In this document: positions 1 through 64,000 of the stretch, piece by piece | Numbering within the stretch: position 1 is the stretch's first letter | Layout: every line of letters starts with the position of its first letter | Origin: Crambe crambe | Lineage: Eukaryota > Porifera > Demospongiae > Poecilosclerida > Crambeidae | Length of the DNA: 64,000 bases | Assembly: GCA_963924555.1 (NCBI GenBank) | Contig: OZ004584.1 | Span: 4,215,001-4,279,000 of the forward strand | Direction of reading: 5' to 3' | Translations under genes and position numbers: made by a program | Notes under the pieces: model-generated | Databases searched by the model: none | The model's input: only the letters and a program-made list of their open reading frames with translations | What the model was told of the DNA's origin: nothing

Positions 1-279
1 CTACCTCTGATGCTATGAAGTTATTGCTGGTAGCCTCAGGTCCAGAGCCAGCATAATCACCACCTGCATGTGTTTACATAATCATCACCTACGTAGCTGT
101 GTTTAAATCACACTATGATAATTTTTGGTGCCATTGGCCAAGGCAAAACCGTATGTAAACATCAGAATGATGTGTTTACAGTTAGACCAGGAAAGTGAAA
201 GCTGTTTTTCATTCGGATAACTAGCTAGCTATATTGACTGCTTTCATCATTTAGCTAAACTACCCATCCACATGCAGAT

Positions 280-1493
280 TTATGATGTATCACACATAAG
301 CTGATCACCTGTGATATACACTGGATTGTTTAGCTGCATATCCTCTCTTTCTGGAACTTTTGGTGGATGTAAATGACGTTTGACTTGTGCCACCACTACA
401 TATCCAATGGCAGCAGCCGCAACCAAGATGGCCACAAATCCTCCAACAACACCACCAATTAAAGCAGCTACATATGCACCCGGACTTTCATTATCATCAT
501 GTAGTGGTGTAACTTCAGAAGCATTATTATCATGTGTTGGTTCATCACTGGAATTATCATTATTTTGTGGTGTATTAGTTTGTTCAGTCGTAGCCTCTTC
601 ATTAATTGGTGCTGGATAAGGATGACAATTGCAGTTATCTATATGCACAGTAGCTACTGAGTTAGTATGCACGCAGTCAGATTGCAGGGGGGGGTGCAGG
701 GGGGAGGAAGAAGAGAAAGAACAGGGAAGGGGAATACACCAGGCTAATAAGCATTATAATATAATTACCATTTGTGATCATTTCTTGATGTAGCCTAATA
801 GAGAATCTCAGTAACGAAACAGAGGAAAGGTTCACTTGATTATCGAGTCTGAATGCTTCTCCATGAAGTATTCCATGAAGTGTTTCAATGTTTCCCACTG
901 ATAGTTGGTATTGATCAGAATCATATTCTGTAGCTAAGGTCAATGGTTGGATGTTAGGACTTACTAATACACCAAATGTGTAAACGTTCATGGAAGTTAT
1001 TTGAAAATCGTCATCTTCCAGTGGCACTTCTTCACAGTGACTATAATTTGTCAGTGCACAATGACAACCACTACTTTGTAAGGTAATGTTTCTATCCACT
1101 ATGAACTCTGTGCCATTTTGCATAAGGGTCAGGATGTCAATTTTTCTTTCCATGCTGATATTGCTTGTCTGATGGTAGCAATACTGAATAGATTCCACGG
1201 TACCATTGTAGTTATCCAGTGCAGCCTCAAAGGAAATGGTGAAAATGTAAGCAGATCCATATTCTGCTCTAGTCAAATTGGCCAGATCACTAGCATTGGT
1301 CAAATTCACAGGGAAGCTTGGGGCATAAACATCCCCATGACTATTTGAGGAACAGTTGCACTGATTTTGTGAAGATGCAAGTGCTAAACATTATGATAAG
1401 AATTTGCTACTTTACTGAGTATAGGTGGCTATATTATGGTAGTATATTACCTATAAACTGTGCTCCCACTCCGAGGATCATCAGCATCCACAT
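280..1493 (-). CDS. Small type I membrane protein, three exons
   Basis: Exons read on the minus strand: 1493-1451, 1383-769 and 656-280. Both introns are phase 1 with GT-AG ends; the joined frame is 1035 nt, giving 344 residues plus stop. Exon 1 encodes a hydrophobic signal peptide starting MWMLMILGVGAQFI. The ectodomain is rich in N-glycosylation sequons (NLT, NIS, NGT, NYS, NLS) and has several cysteines, including CNC and CHC patterns. A Thr/Asn/Asp/Glu-rich stalk precedes one transmembrane helix at about residues 281-309 (glycine/alanine/valine rich), followed by a short basic tail KRHLHPPKVPERE and a possible NPVY tyrosine motif. The last intron acceptor has a clear ACTAAC branch point. 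I recognise no family; a receptor or adhesion role is only inferred from topology. The start is chosen because exon 1 supplies both Met and signal peptide in phase. Confidence 0.72.
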
Positions 1494-4400
1494 TTTGTAG
1501 TTATACCTACAGTCCAGAAAAAAACAACAAAAACACATGTAGCTACTTGCTTGATGGTGTAGCTAGCACCATACTACAAACTGTAGCTAACTACCTTTCT
1601 AGCTCTTAGCTAGGCCGAAATAGCTGGGTTTCATCTACCACCTATGTATAAATTCCACTCTCATGTTATTTTAAAAACTGATATCCAAATAGTTATTGTT
1701 GTTAAATTCCCAAAGCACAAACAAGCTAGCTATTATGGTACACATGCAGTGGTGCCTGGTATGTACATGCAGTTTACGTATTAGGTACAGCAGTGCCAGT
1801 CCCTCAGAGTAGCTAACATAATGACTGTATACCATACTTGAGTTTGATGCAAATATTGGCTTACGTATCTGAGGGAAAGTATATATTGAGTGAATAGTAA
1901 ATTTCACCTATGTATGAAGGATTTCACATGCATCACTGTAGCACTGATCACAATATTGTAGCTATGGACACAGCATATCCTGCATCTTGTGTTTCAAATT
2001 GATACTGAGCATTCAATAATGATATTCTAGCAGTAGTTAACTCATTAATACACTTTGCTCATATTAGTCCTTGTACAGTTCCTGTCCACACAGGAGGTCA
2101 GCCCCCAGCTTGGCCTAACAATTACTTGCATAGGTATGTATTGTATCTTCCAAATCTTCATGATTAAGATTTATTTCCAGCCATGATGGTATGGGGTACT
2201 TGCAGCTGGCTAGGTAGTGACAACATTCCTAATCTAATATGCTAAGAGTCCGGAGAAAGTTGGGATGCTGGGAGGCAACAGGGTGCCTGCAGATTTATGA
2301 CCTGCAAAAAGAAAAAAAGGTTTCCACAATAATGCTTTTGTGTCACACTACTGACCAGCATGAATATTTCAAACATATTACCTGCTTTGCATGTAGTAAA
2401 GTCATCAATCAGTTGGCAAATCTCCCCTCCGATCAAAAGGTTACCATCAGCGACCTACTTAAAGCCATTAAGAATGAGTATGGGAGTCGGCACCTTTCTA
2501 TAGGTTACATGGAATAGAAGGGATCACTGGCTAGCTGTTGTATATAATTACTACAGTGAGAATGACTTTCTCTAGCTAGCTATAACTTTACCAGCATGAT
2601 ATCATGATGCTGTAAAGGGTACAGGGACAGCAAAACCCCGGGTGTGTCTGAAAGAATGGTGTATGGCTGATTTAGCTAGCTTTTTGGGGATTGAAAAAAA
2701 AAAAAAAAATTGAGCAAAAGATTGAACAAATTGACTCCTGGTGGATCTAGCACTAAAGTCCTGCTCCATCAGACCTAGGCTGAATTTGGGTATTATAGGT
2801 ACACTGTAAAATAAGAGTGTGTACTTTATACCTCAGGAATGTTCCCTGTAAACAGTATAGGTATGCAGTTTATATATACCTTATTGTTTACTTAGATATG
2901 CAAAGCACACTTTCATTTGTAGAGTGTAGAAAGTACTATTACAGTAGGTAGACATTATGGGCAGGTGTGCATGAGAGTTTGAGAATCGAGCCCTATACAT
3001 GATTGTTTAGCTAGATATGGAGTTAGCTACAATGTGTGCAGCTGTCAATATGATCAGCTAACAGATGTCCGTTTGATTGGTATCTTCCCACCATGTGAAA
3101 TGTTGTGAGATTCATCTAATAGCTGATGCTGCTTATATTAACTTAAGGGAGTTGGTACCCACAATTTTGGTGATTTCGAAAATATTTTGTTGAACTTCTA
3201 GGTTTCATACCGCCTTCATACATGCCACTAGAATCTTTTTTTTTATCACCAAAATGCAGCTTTTTTAAAGAGCTTTCCAATGGTCTATTCAAAAAAACCC
3301 TAAGTCCAACCATGACCGAGATAGCAAAAATATTTTGGAAAATTGTTCAACTGATATCTCAAAATATAACCCTTCATACTTATTATACATGCCAAACACT
3401 ACACAATGTATGCAGGGAAATCAGCTGTGTACATACCACAATCTCCAAGCCTAGACATCATAATGCAGAATTTAGTGCACAGAAGAGAAACTGTCATATA
3501 GTTACCATTCCTTGGCCTGAAGATACTGGAGATGTGTGCTAGATGCATTTATAAACTATCAGTATTGATTCTCAGGATATGAATGGTCTTACCCCGACTG
3601 GTTCTTGGTCATGGTGTCCGAGCAGATTCACAACTCCTATTTAGCATCTGCACCTTCACATGTACACCCACGTACCCGCAAAAAAGATGTCTTTGGGTTC
3701 ACAGCAAGGTACACTTCTCTCCACAGCTGCTGGTCATCTGACATCAGGAAAATGGACCCTCCAAAGTTTCAAAAGTCAGATAGATCTACAGAAATCACAC
3801 TAGCTGACTGTTTGATCTTTTCAGGAAAAATAGTCGTCCCCTGACAGCTGCAAAGAATACGGTGTGTAGGGATGGTTGAAGACCACTTCAACTGCATTAT
3901 AGTTGCATGAATAAGTCCTCATGCTGCCTTGATGGTTTCTCCTGCAAGATGCAAGGCTGTACCTGTGGAGAATGCTGGATGGTGACATCGTTAAAGAACT
4001 ATGCTGTCCTCATCACAGCCCAGACTCAAGCCATCCCTGCACACTGTATTCCTTGCAGCTTTCAGGGGAGAGAGAGGGACTAACTCACTTCTGAACATTT
4101 GCAGACTATCGATATTCCATTGCTTAACTGTCACAAAGGTCAAGGTTCAGGTTTTGCGCATGCTCCCATGCATGGCAGCAAAGTGCTGTAGTGCAAATGC
4201 TGTTCAGAATCAAATAGCTAAATCATTTGAGAGATGTGAATGAGCCTCAGACTCTGGATGAGATCACTGTGGCAACTTCAAGTTCCTCCCCTGTTGACAC
4301 AGGAGCCCACTAGCTAAAATAGTTTCACCTTATCTAGCCTGTGTTTTTGTTGTTATTGTTGTTTTATTTGTATAAAAATTAGTTTTGTTTTTGTTGATAC

Positions 4401-4717
4401 GTCACCAGGATGAAGTTGAGCTGTAGTCGGAGTTTATACATGGTCATATGCATGCGCCATACCACCAGGAAACAATCCTTCCATAAAATCACCTCATCTC
4501 TTCCTTGTTTTGCCAAACACTTGCCATATGAGGGAACTGGGAAGGGAGTACGAGGGGAGAGTATCAAGGTGGAGAGGGGATTATGAGGGGGAGAAGGGAG
4601 TATAATTATTACTATATATGTTCATTAAACTGATAGCTAGCTGCTATATTAAATAATCGTAGATGAATAAATCTTATTTGTTCACTTATTTTACAAAAAC
4701 AACAACAACAAATCCAG
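1494..4717. other. Gene-poor spacer with short decayed ORFs
   Basis: No convincing gene. Several open stretches (about 2239-2517, 3222-3542, 3605-3844 and 4001-4243 on the plus strand) lack splice support and recognisable motifs and may be decayed sequence. A run of A occurs near 2696-2709. TAGC-type words are frequent. Confidence 0.5.
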
Positions 4718-5342
4718 TATGCATCATCATAATAAGTGGTGTGATCTTCTTGGCAGTTGGTCTGGTGTTAGCGTGGCTTAGTGTAGCTACCAATAAATAA
4801 AATTATAAATTTAAATCAACTAGCTACCTCCCTTTATCCACATGCAGCTGATCCATTTTCTCCAAATTCTCCAGGGAAATCAGGTTAGTTATATATGTTA
4901 GTACCTATAGCTATGTAAATTATGCTATAAAAAGATTGAGTTTAAGTGGCAGCTCCAACATTGCTGTTCTTACAATTCCTCTGAGAGAGTTTAGCTAGCT
5001 AGCTAATGCTATTCAGAGTTCTTAATAGCTACTAGCTCTCTCATCGCCACATAGAGTAAAATCCTTTAGACAAGGGAAATAAGTTACCTTACTTGCAGTG
5101 TTATTCCTTTATAGAACACCCTACACAAAACTTTGACAAAGAACATAGGAGACTGGAAGAGCCTGTGCAAAGCATTACATGTTGACGACGTGCAGAAGTT
5201 AGAGTTCACTACAGATCCTCCCCTTCATAAGAAGGTCTCACCAATTACTTGAACAATCAGGACCCTACCTGGACTGGGAGTGGTCAAGATAGCTGAGAAG
5301 TACATGAATTGGAGTGAAGAATATCGCAAAGATGAACTATAG
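4718..5342 (+). pseudogene. Decayed death-domain protein gene fragment
   Basis: Three exon-like pieces lie in order. A hydrophobic segment at 4718-4801 (VCIIIISGVIFLAVGLVLAW) resembles a membrane helix. A 36-nt exon at about 4848-4883 has good acceptor and donor sites. A third piece starting at 5115 reads KTLTKNIGDWKSLCKALHV and so on, resembling helices 1-3 of a death domain (the IGDWKSLCKAL pattern). It hits an in-frame TGA at 5250; the expected continuation NQDPTW lies in another frame at about 5253-5270, and VVKIAEKY returns to the first frame before TAG at 5340. Two compensating frame shifts plus the stop indicate a pseudogene. Death-domain identity rests on pattern recognition, not a search. 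Confidence 0.5.
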
Positions 5343-5579
5343 CTAGCTAGCTAGCTAGTCTGTTTTAGTATGATGAGTGATGTATGTAGTTGGGTCTCGA
5401 AAAAGTATAGAAAGTTCCAGCACATGCATGAATATTATCTTTACTTCACACAACTGCTCAATTGCAATAGAGCATAATTTTATACTGTGTGGTACTTTGT
5501 GTAATGACTACTTAACAGAAGCCATTGACTACAACTGCTGGATTTCATTGACTTAAAACAAATTGATTATTAACATTTT

Positions 5580-6902
5580 TCATGATATTGTGTGAGAAGT
5601 AGCTAGTTCTTCTTCTTTCTTTATTTTGCTCTTACCACCTTTGCAATTCTTGGTTTCAGAAATTCGTATATGTCCAAAGTACACCTCATCTTTGTTTACC
5701 TTGCTCTTTATGTAGCCCTTTACAAGTAGTTGTGCTCTGTGTACCTGAGTCGACTCTAGAGCACGAAGTTTGTGGATTGATTTTGGCTCACTTAGCCAAT
5801 GATATGCCTCCACTCCACTCAAACTCTTTGTTAAATTACCATCCGGTAATCTCTTGTATACTTCCTCGACTGCAGCACACTTAAAATGTCTCCTACTTAA
5901 TTCAATACTTCCTACTCTGCTATTTTTGAAGTATTTCTTCATGTAAAATTGCACATCTTTATGCTCGGGAATCAAGGGGTTAAAAAACTCGTCGTAATCA
6001 CAAAATATTCCATATTCAAACACACCGGCATATCGAAAACCACACCCTATATTCTTAGTAACTTGACTGTAATAGTATATTCTGTTTTCCAAGATATTCT
6101 CCCAGATTTCCATCCGTGCAAAACCGCTGTCAAGAGCTTTTTGCAGATAAGGATAGACCGAAGTCGCATTCTCAGAGAAGCTCGGATCGACGTCTAAATG
6201 TACCAAGTCCACACCAATTGTTTTTTGATACTTCAACCACTCGTTGACCCTTGGAGGGTGTCCAAAAAATGTGGTACACACCACTACGGAATCTCTTCCC
6301 TCAGAAGCAACTGTCCAACCATCTTGAGTTCTAACGATAAGGACTTTCTCGGTTTCCACACGAGTGTAGTATGAGTCATTTACATTTCTGTAGATCACCT
6401 TAGTGGTGCTTCCATTTTGAATGAGATGCCTGGGTATCCCTAAGCACTGAATAATGACTGCAGCGTGAGTATACCCTTTGAAAGTTCGTCTTACCCACTC
6501 CAAGTCTTCCTTGATCAGACTAATATTGAATGACTGATATCCGTTGATCTCACAGGCCACAAGTGCATCTCTTGACGAATCCTTCACTTCAGCAAGTATC
6601 AAAAGCACACTTCGGTTTGCACCAAGTATGTTTCGGTTATCGTAAAAAGCTCTTCTAGGAACGACAAGGTAACTGGTGTGCTCCGATTTAGAATATGACA
6701 CATCACATACTGTGTACATTGAATGTGTGAGTACGTCACTGCTGTTCAATATTTGATGGCATATAGGATTTGAATGTTGGAGTATGTCACTGGTGGTGTG
6801 CAATATCATACGTTCACAGAACAGTAGCAGTACTAGGCTGCTGACTAAAATAACTGCATGATAAAATTTAAAAAAAATTGGCTGACTTCTCTTGGCTAAC
6901 AA
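5580..6902 (-). CDS. Glycosyltransferase family 92 protein (type II membrane)
   Basis: Single-exon frame of 440 residues. Residues 13-29 form one uncleaved membrane anchor after a short basic N-terminus, giving the type II topology of Golgi glycosyltransferases. Residues 205-415 carry the GT92 (formerly DUF23) catalytic signature: VVVCTTFFGHPPRVNEW at about 207-222, a conserved VDLVHLD segment, and CDYDEFFNP at 301-309, whose acidic triplet corresponds to the metal/nucleotide-sugar binding motif. A conserved YFGHIRI block follows near 408-414. Sequons occur in the lumenal stem. GT92 members such as C. elegans GALT-1 transfer galactose to fucose on N-glycans; the exact donor and acceptor here are unknown. 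No intron is needed. The basic C-terminal tail (KGGKSKIKKEEE) is unusual. Family assignment is firm, substrate is not. Confidence 0.9.
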   Translation of the reverse strand: MLAKRSQPIFFKFYHAVILVSSLVLLLFCERMILHTTSDILQHSNPICHQILNSSDVLTHSMYTVCDVSYSKSEHTSYLVVPRRAFYDNRNILGANRSVLLILAEVKDSSRDALVACEINGYQSFNISLIKEDLEWVRRTFKGYTHAAVIIQCLGIPRHLIQNGSTTKVIYRNVNDSYYTRVETEKVLIVRTQDGWTVASEGRDSVVVCTTFFGHPPRVNEWLKYQKTIGVDLVHLDVDPSFSENATSVYPYLQKALDSGFARMEIWENILENRIYYYSQVTKNIGCGFRYAGVFEYGIFCDYDEFFNPLIPEHKDVQFYMKKYFKNSRVGSIELSRRHFKCAAVEEVYKRLPDGNLTKSLSGVEAYHWLSEPKSIHKLRALESTQVHRAQLLVKGYIKSKVNKDEVYFGHIRISETKNCKGGKSKIKKEEELATSHTIS

Positions 6903-8170
6903 TTTTTATTTTAATTAATGATGAAGGTGTTGGTGGTTTGTTTCATAAAGAAATATGAAAACTTATAATTTGTTTTACTTAGACAAGTCATAAACTCAAT
7001 TATAGCAAAAATAGATAGCTATAGCTCCTCCCTCTCCCCCACCTTAAATAATAAACATAATTCTCAGCATATGGCAGTTCAAAATAAATTACTTGTTTAA
7101 CGGATTTCCTTGCCCTATTTTGACAGAATCGAAATAAATTTAAACTTGTATATTCTCAGTATACTGCTGTTTATCTTTGTATACTAGATCCCAGTATACT
7201 CCTGTTTCTCTGTATACTAGAACACATGTCCATATAAACATGATGCGTAGTATAGCTACTGAGGTAGCTTATGTTCAAGTCCTGCCTGCCTATAAGAAAG
7301 GAGAAAAATTTCTTTGGAACTGCCTATTCTATTCTATAGATATTAGCTATTATTTTTCCACAATTTTTTCCACTGGTTGTTCATCTTGTTAGCTAACTTT
7401 GCTGTCTAATGCTGTTGTACCAGGAAGTGGCATCATGCTGTATAGCTAGCTAAGTTTCAGGAACGGTTCCACATGCAAAGACCAGCTAGCTATAAGCATG
7501 TACTATAATAATATAGCTATAATGCTATAACGTTTAATAACTATTGCTAACTGATTGCTGATCGGCACATAAAGATCATAGGCATAGGAAGCGGGGCAGC
7601 AGGGACGGCCATGGCATGGCAGCCCTTATTAATTGGTAGCGGCTGTTGGTTAATAAACTTGTTTATGCCTCGGGATGAAATGTTCCCCTCCCCATGGCTG
7701 CCCCATGTTAAATAGCTTCCTTTGCCTATGAAGATGCAGAGAAATCAGGGGCCAAGTGAGAAATATGGAGGGAGGGAGGGAGAAAGAGAGCATTCTCTCT
7801 GGTCACATGACTTGGGACCAATCAGATCCTCTGAAAAGTGTGCTTTAAAGTATACACTTCTAGGTGCAATAGCTAAATGTTTATTGCACACTTTGAAGAA
7901 CAGTGCAGCACTGCTGAAGGTACAAAGGAGCCTAGGACTATGACCTTCCAGCCTCAGTCTATGATGTCTATGATAGCACAAACAGGAAACCTCAGGAAGG
8001 CTTTCAAACAGGAAAATCTCAGGAACTTACCTCATTTTTTTTTGAATATCATCAATAATTGCATTCTTAAAAACCAAACTTGCTAGGTACTATAAAAGAG
8101 TGAGTCATAAGAATGTTCCAACTGGAATCTGATTAGACCCAAGTCATGTGATCAGCATTAGATCACTCTA
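6903..8170. other. Intergenic spacer upstream of the GT92 gene
   Basis: No gene seen. Around 7149-7228 an imperfect direct repeat (cagtatact...gtatactag) occurs twice. Short open frames at 7722-8086 overlap on both strands, have no motif and are treated as chance. Confidence 0.5.
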
Positions 8171-8299
8171 TGTTTTAATACATGGTGCACTCGAATGATG
8201 CTATAATGCTCTCGGTGATGTAATGTGCAAGTGCATTACATTCACCTCGAGCATTATAGCATCATTTAGCATCATTCTCGTGCAGGCGCATTAAAACAC
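8171..8299. mobile_element. Foldback MITE
   Basis: The two halves are imperfect reverse complements: the left arm runs TGTTTTAAT...GATGCTATAATGCTC...GATGTAATG, and the right arm returns CATTACATTCACC...GAGCATTATAGCATC...ATTAAAACA around a short loop near 8225-8232. The arms cover most of the 129 bp. There is no coding capacity and no clear target-site duplication, so the superfamily is unresolved. Confidence 0.65.
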
Positions 8300-9277
8300 T
8301 TAGAGCTAGATAAGAGTGAACTAAATATGACAACCTCTCTACAAGAATTGGGGCTGGATGAAACTATCAGCCAGGCTAATCTATGCGATAGGAATGTGTT
8401 TCCTTGGACATACCCATGCTATAATTATTTTCTATGGTGTTTTTCTCCATTCATCACTTGTGCTAATCCATCTTCATCAAAATATTTTGCCCCTTTAGCA
8501 TTGTAAAACTTAATTAATGTTGGCAATACACAATAAAAAATTAAAAATTGTAATAGGTACTTTTTGACTTAAGGCAAGCAACTTTTTCCTTCAAGTCTTC
8601 CAGTTCTAATCGAGTGGCAGAGAGTTGGTGTCAATTAACCCTAAGAGAATCGAGCAAGCTTTGAGGGGTGCATCTGAATCATGAGCATGTTATCTTTTCA
8701 GATGATATGAAAATAGGAGAGAAATCCTGGAGTGCAGCATAGATTGTATAGACTACGTAACCAGGATTGGAAACGCCCCATAGCAACAATACAATCTGCG
8801 CCCCTAAAAATTCTTTGCACCTGTATACAAGAGGTAATAACTGAAAAAGAAAACTTACATTGGTGCCAAAGTTGATAATCTCTAATCAGTGCTACAACCA
8901 TGCACGAGCACATGGCCAGGAAAAAGAAGAGGTGTTGAGCTGCCACTGAATTAGAGTGTTGCTACACTTTGCTAGCCTAACAGTAGATAGTATTGGAGCT
9001 GCTTATTGTTAGCTAGTAAGCTATCAAGTAGTCTAGATTTTGTTCATCCCTTTAGGCTTAGCTGGATCACAGATATATTGGCCTCAAAATTTTTGTAGCG
9101 AAAACAGCAGAAGTCCTTCTGAACACCTGGGATCCAGTCCATAACCCTAATGCGTGGGCAGGGTCATAATGCTCTCGTGCACTGCCCATGCCCAATTGAC
9201 ACTGTGTACCAGGCCCTCCACAATCATAATGAAAGAGAGGGCCTGGGGGGACGAGGCTAGAGTCAGTTATAGTGCAA
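8300..9277. other. Repeat-rich spacer
   Basis: No gene recognised. Position 8738 begins CATAGA...GACTACGTAACCAGGATTGG, resembling one terminus of the transposon family at 11-20 kb, but no partner end with a matching duplication was found. A hydrophobic exon-like piece with acceptor and consensus donor lies on the minus strand at about 8869-8945. Confidence 0.4.
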
Positions 9278-9389
9278 GGGTGTAGACAACTTTTTTTCAG
9301 TGGGGGATATAGCTGACCATGTATTATATCATTTTCAAATGGGGGGGGGGGGGGGGGGGGGGCTTAACAAGCCCCACTTGTCTACACCC
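9278..9389. repeat. Short inverted-repeat element with internal G22 run
   Basis: GGGTGTAGACAACTT at 9278 is answered by TTGTCTACACCC at 9379-9389 in inverse orientation, and a run of 22 G lies between them (9341-9362). A related arrangement with a C run and TATCTACACCCC occurs at about 21968-22239, so this looks like a small dispersed element. Confidence 0.45.
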
Positions 9390-9879
9390 ATGGAGTGGAA
9401 GTAGGTTGGAATTTACTGATATTAGAATGGAATAGAGGTGGAGGTAGGTTGGAAAATTGAAGTGGAAAATATTATATTAGTTGGAATTGAAGTGGAAATG
9501 CCGTATTAGAGGTGGAAATAGTAATAAGTACCCTTTGAAGAACTGCTAGAGTAAGTTTTGGAGAAAATTGTCATTGTATGTGTATGAAAATAACATGTCG
9601 ACCATCAAAACTAGCTACTACCAGTTTGAGAAAAAAAACAGTTGCAGTTGATCTTATTTAATTTTTGTAATCGTTTTTTTTTTTTTGAAAAAACAAAAGC
9701 ACTCAGTCTAGTGATTTTAACTAAAAGAGATGTACCTAGCCACACAGGAGATATTAATCATAATATTTAACCCTGCTTTGGTCACACTACCTTACTATGT
9801 GAGAACAGCCGATTTTTTTTAATGGTTCTATATCATATCATACTTCAGATATCACATAAGACCTCTAATAAAGAGCTCG

Positions 9880-10172
9880 GATATACATATATCAGACCTC
9901 CTATGATTATCAAACCTCCTATATCATATCAGACCTCCTATATCATATCAGACCTCCTATATCATATCAGACCTCCTATATCACTTCAGACCTCCTATAA
10001 TTATCATATCGGACCTCCTATATCATATCGGACCTCCTGGACCTCCTATATGATATTAGACCTCTTATATGATATTGGACTTCCTATGTCATATCAGACC
10101 TCCTATATGATATCAAACAAATCAGACCTCCTATATGATATTGGACTCCCACCCTATATGATATCAGACTCC
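9880..10172. repeat. Minisatellite, about 19-bp unit
   Basis: Some fourteen imperfect copies of a unit close to cagacctcctatatcatat, with shorter variants toward the right end. It opens a meaningless plus-strand frame through the repeat. Not considered coding. Confidence 0.85.
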
Positions 10173-11206
10173 CAATAATGTCTTTCTCTAAAGGTTGAAC
10201 AATTTTAATGTGGAACAAAAAGTTTGGTTTTTCACTCGGACTAAGACAGAATGGCCTTGTAATGCAATTTTCATAATGGGACCTCCCAATTTTAGATTAA
10301 TGAGGGAAAAAGCATTTCCGTGAAATGAAAAAAGATGTAGGGATGACAAAAAAGTAAGGAAATAAGGGTGGGGATGAAGGATGGAAAAAGGAAATAATAC
10401 TATCCCTCCACTCACTGGAGCATACAAGATCAGGATCTGGTCAAATTGGATTACTGTCTTGCTAATTCATTTCTTGCAGGGATCTGTTCCAACTCCATTC
10501 ACCACAGTGGCTGAGACCATGACCACAAACGTAAGTACTCATGACTCTGTGTGTGTGTTCCTTATTCATAGGGTATCCCTTCAAAAAGGTGGCACACCCA
10601 ATCACAGCCCTTTCCTCTAGGAGTTACTGCGAGCCTGAGCCTCCTTTGTGAGTACTGTTAGTAGAGCTTGTGTCTAGCTAGCTACCGCTAGAGCTAATGC
10701 ACATGCTGCATCATTGTGCGTGCGCATCAACTTCTTAGGCTTAGCTAAGATATTGCTGTCTGAACATGAGGTGCTCTGATCGGAAGCTGTAATGCTTTAC
10801 ATATATAAGCCTCACCCCAGGAGCGTAGACCTAGCATATGTCTATAATTTCAATGAGTCACGACCTGAGAGTCAGCTCACTCCTTTGTCACTGAATAATA
10901 TATCATTGGTGGCAGCTATATAGACAGTAGTTACCACACACAGAGGCAGAAACACCACACTACAAGTGGGCGTGTTCCATGTTTTGTTATCCATACTCAT
11001 TACAAGCCCTCAGTGAATAGTGTCCTCCATGGAAGGGACAAATTCACTGCTGAAAATAATGCCTCTTCTCCCCCACCAATATCCTCACCTCTATCATTTT
11101 TTAATACCAGGAATGGTTTCACAGGCAAAAACTAGCTATAAACATCTAGCTAACTTTTATAACTATGTCTGGATGTAGATATATTATAGAGAGTGGGCAC
11201 CTATAG
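10173..11206. other. Intergenic spacer with two possible orphan exons
   Basis: No complete gene. Two plus-strand segments are bracketed by good splice signals: about 10480-10530 (acceptor cttgcag, donor gtaagt) and about 10572-10648 (acceptor ttcatag, donor gtgagt). They can join in phase but the short product matches nothing I know. Confidence 0.35.
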
Positions 11207-11213
11207 CTGCCAG

Positions 11214-11927
11214 CATAGACTATAGAGGTTCCAGAATGGACTGGAAATGATTAATTACATCCGCCTTGCGGTGTTCCGTATATTTATGGTAATACTTACC
11301 GGATATTGTATTCTGGGCCGGCTGTTTCCATCAATTAATTAACTGTCTAGTGAATTTCTACAACCAAATATGTACCCCAAATGGATAAAAACAATACCAT
11401 GCAACACTGCAAACTTTATATGAACTGCTTATATTACAGTATGAGCTGGATAGGTTAAACTTGGTCCTAGAAAATTACGCAAAGCAGGTATACTATTTGA
11501 CAAAGAAAGGTGTAGTAGTTAGTAACAATGTAGTAGAAAGTTGATATGTATCTTTTAAAACAATTTACTAACATGTACTTCAAGTCCTCAACCACATTAA
11601 CTATGGATGATAGAACTACTTCAGGAGATAAAATTACACAAAGTATTTATATGCAATTTTAACTGCTAGAGCACACTTTAACTCGAGTTTTGCTCTGACA
11701 ATAATCCCAGGGTCTTGGCATCTTGTAGTATAGTCTCCCTGGCAGAGTTCAGCCTCTTCATAGCCACTTACAAGCTTGTACGGTTAACCACTAAAGTGAT
11801 CTTTCCTGTTCATGGAGATACAGCTGCAGCGCAATAGGCGCAACACGGATATCACACGACCGGAAGTGCTTGTTAATATTAATTTAATAGGCGTTTCCAG
11901 TCCATGTAGGAACCTATATAGTCTATG
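11214..11927. mobile_element. Non-autonomous DNA transposon, CATAG family, 714 bp
   Basis: The left end CATAGACTATAGAGGTTCC is inverted at the right end (GGAACCTATATAGTCTATG), with a second conserved block ATGGACTGGAAA just inside. The element is flanked by an exact 7-bp direct repeat ctgccag at 11207-11213 and 11928-11934, interpreted as the target-site duplication. There is no open frame of note inside. The same termini style and duplication length recur at 13637, 16281 and 19144. Confidence 0.85.
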
Positions 11928-12335
11928 CTGCCAGTATTATATTTGTACTTACAAAGTGTAAATCTGTGTATATTCTTCATTGTTTTCTTTTCATTCTGTG
12001 AAGTCAGCAAAGTATGTATGTATACCACAATTGTAGAAAGTCAAGCATTGTGCATGTGGGCACACCATCATGAAAAGAATGCTGAGATTTTCCTTGTTTT
12101 TTTTCCTGCACAGTGTAGCTATATTTTTTTGTATAAAACAGTGTAAGATACACAAAGGCACAGAATGTATAGGTGAGGGGTATCTAGCTAGTAACATAGC
12201 TACTATAATTGATACCTTGGCGAAGTTTGTAGATCACCATAGATTATAATATACAGTACGTAACCATGAAGGATTGGAAACAGCTCACGTGCGCCTCGCG
12301 GATCCGGGGCGCGGGTTGCTACGCAATACTCGGAT

Positions 12336-14761
12336 CATAGATACAGAGGTTTTCAGGTTGGTTGACACAAAATTTGCCAACGGTGCATAATTAAATTCGT
12401 GCTCGCTAAAATTAAGAATATTGGATTTGTATGACAGTATATCTTGCTCGCTTGAATTTATCTTGCACATGCGCAAATTCTACTGGTCAACCAACCTGAA
12501 AACCTCTGTATACGTACATATACGTACACAGCTACAGTACAGGAAACAGGTCACGTGCGCCCATAACGACAATACTGACAATCCGTGTAGGCAGCTGTTC
12601 GTGCTAAATTGCCCCAAACAAACAGGGGAGGAGAAGTAGTGTGCCAAATTTCTGCTAAACTATAGCCAATTGGTAAGTTCAAAGAATGCAAAGAGTGGGC
12701 TAGTATAGTGCTAAACAAGCATAGTTCTTAAAAAGGCTGGTTTCTCAAGCGTTAGAGGGTATAATTGCGAGTAACAATGATAGTTCGACTTTGTGGACCT
12801 CTGGAGCTTGGATGTTAAAAGTATAGTCTCTTTTTCCCCACTAATCTGTTAGGTAGTGATCATTTATATATGTACATATGTACTTTTTAAAGGTGCCTGT
12901 AAAAAAATCATGTCGATGTTACTGTTTCTTCAGATTACCCATGGCTGGCTGTCAAGAAAAGCTATAGTAAAGAAGGATACTATAATGTAGCAACTAATAC
13001 TGTCACTTTACACATATTTCCTTTCATGTTATAATAAAAAAATGATAATAACAAGTACTGATAGTGCACTGCTGAACATCCAATTCATCGAGAGATTTGT
13101 TGTGATATACTTGTTTTGAGGGATCAAGATGAAGAGTAAAGCTGCCCCAGTGTATCCTTTCCTGCCCCTGATACAAGGAGGTATCTCATCTCCTCATATA
13201 AGAATAACAACATAGTGAAATGGCTTCTTAAACCATCAATGGCAAATGGGATGCCATCTCCAGCCCTGCACAAAATTAAAACTACTTGAGTACATATGGT
13301 CAACTAGTATCTTTCATTTTATACCAAAAGTAAGGCAGCTAGACTTCTATTTTAGTAGTAGGAGTGCCACAAAACTTTTCAGTCACCTGTTTCCACGTTT
13401 TTCTTCCATAGCAACAGTAAATAGACTAAACTGACATGATAAACTACTACAGCTATAGGTCATTGAGCCTTTTCACTTATAATCATAATTATTGCTGCGC
13501 TAAATACCTTGCCTTTCACCCTCTTTCTTATTTTGTGTAAGATTTCTCTGTTCGCCAGGTACTAGGTACCTACACGGATGGTCTATAAATTCTACGCGCG
13601 CATGCCCTGTTTCCAATCCTGTGTACGTAGTCTAGTCATAGATATAAGAGGTTTACGGGATTGGAAACGGATCACGTGCTCTCGTTAGCAACTAACAACC
13701 GAGGCGCGTTGACAGCTGAATGACATAGCACTTTTGTCAAAGTTGCTGTTCTGACAAGATCCGTGAGGTAAGACTTATGCCAATGATACTATAATACACT
13801 AGGGCATAGATTTACTGTATGAAATAAATTTTAGCTCAGATTTTCAAGTTTAATCCTACAAATACTACTGTAGTGGTTAATGGGACTATAATCCCTCTCA
13901 CGCTTGATAGAATCAATTGCTGTTGCCCATTTTCTGATCAAAAGGCATGTAAACTTTAGCTACATGGAATAGTAATGTTAGTTTTTGTATTAGCTGACAT
14001 ATATTGTCTCTAGCATTTGCAAGTGGTGTTAAAACTGTAATCCCTCTCCCAAGAAATAGATTAACAATATTGCAACTGTATTAGTTATTTCAGGGAAAGG
14101 ATAGAACAGTAAATGGAATTGGTGCATTCGTTTTCTATACAATAGTCATCCTATGGAGATGGCAAGCTTACTATATTTCCCCCCTAATATCCATAGGGTC
14201 CACAGGACAGCTGACTGAGCCGAATTCTTGAGGTGGATGGTGTCAAAATCCAACAGCCAAAAGCTGGAAGTATTGCAATAATGCTGATGAGGGAGAACTG
14301 AGCAGAAACTGGCGGATAACTTTGGGGCAAAATTATCTAGCTATAATAATGATGAATTTATGTCTAATTTTAATACCAAAAGTCATTCTGGCCTTTCTTT
14401 CAAATGAATCACATAAAATTAATGTATAATGAGCAATGATAGGTACTCATAGTTATAATTACAAGGAAAAAAGTTATGAATAATTAATAACTTCCTTCCT
14501 CAGACTCTCCAACTTCAACTCTCTGACTCTTCACTTCTTCAATACCTTCCCCATAGCTTACTTGTACTATTCTGTGAGCTGTAGGGGCAGAACATCACTT
14601 TAACTGCCTTGAAAGGAGTGAATATTGATCTCCTTTCACGGCCATTAATATAATTAATGCTGCATGCGCGTGCGCATCTGTCAACGCGCCTCGGTTGTGC
14701 AGTTCATTGGGCGTTTCCAATCCCGTAAAACCTCTTATATCTATGGTCTAGTATATCTATG
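12336..14761. mobile_element. Composite CATAG-family element with nested insertion
   Basis: Starts CATAGATACAGAGG and ends TATATCTATG, flanked by exact 7-bp repeats ctcggat at 12329-12335 and 14762-14768. It contains a complete second element (13637-14745). A short inverted pair lies at its left side: ATACAGAGGTTTTCAGGTTGG near 12341 and its complement near 12495-12515, suggesting that a small hairpin element was itself interrupted. Outer terminal similarity is limited to about 8 bp, so the boundaries rest mainly on the flanking duplication. Confidence 0.55.
13637..14745. mobile_element. Non-autonomous CATAG-family transposon, copy A, 1109 bp
   Basis: Terminal inverted repeats start CATAGATATAAGAGGTTTTACGG (one T missing on the left) and continue through GGATTGGAAACG and GAGGCGCGTTGACA blocks. 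The exact 7-bp direct repeat gtctagt flanks it (13630-13636 and 14746-14752). The body has no long open frame. The whole sequence recurs in reverse orientation at 16281-17389 with few differences, so both are recent insertions. Confidence 0.93.
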
Positions 14762-14768
14762 CTCGGAT

Positions 14769-15853
14769 TTAGAAGAGGTAGATGTCTTTGTGAGCGAGTT
14801 TCGGTAAGCAAAAAAGCATGGTAATGTTTTGAACTATTTTATAGCATTTTATAGTTATATTATTATGATGCCTTCTATCGTGAAATTAGTAGATCAACTA
14901 AGAAATTATAACCGCAATAGTGTCCATAATGTACCAAAAAAGATTTGTGCAGCTTTCACACTCCTGTGTTGCAGTAATATATTCTTCTATAAAGCAGAAG
15001 TTTACATGTACACACATGATATGGCATGGATCATTTTCATCAATAGCAATATCTGTATAAAATAATAAGCCATCAATGACATTTAGAGGCATAAACTTTG
15101 TCAGGCTTTCAAGTGTTTTTGATAAACTTTATGATGAAGCTGTAACTGCAAACTCACAGCTAAAGCATGATCATATAATATGATGAACACTTTCTTCTCA
15201 TAGTTTGCTATCAGAATGGAGTTTTTGTGCTCCAAACATCAACACTGTAGTTTATAGTTATAGCTGTATAGCTAGGTTTATTGTATGTTTTTAAAGGGAT
15301 GTCTAGAGTGAAAAAGACCAGCTTGAGATGATGAAGAAACTGAAAATGAAATCACTCCTCTTGCACTGAGGCCTGGCAAACAGAATTAAGTAGCTAGATG
15401 TTATAGTTAGCTATAGTTTGACATTCAATCAACATTATCCATAATAATTATTATGTTTATTTTTTATGATCATCAGTTACACTCTAAGTAGCTAGCTAGC
15501 TACATAATTGTATAGTTTGACATTCAATCAACATTATCCAGTTCATTTTTTATGATCCTTTTTGTTGACGAGTAATTTCTTGTCCCTTTCATCTTCTGGA
15601 CAGGCAATCAATCCATCTGCTGGCAAATGCATTAATGAACAAGTCTGTCAGAAGGACTGTACCTCTTTCCTCAGAATTTATAGAAATATCTGAACAGCTG
15701 TCCTCAGCTTCTGCTTCACTGTCTTCTAACAAGTCTAGAATCAAGTCCTCCTTTTTAATATGTGGGAAGATTAATTTTTGTCACTGTGCAATGCTTGTGG
15801 AATGTATCATGGCCTGTGGCATACTTTAAAGCAAGAGAGTTGTATTTATTCAT
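14769..15853. other. Spacer between two transposon copies
   Basis: Contains a direct repeat of about 35 bp (tagtttgacattcaatcaac and following) at 15414 and 15513. A minus-strand open stretch near 15600-15750 is acidic and serine-rich (EDSEAEAEDSCSDIS) and may be a decayed exon. Confidence 0.4.
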
Positions 15854-16195
15854 CTTCTCTTTATTTCTTCAATGAGAAATTTCTTAAACACCATTTTTGT
15901 GAGTCGGGGAAACTTCTGTTCCAGTGGCTTCAATTGTAATAAGATCTTTCCACTTTTTATAGATGTTCTTGAATGGAAGAAAGTACCCCACATCCTCTCT
16001 CTCTCCTTTTGCTTCACTTTACCACTGCCCAATATTAATCTACTAGGATCATCTGGAAAAAATATATATTAACAAGCTTAATGTACATGCAGGAGAAAAC
16101 TACATTAGCTATACTTATTTCATACCTGCAGTAGAAGCTGATGCACTTTCAGCAGACTCAGAGCTTGTACTAGCAGATTGCACTAACTTCCATTT
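15854..16195 (-). pseudogene. 3' fragment of an unidentified spliced gene
   Basis: Two minus-strand segments join in phase 1: about 16195-16124 (Ser/Ala-rich, ending SASAST, donor gtatga) and 16048-15854 (acceptor tttttccag, beginning DDPSRLILGSGKVKQKERE and ending FLIEEIKRR then TGA). The basic C-terminal stretch resembles a DNA- or protein-binding tail but matches no family I recognise. Upstream the frame is lost before the transposon at 16281, so the 5' part is absent or far away. Gene fragment is more likely than a whole gene. Confidence 0.4.
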
Positions 16196-16280
16196 TATGC
16201 TTGTAATTGCCTAGCGATACGCACGCGCGTTTTGACTCATAGTATGCGCATGCGCATAGAGGTTACGTAGTCGCTTTAGG

Positions 16281-17389
16281 CATAGATATAAGAGGTTTTA
16301 CGGGATTGGAAACGCCCAATGAACTGCACAACCGTGGCGCGTTGACAGATGCGCACGCGCATGCAGCATTAATTATATTAATCGTTGTGAAAAGAGATCA
16401 ATATTCACTCCTTTCAAGGCAGTTAAAGTGATGTTCTGCCCCTACAGCTCACAGAATAGTACAAGTAAGCTAAGGGGAAGGTATTGAAGAAGTGAAGAGT
16501 CAGAGAGTTGAAGTTGGAGAGTCTGAGGAAGGAAGTTATTAATTATTCATAACTTTTTTCCTTGTAATTATAACTATGAGTACCTATCATTGCTCATTAT
16601 ACATTAATTTTATGTGATTCATTTGAAAGAAAGGCCAGAATGACTTTTGGTATTAAAATTAGACATAAATTCATTATTATTATAGCTAGATAATTTTGCC
16701 CCAAAGTTATCCGCCAGTTTCTGCTCAGTTCTCCCTCATCAACATTATTGCAATACTTCCAGCTTTTGGCTGTTGGGTTTTGACACCATCCACCTCAAGA
16801 ATTCGGCTCAGTCAGCTGTCCTGTGGACCCTATGGATATTAGGGGGGAAATATAGTAAGCTTGCCATCTCCATAGGATGACTATTGTATAGAAAACGAAT
16901 GCACCAATTCCATTTACTGTTCTATCCTTTCCCTGAAATAACTAATACAGTTTCAATATTGTTAATCTATTTCTTGGGAGAGGGATTACAGTTTTAACAC
17001 CACTTGCAAATGCTAGAGACAATATATGTCAGCTAATACAAAAACCAACATTACTATTCCATGTAGCTAAAGTTTACATGCCTTTTGATCAGAAAATGGG
17101 CAACAGCAATTGATTCCATCAAGCGTGAGAGGGATTACAGTCCCATTAACCACTACAGTAGTATTTGTAGGAATAAACTTGAAAATCTGAGCTGAAATTT
17201 ATTTCATACAATAAATCTATGCCCTAGTGTATTATAGTATCATTGGCATAAGTCTTACCTCACGGATCTTATCAGAACAGCAACTTTGACAAAAGTGCTA
17301 TGTCATTCAGCTGTCAACGCGCCTCGGTTGTTAGTTGCTAACGAGAGCACGTGATCCGTTTCCAATCCCGTAAACATCTTATATCTATG
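16281..17389. mobile_element. Non-autonomous CATAG-family transposon, copy B, 1109 bp
   Basis: Reverse-complement copy of the element at 13637-14745, the same length. It has its own exact 7-bp duplication ctttagg (16274-16280 and 17390-17396), proving an independent insertion and not an inverted segmental duplication. Visible differences are scattered single bases and small gaps. Confidence 0.93.
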
Positions 17390-17446
17390 CTTTAGGAGAG
17401 TCAAAATGAAAGGGGGAAGCAAAGGATACGTGTAAGAGTGAAATAG

Positions 17447-18530
17447 TTATTCAGCAAAGGGTCCCTCTTCTGTATGAGGGGACAGTTGTGATTCAGCTAT
17501 TGCTCGGTCAATAGGTGGTGACTTTACAGGTTTGCCTGCAGAGGAGCGTGATCCACGAATTGCTTGAATTGTTGATCGTAAAAGTGAGAATGAAAGCGTG
17601 CAGCGGAGCCAACATATTGTGGGGCTATAGGCTTGATTCCATTTATCTGCTAATAGGGAGGCTAGACATTTGTAAGTTGAGGTTGCACTGTGTCCCTAGG
17701 CCACCTGTACAGGACATCACGATTGGCGAAAAGGAGGCATGCTCTATTTCAAAATTCTTTGCTCGTACTCTCTCTTTTTCTTGTTCTCGTGTCTACGGTA
17801 GCATGCTGTGAGGTTGCCATGTCGGTTGGAAGGTGCGAAAGGGTTGATGTCCATATAAGTTTTCTCGAATCTGCCTCCGTTGGTGGCCACGTCCAAACGT
17901 GCCCCATCTTGTGAGTTTGCAGTGGCTCCTGACAGCTGTTCACCGGACAGTGGCTGTAAATGAGGTTCAATGGTTACCTCGTTGCAGATTTCAGATAAAT
18001 GATTAGCTGTGAGGTCTCTAATCTCATTATGGTGCAGTGAAGGGAATCCGCCTTTTGGGCATGATGGAGCATGCATGCTCTATGGAGAACTGGCACCCAC
18101 AGTCACATTTTTCTGGTAGTCTTGTTGGTTGCCAGCCATAGCGTAGGCAAAGTGCATCCCGGAAGGCACTCTTGTGTAGGGTAAAACCGAATTCGGAGAT
18201 CGGTAGAGCTGTTAGCCAGCTCGAGGCCCCCTTTTCCTTGGCTAGAGTCATTGAATGTTGAAGGGCACCCCAGACGTGGTGGCAGGGCCAATAGGTCTCG
18301 TTCGGAATTATTGGGGGGTGGTCTTCCTGTTAAAGCTAGCTGGGATAAACTTTGTATGTATGGTTTGTTCCAGAGGTTGCACAAGGTCTTGAATATCAGG
18401 GATGGTCCGAAAGAGATAGGTCCATTTGAATAGGCCACGAGTGAAGGCGGCGTAAGCAGCATGAGGTTGGTGGTTGCGAATTGGGACAGCTTTTCCAGTT
18501 CACTGCACTATTTCGATGACAAATTGCCGT
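17447..18530 (-). pseudogene. Retroelement polyprotein C-terminal remnant
   Basis: Read on the minus strand and shifting between frames, the region gives consecutive pieces seen downstream of reverse transcriptase in repeats of many marine invertebrates: [94 protein letters not shown], and a final block to a TAA at 17447-17449. The DGARLD block resembles a nuclease-type core, which is inference. At least three frame shifts and the missing reverse transcriptase domain show that it is dead. The exact retroelement clade was not determined. Confidence 0.7.
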
Positions 18531-19136
18531 ATGTCGATATAATATGAGATCATCACCTAAATCGGACGCCGTATTTCAGCTTTATGCAGCTCCACTGAAT
18601 ATAGTAGTAAGAGGTGCGAGTTGAGCTAGCGAGTGGCTCCCCTGCGAATTGAGACAAAAAACATATGTTGGGTGATTGGGTACAATGTGCTAGACGTTTT
18701 CTGTTTCACATTCCACCGTTTCACCACAGATATAGATGCAGAATGATTACTCGAGCTCCACCCATCAAAATCTATGGTCATAACTTCACCTTACCAGTAT
18801 ATAGTAATTATAATGTTACAGTGCTGGCTGCCACCAACTAGAGGCCCAAGGTAGTACCGTAAATAATTTACACTTCAAGTCCCGCTTTAGGGTGCCAGAA
18901 ACCCTGCATGCTGCCATCTATGCAACGATATTGCCACCAAGCCACTACACCATACAGTAAGTCAAGGGGTGGTAGGGTGGGGCTGATAGATAAGGACTGA
19001 AGTAGTCTGGCTGCCTAGTTCTAATCTACTGCGTGGAGATGGGCCAAGTTAATTAGTAGCTGAAGCTACCTGACATGTAATTATGTAGGGACTGTTGGCT
19101 GGATATACAGAACAAAGGTTGATCCCATTTCCATTA
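18531..19136. other. Spacer, no gene seen
   Basis: No open frame with recognisable features, no clear repeat. A CTATG at about 18772-18776 resembles the CATAG-family right end but lacks a partner. Confidence 0.5.
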
Positions 19137-19143
19137 GTTAGCC

Positions 19144-20326
19144 CATAGATATATGACACGGAACAGGATTGGAGACTGATGACATCACGCGCATGAACTA
19201 ATATTTTTCCGCGCGTGCCATCCTTGTTGTCACTGCATCATATATTGTTACCTCGCAACGTTGTTTTCAAATTACTTTGTGGGGGTGTGCCAGACTTTCT
19301 GTCAGGTTTTGAGAATAGATAAGAACATGAAAAAGTGTAGAAAATGCTGCTTTACTGTAATAGCTGGTTTGTGAGAAATTTATGATAAAGACACTTCCTA
19401 GAATAACCTTTTAGAGTTTTAAAATGTAGTAGTTTTGTGGGGGTCCATTTCATAAAATATATAAGTTGACTAAAAGTTATTGGAACCATTTAATAGCTAA
19501 ATCAATACTCTACTGAATTAACAACCAGAATAAGCACAGGTTCTTTAAAGAGTCCTATAAATAGTGGATACATGTAAACTATACACATAATGTAATGAAC
19601 TGTTTGCATGCAGAAATGGGAGGAAGGGACCTCAACTCTACTTTCATGGCAGCAAACAAGGAGAACATAGTGTCACTGATGTAAATGAGACCCCTCCCTA
19701 TCCACCAGATCTGTCCACTGTTCTGAAATATGAAGAAATTGGAGGCCCAGATGTGCATTAGTTCATTAGTCAAACTTATGTATCTGTTGCAAATAATCCT
19801 GGAACTATGTACCTTTGCAATATCCTGGAACTATGATACAACTTCACTAGCTACATGGTGACTCTTGGCGGCCACCCTTGGACTATTGCTTTCGTCAAAG
19901 CTTAGGTCCATTACAAAGGACCAGCTGGCAACTATCATGGCTTCATCCCTATTCATTCAACAACTTCTCTGCACAGGAGACTGCATTTTTTTGCTGGCTT
20001 CCTTCATCACTTGCAGAGGTGGAGGAAGGGGGGGGGGGGCATATTGCCATTGTGAAAAATTTGTGTCCCAGTGGTTCCTCAGCCTCTGACTTGGGAAATT
20101 GCAGCCCTAAACAGCTCCTGACACTCTAAAAAGTATATACTAATCTATTCTCCTGCCTGTGCATACAAGACTTGAGCTTCCCAGCCATTGTGCAGCAAAT
20201 GAAACACTTGCACTATTTTCAATTTTACCGCCACTTGGCGCGCTTGCACACTAGACAACGAGGATGGCAGCACCTCAAGGCTTAATTGGAGAAGTAACCA
20301 ATCCTGTTCAGTGTCATATATCTATG
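19144..20326. mobile_element. Non-autonomous CATAG-family transposon, 1183 bp
   Basis: The left end CATAGATATATGACAC and the adjacent ACAGGATTGG block are mirrored at the right end (CCAATCCTGTTCAGTGTCAT then ATATCTATG). Exact 7-bp direct repeats gttagcc lie at 19137-19143 and 20327-20333. The termini are variants of those at 13637, marking a separate subfamily. Internal open frames are short and overlap on both strands; no transposase is seen. Confidence 0.9.
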
Positions 20327-20333
20327 GTTAGCC

Positions 20334-21199
20334 TCACACAAATGCAGTGATGCCATTGATGACATTTTGTACACTGCACCCAGTCTTCTGTGTATTTGGG
20401 CTTCAAACAAATGTTGGTAGGGCATGTGTCTTTCACTAATAATAGTAAACAAGAATGCACAAGAATGCCAGTAAATAGTATGGTATATGCAGTCTAGCTA
20501 CTAGACCTATGGCCACTATTTATACAGCAAAGTGAGTGTGAAATGAGCAGAATAATGTTATACCTGATGTGCTGATATGTACATCTGCTGGTGCAATTGA
20601 TGACCTGAGAATATTCTTTAGCCTCCTTTGGACCACTGTGCAAAAGTATATATATAACACATGACTGAACATCAGTACATACAGTGCAAAAAGCAGTACA
20701 TTGGCTGTGGTTTCGCAATTCAGATGCAAGTCACTGTAGTTATGTATGTTTGAACAGAAACTGAAGATCAGCTGTATATAGCATAACATGGAGCATTAAT
20801 TTTGTGGTGGTTTCTCTGGTGTCCTCATGCATAATGATGCATTGATGCATGGGGAAGGGGGGGGGGGCTCAATTCTCTTCCTATTCAACATATGTACCCT
20901 GACTCTTTGGCCACAAATTTCTCTTTGTTGTTTGGCCCTTTGACTTGGACGAGTAGATTCCACATTGCCTTGCTTGGTAGGGGTAATATAGCTGTGGTGG
21001 TTACACCTTCCTTGGTAGATCCTGCCTTGCTTTTCTTAGTTGTAGCCTTTCTTTTCCTTGTTGGTGGATCTTACATATTTCTTGGCTACACCTTGCTTAG
21101 TAGTACGGGTGGGTGTTGCAGTAGTTCCTTGTTGAAGTGAGATAGGTCTAGGTAGGGATAACCTTCCACCTTGTTGGGTAGAGGTTAATATTAGACCGG
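20334..21199. other. Spacer with low-complexity stretches
   Basis: No gene recognised. A G run occurs near 20862. From about 20950 to 21130 a degenerate cct-tg-ctt-gg motif recurs, merging into the minisatellite that follows. Confidence 0.45.
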
Positions 21200-21465
21200 C
21201 ATCAGTTGGAGTGAACTTTGCTGGAGTAGTATCTGCTTCTGGACTATATACGTATGCTCAGTTGGAGAGAACTTAGCTGGTATATACCCCTGAACCATGC
21301 TCAGTTGGAGAGAACTTAGCTGGAGTGGTAGATACCCCTGGACCATGCTCAGTTGGAGAGAACTTAGCTGGAGTAGTAGATACCCCTGGATCATGCTCAG
21401 CTGGAGAGAGCTTAGCTGGAGTGCATGCTCAGTTGGAGAGAACTTAGCTGGAGTAGAATGTAGAC
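21200..21465. repeat. Minisatellite, about 54-bp unit with short variant
   Basis: Imperfect tandem copies of a unit containing gctcagttggagagaactta, then gctggagtagtagatacccc, then tggaccat. One copy is shortened near 21421. The open frames across it reflect repeat periodicity, not coding. Confidence 0.85.
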
Positions 21466-22599
21466 TCTTCTATGGAGGTAGCTAGCATCTTGCAAACTGA
21501 TCCTGGCTGATTAAAATACACTCAGACCCTGGGTACCTTTGTTTATGGTATTCATCAATACCTAGCTATGTATACACTATTAATTTTGTGGGCAGGGGCA
21601 GTGGGCTTTTTTAACTTATGAGATTTTAGAACCCTCATGAGATCTTACTTCCAAACTATTGTACAGAACAATCTTTCAGTGGGATACCAAAGAGTGGTGG
21701 AGTGACAATTAACTCGCAGAGTGCATGCTTTGGAGTGGGTAATATCAGTTGTAGAAGAGCGGCCCTGCACTATACAGTGGCTGAATGTATCGATTGATCT
21801 GGATAAAATGAGAGTACTGTAGCTAGACTTCTAAATAATGTCATGCTGATCGAAGGCCTGAGGGCACTCTAAATATTGTCCCAAGGCTATCATTCATTAT
21901 TAGGTCTCCTTCACAAGTGTTTGTATGACACTGTGGTCTGAAATAATTATTTCCCATGCATATGTAGATGTAGATAAGGGGTGGCTTTGGGGGCTAAAAC
22001 CCCCCCCCCCCCCCACATTTTAACAAAATTTTTATTTAAATTGTCCAAATATGCATTCTACTACAGTAACTGTGACGACAAATGAATTCTACATATCTGA
22101 AGCTAAAGGCTACATTATTTTTGGCCTCCTCACTCTGCACATCCACCTCCTGCTGCAGCTATAATATTGGCATGCATACTATAACCCTTAGCCCCCCCCC
22201 CCCCCCCCCCCCCACCCTATCAAAGTTATCTACACCCCTGCGGCATGACAATATGTGTCATTTGGACTCCATGAAAGTGGCACAAAATCCTTTGCCTCTT
22301 TCTCAATCCGTTATGATCAACTTTGGCTTTCTGTGACTAAGGTTATCCCATCTTTAACAATATAAATAACACTGTTTTACCCGGACCCATGACCACTTTG
22401 TATGTATAGGTTATAGATGATCTCCATTTTAGAAATCACAAAGATGAAAAGTGTCGTAGTAAATATGCACCGAGTAAAATGAAAGAACAGGATAAAGAGC
22501 AAGGGATAGTGCTGAGCAGGTATTTGCATGGCTGTCACAATACAAACGTATAATATTATTGTGTGCAATGCCCAAAGGTCACCACTTGTTTTATTTACT
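21466..22599. other. Spacer with poly-C element
   Basis: No gene. C runs of 15 (22000-22014) and 22 (22192-22213) are bracketed by GTAGATAAGGGG at about 21970 and TTATCTACACCCC at about 22226-22238, matching the small element at 9278. Confidence 0.45.
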
Positions 22600-23445
22600 C
22601 ATAATTAATACTGCACAGAATCTGAAGAGGGAGATTCATCTTCTTGAACTATTGAGAATTAGAGCCTCAGATCTTCTTGACTACCCTCCAAAATTTGTAG
22701 CTCACATCAAAGCAGCAACAAATCCACCAAAGCTGCAAGTTAGCGGATTGGACATTGGAGAATTCTACTTTGAACTTCCCACTCCCACTCCCAGTAAGAC
22801 ATCCCATCCATGATGCATGCTATTAGCTACCCCCATGTCAACTAACACTGTAGAGTCTCCATCTCAGTCTGTGGATGATCAGTCAGGGACCTCCCCTTCA
22901 ATTACAGAACCGAGTAAATTCCCATATTCTAAGACTGAACCCATTCAAGGGCACTATACACTCTATTTGGCTTAGTGAAGTGTGTGATCACAGGACCAAT
23001 TTTTTTTTTGGACATAGGAATTTGCTGAAGGTAACCCTATAGCTGTGCCATCTTCAACTTTATCAACTATTGATGACACAACATTAGGTGAGGGTGTTAG
23101 AAAATGTGTATCATGATCATCTGCTAAACTGTGTGATTGCTGTTCAATTCAGGGACTAATGATTTAGGTGATGTGTTTGATGTAGTGGAAACTTTGTCTG
23201 CTAGCTAAGTGGGGAAGTGCTTGCCACTAAACTACGCATTCAGCAACACACTGTTGAGGCCATCCAGAAAAATAACCCAGGGGATGTTGACATTTGCCTC
23301 AATAAAATGTTGGGGCAGTGGCTGAAGCTGAATTATGATTATCAAAAATATGGAAGGCTGGAGAATTATAGCTAAAAGTGTGCAGAGAATGGCTGTTTGA
23401 AGAGATCACCAGAGATCATCCCATAGGTGAGAGTAATATGACTGT
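22600..23445 (+). pseudogene. Decayed death-domain gene
   Basis: Ordered exon-like pieces: 22610-22795 (coiled-coil-like NLKREIHLLELLRIRASDLL, then DYPPKFVAHIKAATNPPK), about 22839-22975 (Ser/Thr-rich linker, stop TAG), a short piece near 23018-23088, 23154-23214 (DLGDVFDVVETLSAS), and 23209-23375, reading GEVLATKLRIQQHTVEAIQK then NNPGDVDICLNKMLGQWLK. The last piece has the death-domain pattern (helix 2-5, D-C-L-ML-WLK). Stop codons at 23213 and after ENYS, and a shifted WLFEEITRDHP tail near 23390, show decay. It is the second such relic in the window (compare 4718). Confidence 0.6.
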
Positions 23446-24083
23446 GTCTCTCTGACTCTATTAAATAACCTTCATGCAGCTCAAGGCTCAAGGTCACATG
23501 ACAAGTTAAAGACTGAACACTGTATTTAGGACACTGGAAGAGCCCTGCATACCAATCACATCAGCAACCCAGACCTCATTTCATGACTACCACTTTAAAT
23601 TCATTTTTCATTACTGAAAGTTCTGCACATGCTCAGACTAAGGGCACAGCTCCACATGATGCAGTACCTATGATCATCAAACTTGACCAGGGGAATATTT
23701 ATTGCCGCAGAATTTGTCTTGTGGTTTGTTGATGTGTTATACATAGAGTGTACATACATATCATGTACAAAATTCATTGATCATCTTGTTTGAAAAGATT
23801 TCTTGGAGGTAGAGTAAAGAGAACAATTTCTGCATGCATGAGTATATGAGTCTGAATGGTGATTCTATAAAACTTGAAACCAACTAATGAACCGTGAATG
23901 CATGCATCCATGGCCATGTACACACATGGTGTGTGGGCTCACTTTACTTGCCCCCCAAATAACCAATAATTATTGTAGACAACCTTTTGCTTAATACCCA
24001 CAGAAGTGGTGTGAAGCAATAAAAACAACAACACAAATAAACAAAACGGTAACAAAAAATAACAACGAACAAAAATAACAACA
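23446..24083. other. Spacer between death-domain relic and CFAP221 3' end
   Basis: Contains a dispersed repeat segment (aagactgaacactg...ttaggacactggaagagcc, near 23506) whose relative lies near 45343. The stretch at 24018-24082 is A-rich and caa-repetitive and would be the start of the CFAP221 3' UTR. No clear AATAAA on the minus strand. Confidence 0.4.
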
Positions 24084-27000
24084 TCAATTTAATTTTACAG
24101 TAAGATGTGATGTGATAGTTTGAGTGTTGTCTTCCTGTGAATCATCTAGTGATAAGTATTTAACTAAATTTGGTATTTTCTCTTTTATACGATGCCCTAA
24201 TTTGTTGAATTGGTCTGCTTTATACCTTTCAAGTTCATTTTTTGCTTCAGTGAGTGGATTCACACCTGGATGTTGCTTGATTGTCATTTGTTCAGCTGTC
24301 ATTGAGCCTCCAGCATTGATGCCTGGCAGTTCTTCTTCAATAACAGGAATGAAAAACTGTGCTTTGATCATATCCATGGTAGGAACTGGCAAAACTTCAG
24401 TGCTACAGAGTGAAAAAATGCATGATGGAATGGAACAGGATGTTCGTAAGCTAGGTTACACTGCTGCAAGGTGCAAGTCCTTTCATAAAATCCTATAATA
24501 GCTAGTAACTATCTGATTCAGAAGCTAGTGATGAATGTCTGCAAGCTTACTTTTTTATATCCACAATATCATCATGCTGCACCCCTGTCATTAGTGCTTG
24601 ATTCTGTTGACTGTTGGGTAGCAGATCAGATGAGAAAGGATTAGAGAGGTTAGGCTTCCAAAGGGAAATCAGCTTCATGTCAGACTGGAAAGCAGTTAGA
24701 CAAGGAGATGGAAAAGTCTTCCAATTCATTACACCAGGGATAATGTCCTGTATAGATTTATGCATCTTACTACTAGCCTGCCTATAAGCATAACCTGAGC
24801 TAATTATAGTAGCTAATACCACTTACTGATTGCTAGCACAATAGTTATACCCACATAAGCACACCAATGAAATAGCTAACACCTAGCAAATTACTATGCA
24901 TACTTACAATTGGGTCAAACTTGACTTGAGGGTGCTTAGCATTCGGGTAGGTAGGAAGGGGGAGGAGTACATGGTCCAGGGTGGCCTCTGAATAAGGCAG
25001 CATGGGGTAATAGCTTGTCAGGTTTGGTGTTGGATTCTGTTGATATCAAGGAGTGAATAAGTATTTGGAAAGGTCATAACTTCATGTTTTTCATGCATTT
25101 AGCTAATCACCTAAGGCTAAAATAATGATGGTAAACTGATTCTTATAGCAGGACTCTGTATTTCAAAAATTGTAGGCAGATAAAGGAACAGATACTAGTA
25201 GTCTATAATTACCAGTAGATGATACGGATTCAGATCTGGAGGTTTCAACAAAGCAGATGGTAAAATCAGAGGCACTCCATTGTCTTCTTCCTCTACTTCA
25301 GTTCCATCCACTTCTTGTTCGGTAGGTATTCCAGAAGTAGTAATTTCAGTAGTTTCGCTAGTTTCTACTGCAGTGGAAGTTTGTCCAGTTTTAGTTCCTG
25401 TTACAATACTAAGTGGGGGTGAATCTGAAGAGGAAGATGATGACAGAGTGAGTGCATGTTGGGTCGCAGATGAAGTGATTGGGAGGATTTTGGAAGGAGT
25501 GGTTTTGAATATGATGCTCTCCTGAGGAGGGAGTCCCTCCACCTCTGAAAGTGGCTGGGGTAATTCAGCGGAAGTGAGAAAAGAAAGGTCGACTCCTGGT
25601 ATGAGACCGAGACTTTGAAATTCATCCTATAAATATTAAATGACCTGTAATAATATACTACATCATTGTAATGTAGGACCATCACCTCAGCACCAGTTAA
25701 AAGGGGTCTTGACACCGGAGAAATGAATGAACTTATTTCTGGTAGAGGTACAGGACGATAGCCAAGAATCTCACTTTGTTGTGGTACCTATTATATACAA
25801 AGTTCAATTTAATTAATAAAGCTTCAGTGAAACTTCTCCAAGTTCATTCTTTGTATGGAAAAGGTGTTCTCGTGCAGGGATGAGTATTTACTGAAAAGCT
25901 TAAAAAAATTTTTTTTGGGCTCTGACATGACTACACGTGCACATGCAACTAATAATTAAGCACGTGCAATCACTAAAATAACAGCATCATTATTGTAGAA
26001 GCCTGGAGTATACATTTTCCAGATGTAGCCATATAAAGGATGCAGAGCTGAATAACCACAAGAAGGTTAGGAATGCAACTTTTGCAGGTGGCACACGAGC
26101 TGTGCAGGTGGCACACAACTGACATGAGTCATACAAGTACGAAAAGTAATAATTCATTCAATTGCATGTAGCAGCACTCGTGCAGGAAAATAATGTAGAA
26201 TCATTCAGCATCCTGCAGGATATTATAGTGGGTGGGGCTGGGGTGGGGTTGTGTATCGATGTAGTTAAAGTGCCCGTAAATGCAGAAGGGTCCATAATTG
26301 GCACGTTGCTCATTATGGACACCAACGGAGGGGATTTGGAAATCACTAGATACATAGCATGTAGACTAGAGCTGTAACAGTAGGTTGCTTGCACTGCATG
26401 TTTGTTATTAGCTATGGTGGCTGATCCCAGAGAGAAATATGGTAAAGGGTTAGCTACACCAGACACTACATTGTGTTGACATCATGTCATGATGACCGTA
26501 ATTCTGATGAACAGGTGTGGGATAAGTGTGCAGTGCAGTAGGCTCTAAAAGAAATCGCTAAATTGTTCGGTGCAGAAACGGAGCCAATAAATTTAGTGAT
26601 TATTATTCATAACGTGAGTTGACCGCTAAAGTTCCATATAGATAGATAGAAAGCTACACCATGCACAATCACATAACCCCTTGCTGTGCATGCGTGCACA
26701 GGGTAAAAATTTGAAGTGCATGGAAACTTGGATTCAAAATTGGCCTGATATCTGATAAAAGAAAACTTTTTAAATACTGAAAATTTACTGCATAGCTACC
26801 ATGAATCTGACATGAACTTTAGAATAAAGCTGGGATGTGTTCTTTCTTTAGATGAAAATACTTCAAAAAGAACTATGGCATATGATATACAATGTGCACA
26901 TAGGGTAGAGTGGACTCCGTGAATAAAATCCCTTATTTTATATCCTTATGGGCATTTTTTAAGCGAATTTCATGTATTATATGGCGTGCTGACTCTAACC

Positions 27001-30000
27001 TTGAGATCTAGGTATGGAACCTCTTTTTTGATGTCAGTGATGGATACAGTTTTCATTTCCACGGGTTTATCATCAAGATTTTCTTCTTGTGGCTCAGGAA
27101 CAACACTGGAGGAAGTGTGACCTTTGTACTTTGGGAAGGAGAAAGGGAGGATGTGGTTAGGAGAAGAGGGGAGGATGGCAGTCACGGATACAGAAGGAGA
27201 GTTGGTCCCGTACACATTTGCTGAAAAACATTATCATACATTATGGGGAGCAGAAATTTTTATTAAGGTTAGGAGGTAGATTTCGTGTGTAGAGTGGAGG
27301 ATTTACATCATATATATTATGTAGTTATGATTTGTAGTTTCTTGGAACACAATACATACCTATAGATTGCCGTGCAGACTTCCCAGCCTTGAGATCTGAT
27401 ACCAGTCTTTTGATCTTGCTCAGTCTTGCCTGGCAGCGAAGCTGTACAATCACCTTCCTGCCAGCTTGAACAAACTTTCTAAGAGCCAAATGACGTCTCA
27501 ACCATCCATTGTTAAGGTAGAGGTCAAATGTTGGATGGAGATGTGCTAGATGCTGGAACAACGTTTTCTAGCTTAAAATGAGCTTGAATAATTTAATTTC
27601 CTTACCTCATCGACTTTTCTTTGTGTCTTGTGATATCTAACTAGGGTCTGTGTTCGAGTATACTCATTTTCAGGGACAACCACATGCTGCAATGAGTACA
27701 GCAAACAAGTTTTGAAAAAAAAGAAAGAAAAAAAGAAGATACAATCATACACTATACAGTGTATGTATCTATACTGAATTTCTCTAATCTAAATTGAATG
27801 TACCTCATAAGCTGCTACTGCTTTCTTCCTTTGTTCATATACTTTGTCCTTCTCTTGAGGTGTCATTGGATTCTCCCCAAAGTGATCAACCCTATTGATG
27901 AGAAAACAATCAGTGTACATATACTTATGTAGGCCATATCAACATGATAAGGATTCATACCCCCCCCCCCCCCCATTCTGATATCTCTTACCATCTTAGC
28001 TCTTGGGTACGTGCCTCTGCCAATTTTTGCTGCACAGCCTGAAGGAAAGTCGCTTCTTTCACTTGGCGAGATTCCTCAGCTCTGAATATCACACTCTCTG
28101 TGATACTTAGATGTGATGTCACTACATAAGAGGAAGAGGAAAGTTATTCACTTCTGAAATTCATAAATACAGAGAGTATTTCATCCAAAAAAGGGTACTG
28201 GCCTGCCGGGGGTTCCCTCCCCTCCTATAGTCTATACTAGTGCACACAGTGACACTATCGGCTACTTCTCCCACCCTTCTGTATCGATTTCTTGTGGGAA
28301 CATTCAAGCATGCATGGTCATGATAATTATTATGTGTATGCACCTTTTCTGAGCTGACTGGCTTTGATTTTACCCGGCTGCTGGCGAAGTATTGCTCCTA
28401 CTGCACTATGAGCTTGCAGGTTGACTGGAAAATGATATCCTTCAAACACTATATCCTGAATTCGTAGATTGGTATAAGCATATGAATAACAGAGAAACAA
28501 CAAACACAGAAACAAATAACAGACGAAAGTAAATAACAAAAAAGGATATTTATCACAAGCTCTGCAGAGACAACATGTTAGTTTAATAATGGTAGTTTCT
28601 TACTTGATCCTTCTTAGGGGGAGTCACATTTCTTCGAGAAATTTTAGATTTGGTGGTGGTAGATTTTAATCTCTTGCCAACTTGTCGAGACAATTCCATG
28701 AGGTTGCATTTGGCAGCAAGAGGGGGCTGGACTGAGCTTGTAGGGAGCTTCTTCTGTTGACTGTAAGATTAATCCAGCAATTGTACTAACTATTGTGCCA
28801 TTTTGATTATTGGGAAAATATTTGGCATGCAAACAGTTCTTATCTTATGTGGACACTGTTCAGTGAAGACATACCAAGCCAGTCCAGGGGCAGAATTTCC
28901 GGTGAAAGTACAGATCACAGGATTGAAATTGTACTGAGAAAGTTCTAGCTGCAATATTATTATAGTTAATATTAATTAAATTATCTTTTATTGACAATTA
29001 AGAGGTACAATACCTTGAGTTTCATGACTGCTGTGCTAAAGTCGGTTGGAGCAAATGTGACAGTAAAAGTAGCTTTACCTTCCCCTGGAACTACACCTGG
29101 AAAAGAAAAAGTGTGACTTCCTTAGCTAATTTGATTAATTGGCGGATTTTTTTTTCTTATTGTAAAGTGTTCAATTTGGCTAGTATGTGAGACTATACAT
29201 AGCTCTGGGATAAAACTCTGTAGGTGATTAATAATTATTCATAAGTTGGCAGTGTTAGAGGTGTAGTGGATTTCATAACTTGGTATTTTTTAGATTACCT
29301 TCCATTTTGTCCACAGTGAAGGAAGGATGAAGTTTATCATAGGATAATCGGAACTCAAAGTCCACAGGTATGTCACACTTCAGGGAAATAGTCTTTGTTT
29401 GATTTTGGCCGACTGGTATGGGGGCAAAGGTCACACTACGAGGAAAATGGTCGGTGTTCATCACTGGATAGGCATGTATTGGCACTAGGATATTTTGTTC
29501 CCCCTGATCGAAAGAGATAATTTTTACATTCATAAGCATAATTCGTAGCAAACCCTCTATGCATGAACATATGTGATACTTTCTGAGGGGATATCTTCTT
29601 CATGCAGAGCACAAAGTTTAGTAGTATGATGATAAAATTGGATAGAATTACTCTATTCTGTGCCCTGCCTCTCTGATCTAGCCCGTTTTTTTCCTTGGCA
29701 CCAAGGTTTCACTGTAACCAAAAAGGATCACAAATTCACCATAAACTCATCCTTGTCACAGCTCACATACATATTGCATGATACTGATAGGAATTACCCT
29801 AATTATACCACTTACCGCGCAGTGTATTCTGATGCAGTCATAATAGTATTGCCACTTGTTAGGTTTGAATTCTATCATCACACTCAGGTTCATCCCAGGG
29901 ATAAGACCACTCTCCTGTGTAAATTAGTGTGGGATGCTGAGTAAATACTGCTGAATATTTATCTTATGAGTGTGATACATCAATTGGGTGTGTGTCCACT

Positions 30001-30656
30001 CATGGCAGCAACAATTGCATGCTTGTCTTTACTGTGCTGGGATAACTACATCTTTTGGGAGAAAATCAATATGCTCAGTGTTGATTTTCCCTCTCTGTGG
30101 GGGTGAAGTTTCAGTGTATTCCTTAGTGCATAAATTATTCATACCTTTTTTGTGTACTTTATTGTGAAGGCTGAAGTAGTAGGAGGGATGATATGCATAT
30201 GTTGGTTATTCTTGGATGAATTGATAATTTGCTAAAAGAGAGACGAAATAGGTGATTTTAGATGGTCTTGGAATACTCTTTTCTTGCAGAACATATTAAA
30301 GCAGACTACTAGCTAGGATCTATGTAGCTAGCTACGCATATAAGAGCTTACCAGGGTGTGTTTGTGTACTTTGTCCACCTTGTATCCATCAAAATACACC
30401 ACACTAGGATTAATATGAAGCATATCATTTTTCTTGGTCCTTCCAAAAAACCCTATGAACAACAATCAGCTGTAGTTATAACGGTATAAATTATAGCCAT
30501 CTTTTATATACTTGTTTCTGAAAGATGATCTGGAACACGCTGCTTTCGTTGTGGAGCCACGAGTGTTCCTTCTAAGCGCTTGGTACTGACCATAACTGGA
30601 ATAATACTTGCAGCCATAGCTCTCGGATCGCAGAGCAAGTTTGCAGTAGTTGTCAT
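24084..30656 (-). CDS. CFAP221: Cilia- and flagella-associated protein 221
   Basis: Nineteen exons join without phase conflict into 988 residues (human about 840): 30656-30512, 30452-30352, 30231-30145, 29914-29816, 29503-29299, 29096-29014, 28948-28875, 28760-28604, 28455-28344, 28121-27992, 27891-27804, 27686-27606, 27552-27360, 27220-27000, 25787-25686, 25626-25213, 25036-24908, 24777-24551, 24402-24084. Family landmarks in order: RVPDHLSET; FDGYKVDKVHKHTL; WQYYYDCIRIHC; LVPIHAYPVMN (the ASH/HYDIN-like region); a helical middle with HLHPTFDLYLNNGW; DIIPGVMNWKTF; and a MDMIKAQF C-terminus. CFAP221 (PCDP1/FAP221) is a calmodulin-binding component of the C1d projection of the ciliary central pair. 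The Ser/Thr/Glu-rich exon 25626-25213 seems lineage-specific. Start alternatives: ATG at 30656 or 30617 (975 residues). The 1.2-kb intron 25788-26999 holds no recognised gene. Confidence 0.92.
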
Positions 30657-30662
30657 GGTAAT
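30649..30662 (-). promoter_or_regulatory. Candidate RFX X-box at the CFAP221 5' end
   Basis: On the gene strand the 14-mer reads ATTACCATGACAAC, which fits every position of the nematode X-box consensus RYYNYYWWRRNRAC. RFX factors drive ciliary genes through such sites. It overlaps the upstream candidate ATG (30656), which would favour translation starting at 30617 if the site is real. A chance match is possible. Confidence 0.4.
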
Positions 30663-30954
30663 GGTATCACATGATATCGAAATTGTGTAGACCTGACGAC
30701 CTTTACCGATTTCAGTGTATTTTCCCCCGGTCTCACACAGGCAGACCTCGACCACGAGTAGCTAGCTCAGGCAGTCTACAATGCATGTGCGCATGCATCA
30801 TGCATATCGCATATATGGGGTACCGGGTATATGATTTGTTCTCACGGTAACCCTTTACCTATTCTATATTGCGGCCCGGCGCGCGCCCGCGCGGCATGAC
30901 GCTACGTAGACCCTTTACCGACTTTACGATTGACCCTTCGACCTTCCTTCGAAA
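30657..30954. promoter_or_regulatory. Divergent CFAP221/TAF6 promoter region
   Basis: The two start codons face away from each other about 300 bp apart, with no other gene between. The TAF6-proximal part (30871-30900) is very GC/CpG-rich (gcggcccggcgcgcgcccgc), unlike the AT-rich surroundings, and the word ccctttacc occurs twice (30850, 30910). A shared bidirectional promoter is inferred. Confidence 0.55.
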
Positions 30955-32835
30955 ATGGCGGAAAGTATGGAGGTAGATGAAGGTCCTGTAAAACACCTTC
31001 TTCCTGTTGAATCTATCAAGATCATGGGAGAATCCATTGGAGTTGGTAATTTGAACGATGATGCAGCCGTAAAGCTGAGCGAAGACTTGGAATACAGGCT
31101 TAAAGAAATGATCCAAGATGCATCAAAATTCATGCGTCACTCCAAGAGAAAGAAACTAACATGCTCTGATATTGATCATGCCCTTAAGATGAAGAATGTA
31201 GAGCCTCTGTATGGCTTTGATACAGCGGAGTATATACCATTCAGACACACCAGTGGGGGAGGGAAAGATCTTTATTACCCTGAAGAGAAAGATATTGGTC
31301 TACTTGATCTTGTAAGTGCTCCTCTTCCTCGACTTCCCTGTGATGTCACTATCAGGGCCCATTGGCTCTGTGTAGAGGGCACACAACCTGTAATACCCGA
31401 GAACCCTCCACCAATGACAATTGAAGAACAGCGCAACGAAGCCACTGGCACTGCACTACCTGCCACCCATTCCAATGAACCAGTTTCTCAGTTGAAGAGG
31501 ATCAGGTTTGACAGGAAAGGGAAGAAGAAGGATGAAGGCATTAGTACTGAGTGGTCTAAACTCAAACCACTACAAGCTCATGTTCTGTCCTTTGAGCAGC
31601 AACTGTATTATAAGGAAATCACAGATGCTTGTGTAGGACTTGGTTCAGAAACAAAATGGCATGAAGCACTCAACAGTCTTAGCACTGATCCAGGTATATA
31701 CCAGCTCCTTCCACAGTTCATCAGCTTCGTCAATGAAGGAATAAAGGTCAACATAGGTCAGAGAAAACTTGTCGTCTTGAAGCATTTGGTGAGGATGATT
31801 GGTGCTCTGTTGGAAAACCCATCTCTCTCCCTTGAAAAATATCTCCATGAGTTAATCCCTTCTTTGATTTCATGCCTGATAAATAAGCAGGTGTGTATGA
31901 GACCAGAATCTGAAGACCAATGGACACTTCGGGAAAATGCCGGGAAGATTTTGGCCAAGATATGCAAGAAGTACAGCAACTCCGTCAATAACATTCAACC
32001 TCGTGTGACCAAACTTCTCTCTCAGTCTCTCAAGTCTGGCAACGGGCAAGGATTGACTGTGCACTTTGGTGCCATGTGTGGTTTGACGGAACTAGGCCAA
32101 GATATTATCACTTCGTTGGTCCTACCTCGACTGAAGCAAGAAAGTGCACTTATACGAGCAGCTCAAGGACAAGGAAGTAAAGTCGTGGAACAAGTAGCAG
32201 CCAATAAACTGCAATCTTTACTGCTGAGGCAATGTGCACCTGTGCTGATGGCCACCAGATCAGTCAATGATACAGCTGTACAGTATCAAACAGATTATGG
32301 ATCTTTGGGTCAAACCTTGTTCAATCAGGTGAAAACACTGAGGCAGAATCGAGTGGGCCTTCAACCCAGTATTGTGGCTCGCATCTCTAGCCCCAGTGGT
32401 GCCAAATCGCCGACTATGACCTTGTTGAAGAACAAACCACCTCCCTTGAGTTTTTCTTCTCCTCAAGTCATGGCCATTAAGACCAGCTCCACGTCCAAGT
32501 CTCAGAGTCCAGTGGTAGTCTCAATGGCGTCTCCCACAATAGCCGCAGCTCTTCAGCTAGTTTCTCAAGCAGTACGATCCAATCCTTCCACACCGACATC
32601 ATCCACTCCTTCAAGTTCAGGGGCCCTCTCAGTCAATCTCCTCTCACAAGTGATGAATAGCCCAGGGGCACAGGCTGTATTGGCAGAGCATTTGACTGCT
32701 GCTCTTATTCCATCAGTGAATAGTGGGAGTAATAACACTTCACAATCACCTAAAGTGGCACGTCCTGGTACTCCCATCACCCCACAGGCACCAAAGTCCG
32801 AGTCTGCTGAACGGACCCCTAAATCTTCAGCTTAA
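30955..32835 (+). CDS. TAF6: TFIID/SAGA-type subunit TAF6
   Basis: Uninterrupted 626-residue frame with a strong start context (aaaATGGCGG). Residues 18-83 are the TAF6 histone fold (ESIKIMGESIGV...LSEDLEYRLKEMIQDASKFM...KLTCSDIDHALK), which pairs with TAF9. A conserved linker PLYGF then IPFRH follows at 85-98. Residues 207-395 form the C-terminal HEAT-repeat region (YYKEITDAC; LLPQFISFVNEG; QWTLRENAGKILAKICKKYS). The tail from about 440 is Ser/Pro/Thr-rich and low-complexity. TAF6 is a scaffold of TFIID, nuclear. The gene has no introns although its neighbours are intron-rich. CFAP221 lies head-to-head upstream. Minus-strand open frames inside it are shadows. Confidence 0.97.
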   Translation: MAESMEVDEGPVKHLLPVESIKIMGESIGVGNLNDDAAVKLSEDLEYRLKEMIQDASKFMRHSKRKKLTCSDIDHALKMKNVEPLYGFDTAEYIPFRHTSGGGKDLYYPEEKDIGLLDLVSAPLPRLPCDVTIRAHWLCVEGTQPVIPENPPPMTIEEQRNEATGTALPATHSNEPVSQLKRIRFDRKGKKKDEGISTEWSKLKPLQAHVLSFEQQLYYKEITDACVGLGSETKWHEALNSLSTDPGIYQLLPQFISFVNEGIKVNIGQRKLVVLKHLVRMIGALLENPSLSLEKYLHELIPSLISCLINKQVCMRPESEDQWTLRENAGKILAKICKKYSNSVNNIQPRVTKLLSQSLKSGNGQGLTVHFGAMCGLTELGQDIITSLVLPRLKQESALIRAAQGQGSKVVEQVAANKLQSLLLRQCAPVLMATRSVNDTAVQYQTDYGSLGQTLFNQVKTLRQNRVGLQPSIVARISSPSGAKSPTMTLLKNKPPPLSFSSPQVMAIKTSSTSKSQSPVVVSMASPTIAAALQLVSQAVRSNPSTPTSSTPSSSGALSVNLLSQVMNSPGAQAVLAEHLTAALIPSVNSGSNNTSQSPKVARPGTPITPQAPKSESAERTPKSSA

Positions 32836-32953
32836 AAGCTCATCATTTTAACAGGATCTAGTGTTGGCATTCATTTTAGTGTTGGCATACAACTACCACG
32901 CGCACGCGCGCGTTTCATTTCATGCGCATATGCGCATATATCGATATATGCTA

Positions 32954-33105
32954 CAGTGGATTGCAGGTTGCTTGACACTAGTACGTCAGCCACCGAGGTC
33001 ACATGGACCAATCAGATTTGCAGGCAATGATGTCAGCATGAATCTGATTGGTCCATGTGACCTTGCTGGCTGAAGTACTAGTGTCAAGCAACCTGCAATC
33101 CACTG
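32954..33105. mobile_element. Tc1/mariner-like foldback MITE, 152 bp
   Basis: Long terminal inverted repeats: CAGTGGATTGCAGGTTGCTT at the left is exactly mirrored at the right, and the inner AGGTCACATGGACCAATCAG block pairs too. It is flanked by TA on both sides (32952-32953 and 33106-33107), consistent with TA target duplication. It lies just downstream of TAF6. No coding capacity. Confidence 0.85.
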
Positions 33106-33239
33106 TATGCGCATGGTCGATAATATTGGTACTGGTCGTCTCCAGCTCCATCTATCTTGAACTAGCTAGCTAATGACTTCCGGGATTGTCAATGGTCAAA
33201 GATGTGCACGATTGCAGCGAATGTACATAGTTATAGATC

Positions 33240-36200
33240 ATGAGACATCAAGTGAAGATGAATTTCAACGCAGCTTGTTGGACCGGCACTCACAGAGTAC
33301 GGAGCAGAAGATCCAACACATTCTCCACCATATTCTATCTCGCTGCTGGCATCCTCTTGTCTACATTTCAACCATCTATTCAAGGTACTAAGCTAGATAG
33401 CTGGGCCTACCTCCTTCTATTATTATTACTCCTTGAGAGTGTGTTTTCTGCGAGTCTTGATAGACAATATCTACCATTGAATTTGTATACCTGGATGCTG
33501 TTGCAGGCTGCACTTTATTCTTGCATGCTGCCTGCATGCTCTTTAGTGGTGCTTGTGCATGGAAATTTTCAGATGGCCATGCCCACTTTTTTGATCAGTA
33601 AAGTCATGCTAGTGTAAAATGGATGATTAAGGTGTGTGGTGTTTCATATAAAAGTGGTCCAGTGGATACACCCTTGTATGATCATGCTTTTGTGCAATTG
33701 AGGACTGACCGTGGACAGCCATAAAAGATTCAATGCCTTCAGTAGATGCCACATATGAGCATAATTCTGTACTGTGGTTTTTTAATAGTGCACGAGTAAA
33801 TTAATCATTAGCTATGCACATTCATGCTTGCAGGCAGATATGTGAATAGTATAGAGAAAGGCCTGAAATATCCTGCGGCCTATTGGTGGTATTATCATGT
33901 GTAGACAATTATAGCTGTAATAATAGAATTGCAAGTGATTAAGTTAATTGTGGATGTGCTAGGACTATAGTAATGGGACACTTTTGTCATAATTATTTTT
34001 TCCAAACCTTATGTACAGGCCCAATATTCTGCAGAAAACTTATGGTATTATCATGTTGCAGGTGTGTAGATGATAGCTTAATAGAATTGCAAGTGATTAA
34101 GTTAATTGAGGACTACAGCTTGGAAGCTTTTATTAAGTTTTGACTCTGTTTATGCACAGGCCCAATATTCTGATCACCAGATGGTATTGTCATGTTGCAG
34201 GTGTGTAGACAAGCAAGTGATTAAGTTAATTGTGGATGATGCCAGGCATTATCATAAGTTTTGACTCTGTTGCCAAGGTTTATGATATTCTATAAATTAT
34301 GCATCTTATTGAGCCAATTTGTGTAATTTTAAAATTCTGTGTCCAGCCAGCAGTGGCCCAGCACTACCCAAAATATGTATTGTCTGGATCTCTCTCTTCA
34401 TAGGGGCCTGTTTACATTGCAGGATGGTGGGAGATGTGTAGTAAATAAAAAAAATATTATGTACTAGAGGAAGCTGTCCTCCTGATGATAAACCATTGAG
34501 TGTATGTATGGAAGGAAATAGGTTGCACTATGTATTAATTAATAATGGAGTCCTCATCATAATTCATCAAAGTCTTCATGGGTATCATAACGTGTTCACG
34601 TGTCAATTAAGTCATAGCCAACACTTAGCCATCTTGTCAGCCAGGTGCATCACACTTCTGTTGATAATTAATCATCACACTGTTTGCTCCCTTAGCACAC
34701 CTAAAGTCTATTCACGTTTGAAATTTCCCCATTGGCATTATGACTGCATGGCTCATCCTGGTCTGCATAAATATGCCCCATGGCATTTATGACTGGCTGT
34801 GGAAGCTCCTTCAAGACTACATCATATGGCGAGAGGGGAGGGTACTCTAGTAGGTCATGGAAAGGGCACCCACTTTCTGTTGATAATATGAACCCACAAA
34901 TATGAACCCACATGCAATATCAATACATCACATAATGAACAAGAAGGGGGTAAACTCGCTTTTTGTACTGGTTTCCATGTTTTTATAATGCATTATAATA
35001 ATGGTGAATACAAGGACCCTGAGAAATCAAATCATGAAGTTGGGCAAGTGATAGCACCTGGATCCTATTCAGCCCTTGTTTTTAAACCATTAAACTGAAT
35101 TAATCCTTACCTGTGACTCCACCTTATAATATATCTTTTGGTTAATTAGGAAGAAAGACCATAAGATTAATTTTTCATTTCTCTCCCCTCTTTCTTTTCT
35201 CCCCAACTAACAGTACTAGAGTTTCAGCAAGAACCTGAACCATACTACTACTCTCTGCCAGGAACTGCAACTACCATACCATGCCATGTCATTGAGAATC
35301 AAGCAGATGGCTCACCACTTACTCTCAATGCTACTTTCTTTAGAAACTCCACCCCTGTCAACATATACCAGCCACCCCCTCACTACCATGCCCTTCCTGA
35401 AGATGGGACTCAGAAGATCATTGGATTGCTGATCCTGCCAACCACAAGGGAAGACCACAAGACTTTCTGTCATTGCAAAGTGGAGAAGAATGGAGAGGTT
35501 ATGATGTCACAACGTTCAACTATATATGTTGGAGGTGAGATATGTAGATTGTTCGGTTGTTCTTCCTTAAAAAGTCTGAATGTATGGAATTCAGGAACAT
35601 AATCTAAAAAAGCTCATAATAGTTCTTATTTTGCTCAGCATGCAGACTCGAGCTAAAATGGCATAAATGACTCAATGTGATTGGTTCATAATAAGCTGGA
35701 TTGGTTCATAAGTGAAATAATACAGTTTGGGTTGGTGGCCATTTCATCATCACTGTTGTTTATTTGAGACACAATCTTGGTGTATTTGTAACAATATTTC
35801 CATTGCCACGACCAATTTCTATGAAGTTTGTAAGACAAATTTGTGATGTTCTATGCTAGTTCAAAGTACATTCTTATCATATGGCTTCCTTTAGTTCAAA
35901 GGTCATGTTCCATAGAGGTTGTTAGTACATAAATAGCTGACACAGCCTATAAATATAGGATGTCACATGACTAGCTGACACAGGGTTATTTGTCAATAAA
36001 CAAAGGTCTCAATGATGTGAACAAATTAAGTTGATAGTTAGCGTATGTGTATTCATGTTCTGTACACCTAATAGTGGGCAAGTGTGCATGCTCAGTTTAC
36101 CCAAGGTAGTCACGAAAAGAAGCTGCAACGTTTAGAACATACATATAATCATACATACGAAAAATAAATTATATGCCACATACTTTGCATATGAGGGTGA

Positions 36201-39200
36201 AAGGTCATCATCACCAGTGCCCAGGGAGCTCATGTGAAGATCAGCCAGTGGATGTAGCAGCAGGCACAGCATGTCCTTAATTGTTGGTGTATCCATACAT
36301 GAAATGGGTACAAGGAGTAGCTACAACATCCATCCACAAGCTAGTGGTAAGTTAGTGTAAACCTACAGCAAAAGGCCTTATACAGGGAGTGTACTTGTAC
36401 TACAACAGCAATGGTGTCAGCCTCATCGTAGTGGGTGGGTGCCTCAGGGGAAGGAACCAGACTTTGACAACGAATCTTGGTATATAATCAACTTTAGTTG
36501 TAAGATTTCCAGTTAAGCATTACCAATGGCTCTGTTTCTACATGTACTGTCAATAAGCAAATAAAATAAATTGTTATTAAATGCATGCATTGTAGTGAAA
36601 CTAGGCTTAGGTAGATTATGCTCAAGATTTCTCCAGCTATTCTATTCCACAATGCTCCAAAATGCTACCTATTATTCCCTCAAATGCACCAATTATTCCC
36701 TAAAATGCATCAATTATTCCCACTATTATTCTTAAATAAGCTAATGATTAAGCTTCCCCAGTCCACCAGTAGCAGAGCTAGAAGTAGCTTAGCCATTGCC
36801 ATAAACTAACAGCTGCATGTAGTTGTCCATAATAATGATTCAGGTCTTAGGTATTGATATAGCTAGACACTGTCACAGTGTAGCAAGAAACCACCTCAGG
36901 CAGTAGAGAGTGACAGAAGTCTTTGTTTTCAGGCTTGCAGAAGCTCCAATTATTCTCATTATGCTCAAAATATGATTCTGGCATTATGCTTGATTCCAGG
37001 AAGTCCCAAATTATTCCCAAAATTATGCTGGCATAATCTACCTAAGTGAAACCAATCAGGGGAAGCAAAGCGAGTCCAACACTGCATGGTGATGATAACC
37101 TATAGATCTTTATCTCATACAATAACATTGCAGCTTCTTTTCATGACATTGGGTACACTGAGCACTGAGCATGCGTGCTCGCCCCATAATGCTTGCAAAT
37201 TCTCAGTCCACCTGTGACTGCCATGAGAAAATTACAGCCAGGTGTCTGTATCGAGATGTATGACACAGCTATACACATGTATGACTGTGATATGGCAGTT
37301 TCTTGTTGGATGGCAAGGGTGTGTGTAGTGGAAGGATAGGAACTTACTTGAGTAGTTTTTTGAGGATGCTGCAAGAACCATTATTATCAGCTGCTTCTTC
37401 TTACCTTCATCAGTGGTGTCATTATGAAAGAGTTCAAGTGACAGTTGACTTGTAATACAATTTGTACATAATTTCGCAGAGTAAATAAGATTTCCAGGTT
37501 TACAGTAATTACTATTTAATGGCCAATATTATTAATACGAAGTTGAATAATTTCCATAACAAGTTTATTATGATAACAAAGTCGCTGGTGAGAGTTGTGT
37601 ATTGAGTAGTAAGATTATTACTATCATTGGCTCTTCCTCAAATCTACACGCCAAGATTATGTGTATGGTTGACTCCTTATGGGGATAATGAATGAATAAC
37701 ATTATTGTTATGCACTGAGATCACATGAGGTATTTATCTCTACAAAAAACAACTGATGGTGTGATGTGTATCATAAATTAAAGACAAAGGTCACATCTTA
37801 TCTACATACATATGAAAAATTGAAAAACAATATTTTGGTTTAATCCATATGTACGTAGGGGTACCTCAACACTTTTTTTTTTGGTGCTAGAGAGGTATCC
37901 ACTTCTTTGTTATTACTAGTCTGCCTATGTACTCATACTGGTGCATTATTTTTTGTTTTTTTTTTGTGCAATAGTAAAAGTATACTCATACAATGGCAAA
38001 ATACCAGCCAATTTCCTTCATGAAAGTTAAACAGCATTCCAAACAGGTTTACTTGCACAATATTTTACCTACACACCATGTATCAGTCAGCATCAATACA
38101 GACCGTAAGCTCTTATGACTATTAATATGTAGTTGGTATCACATGACTGGTGCATTTTCTCCCTCTCGATGTGACTATTCTGTAGTTGGTATCACATGAC
38201 TGGTGCATGTTGTAGGTCACAGGATTGGTGCATTTCCCCCCTCTCAATGTGGAAGCTTAGGAGGAAGTTCCCCAGCATCTCCAGGCCTTCAGTAAGAGAT
38301 GGGCAAAAGTTAAGCATTCGAAAATTTGGTGGTGGTTGGGGGGGGGGGGGGGGGGGGGAGAGCAAATGAAATTAATGTATGTGTGTGTTATGGCAATATT
38401 TCTACTTATAATGTAGAAAAATTGACCCATCACTCTAAAATCTTGAATTATTACTGGATTGATTTTAACTCTATGCCTTTTACATGTAGACGGTACACCA
38501 TTTCCTCCTGTGGAGTCTCCTTATCAAGTCTCTGAGACGATTTCCACAGTGACCATTGGATGGGGGTATTCCCCTGTGCCAAGTGACCACCCCCTCCTTG
38601 GATACAGCATACGGTACTGGTTGCAAAATCAAATGCAAGAACAAGCCGTCACTGTGCAAACTCACGATAATGCAACTACCATCACATTGGACTCTTTAAA
38701 ACCTGGCAGCACATATTCTGTGGTGGTGCATGGAAGGAACTCGCTTGGTCTGAGTGAAGCCGTAGTGCCTGTTAATATCAGCACGATAAGTGGGGAATTA
38801 CCTCCTGCCCCTACTATTATTAATGTCAGTGTTGAGATGATGAATGAGAGAAGAGAGGCTGTTGTCACTGTGTCATGGATGGTAAGTTACATTAAAGAAT
38901 AAGAAACAGTAAAGAAGTAGGCGCTACCTTTTACCTCTAACAAGTGAGTGCAAAAATTTCTGTTAAGTAGGGATGGCCCCAAAATTTAGCTGGACTATGA
39001 CTGCAGCATCCGTATTGCCCCAAAATCTAGCTAGATTATGTACTTTGACTGCAACATCATATCAATCCAATCCTGGTTCGATATGATGCTGCAGTCAAAG
39101 TACGTAATCTAGTTAAATTTTGGGGGGAATGGCTTGGTTTGATATGATGATGCAGTCATTTCCAGCTACAGCAAGGGTGGTGCTGTTGGGCGACAGAGTG

Positions 39201-42200
39201 CTCCTATTATCGGTCTCATTACAGAGTGAGTGATCTGGTTAAGAACAGGATTCACTGCATCTATAACATCTACAGTTGACACTCTGTAATGACTGGCCAA
39301 CACTAGTCCCGTGTTTGACCATTGTAATAGGCCTGGCCAGGTATGCATTTAGCCAAGTCTCGTATATACTTCAACACTCTTTAATGTGCTCATACTCACA
39401 CAGAGTGTCCTCTTTGAAGTACATAATCACTCTTTAATGCTCTCATGCTCGCACAGAGTGTCCTCTTTGTATATTCATCCTTACAAAAGCCATAATAATT
39501 ATTCTGTAGTACATACACCATTCATTATTGCATTGTTTCCAGCTCCTTATACAGGAGAAATAAGTGAAAACCTCCAAATTTAGTGCTCTCATTGGTATAC
39601 TAAGTATAATGGTGATAGTGCATATTTAGCCTCTGTATAAAGAACACAGACAAAATAGTGTCCTAACTTGTCCATTATCCATTTCACACAATGGGGAAGT
39701 CCTATTGGTTTCATTGTGGTGGCTTGTAACCCTATCACATTCTTCTGGTGAACATGGTGAAGTATCATAGGACAATCCAAAATGAAAACCCAATTTCTAG
39801 CTAAAGAAATCTGGCAAGTGCAAAGTGGTTTGGTTGGGGAATAGCTACAGCTTATCTTAATTAATTGTTGCAATTTGTGGTCAGGTGGTATGATCAGGTG
39901 GAGATTATTTACCAGGTTAATTAAGTATGCTTGCCCATCTGTTGTAGCTACAGCCTGTAGGGGTTTCATCCTTTTGTTTAGAAAGCCAGGGTGGGGAGTT
40001 TCACACTTCATGTACAAAAAAATAATGTAGGAACAACATGCTTTAGGTTGGCTATCAAATTTCAATAGCCCCAAGCCAAGTGAAGCTTTAGGAGAGGGGG
40101 CTTAGTCAGAGATGACACTCGGCCGGGGGGGGGGGGGTGGGGGGTTTCTGCCTAGTATTCTTGAGTGGTGGCCTGAGATTCATTTTTCCATGCCCACTTT
40201 TATTAGGAATTATCCCTTTGGCATCATTGATGTGTAGTACAATCCTAAAGTTACTACAGTTAAGTATGAGTGGTGGCTGAAATGGCCAAGTGGTTGCCGA
40301 AATAACCATAGTGGTGGCCAAAATGGCCACTGTTGACCAGTGTGGGCAGAACCCTGACACTTCGCATTATTCTTGTCATACTGCTACAGTAGATTGTCCA
40401 TAAGCTTTATGACAGGGTCTTTGCTTGGAGAGGGCACTTCCTGCATACTGTTCCTGATAAGAGATGGGCCATTATTAACAGGCTTCAGTGCAGTAAGTGA
40501 TCATGCAGGCTGTCTCCCTAGCCCACATCACTGTCACAATGCATGGCTGCATATATGGCTTTCTTGTTGTTGCTCGGGCTGGTCAACCAAGGAAGGAGTG
40601 ACCTTTTGTACCTGTATTCAAGCTACATACATCACTTCAATTTATCAGGGTTCTCATTCAGGTGGGGGGGGGGGGGGGGGGAGGGAGGGAGGGTGTATTT
40701 TGTGTTTAGTAAAGTTCATACTAAAAAAGAATTTTTTTTTTTGAACTTTTCCATCTATTATGTATGACATGTAGTCCATTCACAAACTCACAAGGAGAGG
40801 CTCAAAGGCAAAGCAATGAAAATTATGTGTCCTCAGTTCATTTTATGTTCTCAATACGTATGTGTTGTGAGTGAGCTTTCGCTGAGTAAGACGTGTATTT
40901 TCATATAAACAAAGCAAACTCCCTCTGCGTGGTTTGAGTGGTTTGAGTCTATCGTAGTCATAATAATTAATTTTGTCCTAATAAGTGAAATGTGATTGAT
41001 AAACACATGATAGTATAGACATTTGGGACTAAAAGTATCTTTAAAAAGTTTTTTTTTTCTTCTTCTTCTTGCTTTGGGACACTAACTGATGGAATATTAT
41101 GCATTTGGCTGAGCAATTGATCATTGTATCTCCTAGTTAGAGATAATGTGGTTTTACTTTGGTGGGTAAACTGTACTGGTTTACTGAGCACGTGTCCTAG
41201 TTTACTGAGCATGTGTCCTAGTTTACTGAGCACATGTCCTAGTTTACTGAGCATGTATCCTAGTTTACTGAGCATGTGTGCTTGCCCCATAATCAGATAG
41301 TACAAAAGCAAAAATTGCATCTGTGGCTCCACAACTTTTTTTTTCTTTTTTTGCCAAGATGTGTAAGGGGAGGAAATTGAGTTGAACTGAAGACACAGAA
41401 GTGCCACAAGGCACAGGAACAGATCTAGCCAGATATGCACTTTCTGTTTGATTAAAGGGTATATACTTCCTGTATGATGAAGGGTGTACACTTCCTGTGT
41501 GATGAAGGGTGTACACTTCCTGTGTGATGAAGGGTGTACATTTCCTGTGTGATGAAAGGTATAAACTTCCTGTTTGAAGATTAGAGACTTGGTTTAGCAG
41601 TGGCTTGAGAATTGGTATAAAGGATATTGTAATGTGCCTTTATTAAAGTCCACAGAAGAATGTGGGGAGAGCATTGATAGCTTAATTGTTATGGCTACAA
41701 CATTGATCTGTAACATTCCACTATATTGGGCATTTTATATGGGACAGCTAATGATCATTTTTTTATTTCTGTGCAGGGTGTGACTATAGAAGCTGATGTC
41801 ACGACACCAGTGCAAAATTACCTGGTCTATTATTCAAGCTCAGCGTCTGAAATGCTTGTGGCCACTACAAGCAATAGCTCTAGGAATCATTCCTTCACAC
41901 TGCGGACGTCTGGATCATTCCGTGTCGGAGTCGCTTCTAGGAACTTTGCTGGTCGAAGTGATATTTCGTATTTTCATGAAGTCTCGAGTAAGTGATTTGT
42001 AATTTCCCCTTAGATGCCAAAAATGGGTCTTAGTACAAGGTAGGCTAGTACCTCAAGTAATAGTGGTTTTGTATTCATTTATTTTCATCAGTTGTAATCA
42101 GCTTTTATTAGGGTAATATATTTTCTTGAACATGACCACAATAATAAATTATTAACTTCTGCAATCTGATTTTAGTTGATTAGAAGATGGCATTCCCAGA

Positions 42201-44256
42201 GCTGGAATAGCTGCTGATCATCATTGGTCATTTTTCTAATCACTAATCACCCACCCTCCCTCCATACACCCACCTCCCCTGTATCCACCCTCAATATCAG
42301 CAGCGTTCTGATTTCATTAGAGAATTACATCATAATAAACTCGAATTTTTCTTGAGTCAAATTATAAGTTTGGGGGTGTGTCTTGTTGGTGTGGTGTCAT
42401 TTTGGGGTGATGGCCCCTCCACTCAAAATCTGCTTCCTACCCTTCTCCTTTGATGATAGAGTAGGTCCTTTGTTTTACAAAGCATTAGTTTCATCTACTA
42501 AAGGAAAAAAAGGTTTTGATGGGGGGATGTTTGTGTAGTTAAAGTGGGGAGCTAGATTGGTGCAGTTGTCGCAGTTTTACTCTCCATGCACAGCAAGTTA
42601 GCTGAAGTGACATTTGCCATTACCATCAGACTGCTTATGTAGCTATGTTTTGTACTGAGTCCATTTCTGACCAGTGGAGTGACTTTCACTAAAATCAACT
42701 GCAGAGATTAATGGAGATACACCTGAATCACCTGACTTCCCACTCTTTCAGACTATGATTGTGTCTTCAAACAATTATACTAATGAATCAGGACAAGCAT
42801 TCTCATGTATAGGTGGTAGCTAAATGTGGCTAAGGATTCATAATCATGTTTGACTATTAGTTGTAAAAGATCTGAAGACCCATTGGAATGGGCGATTGTG
42901 TTATGACTTTAAGAGCATGGCTCCCATGGAACGGTCTCATGTTGGTTTATCATAAGTAGTCGAAGGAGAGTCCATAGTGAAAGTATTATTTCAGGGCACA
43001 TGCATGGCTGATCCTTAATAAACCCTATTGAGACCGAGTCTATTCTGCCATTTTAGGGATTCTCTGGCTGACAGACTATTGACTCCATTCCATGCTGTAG
43101 TCATGCTGCTTAGTGTTATGAGTCTTATCACTTACCAGTGAATTATGATAACTTCTCTGTGACAAGACCAAGACATGACCATATTAGCTAATCTAGCTGG
43201 TTTGTCAGAAAATTAATTGGGACGAGCAAGTGAGCTCCACGCTAGGGAGCCTGGCGGGTTGGTTTTTTTTTGTTTTTTTGTTTTTTTGTTTTATATATAT
43301 ATATATATATATATTGTTTTAACATTCCAGACATGACAACCTTTGGATAAAGTTGAGAATGTGTGCTTGGCCAACTATGCTTGCATTTTCCCTAAATGCC
43401 GATCCTCAGCACTGCAACACACATACACACACACACGTATGCGGCGTGTGAATGCCAAGTGAGATAAGGTGTAGGTAAAGAAAGTGGGTGACTGTTATGC
43501 AAACAATTGGCCAGAGTTAATTAGACACGTGCATAGTCACAGGTGTGATTGTTAAAAGGAAATAACAGTATGCACTGAGTTATCTAATGTGTGACCTTGA
43601 AAGTACAAACCAAAATACAGTGCAAAACGGATGTGTCGTGTATACATAGACTAATTTTCTATATTCACACCACTTTGATCATAGGTAGCCTGTGATAAGC
43701 TTCCTACAGTATATGATAGGGAAGGAAAGGCCCAAGGGGATTGGGAACAAGGGAATGAGGCTTATCTGGTGACTGTTACTATCATGACATTGATTTATTA
43801 GGATTTGTAGACATGTACGGATAATGTAATATACTAGGGAAATTGGTGTAGTAAACATAATGTACATGCCCTCCACTACTACTATAGCTTATGTAGTTGA
43901 TGATCATTACCAAGTTCACATCACACTTGATGACCATTCTAGATAGTCATGATTTTAATACAAGTGTTCATCTACAATTTGTGTTCTTCTTTGCAGAAAT
44001 TTCGTTCCCTGCGGCCACCCCAATAATCCTCATTGCACCAGTGGTGTCCATCTGCCTCTTCTTTGTGTTGCTAAGTATCATCACCTTTCTGCTTATATTC
44101 TTCTTGCGTAAGAAGACACATTCATATGATTTTAACAATCAAAACATGAAGTTGGACGGGAAATCTACTGATTCCACTGATTCAAAAAAAAGCTCCTACT
44201 CATCAGAATCAATTGAACTAGGAGAACTTCACAAAAGAACTGAGTCACTTCAATAA
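33240..44256 (+). CDS. Ig/FN3 type I transmembrane receptor, five exons
   Basis: Exons 33240-33384, 35214-35534, 38490-38881, 41777-41987 and 43997-44256 join in phase into 442 residues. Exon 1 ends in a hydrophobic signal-like stretch (TIFYLAAGILLSTFQ) after an unusually long basic lead; it is the least certain exon. Exon 2 (about residues 49-155) is an Ig-like domain with the TIPCHV and DHKTFCHCKV cysteine strands. Exon 3 encodes one FN3 domain (GYSIRYWLQNQ; LDSLKPGSTYSVVVHGRN) and the start of a second, which exon 4 completes (FRVGVASRNFAG). Exon 5 has the membrane helix (about 366-393), the stop-transfer RKK and a Ser-rich tail with SSESIELGEL. An adhesion or recognition role is inferred from the Ig-FN3 architecture. 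The large introns are full of repeats and could hide further exons. An AATAAA lies at 44513. Confidence 0.78.
33820..34270. repeat. Degenerate tandem repeat, about 130-bp unit, in intron 1
   Basis: The words caagtgattaagttaattg (33931, 34090, 34213), caggcccaatattctg (34017, 34159) and catgttgcaggtgtgtaga (34053, 34191) recur in the same order, giving about three diverged copies. Confidence 0.7.
36602..37045. mobile_element. Small inverted-repeat element in receptor intron 2
   Basis: CTTAGGTAGATTATGC at about 36606 is mirrored by GCATAATCTACCTAAG at about 37031-37046. The 7-mer gtgaaac stands at 36595-36601 and 37046-37052, suggesting a 7-bp target duplication, although the two ends are then offset by a few bases. 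The interior contains attattccc repeats. Confidence 0.5.
38120..38240. repeat. Tandem repeat, about 60 bp
   Basis: tagttggtatcacatgactg then gtgcat occurs twice, with a third degenerate copy (gtcacaggattggtgcat). Followed at 38338-38358 by a G21 run just upstream of the FN3 exon. Confidence 0.7.
38968..39165. repeat. Inverted-repeat cluster in receptor intron 3
   Basis: An arm with ccccaaaatctagctagatt then atgtactttgactgcaacat is mirrored around about 39070 by atgatgctgcagtcaaagta then cgtaatctagttaaattttg. A partial direct copy precedes it (38971) and another follows (39133). A hairpin-forming MITE relic is likely. Confidence 0.65.
41160..41280. repeat. Minisatellite, about 21-bp unit
   Basis: Five to six copies of tttactgagcatgtgtcctag with small variation, in receptor intron 3. 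Confidence 0.85.
41440..41575. repeat. Minisatellite, about 26-bp unit
   Basis: About five copies of acttcctgtgtgatgaaggg then tgtac, in receptor intron 3. The distance between the two minisatellites is small, but the units are unrelated. Confidence 0.85.
43262..43315. repeat. T-run and (TA)n microsatellite
   Basis: Interrupted T runs (tttttttttgttttttt) pass into roughly eleven TA units, in receptor intron 4. Confidence 0.9.
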
Positions 44257-46035
44257 ACAATGTAATAGCAACAAGATATCACATCATCTGATTTTCTCAC
44301 TCATTATAATTATCCAGCAGCTGTGCACGCACGTGTGTAGTGATCCTGAAACCTAACACTAAGTGCACAGGCATAATAATTAGCCTGCTAATACACCTAT
44401 AATAGGGTTTGCTCCACTGGCCCAGTGGAACGTCAACTGAGCAAATACTGCACCCAAACATTTGAAAGTGCATGTGGAATACAAGTGTTGCTCCCACACA
44501 ACCTTGTGCCTGAATAAAACAATTATTAATGCAGCTGAAAAGATCGTATCTGATATAGGGCCTGAGAACATCAATTTTGATACTGCCCTATTTGCCTAAA
44601 AAATAGCTAATAGGCAAATAGGGCAGTATCACAACAAACTATTCTGTTTCTTATCATGGAATGTTCTCAGGCCCTATATCAGATAATGCAAGGAAGTCCT
44701 CTAAGAGACTTCATCAAAGTTGACTGGCGTGATAACAAGGGGAAAACTATGTTAGCTCCAATGGAAGTCCAGATTACTACTTGAAAAAGGAGACATGCAA
44801 GATAACAATGGCTGGTTTCCTCTAATTATTGCAGGGGATCGTCCTCTCATAGCATAATAGAGAGCTAATACAATTATGAAGCCTCACATTTTCAAATTGG
44901 TATGCTTTCTAATGGACATTGCATAAGTTAACTTTCTTTCCCTCTAATCATTATTGTATGTAGTGAATTTTAATTCTGCCCTCAGTTATGTGATAGCTAT
45001 GTAATGATCTAGTGGCAGATCTAGGCCTTTCTTAAGAAGCACCCTTTTCTTGCCAAGTAGGTGGGAAATAATTATTTTACATAAAAGAAGAAGAAGTAGC
45101 TAGCTATAAAGAAATAGAAAGTAGCCATGCTGCAACGGACTGGGTGTAGTTATGGATGAATAATGGGTGTGGCTAGCCTTCCCTCCTAACAAGAAATACC
45201 CCTGGATCTGGTCCCCATAATCTACACACCATCCAAATGAACACATTAAACTGCAATAGCTACGTAGGCTAAACTCACTAAACATTGAAGGAGATTTTCT
45301 AGAAGTGGACCATTTGAGTTGCCAGATGGCTACAAGTCAGTAAAAGACTGAACACTGCACTTAGGATACTGGAAAAGCCTTCAAAGTAGGACACCAATTA
45401 GCCACCACCCGCTCGAGTCCTCATTTATGCAATTCATAATGGTGAATCTATCTTGTGGGTTTGTTCTTCCAGCTCCTCCTCCTTCCCTCCTATGAGTGTA
45501 AGGGGGAGGGGGGACTACTGTACCTTTGTCATCTTGACCCATACACACCTTATGGCTGTGGCCCCTCTGTTGGGAATGCGAGATGGAGAGTGGCTACTTA
45601 AGTACAAATCTCTAGAATTAAGTGGTGTATATTGGAGTATCAAGGGTGATGTCATGGTTGTGGTTAGGAAAAATGACAAACTGTGATGTGCAGGCTCTAA
45701 TGAAAAATGCGCAAGTCTGCAGAGGTCGAGTGGGGAAGTCCCTGACATCCCCCCTCCTTCTAAAGACCGGAGCCGGGTGTCCTTCTGGTCAGTCCAGGCC
45801 CATCTTGATAAACTGTCAGCATTGCCTCCAAGGTACGTAAGGTCAAGTCCAATAATCATTGGACTCATGCATGATTGTGTGTGTGTGTGTGTGTGTGTGC
45901 ATGTGTGTTAAAGCTATGACAGTAGAATCATGCATTAGCTACGAGCACTCTATACAATATCCATGCTAACTACTAGCTAGTGGTGTGCAGAAGTTCAAAG
46001 TTCAAGATGATGACATCCTGTAACTATATAAAGGG
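44257..46035. other. Intergenic region between receptor and Calx-beta gene
   Basis: Holds the receptor 3' UTR, a hairpin element (44548-44684), a dispersed repeat near 45338 shared with 23506, and a (GT)n run near 45877-45900. No gene seen; the overlapping two-strand open frames near 45453-45868 have no support. Confidence 0.5.
44548..44684. mobile_element. Hairpin MITE-like element, 137 bp
   Basis: The outer arms ATCTGATATAGGGCCTGAGA and CTCAGGCCCTATATCAGAT are inverse repeats, and an inner pair GATACTGCCCTATTTGCCT / AGGCAAATAGGGCAGTATC forms a second stem, separated by a short A/T loop. Confidence 0.75.
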
Positions 46036-49000
46036 ATCATGGTCATATCTGAGTGGCTTGCTATAGTGGAATCATGAATCTGCTTGGTGCTGCGTTGATT
46101 GGAATTTTGATATCTTTTTCTTCTTGTCAAAGGAGTAAGCTAAAACTTGTTAGTAGCTCATAGCTAGCAAGCTATATATATATAGCTAGCTGGTAAATGA
46201 TCATTCATACAGCTATGCTGCTGTTCAGTACTGTAAGTCTTTGCATAGTCCAAGTTTAATAGCTAATTATGAGATCCAATAAATTAATTGTGTCTTGAGT
46301 GACATATTTTTAGTAGTCAATTAGCTAAGGATCCAGGAATCGGCCTGCTACGTAAATGCATGCAAGAGCCTCATTTTATAAATTATTGAAGTAACTCATT
46401 GCAATAAGATGGATAAATTAAAGAAACAAATAAATAGCTAAGATCATACACTGTGAGTGAAGTTTCAATAGTTGTGAGGCATGTATAGCTTATAGTCATG
46501 CAATCTATATCAGCTATATACGGTGAGATGGAAACCATAATAGGCTGTGTGGCTCATTCTTATTAAGTGGCAATAGCCAATAATGCAAAGTCGAAGGTGG
46601 GCTTGAAATGATATAGTTGTCAAGGAGAGCTAATGGATTTCTGCTATTGAAAGAAAAACAAACTTGTAGGTATCTAATAAAACATCAGGTGTGCCTCTAA
46701 ACTCCAAGAATGTGGGTTGGATAAATATTGAACATTTTATCAGAACTGTGCTATAACCCCCCCCCCCCCCCCCCCCCCCCCCCACCCCACCCCACTCTCC
46801 CATCTCAAATAACATTATTATTTATTTATAGCCCCAAAATTAACATGCTACTCAAGTAAGAGCTGCCGTGGTAGTGAGGTGAATGTCGGACAATCTGGGT
46901 GCTGTGTAGCTGGAGGAGGAGGTCTCTCTTTCATGACCACACTTAATGGAACTTGTCAGGAATGCTACGGTATGTAGCTATGGCCACCATGCATTATTAT
47001 AATATTATATATACTGCTGATAGGCAATGAGACCTTCACTGCTGAAGGCAGCAAGTTTTTTCTTGGAATTTTTGCTAATCCTTCACAGTTATACTTTTTT
47101 CGTATTGGAAAATTTCGTTTGGCAGTCAGTCCTGTACGTAGTTCACAAGTTGATTTCATAGTGAATGCTTCTGGAGTGCCAACAGATTACACTGCTCCTA
47201 TTGAAGTGTCAATGGATGCTGCTACTGTTTCAGTTGATAGTGATGGAGTCAGAGACAGAGCTATAGTCATAAAATCTACCAACAATGACCCTCTCTCTGT
47301 AGTGGCTTATGCTGAAGAGTTCACTTCATTGGACACGTTCAAGCTACTCCCATGTGTAAATCTTCCTGTTAGAGTTTATGAGTACTATGCTGTGTCAGTT
47401 CCACTAGCACAAGTCCCAGTAGATTGGGTTGAAGACGATTATGAAAGTGATGAAAAATTTGAGTCACCACAGGGTAACAGCACCATTGTTATTGTCACTT
47501 CTGAACAAAGCACTCAGGTTAATATCACTCTCACTCAAAATGTCTCCATAACAGCTCCAGACCTCCTACAGCAAATCCCCGGAGGTAAATTTGAAGCAGG
47601 TGTTCCTGCCACAGTTCTCCTTCCTAGCAAGGCACAGACTCTATTGATTTACAGTTTGAATGACTTGACTGGGTCTAGAATCATGTCTAATAAACCTATT
47701 TCCCTCATCAGTGGCCATCAGTGCGGAACTATTCCAGAAAATGTGAACTTCTGTGATCATATGGCGGAGCAGATCCCTCCTACTGCAACATGGGGAAAGA
47801 CTTTTGTCACATCTGCCATTGCAGGCCGAACCTCTTTTGACATATTCAAAGCAATAGCATCACAGAGCAACACTGTCATCAACATTTCATGCATAAATGG
47901 CCAAGGACAAAATTTCCAACAAATCCAGCTACAACAGAGTGGGCAATTTGAAAATATCAACGTGTCTTCTGGGAGTGCCTGTTACATCACTTCCACTCGC
48001 CCTATTTTACTGGTACAATTCTCAGTTGCCAGCACTTTGGACAGGCCATATACTTTTCGAGGTGATCCCTTTATGGTCGTAGTTCCACCTGTTGAACAGT
48101 ATCGGACAAGCTACATTATTGATACATTGCAAGCTACAGCAATCCCTGGTGTGATAAGTAATGAAGTACACTATATTAATGTGATGGTGCCAGAGGGTGT
48201 GGATCGTGAAGGACTGCATCTCAATGGAACTGTGCTTGAAGCAAGTTTTATGTCAATTCCTTGTGATAGTAATATTCGAAATGGACCATCTTGTGGCATG
48301 GCAGCTACCATTCAAGTGCCCATTGGTCGTCACAATTTGACTCATACAAGTGGAGCTATCTTTAATGCCATATCGTACACTCTCTCTTTCAGAGCTGGAG
48401 CCGGATATTTTGCTGGAATGACTCAGTTTCCAACAGCACGTATGCTTATATTATTGCATATTCAGTAATTTGATTGATGCTCTATTATCCTTCTTATAGT
48501 GCCAAGAATATCATTTAGTAAGGAAGTGTTTGAAGTATTTGAAAATCAGTCTTTTGCAGCTATTGAGATTATTAGAAGTGGGGATTTGAGTGGTGCAGGC
48601 TCATGTCCAATTCACACACTCCAGCTGTCTACCAAGAACGCTGCTCATGGTTAGCCAGTCCTATGCACAAGACAAGCAGCCATTTTTCCTAGTCCTAGGT
48701 CCTAGAGGTCCTAGGGCTAGGCCTATAGGTATGGTGCAGTTTTGAATAGCTGTTGTTTATTTATTATCACTAGATGTTAAAGATTTCTCTGCTATGAATA
48801 CGTCTATTGCATTTCTGCCACAACAAAGACAGATAGTACTCCATATTCCTCTGACCAATGATATATTTCCTGAAGCAGTGGAAGAATTTGAAGTGTATTT
48901 AAGCACCTGTCCAGGAGTCTTGATCGATTACCCTGCTTACACTACTGTTAGAATACTGAATGATGATTCTGACTTGCCAGGTATGGTAGCTAGTGACAAC

Positions 49001-52000
49001 AACAGCCAGTAACATTATTAGCATGCAATAGCAACACTGTTGTAAGAAAAAATAGAAGCTCAATAGAGCAATAGCTAGGATCATGGTCATATCTGAGTGG
49101 CTTGCTATAATTATTATAGTGGAATCATGAATCTGCTTGGTGCTGCGTTAATTGGAGTTTTGATATCTTTTTCTTCTTATCAAAAAACGTATTAGTAGCT
49201 ATAGCTAGCTAGCTCTATGGCTGGTAAATGATCATTCATACAGCTAATTGTAATTATTTGCTGCTGGTACTGTAAGACTTCCATCTTTAGTAGCTAATTA
49301 TGAGATCCAATTGCGTCTTGAGTGACATTTTTTGTAGTCAATTAAGGATCCAGGAATTGGCCTGCTAAATGCATGCAAGAGCCTCATTTTCGGAGTAGCT
49401 AATTAACTCATTGAGCAGCAATGATAAATTAAACAAACGAACAAATAAACAAATAAGATCATAGACTGTGAGTGAAGTTTCAATAGTTGTGAGGCATGTA
49501 TAGCTTATAGTCATGCAATCTATAATAGATGAAATCTACGGAGAGATGGAAACCATAATAGGCTGTGTGGCTCATTCTCATTAAGTGGCAATAGCCAATA
49601 ATGCAAAGTGGAAGGTGATAGTTGTCAAGGAGAGCTAATGGATTTCTGCTATTGAAAGGAAAATGCGCTTGTAACAATCTAATAAAATGCACTTAACAGT
49701 GAGAAAGAGTGTTGAAAGACATGGACCTACAGGAATGAAAATGATGATGTTTCACACTGTCCCAAACAGATGTGTTGTTTGTTATATATGACATGGAAAG
49801 TAATGGAAGATTATTATCTGGTGTTGGTTATCCAGCCTATGTTCAGAAGAGCAAGAATGTGGGTTGGATATGAAGCTAAATATTAAAACAGAATTCTGCT
49901 ATAACCCCCTACTCCACCCCCACTCTCCCATCTCAAATAACATTATTATTTATTTATTTATAGCCCCAAAATTAACATGCTACTCAAGTAAGAGCTGCCG
50001 TGGTAGTGAGGTGAATGTCAGACAATCTGAGTGCTGTGTAGCTGGAGGAGGAGGCCTCTCTTTCATGACCACACTTAATGGAACTTGTCAGGAATGCTAC
50101 AGTATGTAGCTATGGCTACCATGCATTATTATAATATTATATATACTGCTGATAGGCAATGAGACCTTCACTGCTGAAGGCAGCACGTTTTTTTTTGGAA
50201 TTTTTGCTAATCCTTCACAGTTACCCTTTTTTCGTATTGGAAAATTTCGTTTGGCAGTCAGTCCTGTACGTAGTTCTCAAGTTGATTTCATAGTGAATGC
50301 TTCTGGAGTGCCAACAGATTACACTGCTCCTATTGAAGTGTCAATGGATGCTGCTACTGTTTCAGTTGATAGTGATGGAGTCAGAGACAGAGCTATAGTC
50401 ATAGAATCTACCAACAATGACCCTCTCTCTGTAGTGGCTTATGCTGAAGAGTTCACTTCATCGGACACGTTCAAGCCACTCCCATGTGTAAATCTTCCTG
50501 TGAGAGTTTATGAGTACTATGCTGTGTCAGTTCCACTAGCACAAGTCCCAGTAGATCGGGTTGAAGACGATTATGAAAGTGATAAAGAATTTGAGTCACC
50601 ACAGGGTAACAGCACCATTGTTATTGTCACTTCTGAACAAAGCACTCAGGTTAATATCACTCTCACTCAAAATGTCTCCATAACAGCTCCAGACCTCCTA
50701 CAGCAAATCCCTGGAGGTAAATTTGAAGCGGGTGTTCCTGCCACAGTTCTCCTTCCTAGCAAGGCACAGACTCTATTGATTTACAGTTTGAATGACTTGA
50801 CTGGGTCTAGAATCACGTCTAATAAACCTATTTCCCTCATCAGTGGCCATCAGTGCGGAACTGTTCCAGAAAATGTGAACTTCTGTGATCATATGGCGGA
50901 GCAGATCCCTCCTACTGCAACATGGGGAAAGACTTTTGTCACATCTGCCATTGCAGGCCGAACCTCTTTTGACATATTCAAAGCAATAGCATCACAGAGC
51001 AACACTGTCATCAACATTTCATGCATAAATAGCCAAGGACAAAATTTCCAACAAATCCAGCTACAACAGAGTGGGCAATTTGAAAATATCAATGTGTCTT
51101 CTGGGAGTGCCTGTTATATCACTTCAACTTGCCCTATTTTACTGGTACAATTCTCAGTTGCCAGCACTTTGGACAAGCCAAGTACTTTTCGAGGTGATCC
51201 TTTTATGGTCGTAATTCCACCTGTTGAACAGTATCGGACAAGCTACATCGTTGATACTTTGCAAGCTACAGCAATCCTTGGTGTGACAATTAATGGAGTA
51301 CACTATATTAATGTGATGGTGCCAGAGGGTGTGGATCGTGAAGGACTGCATCTCAATGGAACTGTGCTTGAAGCAAGTTTTATGTCAATTCCTTGTGATA
51401 GTAATATTCGAAATGGACCATCTTGTGGCATGTCAGCTCAAATTCGAGTGCCCATTGGTCGTCACAATTTGACACATACAAGTGGAGCTATCTTTAATGC
51501 CATATCGTACACTCTTGCTTTCAGAGCTGGAGCTGGATATTTTGCTGGAATGACTCAGTTTCCAACAGCACGTATGCTTATATTATTGCATATTCAGTAA
51601 TTTGATTGATGCTCTATTATCCTTCTTATAGTGCCAAGAATATCATTTAGTAAGGAAGTGTTTGAAGTATTTGAAAATCAATCTTTTGCAGCTATTGACA
51701 TTATTAGAAGTGGGGATTTGAGTGGTGCAGGCTCATGTCCAATTCACACACTCCAGCTGTCTACCAAGAATGCTGCTCATGGTTAGCCAATCCTATGCAC
51801 AAGACAAGCAACCATTTTTCCTAGTCCTAGGGCTAGGCCTATAGGTATGGTGCAGTTTTGAATAGCTGTTGTTTATTTATTATCACTAGATGTTAAAGAT
51901 TTCTCTGCTATGAATACGTCTATTGCATTTCTGCCACAACAAAGACAGATAGTACTCCATATTCCTCTGACCAATGATATATTTCCTGAAGCAGTGGAAG

Positions 52001-52150
52001 AATTTGAAGTGTATTTAAGTGCCTGTCCAGGAGTCTTCATCGATTGCCCTGCTTACACTACTGTTAGAATACTGAATGATGATTCTGACTTGCCAGGTAT
52101 GGTAGCTAGTGGCAACACTGTTGTAAGTAAAACAGAAGCTATATATAGCA
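46036..52150 (+). repeat. Tandem segmental duplication, two copies of about 3.05 kb
   Basis: Copy 1 begins near 46036 and copy 2 near 49080, both with ggatcatggtcatatctgag then the same signal-peptide exon. Similarity runs through introns and exons to about 49040 and 52120. The paired large exons (47024-48439 and 50156-51571) are the same length and differ at about 22 of the 449 residues compared (47119-48468 against 50251-51600). Copy 1 alone has a C37 run (46757-46793) where copy 2 has a short mixed tract. Confidence 0.95.
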
Positions 52151-54433
52151 ATGATAATAATAGAGCTATATACTTATCGTATTCATGATTAATTTTTGCA
52201 GTGATGACTATCAGCTTTGCTGATGTGATTATCGAAGTAGCAGAAGGAGATTGTATGGTGAGTTTTATTCTTGAAAAAACTAGAGGAGCTGTTGGACCAG
52301 TGTCGGTTCAAATAGCAACAAATAATGATGGAACTTCCAGAGGTAATGATAGCTAGGTATAAGAATGATGATTAATTTTAATAAATATCTGAACCATATA
52401 AATCAACAGGTGGTGCTGACTATATTGATATCAATGAGACTGTCACGTTTCAGATCAGTGACATTTCGCTGCCAGTTGTGGTGTTTGTTCTTGATGATGA
52501 GGTTTTGGAAGACGTGGAAAATTTTACTGCTTCTCTTGTTCCTGTTCCTGGTCTGTTTCCTGTTGCTGTTGGAGATGACATGGCAACAGTCACCATAGTG
52601 GATAATGATCGTAAGAAAAACAATAAAACATATAGCTATATTATATATGCATTAATGTTGGTTAGTGTAAATTGGGAAAGCAGTGTTTTACAATTTTATA
52701 TTATCATACAGCTCACTTGTGATTACTTGTTACCCCAGTTTATTTTTCAGGTATTAAACCGACATATTAATTAATTTTATTATCAAATTTCCAAATTTAC
52801 AGTATATTTAGCAGGTGAATGAAAAACACTTTAGCTATTTTATTGGCAATCTTATTTTAGTTGCTGTGATTGGGTTCAGTCAGTTGCAGTATTCTACTGA
52901 GGAGTTTAGCAGGGAGGTGGTGATCACTGTGGAACTGCTGCATGGAACTTTGGCGAGCAGCATAGAGATTCTTCTACTAACATCTGATGGAACTGCTAAA
53001 AGTAATAACAGTTTTTTGCTATTATTTCTAATTACATAACTTACATTATTTAGGTGGAAGTGATTATTCTAAAGTGTCAACACATCTGACGTTCGATCCA
53101 TTCAAAACCTCCATTTCTAGATCACTGACCATTATAGATGATAACATTACTGAGGGAATTGAGTTTCTCAAGTGTATTCTAATGGTGTCCCCTCAGGTTT
53201 CACGAGTGTTAATCCCTCAAAATGAAACGATTGTGACCATAGTAGATAATGATGGTGAGTAGTTTGTAGTTGGACGCTATAAGAAAAGTTATTGATAGTT
53301 ATTAGGTAGCTATGATAAACAATACTTTGTAAACAGTTGTTTTCATTGGATTACATGGAGTTAATCCTGTCGTGAGGGAAGATGAAGAAAATTCCAAAGT
53401 TAATATTAGTATCATTCAAGGAGTTTTGAGTGAGCCAGTGACTCTCCGTCTCTTAGCTGTGAACATCGATGCAAAAGGCAAGTTATTATCATGCATGACT
53501 GTGTACTAATTTTTTTCATGTGGATATCTCTTGTATTTACTTCACAGCTTAATTATTTTAATTATTATTGATGATAATTATAATAACAATAAAATTGACT
53601 GCTGTATAATAATAATAGGTGGAGATGATTTTATTGCTCTGAACAGAACAGTCATAGTTGGTGATAGTTCAGTGCTGGAGGTGTGTGTGGGGATTATAGA
53701 TGATAGCGAGTTTGAAGGTGACACTGATGAGAGATTCATGCTACTTGCTACGGTCGAAGGAGGACAGGATTTCAAAGGAAAAGTGATCTTGCAGCCAAAT
53801 TCTGTTATCTTTGCTATTGAGGATAATGATTGTAAGTCAGCTAGTTTTTTGAGTTAGGTTGAAGCAATAATACAACGGAACCTTGCTAATGTGAGCTTAA
53901 AAATTTTCAAGGACTCAAACCATTATAACAGAAGTCAACTGTATTAATTATTTTGTTCCTAGTTATTCATATTGGATTCAAGGACAGTTTGTATTCTGTG
54001 TCTGAGGATGCTGGAAAGGTGACTCTGTTGGTGAAGAGTGATGTCATGGATCTAAAGGATGTGAATGTGGAGTATTTCTACTTAAATGGCACAGCTCAAG
54101 GTAGTGCTGATTGACAGTTTTATGAAGAGCGTTATTTTATCTTGTTTTGCCTATCAGATGGAACTGATGTTGTAGTTGGATCAGGATCTCTCCTGTTTTC
54201 TCCTGGGTCTATGTATGCTCGTGTTTCTATTCCCATCACTGATGATTCACTTACAGAGGCCAATGAAGTTTTCACAGTTCGTCTTCGATCACTTGGTGGA
54301 AGTGCCATATTATTACCTGCTAAAAGGGACGCCGTGGTGACTATACTTGATGATGATGGTAATAATAATTTACTTTTAGATTACGGAAATAATTAAGAAC
54401 ACCGTTACTTATTTCTCTGTAAAGGAGCTCAGT

Positions 54434-54502
<69 letters not shown>

Positions 54503-54964
54503 TGTTATAACCTTTGCCTTGTTATACTGCAGCTGTTGTGATTGGGTTTGACAATCCTCATTACAATGTTGAGGAGAATGTGACCTCAGGAAGTGCTACA
54601 GTACAAGTTGCAATCATGGAAGGAGAACTGCTACAATCTGTGGCAGTCACCTTACAAACCTTAGATGCCATAGCACTAGGTGTGTAGCTCTGCTTGCATG
54701 CATTTATAATAAAATCATAATCACACAATAATAATTATTTTGACTTGATTCCCAGATGGAGCTGACTACAGAGCAATTACACCAACCTTGCTCACCTTTA
54801 ATGAAAGTATCAATTCCTTCAATGTCACAGTCTTTATCATCAATGACAACATAAAAGAGATAAATGAAAAGTTCATTCTATTCTTGAATGTTACTGGTAA
54901 AGATTCTCAAGTGAAGTTGCTAAATTCTCAGTTTACTACAGTTAATATTTTGGACGATGACTAA
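46074..54964 (+). CDS. Secreted IgGFc-binding/Calx-beta multidomain protein
   Basis: Nineteen exons, every intron phase 1, giving 1871 residues: 46074-46134, 46832-46969, 47024-48439, 48500-48649, 48774-48980, 49964-50101, 50156-51571, 51632-51781, 51890-52096, 52202-52342, 52410-52610, 52861-53001, 53054-53254, 53337-53477, 53619-53831, 53963-54100, 54158-54358, 54533-54679, 54756-54964. Signal peptide (MNLLGAALIGILISFSS), a six-Cys segment, an IgGFc-binding-type domain (SLISGHQCGT...FCDHMAEQIPPTATWGKTF), then a Calx-beta domain; the block repeats once (about residues 21-657 and 658-1294). Five further two-exon Calx-beta domains end in DND/DDD motifs. There is no membrane helix. Calx-beta domains bind Ca2+ and occur in sponge aggregation factors; an extracellular adhesion role is inferred. 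The intron after 53477 uses a GC donor. Two separate genes are possible but less likely (see findings). Confidence 0.85.
49129..49200 (+). pseudogene. Degenerate signal-peptide exon of the duplicated copy
   Basis: The start ATGAATCTGCTTGGTGCTGC matches exon 1 of the Calx-beta gene nearly base for base, but the donor region (CAAAGGAgtaagc in copy 1) is altered to CAAAAAACgtatt. A donor here would leave the wrong phase, and the frame otherwise stops after QKTY. It probably no longer functions as a first exon. Confidence 0.6.
54434..54501. repeat. (AAT)n microsatellite
   Basis: More than twenty uninterrupted AAT/ATA units inside the intron 54359-54532 of the Calx-beta gene. Confidence 0.95.
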
Positions 54965-57071
54965 AGAGCTAACGGCAGCTGCTAATTATAACTTTCTTTT
55001 CATCATAGAGTGTGTGACTGATTCAATTAGTCTAATATATTAATTTTACTGTTTAGTATTGTAATGGATACTGTTATGGACTAGATAACTGGAACAGTAT
55101 CATCATGTTTACTTGTGTATTGTCATTATTATTCTTTTGTGGTCAATTGTGTGTGGTCATGTGATAAGCTAGCTATAAGTAGAGATTTATTATCATCATA
55201 GCTCAGTGTGCACTTTAAAAAGGTTTCTAAGATCTCTTTACTTGGGCTGCGGCTAAAGCGTGCAAAGACATTACAGATACTTCTAATAATTATGACTTAT
55301 CTGGACTTATTGGCTGGCAGTAACAGGTGCATTGATACAGATCTAGAAAGATGTTTTGAGGGGAAAATTACACCTCAGAACTCCTCCCTACAATACTATC
55401 AACCATGCATCCACTAGTGAGAATGGTGCCTCCACAAATGCCACTTTCTCAAGAGAACCCCAGGACAGCTTGTTGCCACTGGAGAGCAAGTAGGGGGTTC
55501 CCCTGACACATCTGAGTGAAGGATAAAATTCATACAAGAAACACAAAACTATAATGTACGTAGCTGGCTAAGTATAAGTACAACAAAAATGTAAAATATC
55601 TTGCTAGCTATATGCAGTAAACATACAGCTACTAGAAAATAGAGGAGTATAATAATGGAAGTGATGTACATAGATATTAAGTTCAGATATAACTGACTAC
55701 TTTATGTATGTGAAATAATGTTCAGGTTAGCTGATTAAATTTCACAAGCTACAGCTACTTGTAGTAGCTAGCTACTATTATTTGTATAAGCATGCAATCA
55801 ACAGTTTGTGTAACTTCAATGTTATCTACATAGTCATTCATAAGAACATGGAAATATCTAAAAGTGTTCAATGGTAGCCTTTCTGATATTCTTTCTTTTT
55901 CATGACTGACTTGATTTGCAGACAATAAATAAAATCATTGCTGCTATGATTGTAATGTGCAGTTTTAATTTTAAGAACACAACTACGTATGTACAGTGAA
56001 AAAAAAAATGGTATCTATAATTATTAGTTAATGGAACTGCTGCTTCCATGATGTAACCTACAGAAATGTAGAGAATCCCACTGACACTATAGTTATACCC
56101 TTGATGATGTTATGGCTGCTAAACACTAATTTGGTTGATAGTCAGGCAGGTCAGACCATATTTTACCCTTCAAACTGGATTTTTCCAGGGCCCAAACCCC
56201 ACTAGATGGCACACTTCGAGCTTCATGCACTCCTTGATAGTAGTAGTCTTATGGGCCCTTTTCAATTCCTCCTGGACCCTGCTCGCATATACTAGGAAGG
56301 CACTCCCCAGGCTCTATTGAAAACAGAGCCTGGTATCAATTGTTTGTGCATGTGTGTAGTATACAGGCAATAACCTGAAAATTTACTGAGTGAGATTCCT
56401 TTTCTTTGTCCAGTTTTTCCATACCATTTGATATGCTCAACAAGACTGTTTTTAGGCTGGTTTTATTGTTTGGTGCTCAGGCATCCATTTATAGGGAATA
56501 TACGAATTCTGAAGCTAACGCGAACAACTGATACCAGACTTTCTTTAGAGAGGTCGCAGAAGAGTGCCCAAGGCTAAAAGCCACATGAGTCTTTTAGTAC
56601 AGATTGAGACACTGTTGCAATGGAGGACATGATAGCTCACCTGACTATCTTTCCACCTCTCCCTCTCCCTCTTAGGCTGATAACTTTGTATGGGTGTGGT
56701 GGATAGGATGGTGCTTTGTAATTGGTTGAATGTGAATGCAATGGCACTGTTGGATGGGGTGTGGCCACATATTGATCTAAAAAGTTAATCAATACAGTAC
56801 GATAAAAACCATTGACTCTCCGCAATACTTTTCATGTTCAAGGTAAAAGGAACAAAGCTGAATCTGAAATCCTTGGAACTAATTATGTGTTGCCTCTCTA
56901 ATTAGGTGGACACTAAACCAACATAGCTAGTTAGTAGAGGGCATTCAACTTTGGAAATTAAGCATTATGGAAACAATAATTGTGTCCTATAGCTAATTAG
57001 CTCTATTTATGAACACTGCATGGAAATGTGACCATAGATACTATAACCTCTGGAGGTTATACGTAGTATCT
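54965..57071. other. Intergenic spacer downstream of the Calx-beta gene
   Basis: Contains the 3' UTR of the Calx-beta gene and AT-rich sequence. No gene, RNA gene or clear element recognised. Short open frames at 55208-55417 and 56135-56320 have no motif or splice support. Confidence 0.5.
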
Positions 57072-57077
57072 ATGATG

Positions 57078-58034
57078 TATGGAAGCCGAGAAGGGCACCT
57101 TTCCCCCGACAACTTAAAATTTGTCGGAGATTTGTCGGCGACATTCAGATTTGTCAGAGATTTGTCGGGGACATTCAGATTTGCCGGGAATTTGTCGGAG
57201 ACATTCAGATTTGTCGGAAATTTGTCGGAGATTTGTCGGGGACATTCAGATTTGTCGGGAATTTGTCGGAGGATATTCAGATTTGTCAGAGATTTGTCGG
57301 GACATTCAGATTTGTCAGGAATTTGTCGGAGATTTGTCGGGGACATTCAGATTTGTCGGGAATTTGTCCGGGAATTTGTCGGAGATTTGTCGGGGACATT
57401 CAGATTTGTCGGAGGACGTGACATTCAGATTTGTCGGGAATTTGTCGGAGATTTGTCGGGGACATTCGGGAATTTGTCGGAGACATTCAGATTTGTCGGG
57501 AATTTGTCGGAGACATTCAGATTTGTCGGGAATTTGTCGGAGACATTCAGATTTGTCGGGAATTTGTCGGAGATTTGTCGGGGACATTCGAATGTCCCCG
57601 ACAAATTCCCGACAAATCTGAATGTCCCCGACAAATCTCCGACAAATTCCCGACAAATCTAAATGTCCTCCGACAAATTCCCGACAAATCTGTATGTCCT
57701 CCGACAAATTCCCGACAAATTTGAATGTCCCCGACAAATCTCCGACAAATTCCCGACAAATCTGAATGTCCTCTGACAAATTCCCGACAAATCTGAATGT
57801 CCTCCGACAAATTCCCGACAAATCTGAATGTCCCCGACAAATCTCCGACAAATTCCCGACAAATCTGAATGTCCTCCGACAAATTCCCGACAAATCTGAG
57901 ACTGAATGTACCCGACAAATCTCCGACAAATTCCCGACAAATCTGACAAATCTCCGACAAATCTGAATGTCCCCGACAAATCTCCGACAAATTTTAAGTT
58001 GTCGGGGGAAAAAGTGCCCTTCTCGGCTTCCATA
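57078..58034. mobile_element. GTCGG-repeat foldback element, 957 bp
   Basis: Ends TATGGAAGCCGAGAAGGGCAC and its inverse, flanked by the 6-bp repeat atgatg (57072-57077 and 58035-58040). Inside, the left arm (to about 57589) is built of tandem units around GGACATTCAGATTTGTCGG and AATTTGTCGGAGATTTGTCG; from 57590 the right arm is made of the inverse units. The centre is a palindrome (GGGGACATTCGAATGTCCCC). Several frames stay open across it on both strands only because the units lack stops. Interpreted as a foldback-type transposon. Confidence 0.85.
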
Positions 58035-58312
58035 ATGATGTGACTTGCAACACATGCAGTGTGAACAAAATATGCTGATATCCATATAACACTTGAATGT
58101 AGCTACCTCTATTAGTTGGCGATTTCGAGCTCTTTCGAACAACTTTCGTTGAGGTGCAACCTGCAACTGTAATAATCAACTGCATCAGTTTTCAGATTTA
58201 TAATGTTTTATCTAGATGCTCTGATCAGTGAAGGAGAAATCCCACTGTATGTACACAGTCAGTGTTTACTGCCAGAATGGCGTGTCATATGACATGCATG
58301 TGACCTCTTTAC

Positions 58313-61300
58313 TTAAACAAACTCTGAATATCCACTACCTTTATCAGATTGTGATGCAGGTTTCTTTGGAGAGTTTATAGAGTCTATATCCCTTGTGGTG
58401 GGAGTGGCAGCTGTCTGTTCAGGTAGTCTGATGGAGTTTTCATGACCTACATAATTATTACATACAACTATAAAACTATCCACATAAGATTCCCACAATC
58501 ATTATAATTACTAATTTAGTGTAAATGATATTTATAGTCACTTTTACCTTTGCATTTTGGGCACTGAAGCTCAATGCCTTCCAGAATTGATGGTGGGGAG
58601 CAGTAATAATGACCTTCTTTACATCTCCACCACTGACCTTTATGCACATCAGGCCAAAAGGCATCAACTTCTCTCAACATCTTTTTGTAATCAAGCAAAG
58701 TTTCTCTCGGTATAAGTTCACTCATAGCATCCATGTGGATTAGAAAGTCATTCTTGGCTACCAGGGACTGACTTGACGTTAGCGTTTTCAGGAATGACTG
58801 AACTTTAGCCATTTTATTCATTGCACTTCGAGAGCAGTTCACAACACTTGGCTGGACCAAAAAGTGATACACTCTGAGATAGAGTCTGAGTAGGACATTT
58901 CGTACGTCAATCACAGTCTGATAGCTAAGCTGAAATTTTTTATCCATGATAAGTTTTGATACAAACCTCAGAAACTCTTTGATATCATTGAGAGTTGACT
59001 CTTTTATGGAAAAATTGTGCTCATTTGTGAGAAATAAACACTCGAAATGCACGTATTCAAATATATTTAGAGCTTCTGTAAACATAAGAACCAGATATTT
59101 CTCTTCTTTTCGTATAGGTAAAAGTTTCTTCAACTCGTAAAGGGTGACTGAGATTTCTGGCATAAGTTCATAATCTTCATCTTCCACACATTTCTCTGTT
59201 ACAGTGAATAATGACGACCATGCTCTGTCAAATGGTCGTTCAATATGGGTCTTTGAAGCAGTAAATTTTCTAACTTGATCACGCAGTAGTATACTGCTAT
59301 TAATTCCACAATTAATCACTCCAGATGAAAGTGGAGTGGACTTTAGGGTCATGTTAACATCTTGCACATATGATAGAAGTTGCTTGGCTTGATTTCCATA
59401 GCGATAACTACCTCTGAAAGGATAACAACAATGTGGACACTGAAGAGGACTCACTAGCAGGTCAGAACCTTCTTTGGGATTACTAATTTGACGGACATAT
59501 TGATCAAGATATTTCACCGTGAAAATATCTCTACACATCAGCTGGTAATACAGATCGTCTTCTTTAAATGGGCCAGTAGATTGTAGCTTTTTCGTGAACC
59601 GATCTTGTTTACATTTTGGACAGATGGAAAGGCATGGTTCCCCACACAGTCCATAACACTGATGGCCACACTTCAGTCTCTGCTTGCAGCGCTTGTTACA
59701 CCTTGGCCTGGTGCATACTTCCAAACAAGTCTTGTTGCACTTATAGTGAGCACAGTTCCACTCACATGGCTTATCACAAGTGTACCTCATGTCTTGCATG
59801 CAGGTTATCTTGCTGATGCTGTGAGAGCAGATGAGATGGATGGCCCTGGGATCATGAGAATCTTCTAACCCATTACATGGAACTTGAATAGTATGACTAC
59901 AGAAGCGCTTCATCTCAACCTTGAAGCCACAAGGTTTATGCATAAGTCTGGCAGAGCATTGTGAACATTTTCCATCACACTTGTGGCCACATGCTAGGAT
60001 ATGTGAACAATACAGCTTACAGATTTCATCACAAGGCTCAGAACATACATTTGAACATGAATGACCACATTCTAACTTCTTTTTACACTTCTCTCTGCAT
60101 GGGTAATTTTCAGGGACTAATGTCTGGTAGCAAGGTCTCTCCAATGTGTGACCACATGGCCATACCTTGCTAACTTTAGATTTACACTGAGTATTGCACA
60201 GGTCACCACACTTTAGATTGCAAGGATGACCACAGGCAAGGCTTTTCTGACACTTCTTGGTACAAAAAATGCTTGATAAATTCTGAGTTTTATTGCAGAG
60301 CACTTCAACTTGATGTCCACAAGCTGGCAACTCAACAGTCACTTGCTGAGTACATCTGTTACTATCTGGCTGAACATGACAAGGAAGAGAGACCTTATGG
60401 TTGCACACTGGAATGGTCTTCACAACAGGAACAACACAGTCACCACAGGGCATATCCTTATGACACTTGCGGGGACAAGGATGGCCTTTGGGACATCTTT
60501 CTTTACATGGGTGAGTGCATGTCACTTCATCTAGATGCTTATAACAATGCATCGGCTGATCATGATTACAGACTGGCATTTGACGAGTGACTACAACCAT
60601 GCAGTGACAAGTTTCATAGCATTGTTTTTGACATGGATGACCTTCAGGACATTTCTTGGTACATGGCTTCTCACAACGATAGTCAATGTGTTTTGGGTCA
60701 GTGAAGTGACATTTTTGTACACATGCATGACCACATGGCAGGCGATATTTACAAATTTTTTTGCATCCTCCTTTAGGAGAGTTTTTAATGAAGTCCTCTG
60801 ATGTCTTTGCACTGAAAGATGTCTCGGGATGACTGTTGCAATGCAATAATAGGCTATCTCCAAGCTTGCCTTTTGACTTCATGTCAGATATGATATCATT
60901 CCAGACGGGGATTTGCTCTCGTTTCTCTTGTAACATGGTGAAATTACCAATGCAATAAAAGCCTTCCCTGGCTCTGGAGAGTGCAACGCACACACGATTT
61001 TCTTCTTTCAGAAAGCCAACACTTTCTTTGCTATTACTTCTCACCAGTGACAAAAGGATGATGGTATTTTCTTCACCTTGATAGTTATCAACAGTACTAA
61101 CTCGCACCCCTTTAAACTCGTCATTTTCACTTTTAGACATCAAGTTTCTCATAGCTAGCAGCTGACCTGTATACATGACAAGTATGGTGATTTCCTCAGG
61201 CTTATAGCACTGTTGAAGCAAGTATCTGCACAAACTAACCAAGTAACTGGCCTCATGAGCATTGGAGTGACTGATAAGATTATCATCTTTGTTTTCTTCA

Positions 61301-64000
61301 TAGTTGTGATTTATAAAGAAGAGATTAGTGCTGATGCCCCTGACATTAGGATAGGCCTGAACTGATTCATGATTGGAAAGATTTTCATAAATGTGAGGCT
61401 TGATAAGCTCCGCAATTTCTGGTCTCATTCGATGTTGATATTCCAGTGTGGCATGAGGGAAATCATTAATTACTAGCCGCTCAAAGAGGGAAATATCAAG
61501 CTGATACTTTGTTACCAATTCATACTCATTGACTTTGGGTCGTAACTGTTTATGATCTCCAATCAGAATAAGGTGCTGGGTTCCAGCATTAAGAGCTGAA
61601 ACAATGTGGGATTCAAGCACTTCGGCAGCTTCCTCAACTATCACTATCCTGGGTTTCACCTGATGCAGGATGTGCTGGTATTTGGCTGCACCAGTGGTAG
61701 TCATGCCTATGATTTCAGCTGTTTCCAAGACAAAACGATCTGCTTTTTTTCTTGCCTCATTCTGCCTTTTGCACAAGAAATTGTAAATCTCAAACTCCTG
61801 CTCACATATCTTACAGAGATGCTTTAGATACTGTGAACGCCATAAGTGATATAATCTCCATCGATCCTTTAATGAAAGTGTATGAATATTTTGAATCCTT
61901 GATGACTCCTCTTCGGACATGGCAGTCACAGAGAATCCAAACTCAAGGACCTTCCTGACCCAATCAGTGTCAAATTGTATTGCAGCCTCTCCAGCTAACT
62001 TATACCGAGGCAAACTAGAAAGGTATTTTTCATAATGAGCTGGATCAGGAGTATATGTACCCAGATCCAAGGTATGATACTCACTGACCTCATCATCTAG
62101 AATTTGACTGGACTGCTCAACAGTAGCCTCACTTGCTGTATCTATGTCACTTTCATCCTCATCTCTATCACTCTCATCTCCCACTTGCTGGAGTTCTTCA
62201 ACAGATTTGTGTTGGTTAGGGTTCGGTGTGCTCATCTGGATTGCATGCAAATAAGTTTTTCTCATTACTGGGTCTGCAAAGAAACCAAGCCACTCCTCAA
62301 GAGCTAGAAGATGTTGCCGCTCAGATTGTAAATAGTGAAACAATTGAGAATAATGCATAGGATGAATGATGTCATCATGATCATCAATATCTCGAAGAAG
62401 TACATGTCTACAATTTGCCTTCTTCTCACAATACTTCCGTACTACTTCATAATCAAACTCTCTCACACTTTTCTCCGTAGAACGCTTTTTTTGGTGGATG
62501 TATTTTGGTACTTTGACTTTACGTCTTTTATGGACCAAATTCAGTTTACTTAATTTTTCACTTCGACTTCTGCCCCCAATACGGATAACATTAATATCTT
62601 CAATCTTGGTACCTTTATAAATGGGGCTCTCCACAATCCCTTCAAGAAACTGATCCAGAGCATGGTTGGTATGGCACATCACTAAAATAGGTGACTTGCC
62701 TCCATCAGTATTCCAAATATTCTTATTGAGTAACAAGGCTTCAACAATCTTCAGACCAATATAAGTCTTTCCTGTGCCCGGTGGACCTTGAATAACGGCA
62801 ATTTCTTGTGTTAGTGCCATTTGAAGGGATTTGAGCTGTGAACTATCAAATTCTGTTTGATCATAAGAGGGCCAATGCTCGAGGTTTGTGGGTTCATGAA
62901 TAAGCAAACACTTAGTCTTACTTATAGTCTTGTGAGAGGTAGTTTTCTGATCAGAAGGGCTAAGCAGATCGAGAGAGTCACGTTTTGCTTTAAGCCTTTT
63001 AATCGAACTATCTTTTCCTTCTTCAGTTAGTATGCAGCTCAAATTATATGGCTGCTCTGTAGAACTTTTTTTCAGATACTCAGGCTGATCAACGATGTTA
63101 TAATCTCCAGTGACAAGATAGTTACCAAAGGGCATTGTGTTAACCTCCGCAGTATGGAGAGTACATAGAATGTGGTAGCTAGCTTCAAAGTAAGCATGAG
63201 GTTCAATCATAACAAATGCATTTTCTTTCCCACTCAAGGACAGAGTTTTCACTCTATTTTGAAACTGTACTACCAAAAATCCTTTATGAATTTGGTCTCG
63301 GTTCCTCACAATAGCAAAGAATACTTTATCAGTGAAGTTATCATCTTCTGGTGAGAGACAAAGAAGAGAACCAGGAAGAAGACGTTTGTGGTTCTTGCAA
63401 CGCTTGCCTGAAAAATCAAGTTTTATTCTATAACATGAACCATCCCGCTGGTTTAAAATTGGTTCTTTGATGAGCACATTTTTATAAACATGAATATTGC
63501 TTATCTTTCTGCCCCTTTTCGCATCAAAACGGTAATCACAGATACCATTTCTTAATGGTCCTATAAAATCCTCCCGTAGTAGATGGAACTGCACACTGAA
63601 ATAATGAGACCAGTCAATATAGCCCCCATGAATTTTATTGCTTTGTAGAGGAGGCTTCTTTCGTGTGTGTATTTCATACCACTGAGGAAGAATCTGGACA
63701 TTTTTGTACTGAGAATTATCCCATCGATCATCCACATGTTCACTTGGTTTAAGTTGTTTAGAATGCTGTTCCCTTGCATTATCGTGGAGTGTTACAATAT
63801 CTTTTAGAACGGCTTGGATAGATTCTCTATTTTCAGTAGTGCACTTTTCAGAAAGTTCTTTCGCTGTACTCTGAAATTCATCAACAGGTAGAGAAGACCA
63901 AGTTGAATCTGGTAATGACAGCAAAACTTTATGAAACAGTTCGGAAATCCATTTAATTTTATCTTCTGCATTTAATTTGCTGTGAGTTTGATGGCTACTG
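58313..64000 (-). CDS. ZNFX1-like SF1 helicase with NFX1 and RZ zinc fingers (5' partial)
   Basis: Open from the window edge to about 58548, then probably a 101-bp intron (58447-58547) and a last exon 58446-58313 (stop TAA). Without splicing the frame ends at 58516. Superfamily 1 helicase motifs in order: GPPGTGKT (about 62790), VEEAAEVLE (about 61635), GDHKQLRP (about 61555), YQHRMRPEI, STVDNYQGEENTIILL (about 61095), VALSRAREGFY (about 60985). Then come many NFX1-type fingers of the form CGH-C-x-C-H (about 60760-59600), a helical region, and a terminal RZ-type finger GQWWRCKEGHYYC...QCPKC (about 58640-58550). ZNFX1 relatives act in RNA sensing, antiviral defence and small-RNA inheritance. 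The acidic insert between the Walker A and B motifs (DESDRDEDESDID) is low-complexity. The true start lies beyond the window. Confidence 0.93.

Follow-up and report, generated by a model that had tools for sequence, protein, structure and literature searches.

Tandem copies of a 5′ gene segment, with a decayed first exon between two IgGFc-binding/Calx-beta blocks, in a sponge gene

Results and discussion

A 19-exon gene with two nearly identical blocks

The window that we analyzed is a stretch of 64,000 nt of DNA from the sponge Crambe crambe, at 4215001–4279000 of contig C6, and all positions given without a contig name are positions in this window. We rebuilt a 19-exon gene model on the plus strand at 46074–54964 with explicit splice sites, and the joined exons give a single open frame with a coding sequence of 5616 nt (1871 amino acids) and one stop codon, at its end. 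All 18 introns, i.e., every internal junction of the model, are in phase 1; 17 of them begin with GT and one with GC (at 53478), and all 18 end with AG. Judged by eye, exons farther upstream on the same strand (38490–44255) look like those of a fibronectin-III-like receptor whose membrane-spanning stretch lies near 44020–44110.

Exon 1 (46074–46134) encodes what we judge by eye to be a signal peptide, MNLLGAALIGILISFSSCQR, and ends in phase 1. It is followed on the plus strand by block 1 (46832–48980), which consists of exons 2–5 (46832–46969, 47024–48439, 48500–48649, and 48774–48980), and by block 2 (49964–52096), which has the same layout in exons 6–9 (49964–50101, 50156–51571, 51632–51781, and 51890–52096). 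Within block 1, the large exon 3 carries an IgGFc_binding domain and exons 4 and 5 carry Calx-beta. Exons 10–19 (52202–54964) encode five two-exon Calx-beta domains and end with TAA. The Pfam profile for IgGFc_binding (PF17517; cut-off 25.6 bits) scores 178.4 bits for block 1 read with exon 1, and 180.3 and 178.4 bits for the large exons of blocks 1 and 2, respectively. The Calx-beta profile (PF03160; cut-off 27 bits) scores 36.8 bits in block 1 and 267.3 bits in the tail, the latter in five stretches. A Pfam scan at E ≤ 0.1 that covered block 1 and the tail, the block 2 protein being 95% identical to that of block 1, found no family besides these two.

The exon lengths are equal between the blocks (138, 1416, 150, and 207 nt), and there are no coding indels. 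Over 637 codons each, the blocks are identical at 1858 of 1911 nt, with 53 mismatches, and of the 636 whole codons compared, 604 encode the same residue and 32 a different one. The exon and block coordinates of the initial annotation were exact to the base in the rebuilt model, and its description of two near-identical blocks that begin and end in phase 1, with 19 exon lengths that keep the frame to the terminal stop, holds as well. The frame fit of the blocks should not be counted as independent evidence, because it is automatic once both breakpoints sit in phase 1 introns.

On this model, the gene appears to encode one secreted repeat-type extracellular protein with two IgGFc_binding and Calx-beta blocks followed by five Calx-beta domains. 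Judged solely by its domain families, the protein is most likely a secreted adhesion or recognition molecule in which the Calx-beta domains would serve as Ca2+-binding spacers. No PDB sequence matched the large exon of copy 1 in a search at E ≤ 0.01. One study of Halichondria panicea names both IgGFc-binding and Calx-beta, alongside other domains, in the legend of a figure that deals with pattern recognition receptors (PMC8242945).

The duplicated unit includes the signal-peptide exon

By repeat finding and pairwise alignment, the repeat starts at about 46034, upstream of exon 1, and recurs at about 49077. The duplicated unit is about 3.04 kb long on the plus strand (copy 1, 46034–49076, with edges uncertain by about 10–20 nt; copy 2, 49077–52145, with a 3′ edge uncertain by about 20 nt), it includes the signal-peptide exon, and it is larger than the span first proposed. 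The in-frame tandem duplication and the two-block reading of the initial annotation thus stand, but what was copied is the front of the gene, signal exon included, rather than a pure domain block. Within it, a core at 46818–49001 in copy 1 is highly alike, introns included, to the core of copy 2 at 49950–52117.

A TATA-like motif upstream of exon 1, at 46025–46032, lies just outside the duplicated unit. The word TATATA occurs once in 45900–46074 and is absent from 48990–49127, and a 21-mer spanning the motif and the edge of the unit has a single occurrence in the window even when up to three mismatches are allowed. When the flanks of the unit (43000–46033 and 52160–55160) were searched against 43000–56160 by blastn on the plus strand (E ≤ 1e-3), there was no other match for either. 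Growth by unequal exchange, the mechanism put forward originally, is without direct support, this search having given no repeat at the unit borders.

In the scheme that we propose, the first step, which the sequence itself shows, was a tandem duplication of the 5′ part of a single-block gene; the copied piece begins just below the TATA-like motif and ends in the intron that follows exon 5. This step, together with the skipping of the copied first exon, its decay, and the exchange with a locus on contig C10 that are described below, forms a joint account that we regard as probable.

A ghost of exon 1 lies in the inter-block intron

Aligning the two copies reveals a ghost copy of exon 1 at 49127–49188 on the plus strand. 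Copy 2 keeps the ATG (49127) and most of the signal exon, and the donor has been lost by an 11-nt deletion; the next GT (49189) is in phase 2, and there is an in-frame TAG at 49193–49195. The ghost lies within a predicted inter-block intron of 983 nt (48981–49963, plus strand), which would join 48980 to 49964 in phase 1. Its splice-site words are those of introns 9 and 1: the donor at 52096 and the acceptor at 46832, both of which are used elsewhere in the model, recur at its two ends.

Going by how splicing works, transcripts from the old promoter would, as the second step, be spliced from exon 5 of copy 1 directly into copy 2 at its exon 2, with the phase 1 introns preserving the frame across this predicted junction. 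Skipping of the copied exon 1 is predicted because it was a first exon, with no acceptor of its own, and because it came without the TATA-like motif. As the third step, the ghost exon decayed, as its deleted donor shows. Copying the front of a gene in tandem can in this way supply a second front module in frame, and no new splice site is required because a duplicated first exon carries no acceptor. The ghost exon is a record of the duplication event.

A comparable preference has been described at the RNA level. In one human prostate-cell study, 11 of 16 read-through fusions of neighboring genes (cis-SAGe) entered the downstream gene at its second exon (PMC4450057). As in the scheme above, the downstream first exon is skipped and the second exon is joined; those fusions are RNA events between different neighbors, whereas here we predict a fixed structure of one duplication-born gene.

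The ghost may not be entirely silent. An acceptor-like site precedes it at 49120 (score 8.2), and the GT at 49189 after it scores 5.6; the scoring matrix was built from the 18 introns of the gene itself, with the block duplicates among them, and is therefore lenient for block-like sites. Together, these sites could admit a 69-nt exon with an early in-frame TGA (frame read by eye), so that inclusion of the ghost could truncate the protein of some transcripts after block 1. We had initially described the splice site of the ghost as destroyed outright, and have softened this since a fair-scoring GT persists, in the wrong phase.

The retained ATG and signal exon also bear on whether the locus might instead be two tandem genes, with copy 1 a truncated gene that ends by read-through of its last donor and copy 2 a full gene with its own start. 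Read-through of the donor at 48980 would indeed reach a stop (49010–49012) after about 10 codons, and 48981–49963 holds two AATAAA and two ATTAAA words. We consider two genes improbable, because the ghost exon reaches its stop without an in-phase GT, the stretch 48990–49127 has no TATA-like motif, and the AATAAA at 49444 is matched exactly by one in intron 1 of copy 1 (at 46429) and so is not a new 3′ end.

Another reading is that exon 1 is joined to either block 1 or block 2 by alternative splicing from one promoter, giving one-block and two-block proteins. A junction from exon 1 to 49964 would also be in frame, every junction being in phase 1. We regard such splicing as rather unlikely, and it could coexist with the duplication history without replacing that history.

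The two copies are a mosaic

Part of intron 1 (46135–46757, plus strand) has strongly diverged from its copy at 49179–49904. In 46135–46682, counting only columns at least 3 from a gap, 59 of 429 sites differ between the copies, with 12 indels, and in the very gappy remainder (46683–46757) 21 of 60 sites differ. In the non-coding DNA of the core, only 4 of 267 sites differ, with two indels (Fisher p = 2.5e-9 against intron 1, late intron 1 and the 3′ flank being left out of the test for their poor alignment). With a gap margin of 8, intron 1 still has 33 mismatches in 312 sites (p = 3.8e-6 against the core non-coding DNA). The 5′ flank of the core, with exon 1, has 61 mismatches in 507 sites, and its 3′ flank within the unit, which is short and gappy, has 1 in 11 usable columns. 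A segment scan placed the divergent stretch at 46097–46792 with a likelihood ratio of 145, the largest value in 60 shuffles being 15.

Over the first 100 nt of the unit, a stretch that takes in exon 1, the copies have 2 mismatches in 91 aligned sites and two indels; this resembles the core (p = 0.65) but not intron 1 (p = 0.001). Within intron 1 there is a closer patch at 46516–46599, where 4 of 84 sites differ, and a long C-rich run at 46757–46784 in copy 1 whose counterpart in copy 2 is shorter and broken. Between the coding sequences of the two blocks, dS is 0.041 and dN 0.025 (NG86), for a dN/dS of 0.6. From these comparisons, we conclude that the two copies are a mosaic in which intron 1 has diverged and the rest is alike.

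As the fourth step of the scheme, this mosaic would have come either from an older duplication that was partly homogenized or from a recent one with an odd intron 1, and we regard the two as nearly equally likely. The older duplication, whose core and 5′ end would have been homogenized by gene conversion or crossing-over, is slightly favored. The contrast between intron 1 and the core non-coding DNA speaks for it, and the low divergence of the first 100 nt and of the patch inside intron 1 speak against it. Our first reading, in which the coding core alone was homogenized after an old duplication, was dropped because the first 100 nt are as little diverged as the core.

In the alternative, the whole unit is young, at 2–3% divergence, and one copy has an unusual intron 1, either through fast evolution or through conversion from a divergent allele. 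This is a serious contender, which we hold at somewhat short of an even chance. The same low divergence at the 5′ end and in the core, both non-coding and synonymous, fits it well, but intron 1 is 10–14% diverged with its 12 indels in about 550 nt, also well away from gaps, and a uniformly young copy needs a further event to account for this. The duplication had originally been called recent; most of the unit agrees with that, and intron 1, at about 14%, does not.

Divergence also bears on whether the assembly wrote two haplotypes of a single-block gene in series. Divergence of 2–3% is within the possible allelic range of an outbred invertebrate, and the divergent intron 1 could be allelic. 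Against this, the signal exon has decayed in copy 2 alone, large indels separate the copies in intron 1, and the duplication does not extend into the sequence immediately flanking the unit. The genome comprises 143 Mb in 119 contigs, and contig C10 has 8.7 Mb, which suggests long reads. In addition, a genome search with the unit matched only contig C6 itself and a paralogue on C10, so there is no separate haplotig of the locus. We hold such an artifact to be very improbable. Contig C63, tried as a gauge of allelic divergence, had a blastn match only to itself among the 10 loci compared.

A paralogue on C10 polarizes the duplication and shares the large exon

The C10 paralogue lies on the minus strand from about 3591529 down to at least 3581650. 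Its signal exon has a donor at the same place (CAAGTAAGCT) and, in the stretches read, is followed by a single exon 2, a single large IgGFc exon, the first pair of Calx-beta exons, and then more Calx-beta exons, all in the order found at C6. Among the PF17517 matches listed for the genome, one falls here. Since it has a single block and retains the exon 1 donor, we take the single block to be the older state, with the double block and the loss of the ghost's donor probably derived.

The similarity between the two loci is concentrated in a tract of 1385 nt at 47041–48425 (plus strand; block 2 equivalent, 50173–51557) that aligns at 93.9% identity to C10:3590465–3589081, while the other aligned exons are 69–77% identical. 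For the large exon, dS against C10 is 0.157 for copy 1 and 0.164 for copy 2, as compared with 1.07 for six other exons taken together (316 codons; exon 2 upstream and five exons downstream). Third positions differ at 51 of 471 codons in exon 3 and at 139 of 316 in the six other exons (p = 2.4e-26). The similarity changes close to 47041 and 48425, i.e., the tract nearly coincides with the large exon.

Interlocus gene conversion in multigene families leaves tracts that are far more similar than the sequence on either side. The large exon of C6 and C10 has this form, a similar segment with diverged homologous flanks on both sides, and was probably exchanged between the two loci by gene conversion. 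The case is the same in kind as those known, and here the tract nearly matches one large exon common to two contigs. Unique sites in the large exon number 20 in each tandem copy and 79 in C10, with 2 that could not be resolved, and thus the blocks would have shared sequence after the C10 exchange. The dS values (0.16 against 0.04) likewise suggest that the exchange predates the last sharing of sequence between the two blocks. The C6–C10 tract is a warning that the identity of the large exon does not date the genes carrying it.

The large exon in the wider family

A genome search with the PF17517 profile gave 51 matches. Near 5.88 Mb on C10 a pair of loci, and on C13 three neighbors, show 89–90% similarity centered on the large exon, with exon dS of 0.19–0.20 in three comparisons; outside the exon, the C10 pair has only short EGF-region matches, of 55 and 32 nt. 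We compared 52 locus pairs, drawn from 20 of the 51 matches with a best stretch of at least 700 nt and at least 84% (one pair, L012–L017, overlaps itself). In 8 of the 52, there is no similarity outside the exon, and in many it extends over hundreds of bases, although these outside lengths may count overlapping pieces twice. Similarity limited to the exon is thus borne out only in part as a general rule of the family.

A broader proposal is that the large IgGFc_binding exon is an exchangeable cassette, repeatedly converted both from one tandem block to another and from one chromosome to another as the remainder of each gene diverges. We think this unlikely as it stands. Were it true, a family of recognition proteins would share and reshuffle one binding module, which would bear on how animal recognition molecules diversify.

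Two further loci were noted. At L041 (C10:5872001–5881900), an EGF-like exon separates two IgGFc exons that lie 0.7 kb apart on the same strand, and this locus may be another multi-block gene. At G000:C9:4224783–4225019, a Calx-beta match lies within an open frame of 10128 codons.

Constraint on the two blocks

The codons that differ between the blocks comprise 32 nonsynonymous and 17 synonymous changes. In a neutral simulation, P(N ≤ 32) was 0.078 and P(no stop) 0.22, so a depletion of nonsynonymous changes by purifying selection is not significant between the blocks, and the open frame of both blocks does not serve as proof of function, 22% of neutral runs also being without a stop. When changes in the large exon were polarized, they fell on the three codon positions as 7:7:6 in copy 1, 8:5:7 in copy 2, and 17:18:44 in C10, and the near-even spread in both tandem copies is as for weakly constrained sequence.

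These results raise the prospect that constraint is relaxed on both blocks and that the locus is heading to a pseudogene. It is favored by the even codon-position spread and by nonsynonymous changes that are not significantly below neutral, as well as by block residue 148, which is L in copy 1 and S in copy 2, in C10, and in all 9 paralogues (of 20 loci) used for the residue counts. However, there is no stop and no coding indel, the GT/GC–AG splice sites are kept, and all seven large-exon cysteines that 8 or 9 of the 9 paralogues retain are present in both copies. We find such decay doubtful. A cysteine lost from copy 1 at block residue 371 was considered as a broken conserved disulfide and rejected, the site being Ala in 8 of 9 paralogues and Lys in the other.

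Comparison with known systems

In phase 1 extracellular repeat proteins, internal domain duplication is known to add tandem-copied exons that are read as extra domains. The present gene is alike in its tandemly copied phase 1 exons and differs in that the first exon was taken along and left as a ghost in the inter-block intron. FCGBP-type mucin-like proteins have von Willebrand D and TIL repeats after the IgGFc domain. Our gene resembles them in its strong match to the same domain family (PF17517) and differs in coupling this domain to Calx-beta; in the Pfam scan (E ≤ 0.1), neither block 1 nor the tail gave a von Willebrand D or TIL match. Sponge aggregation-factor genes combine Calx-beta arrays with a Wreath-type domain and adhesion activity, and here the Calx-beta array is similar but an IgGFc_binding block stands at the front. 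A literature search of titles and abstract openings found, among the matches listed, no description of this gene arrangement. Overall, we regard the locus as a clear, legible example of known processes.

An inverted array downstream of the gene

Downstream, at 57114–58010, is a 0.9-kb inverted array of the word ATTTGTCGGG and its reverse complement, arranged head to head near 57590 with inverted flanks. A 29-mer from this array has 17 exact occurrences genome-wide, which fall into three clusters, two of them on C6 and one on C11, and the array looks like a dispersed foldback element.
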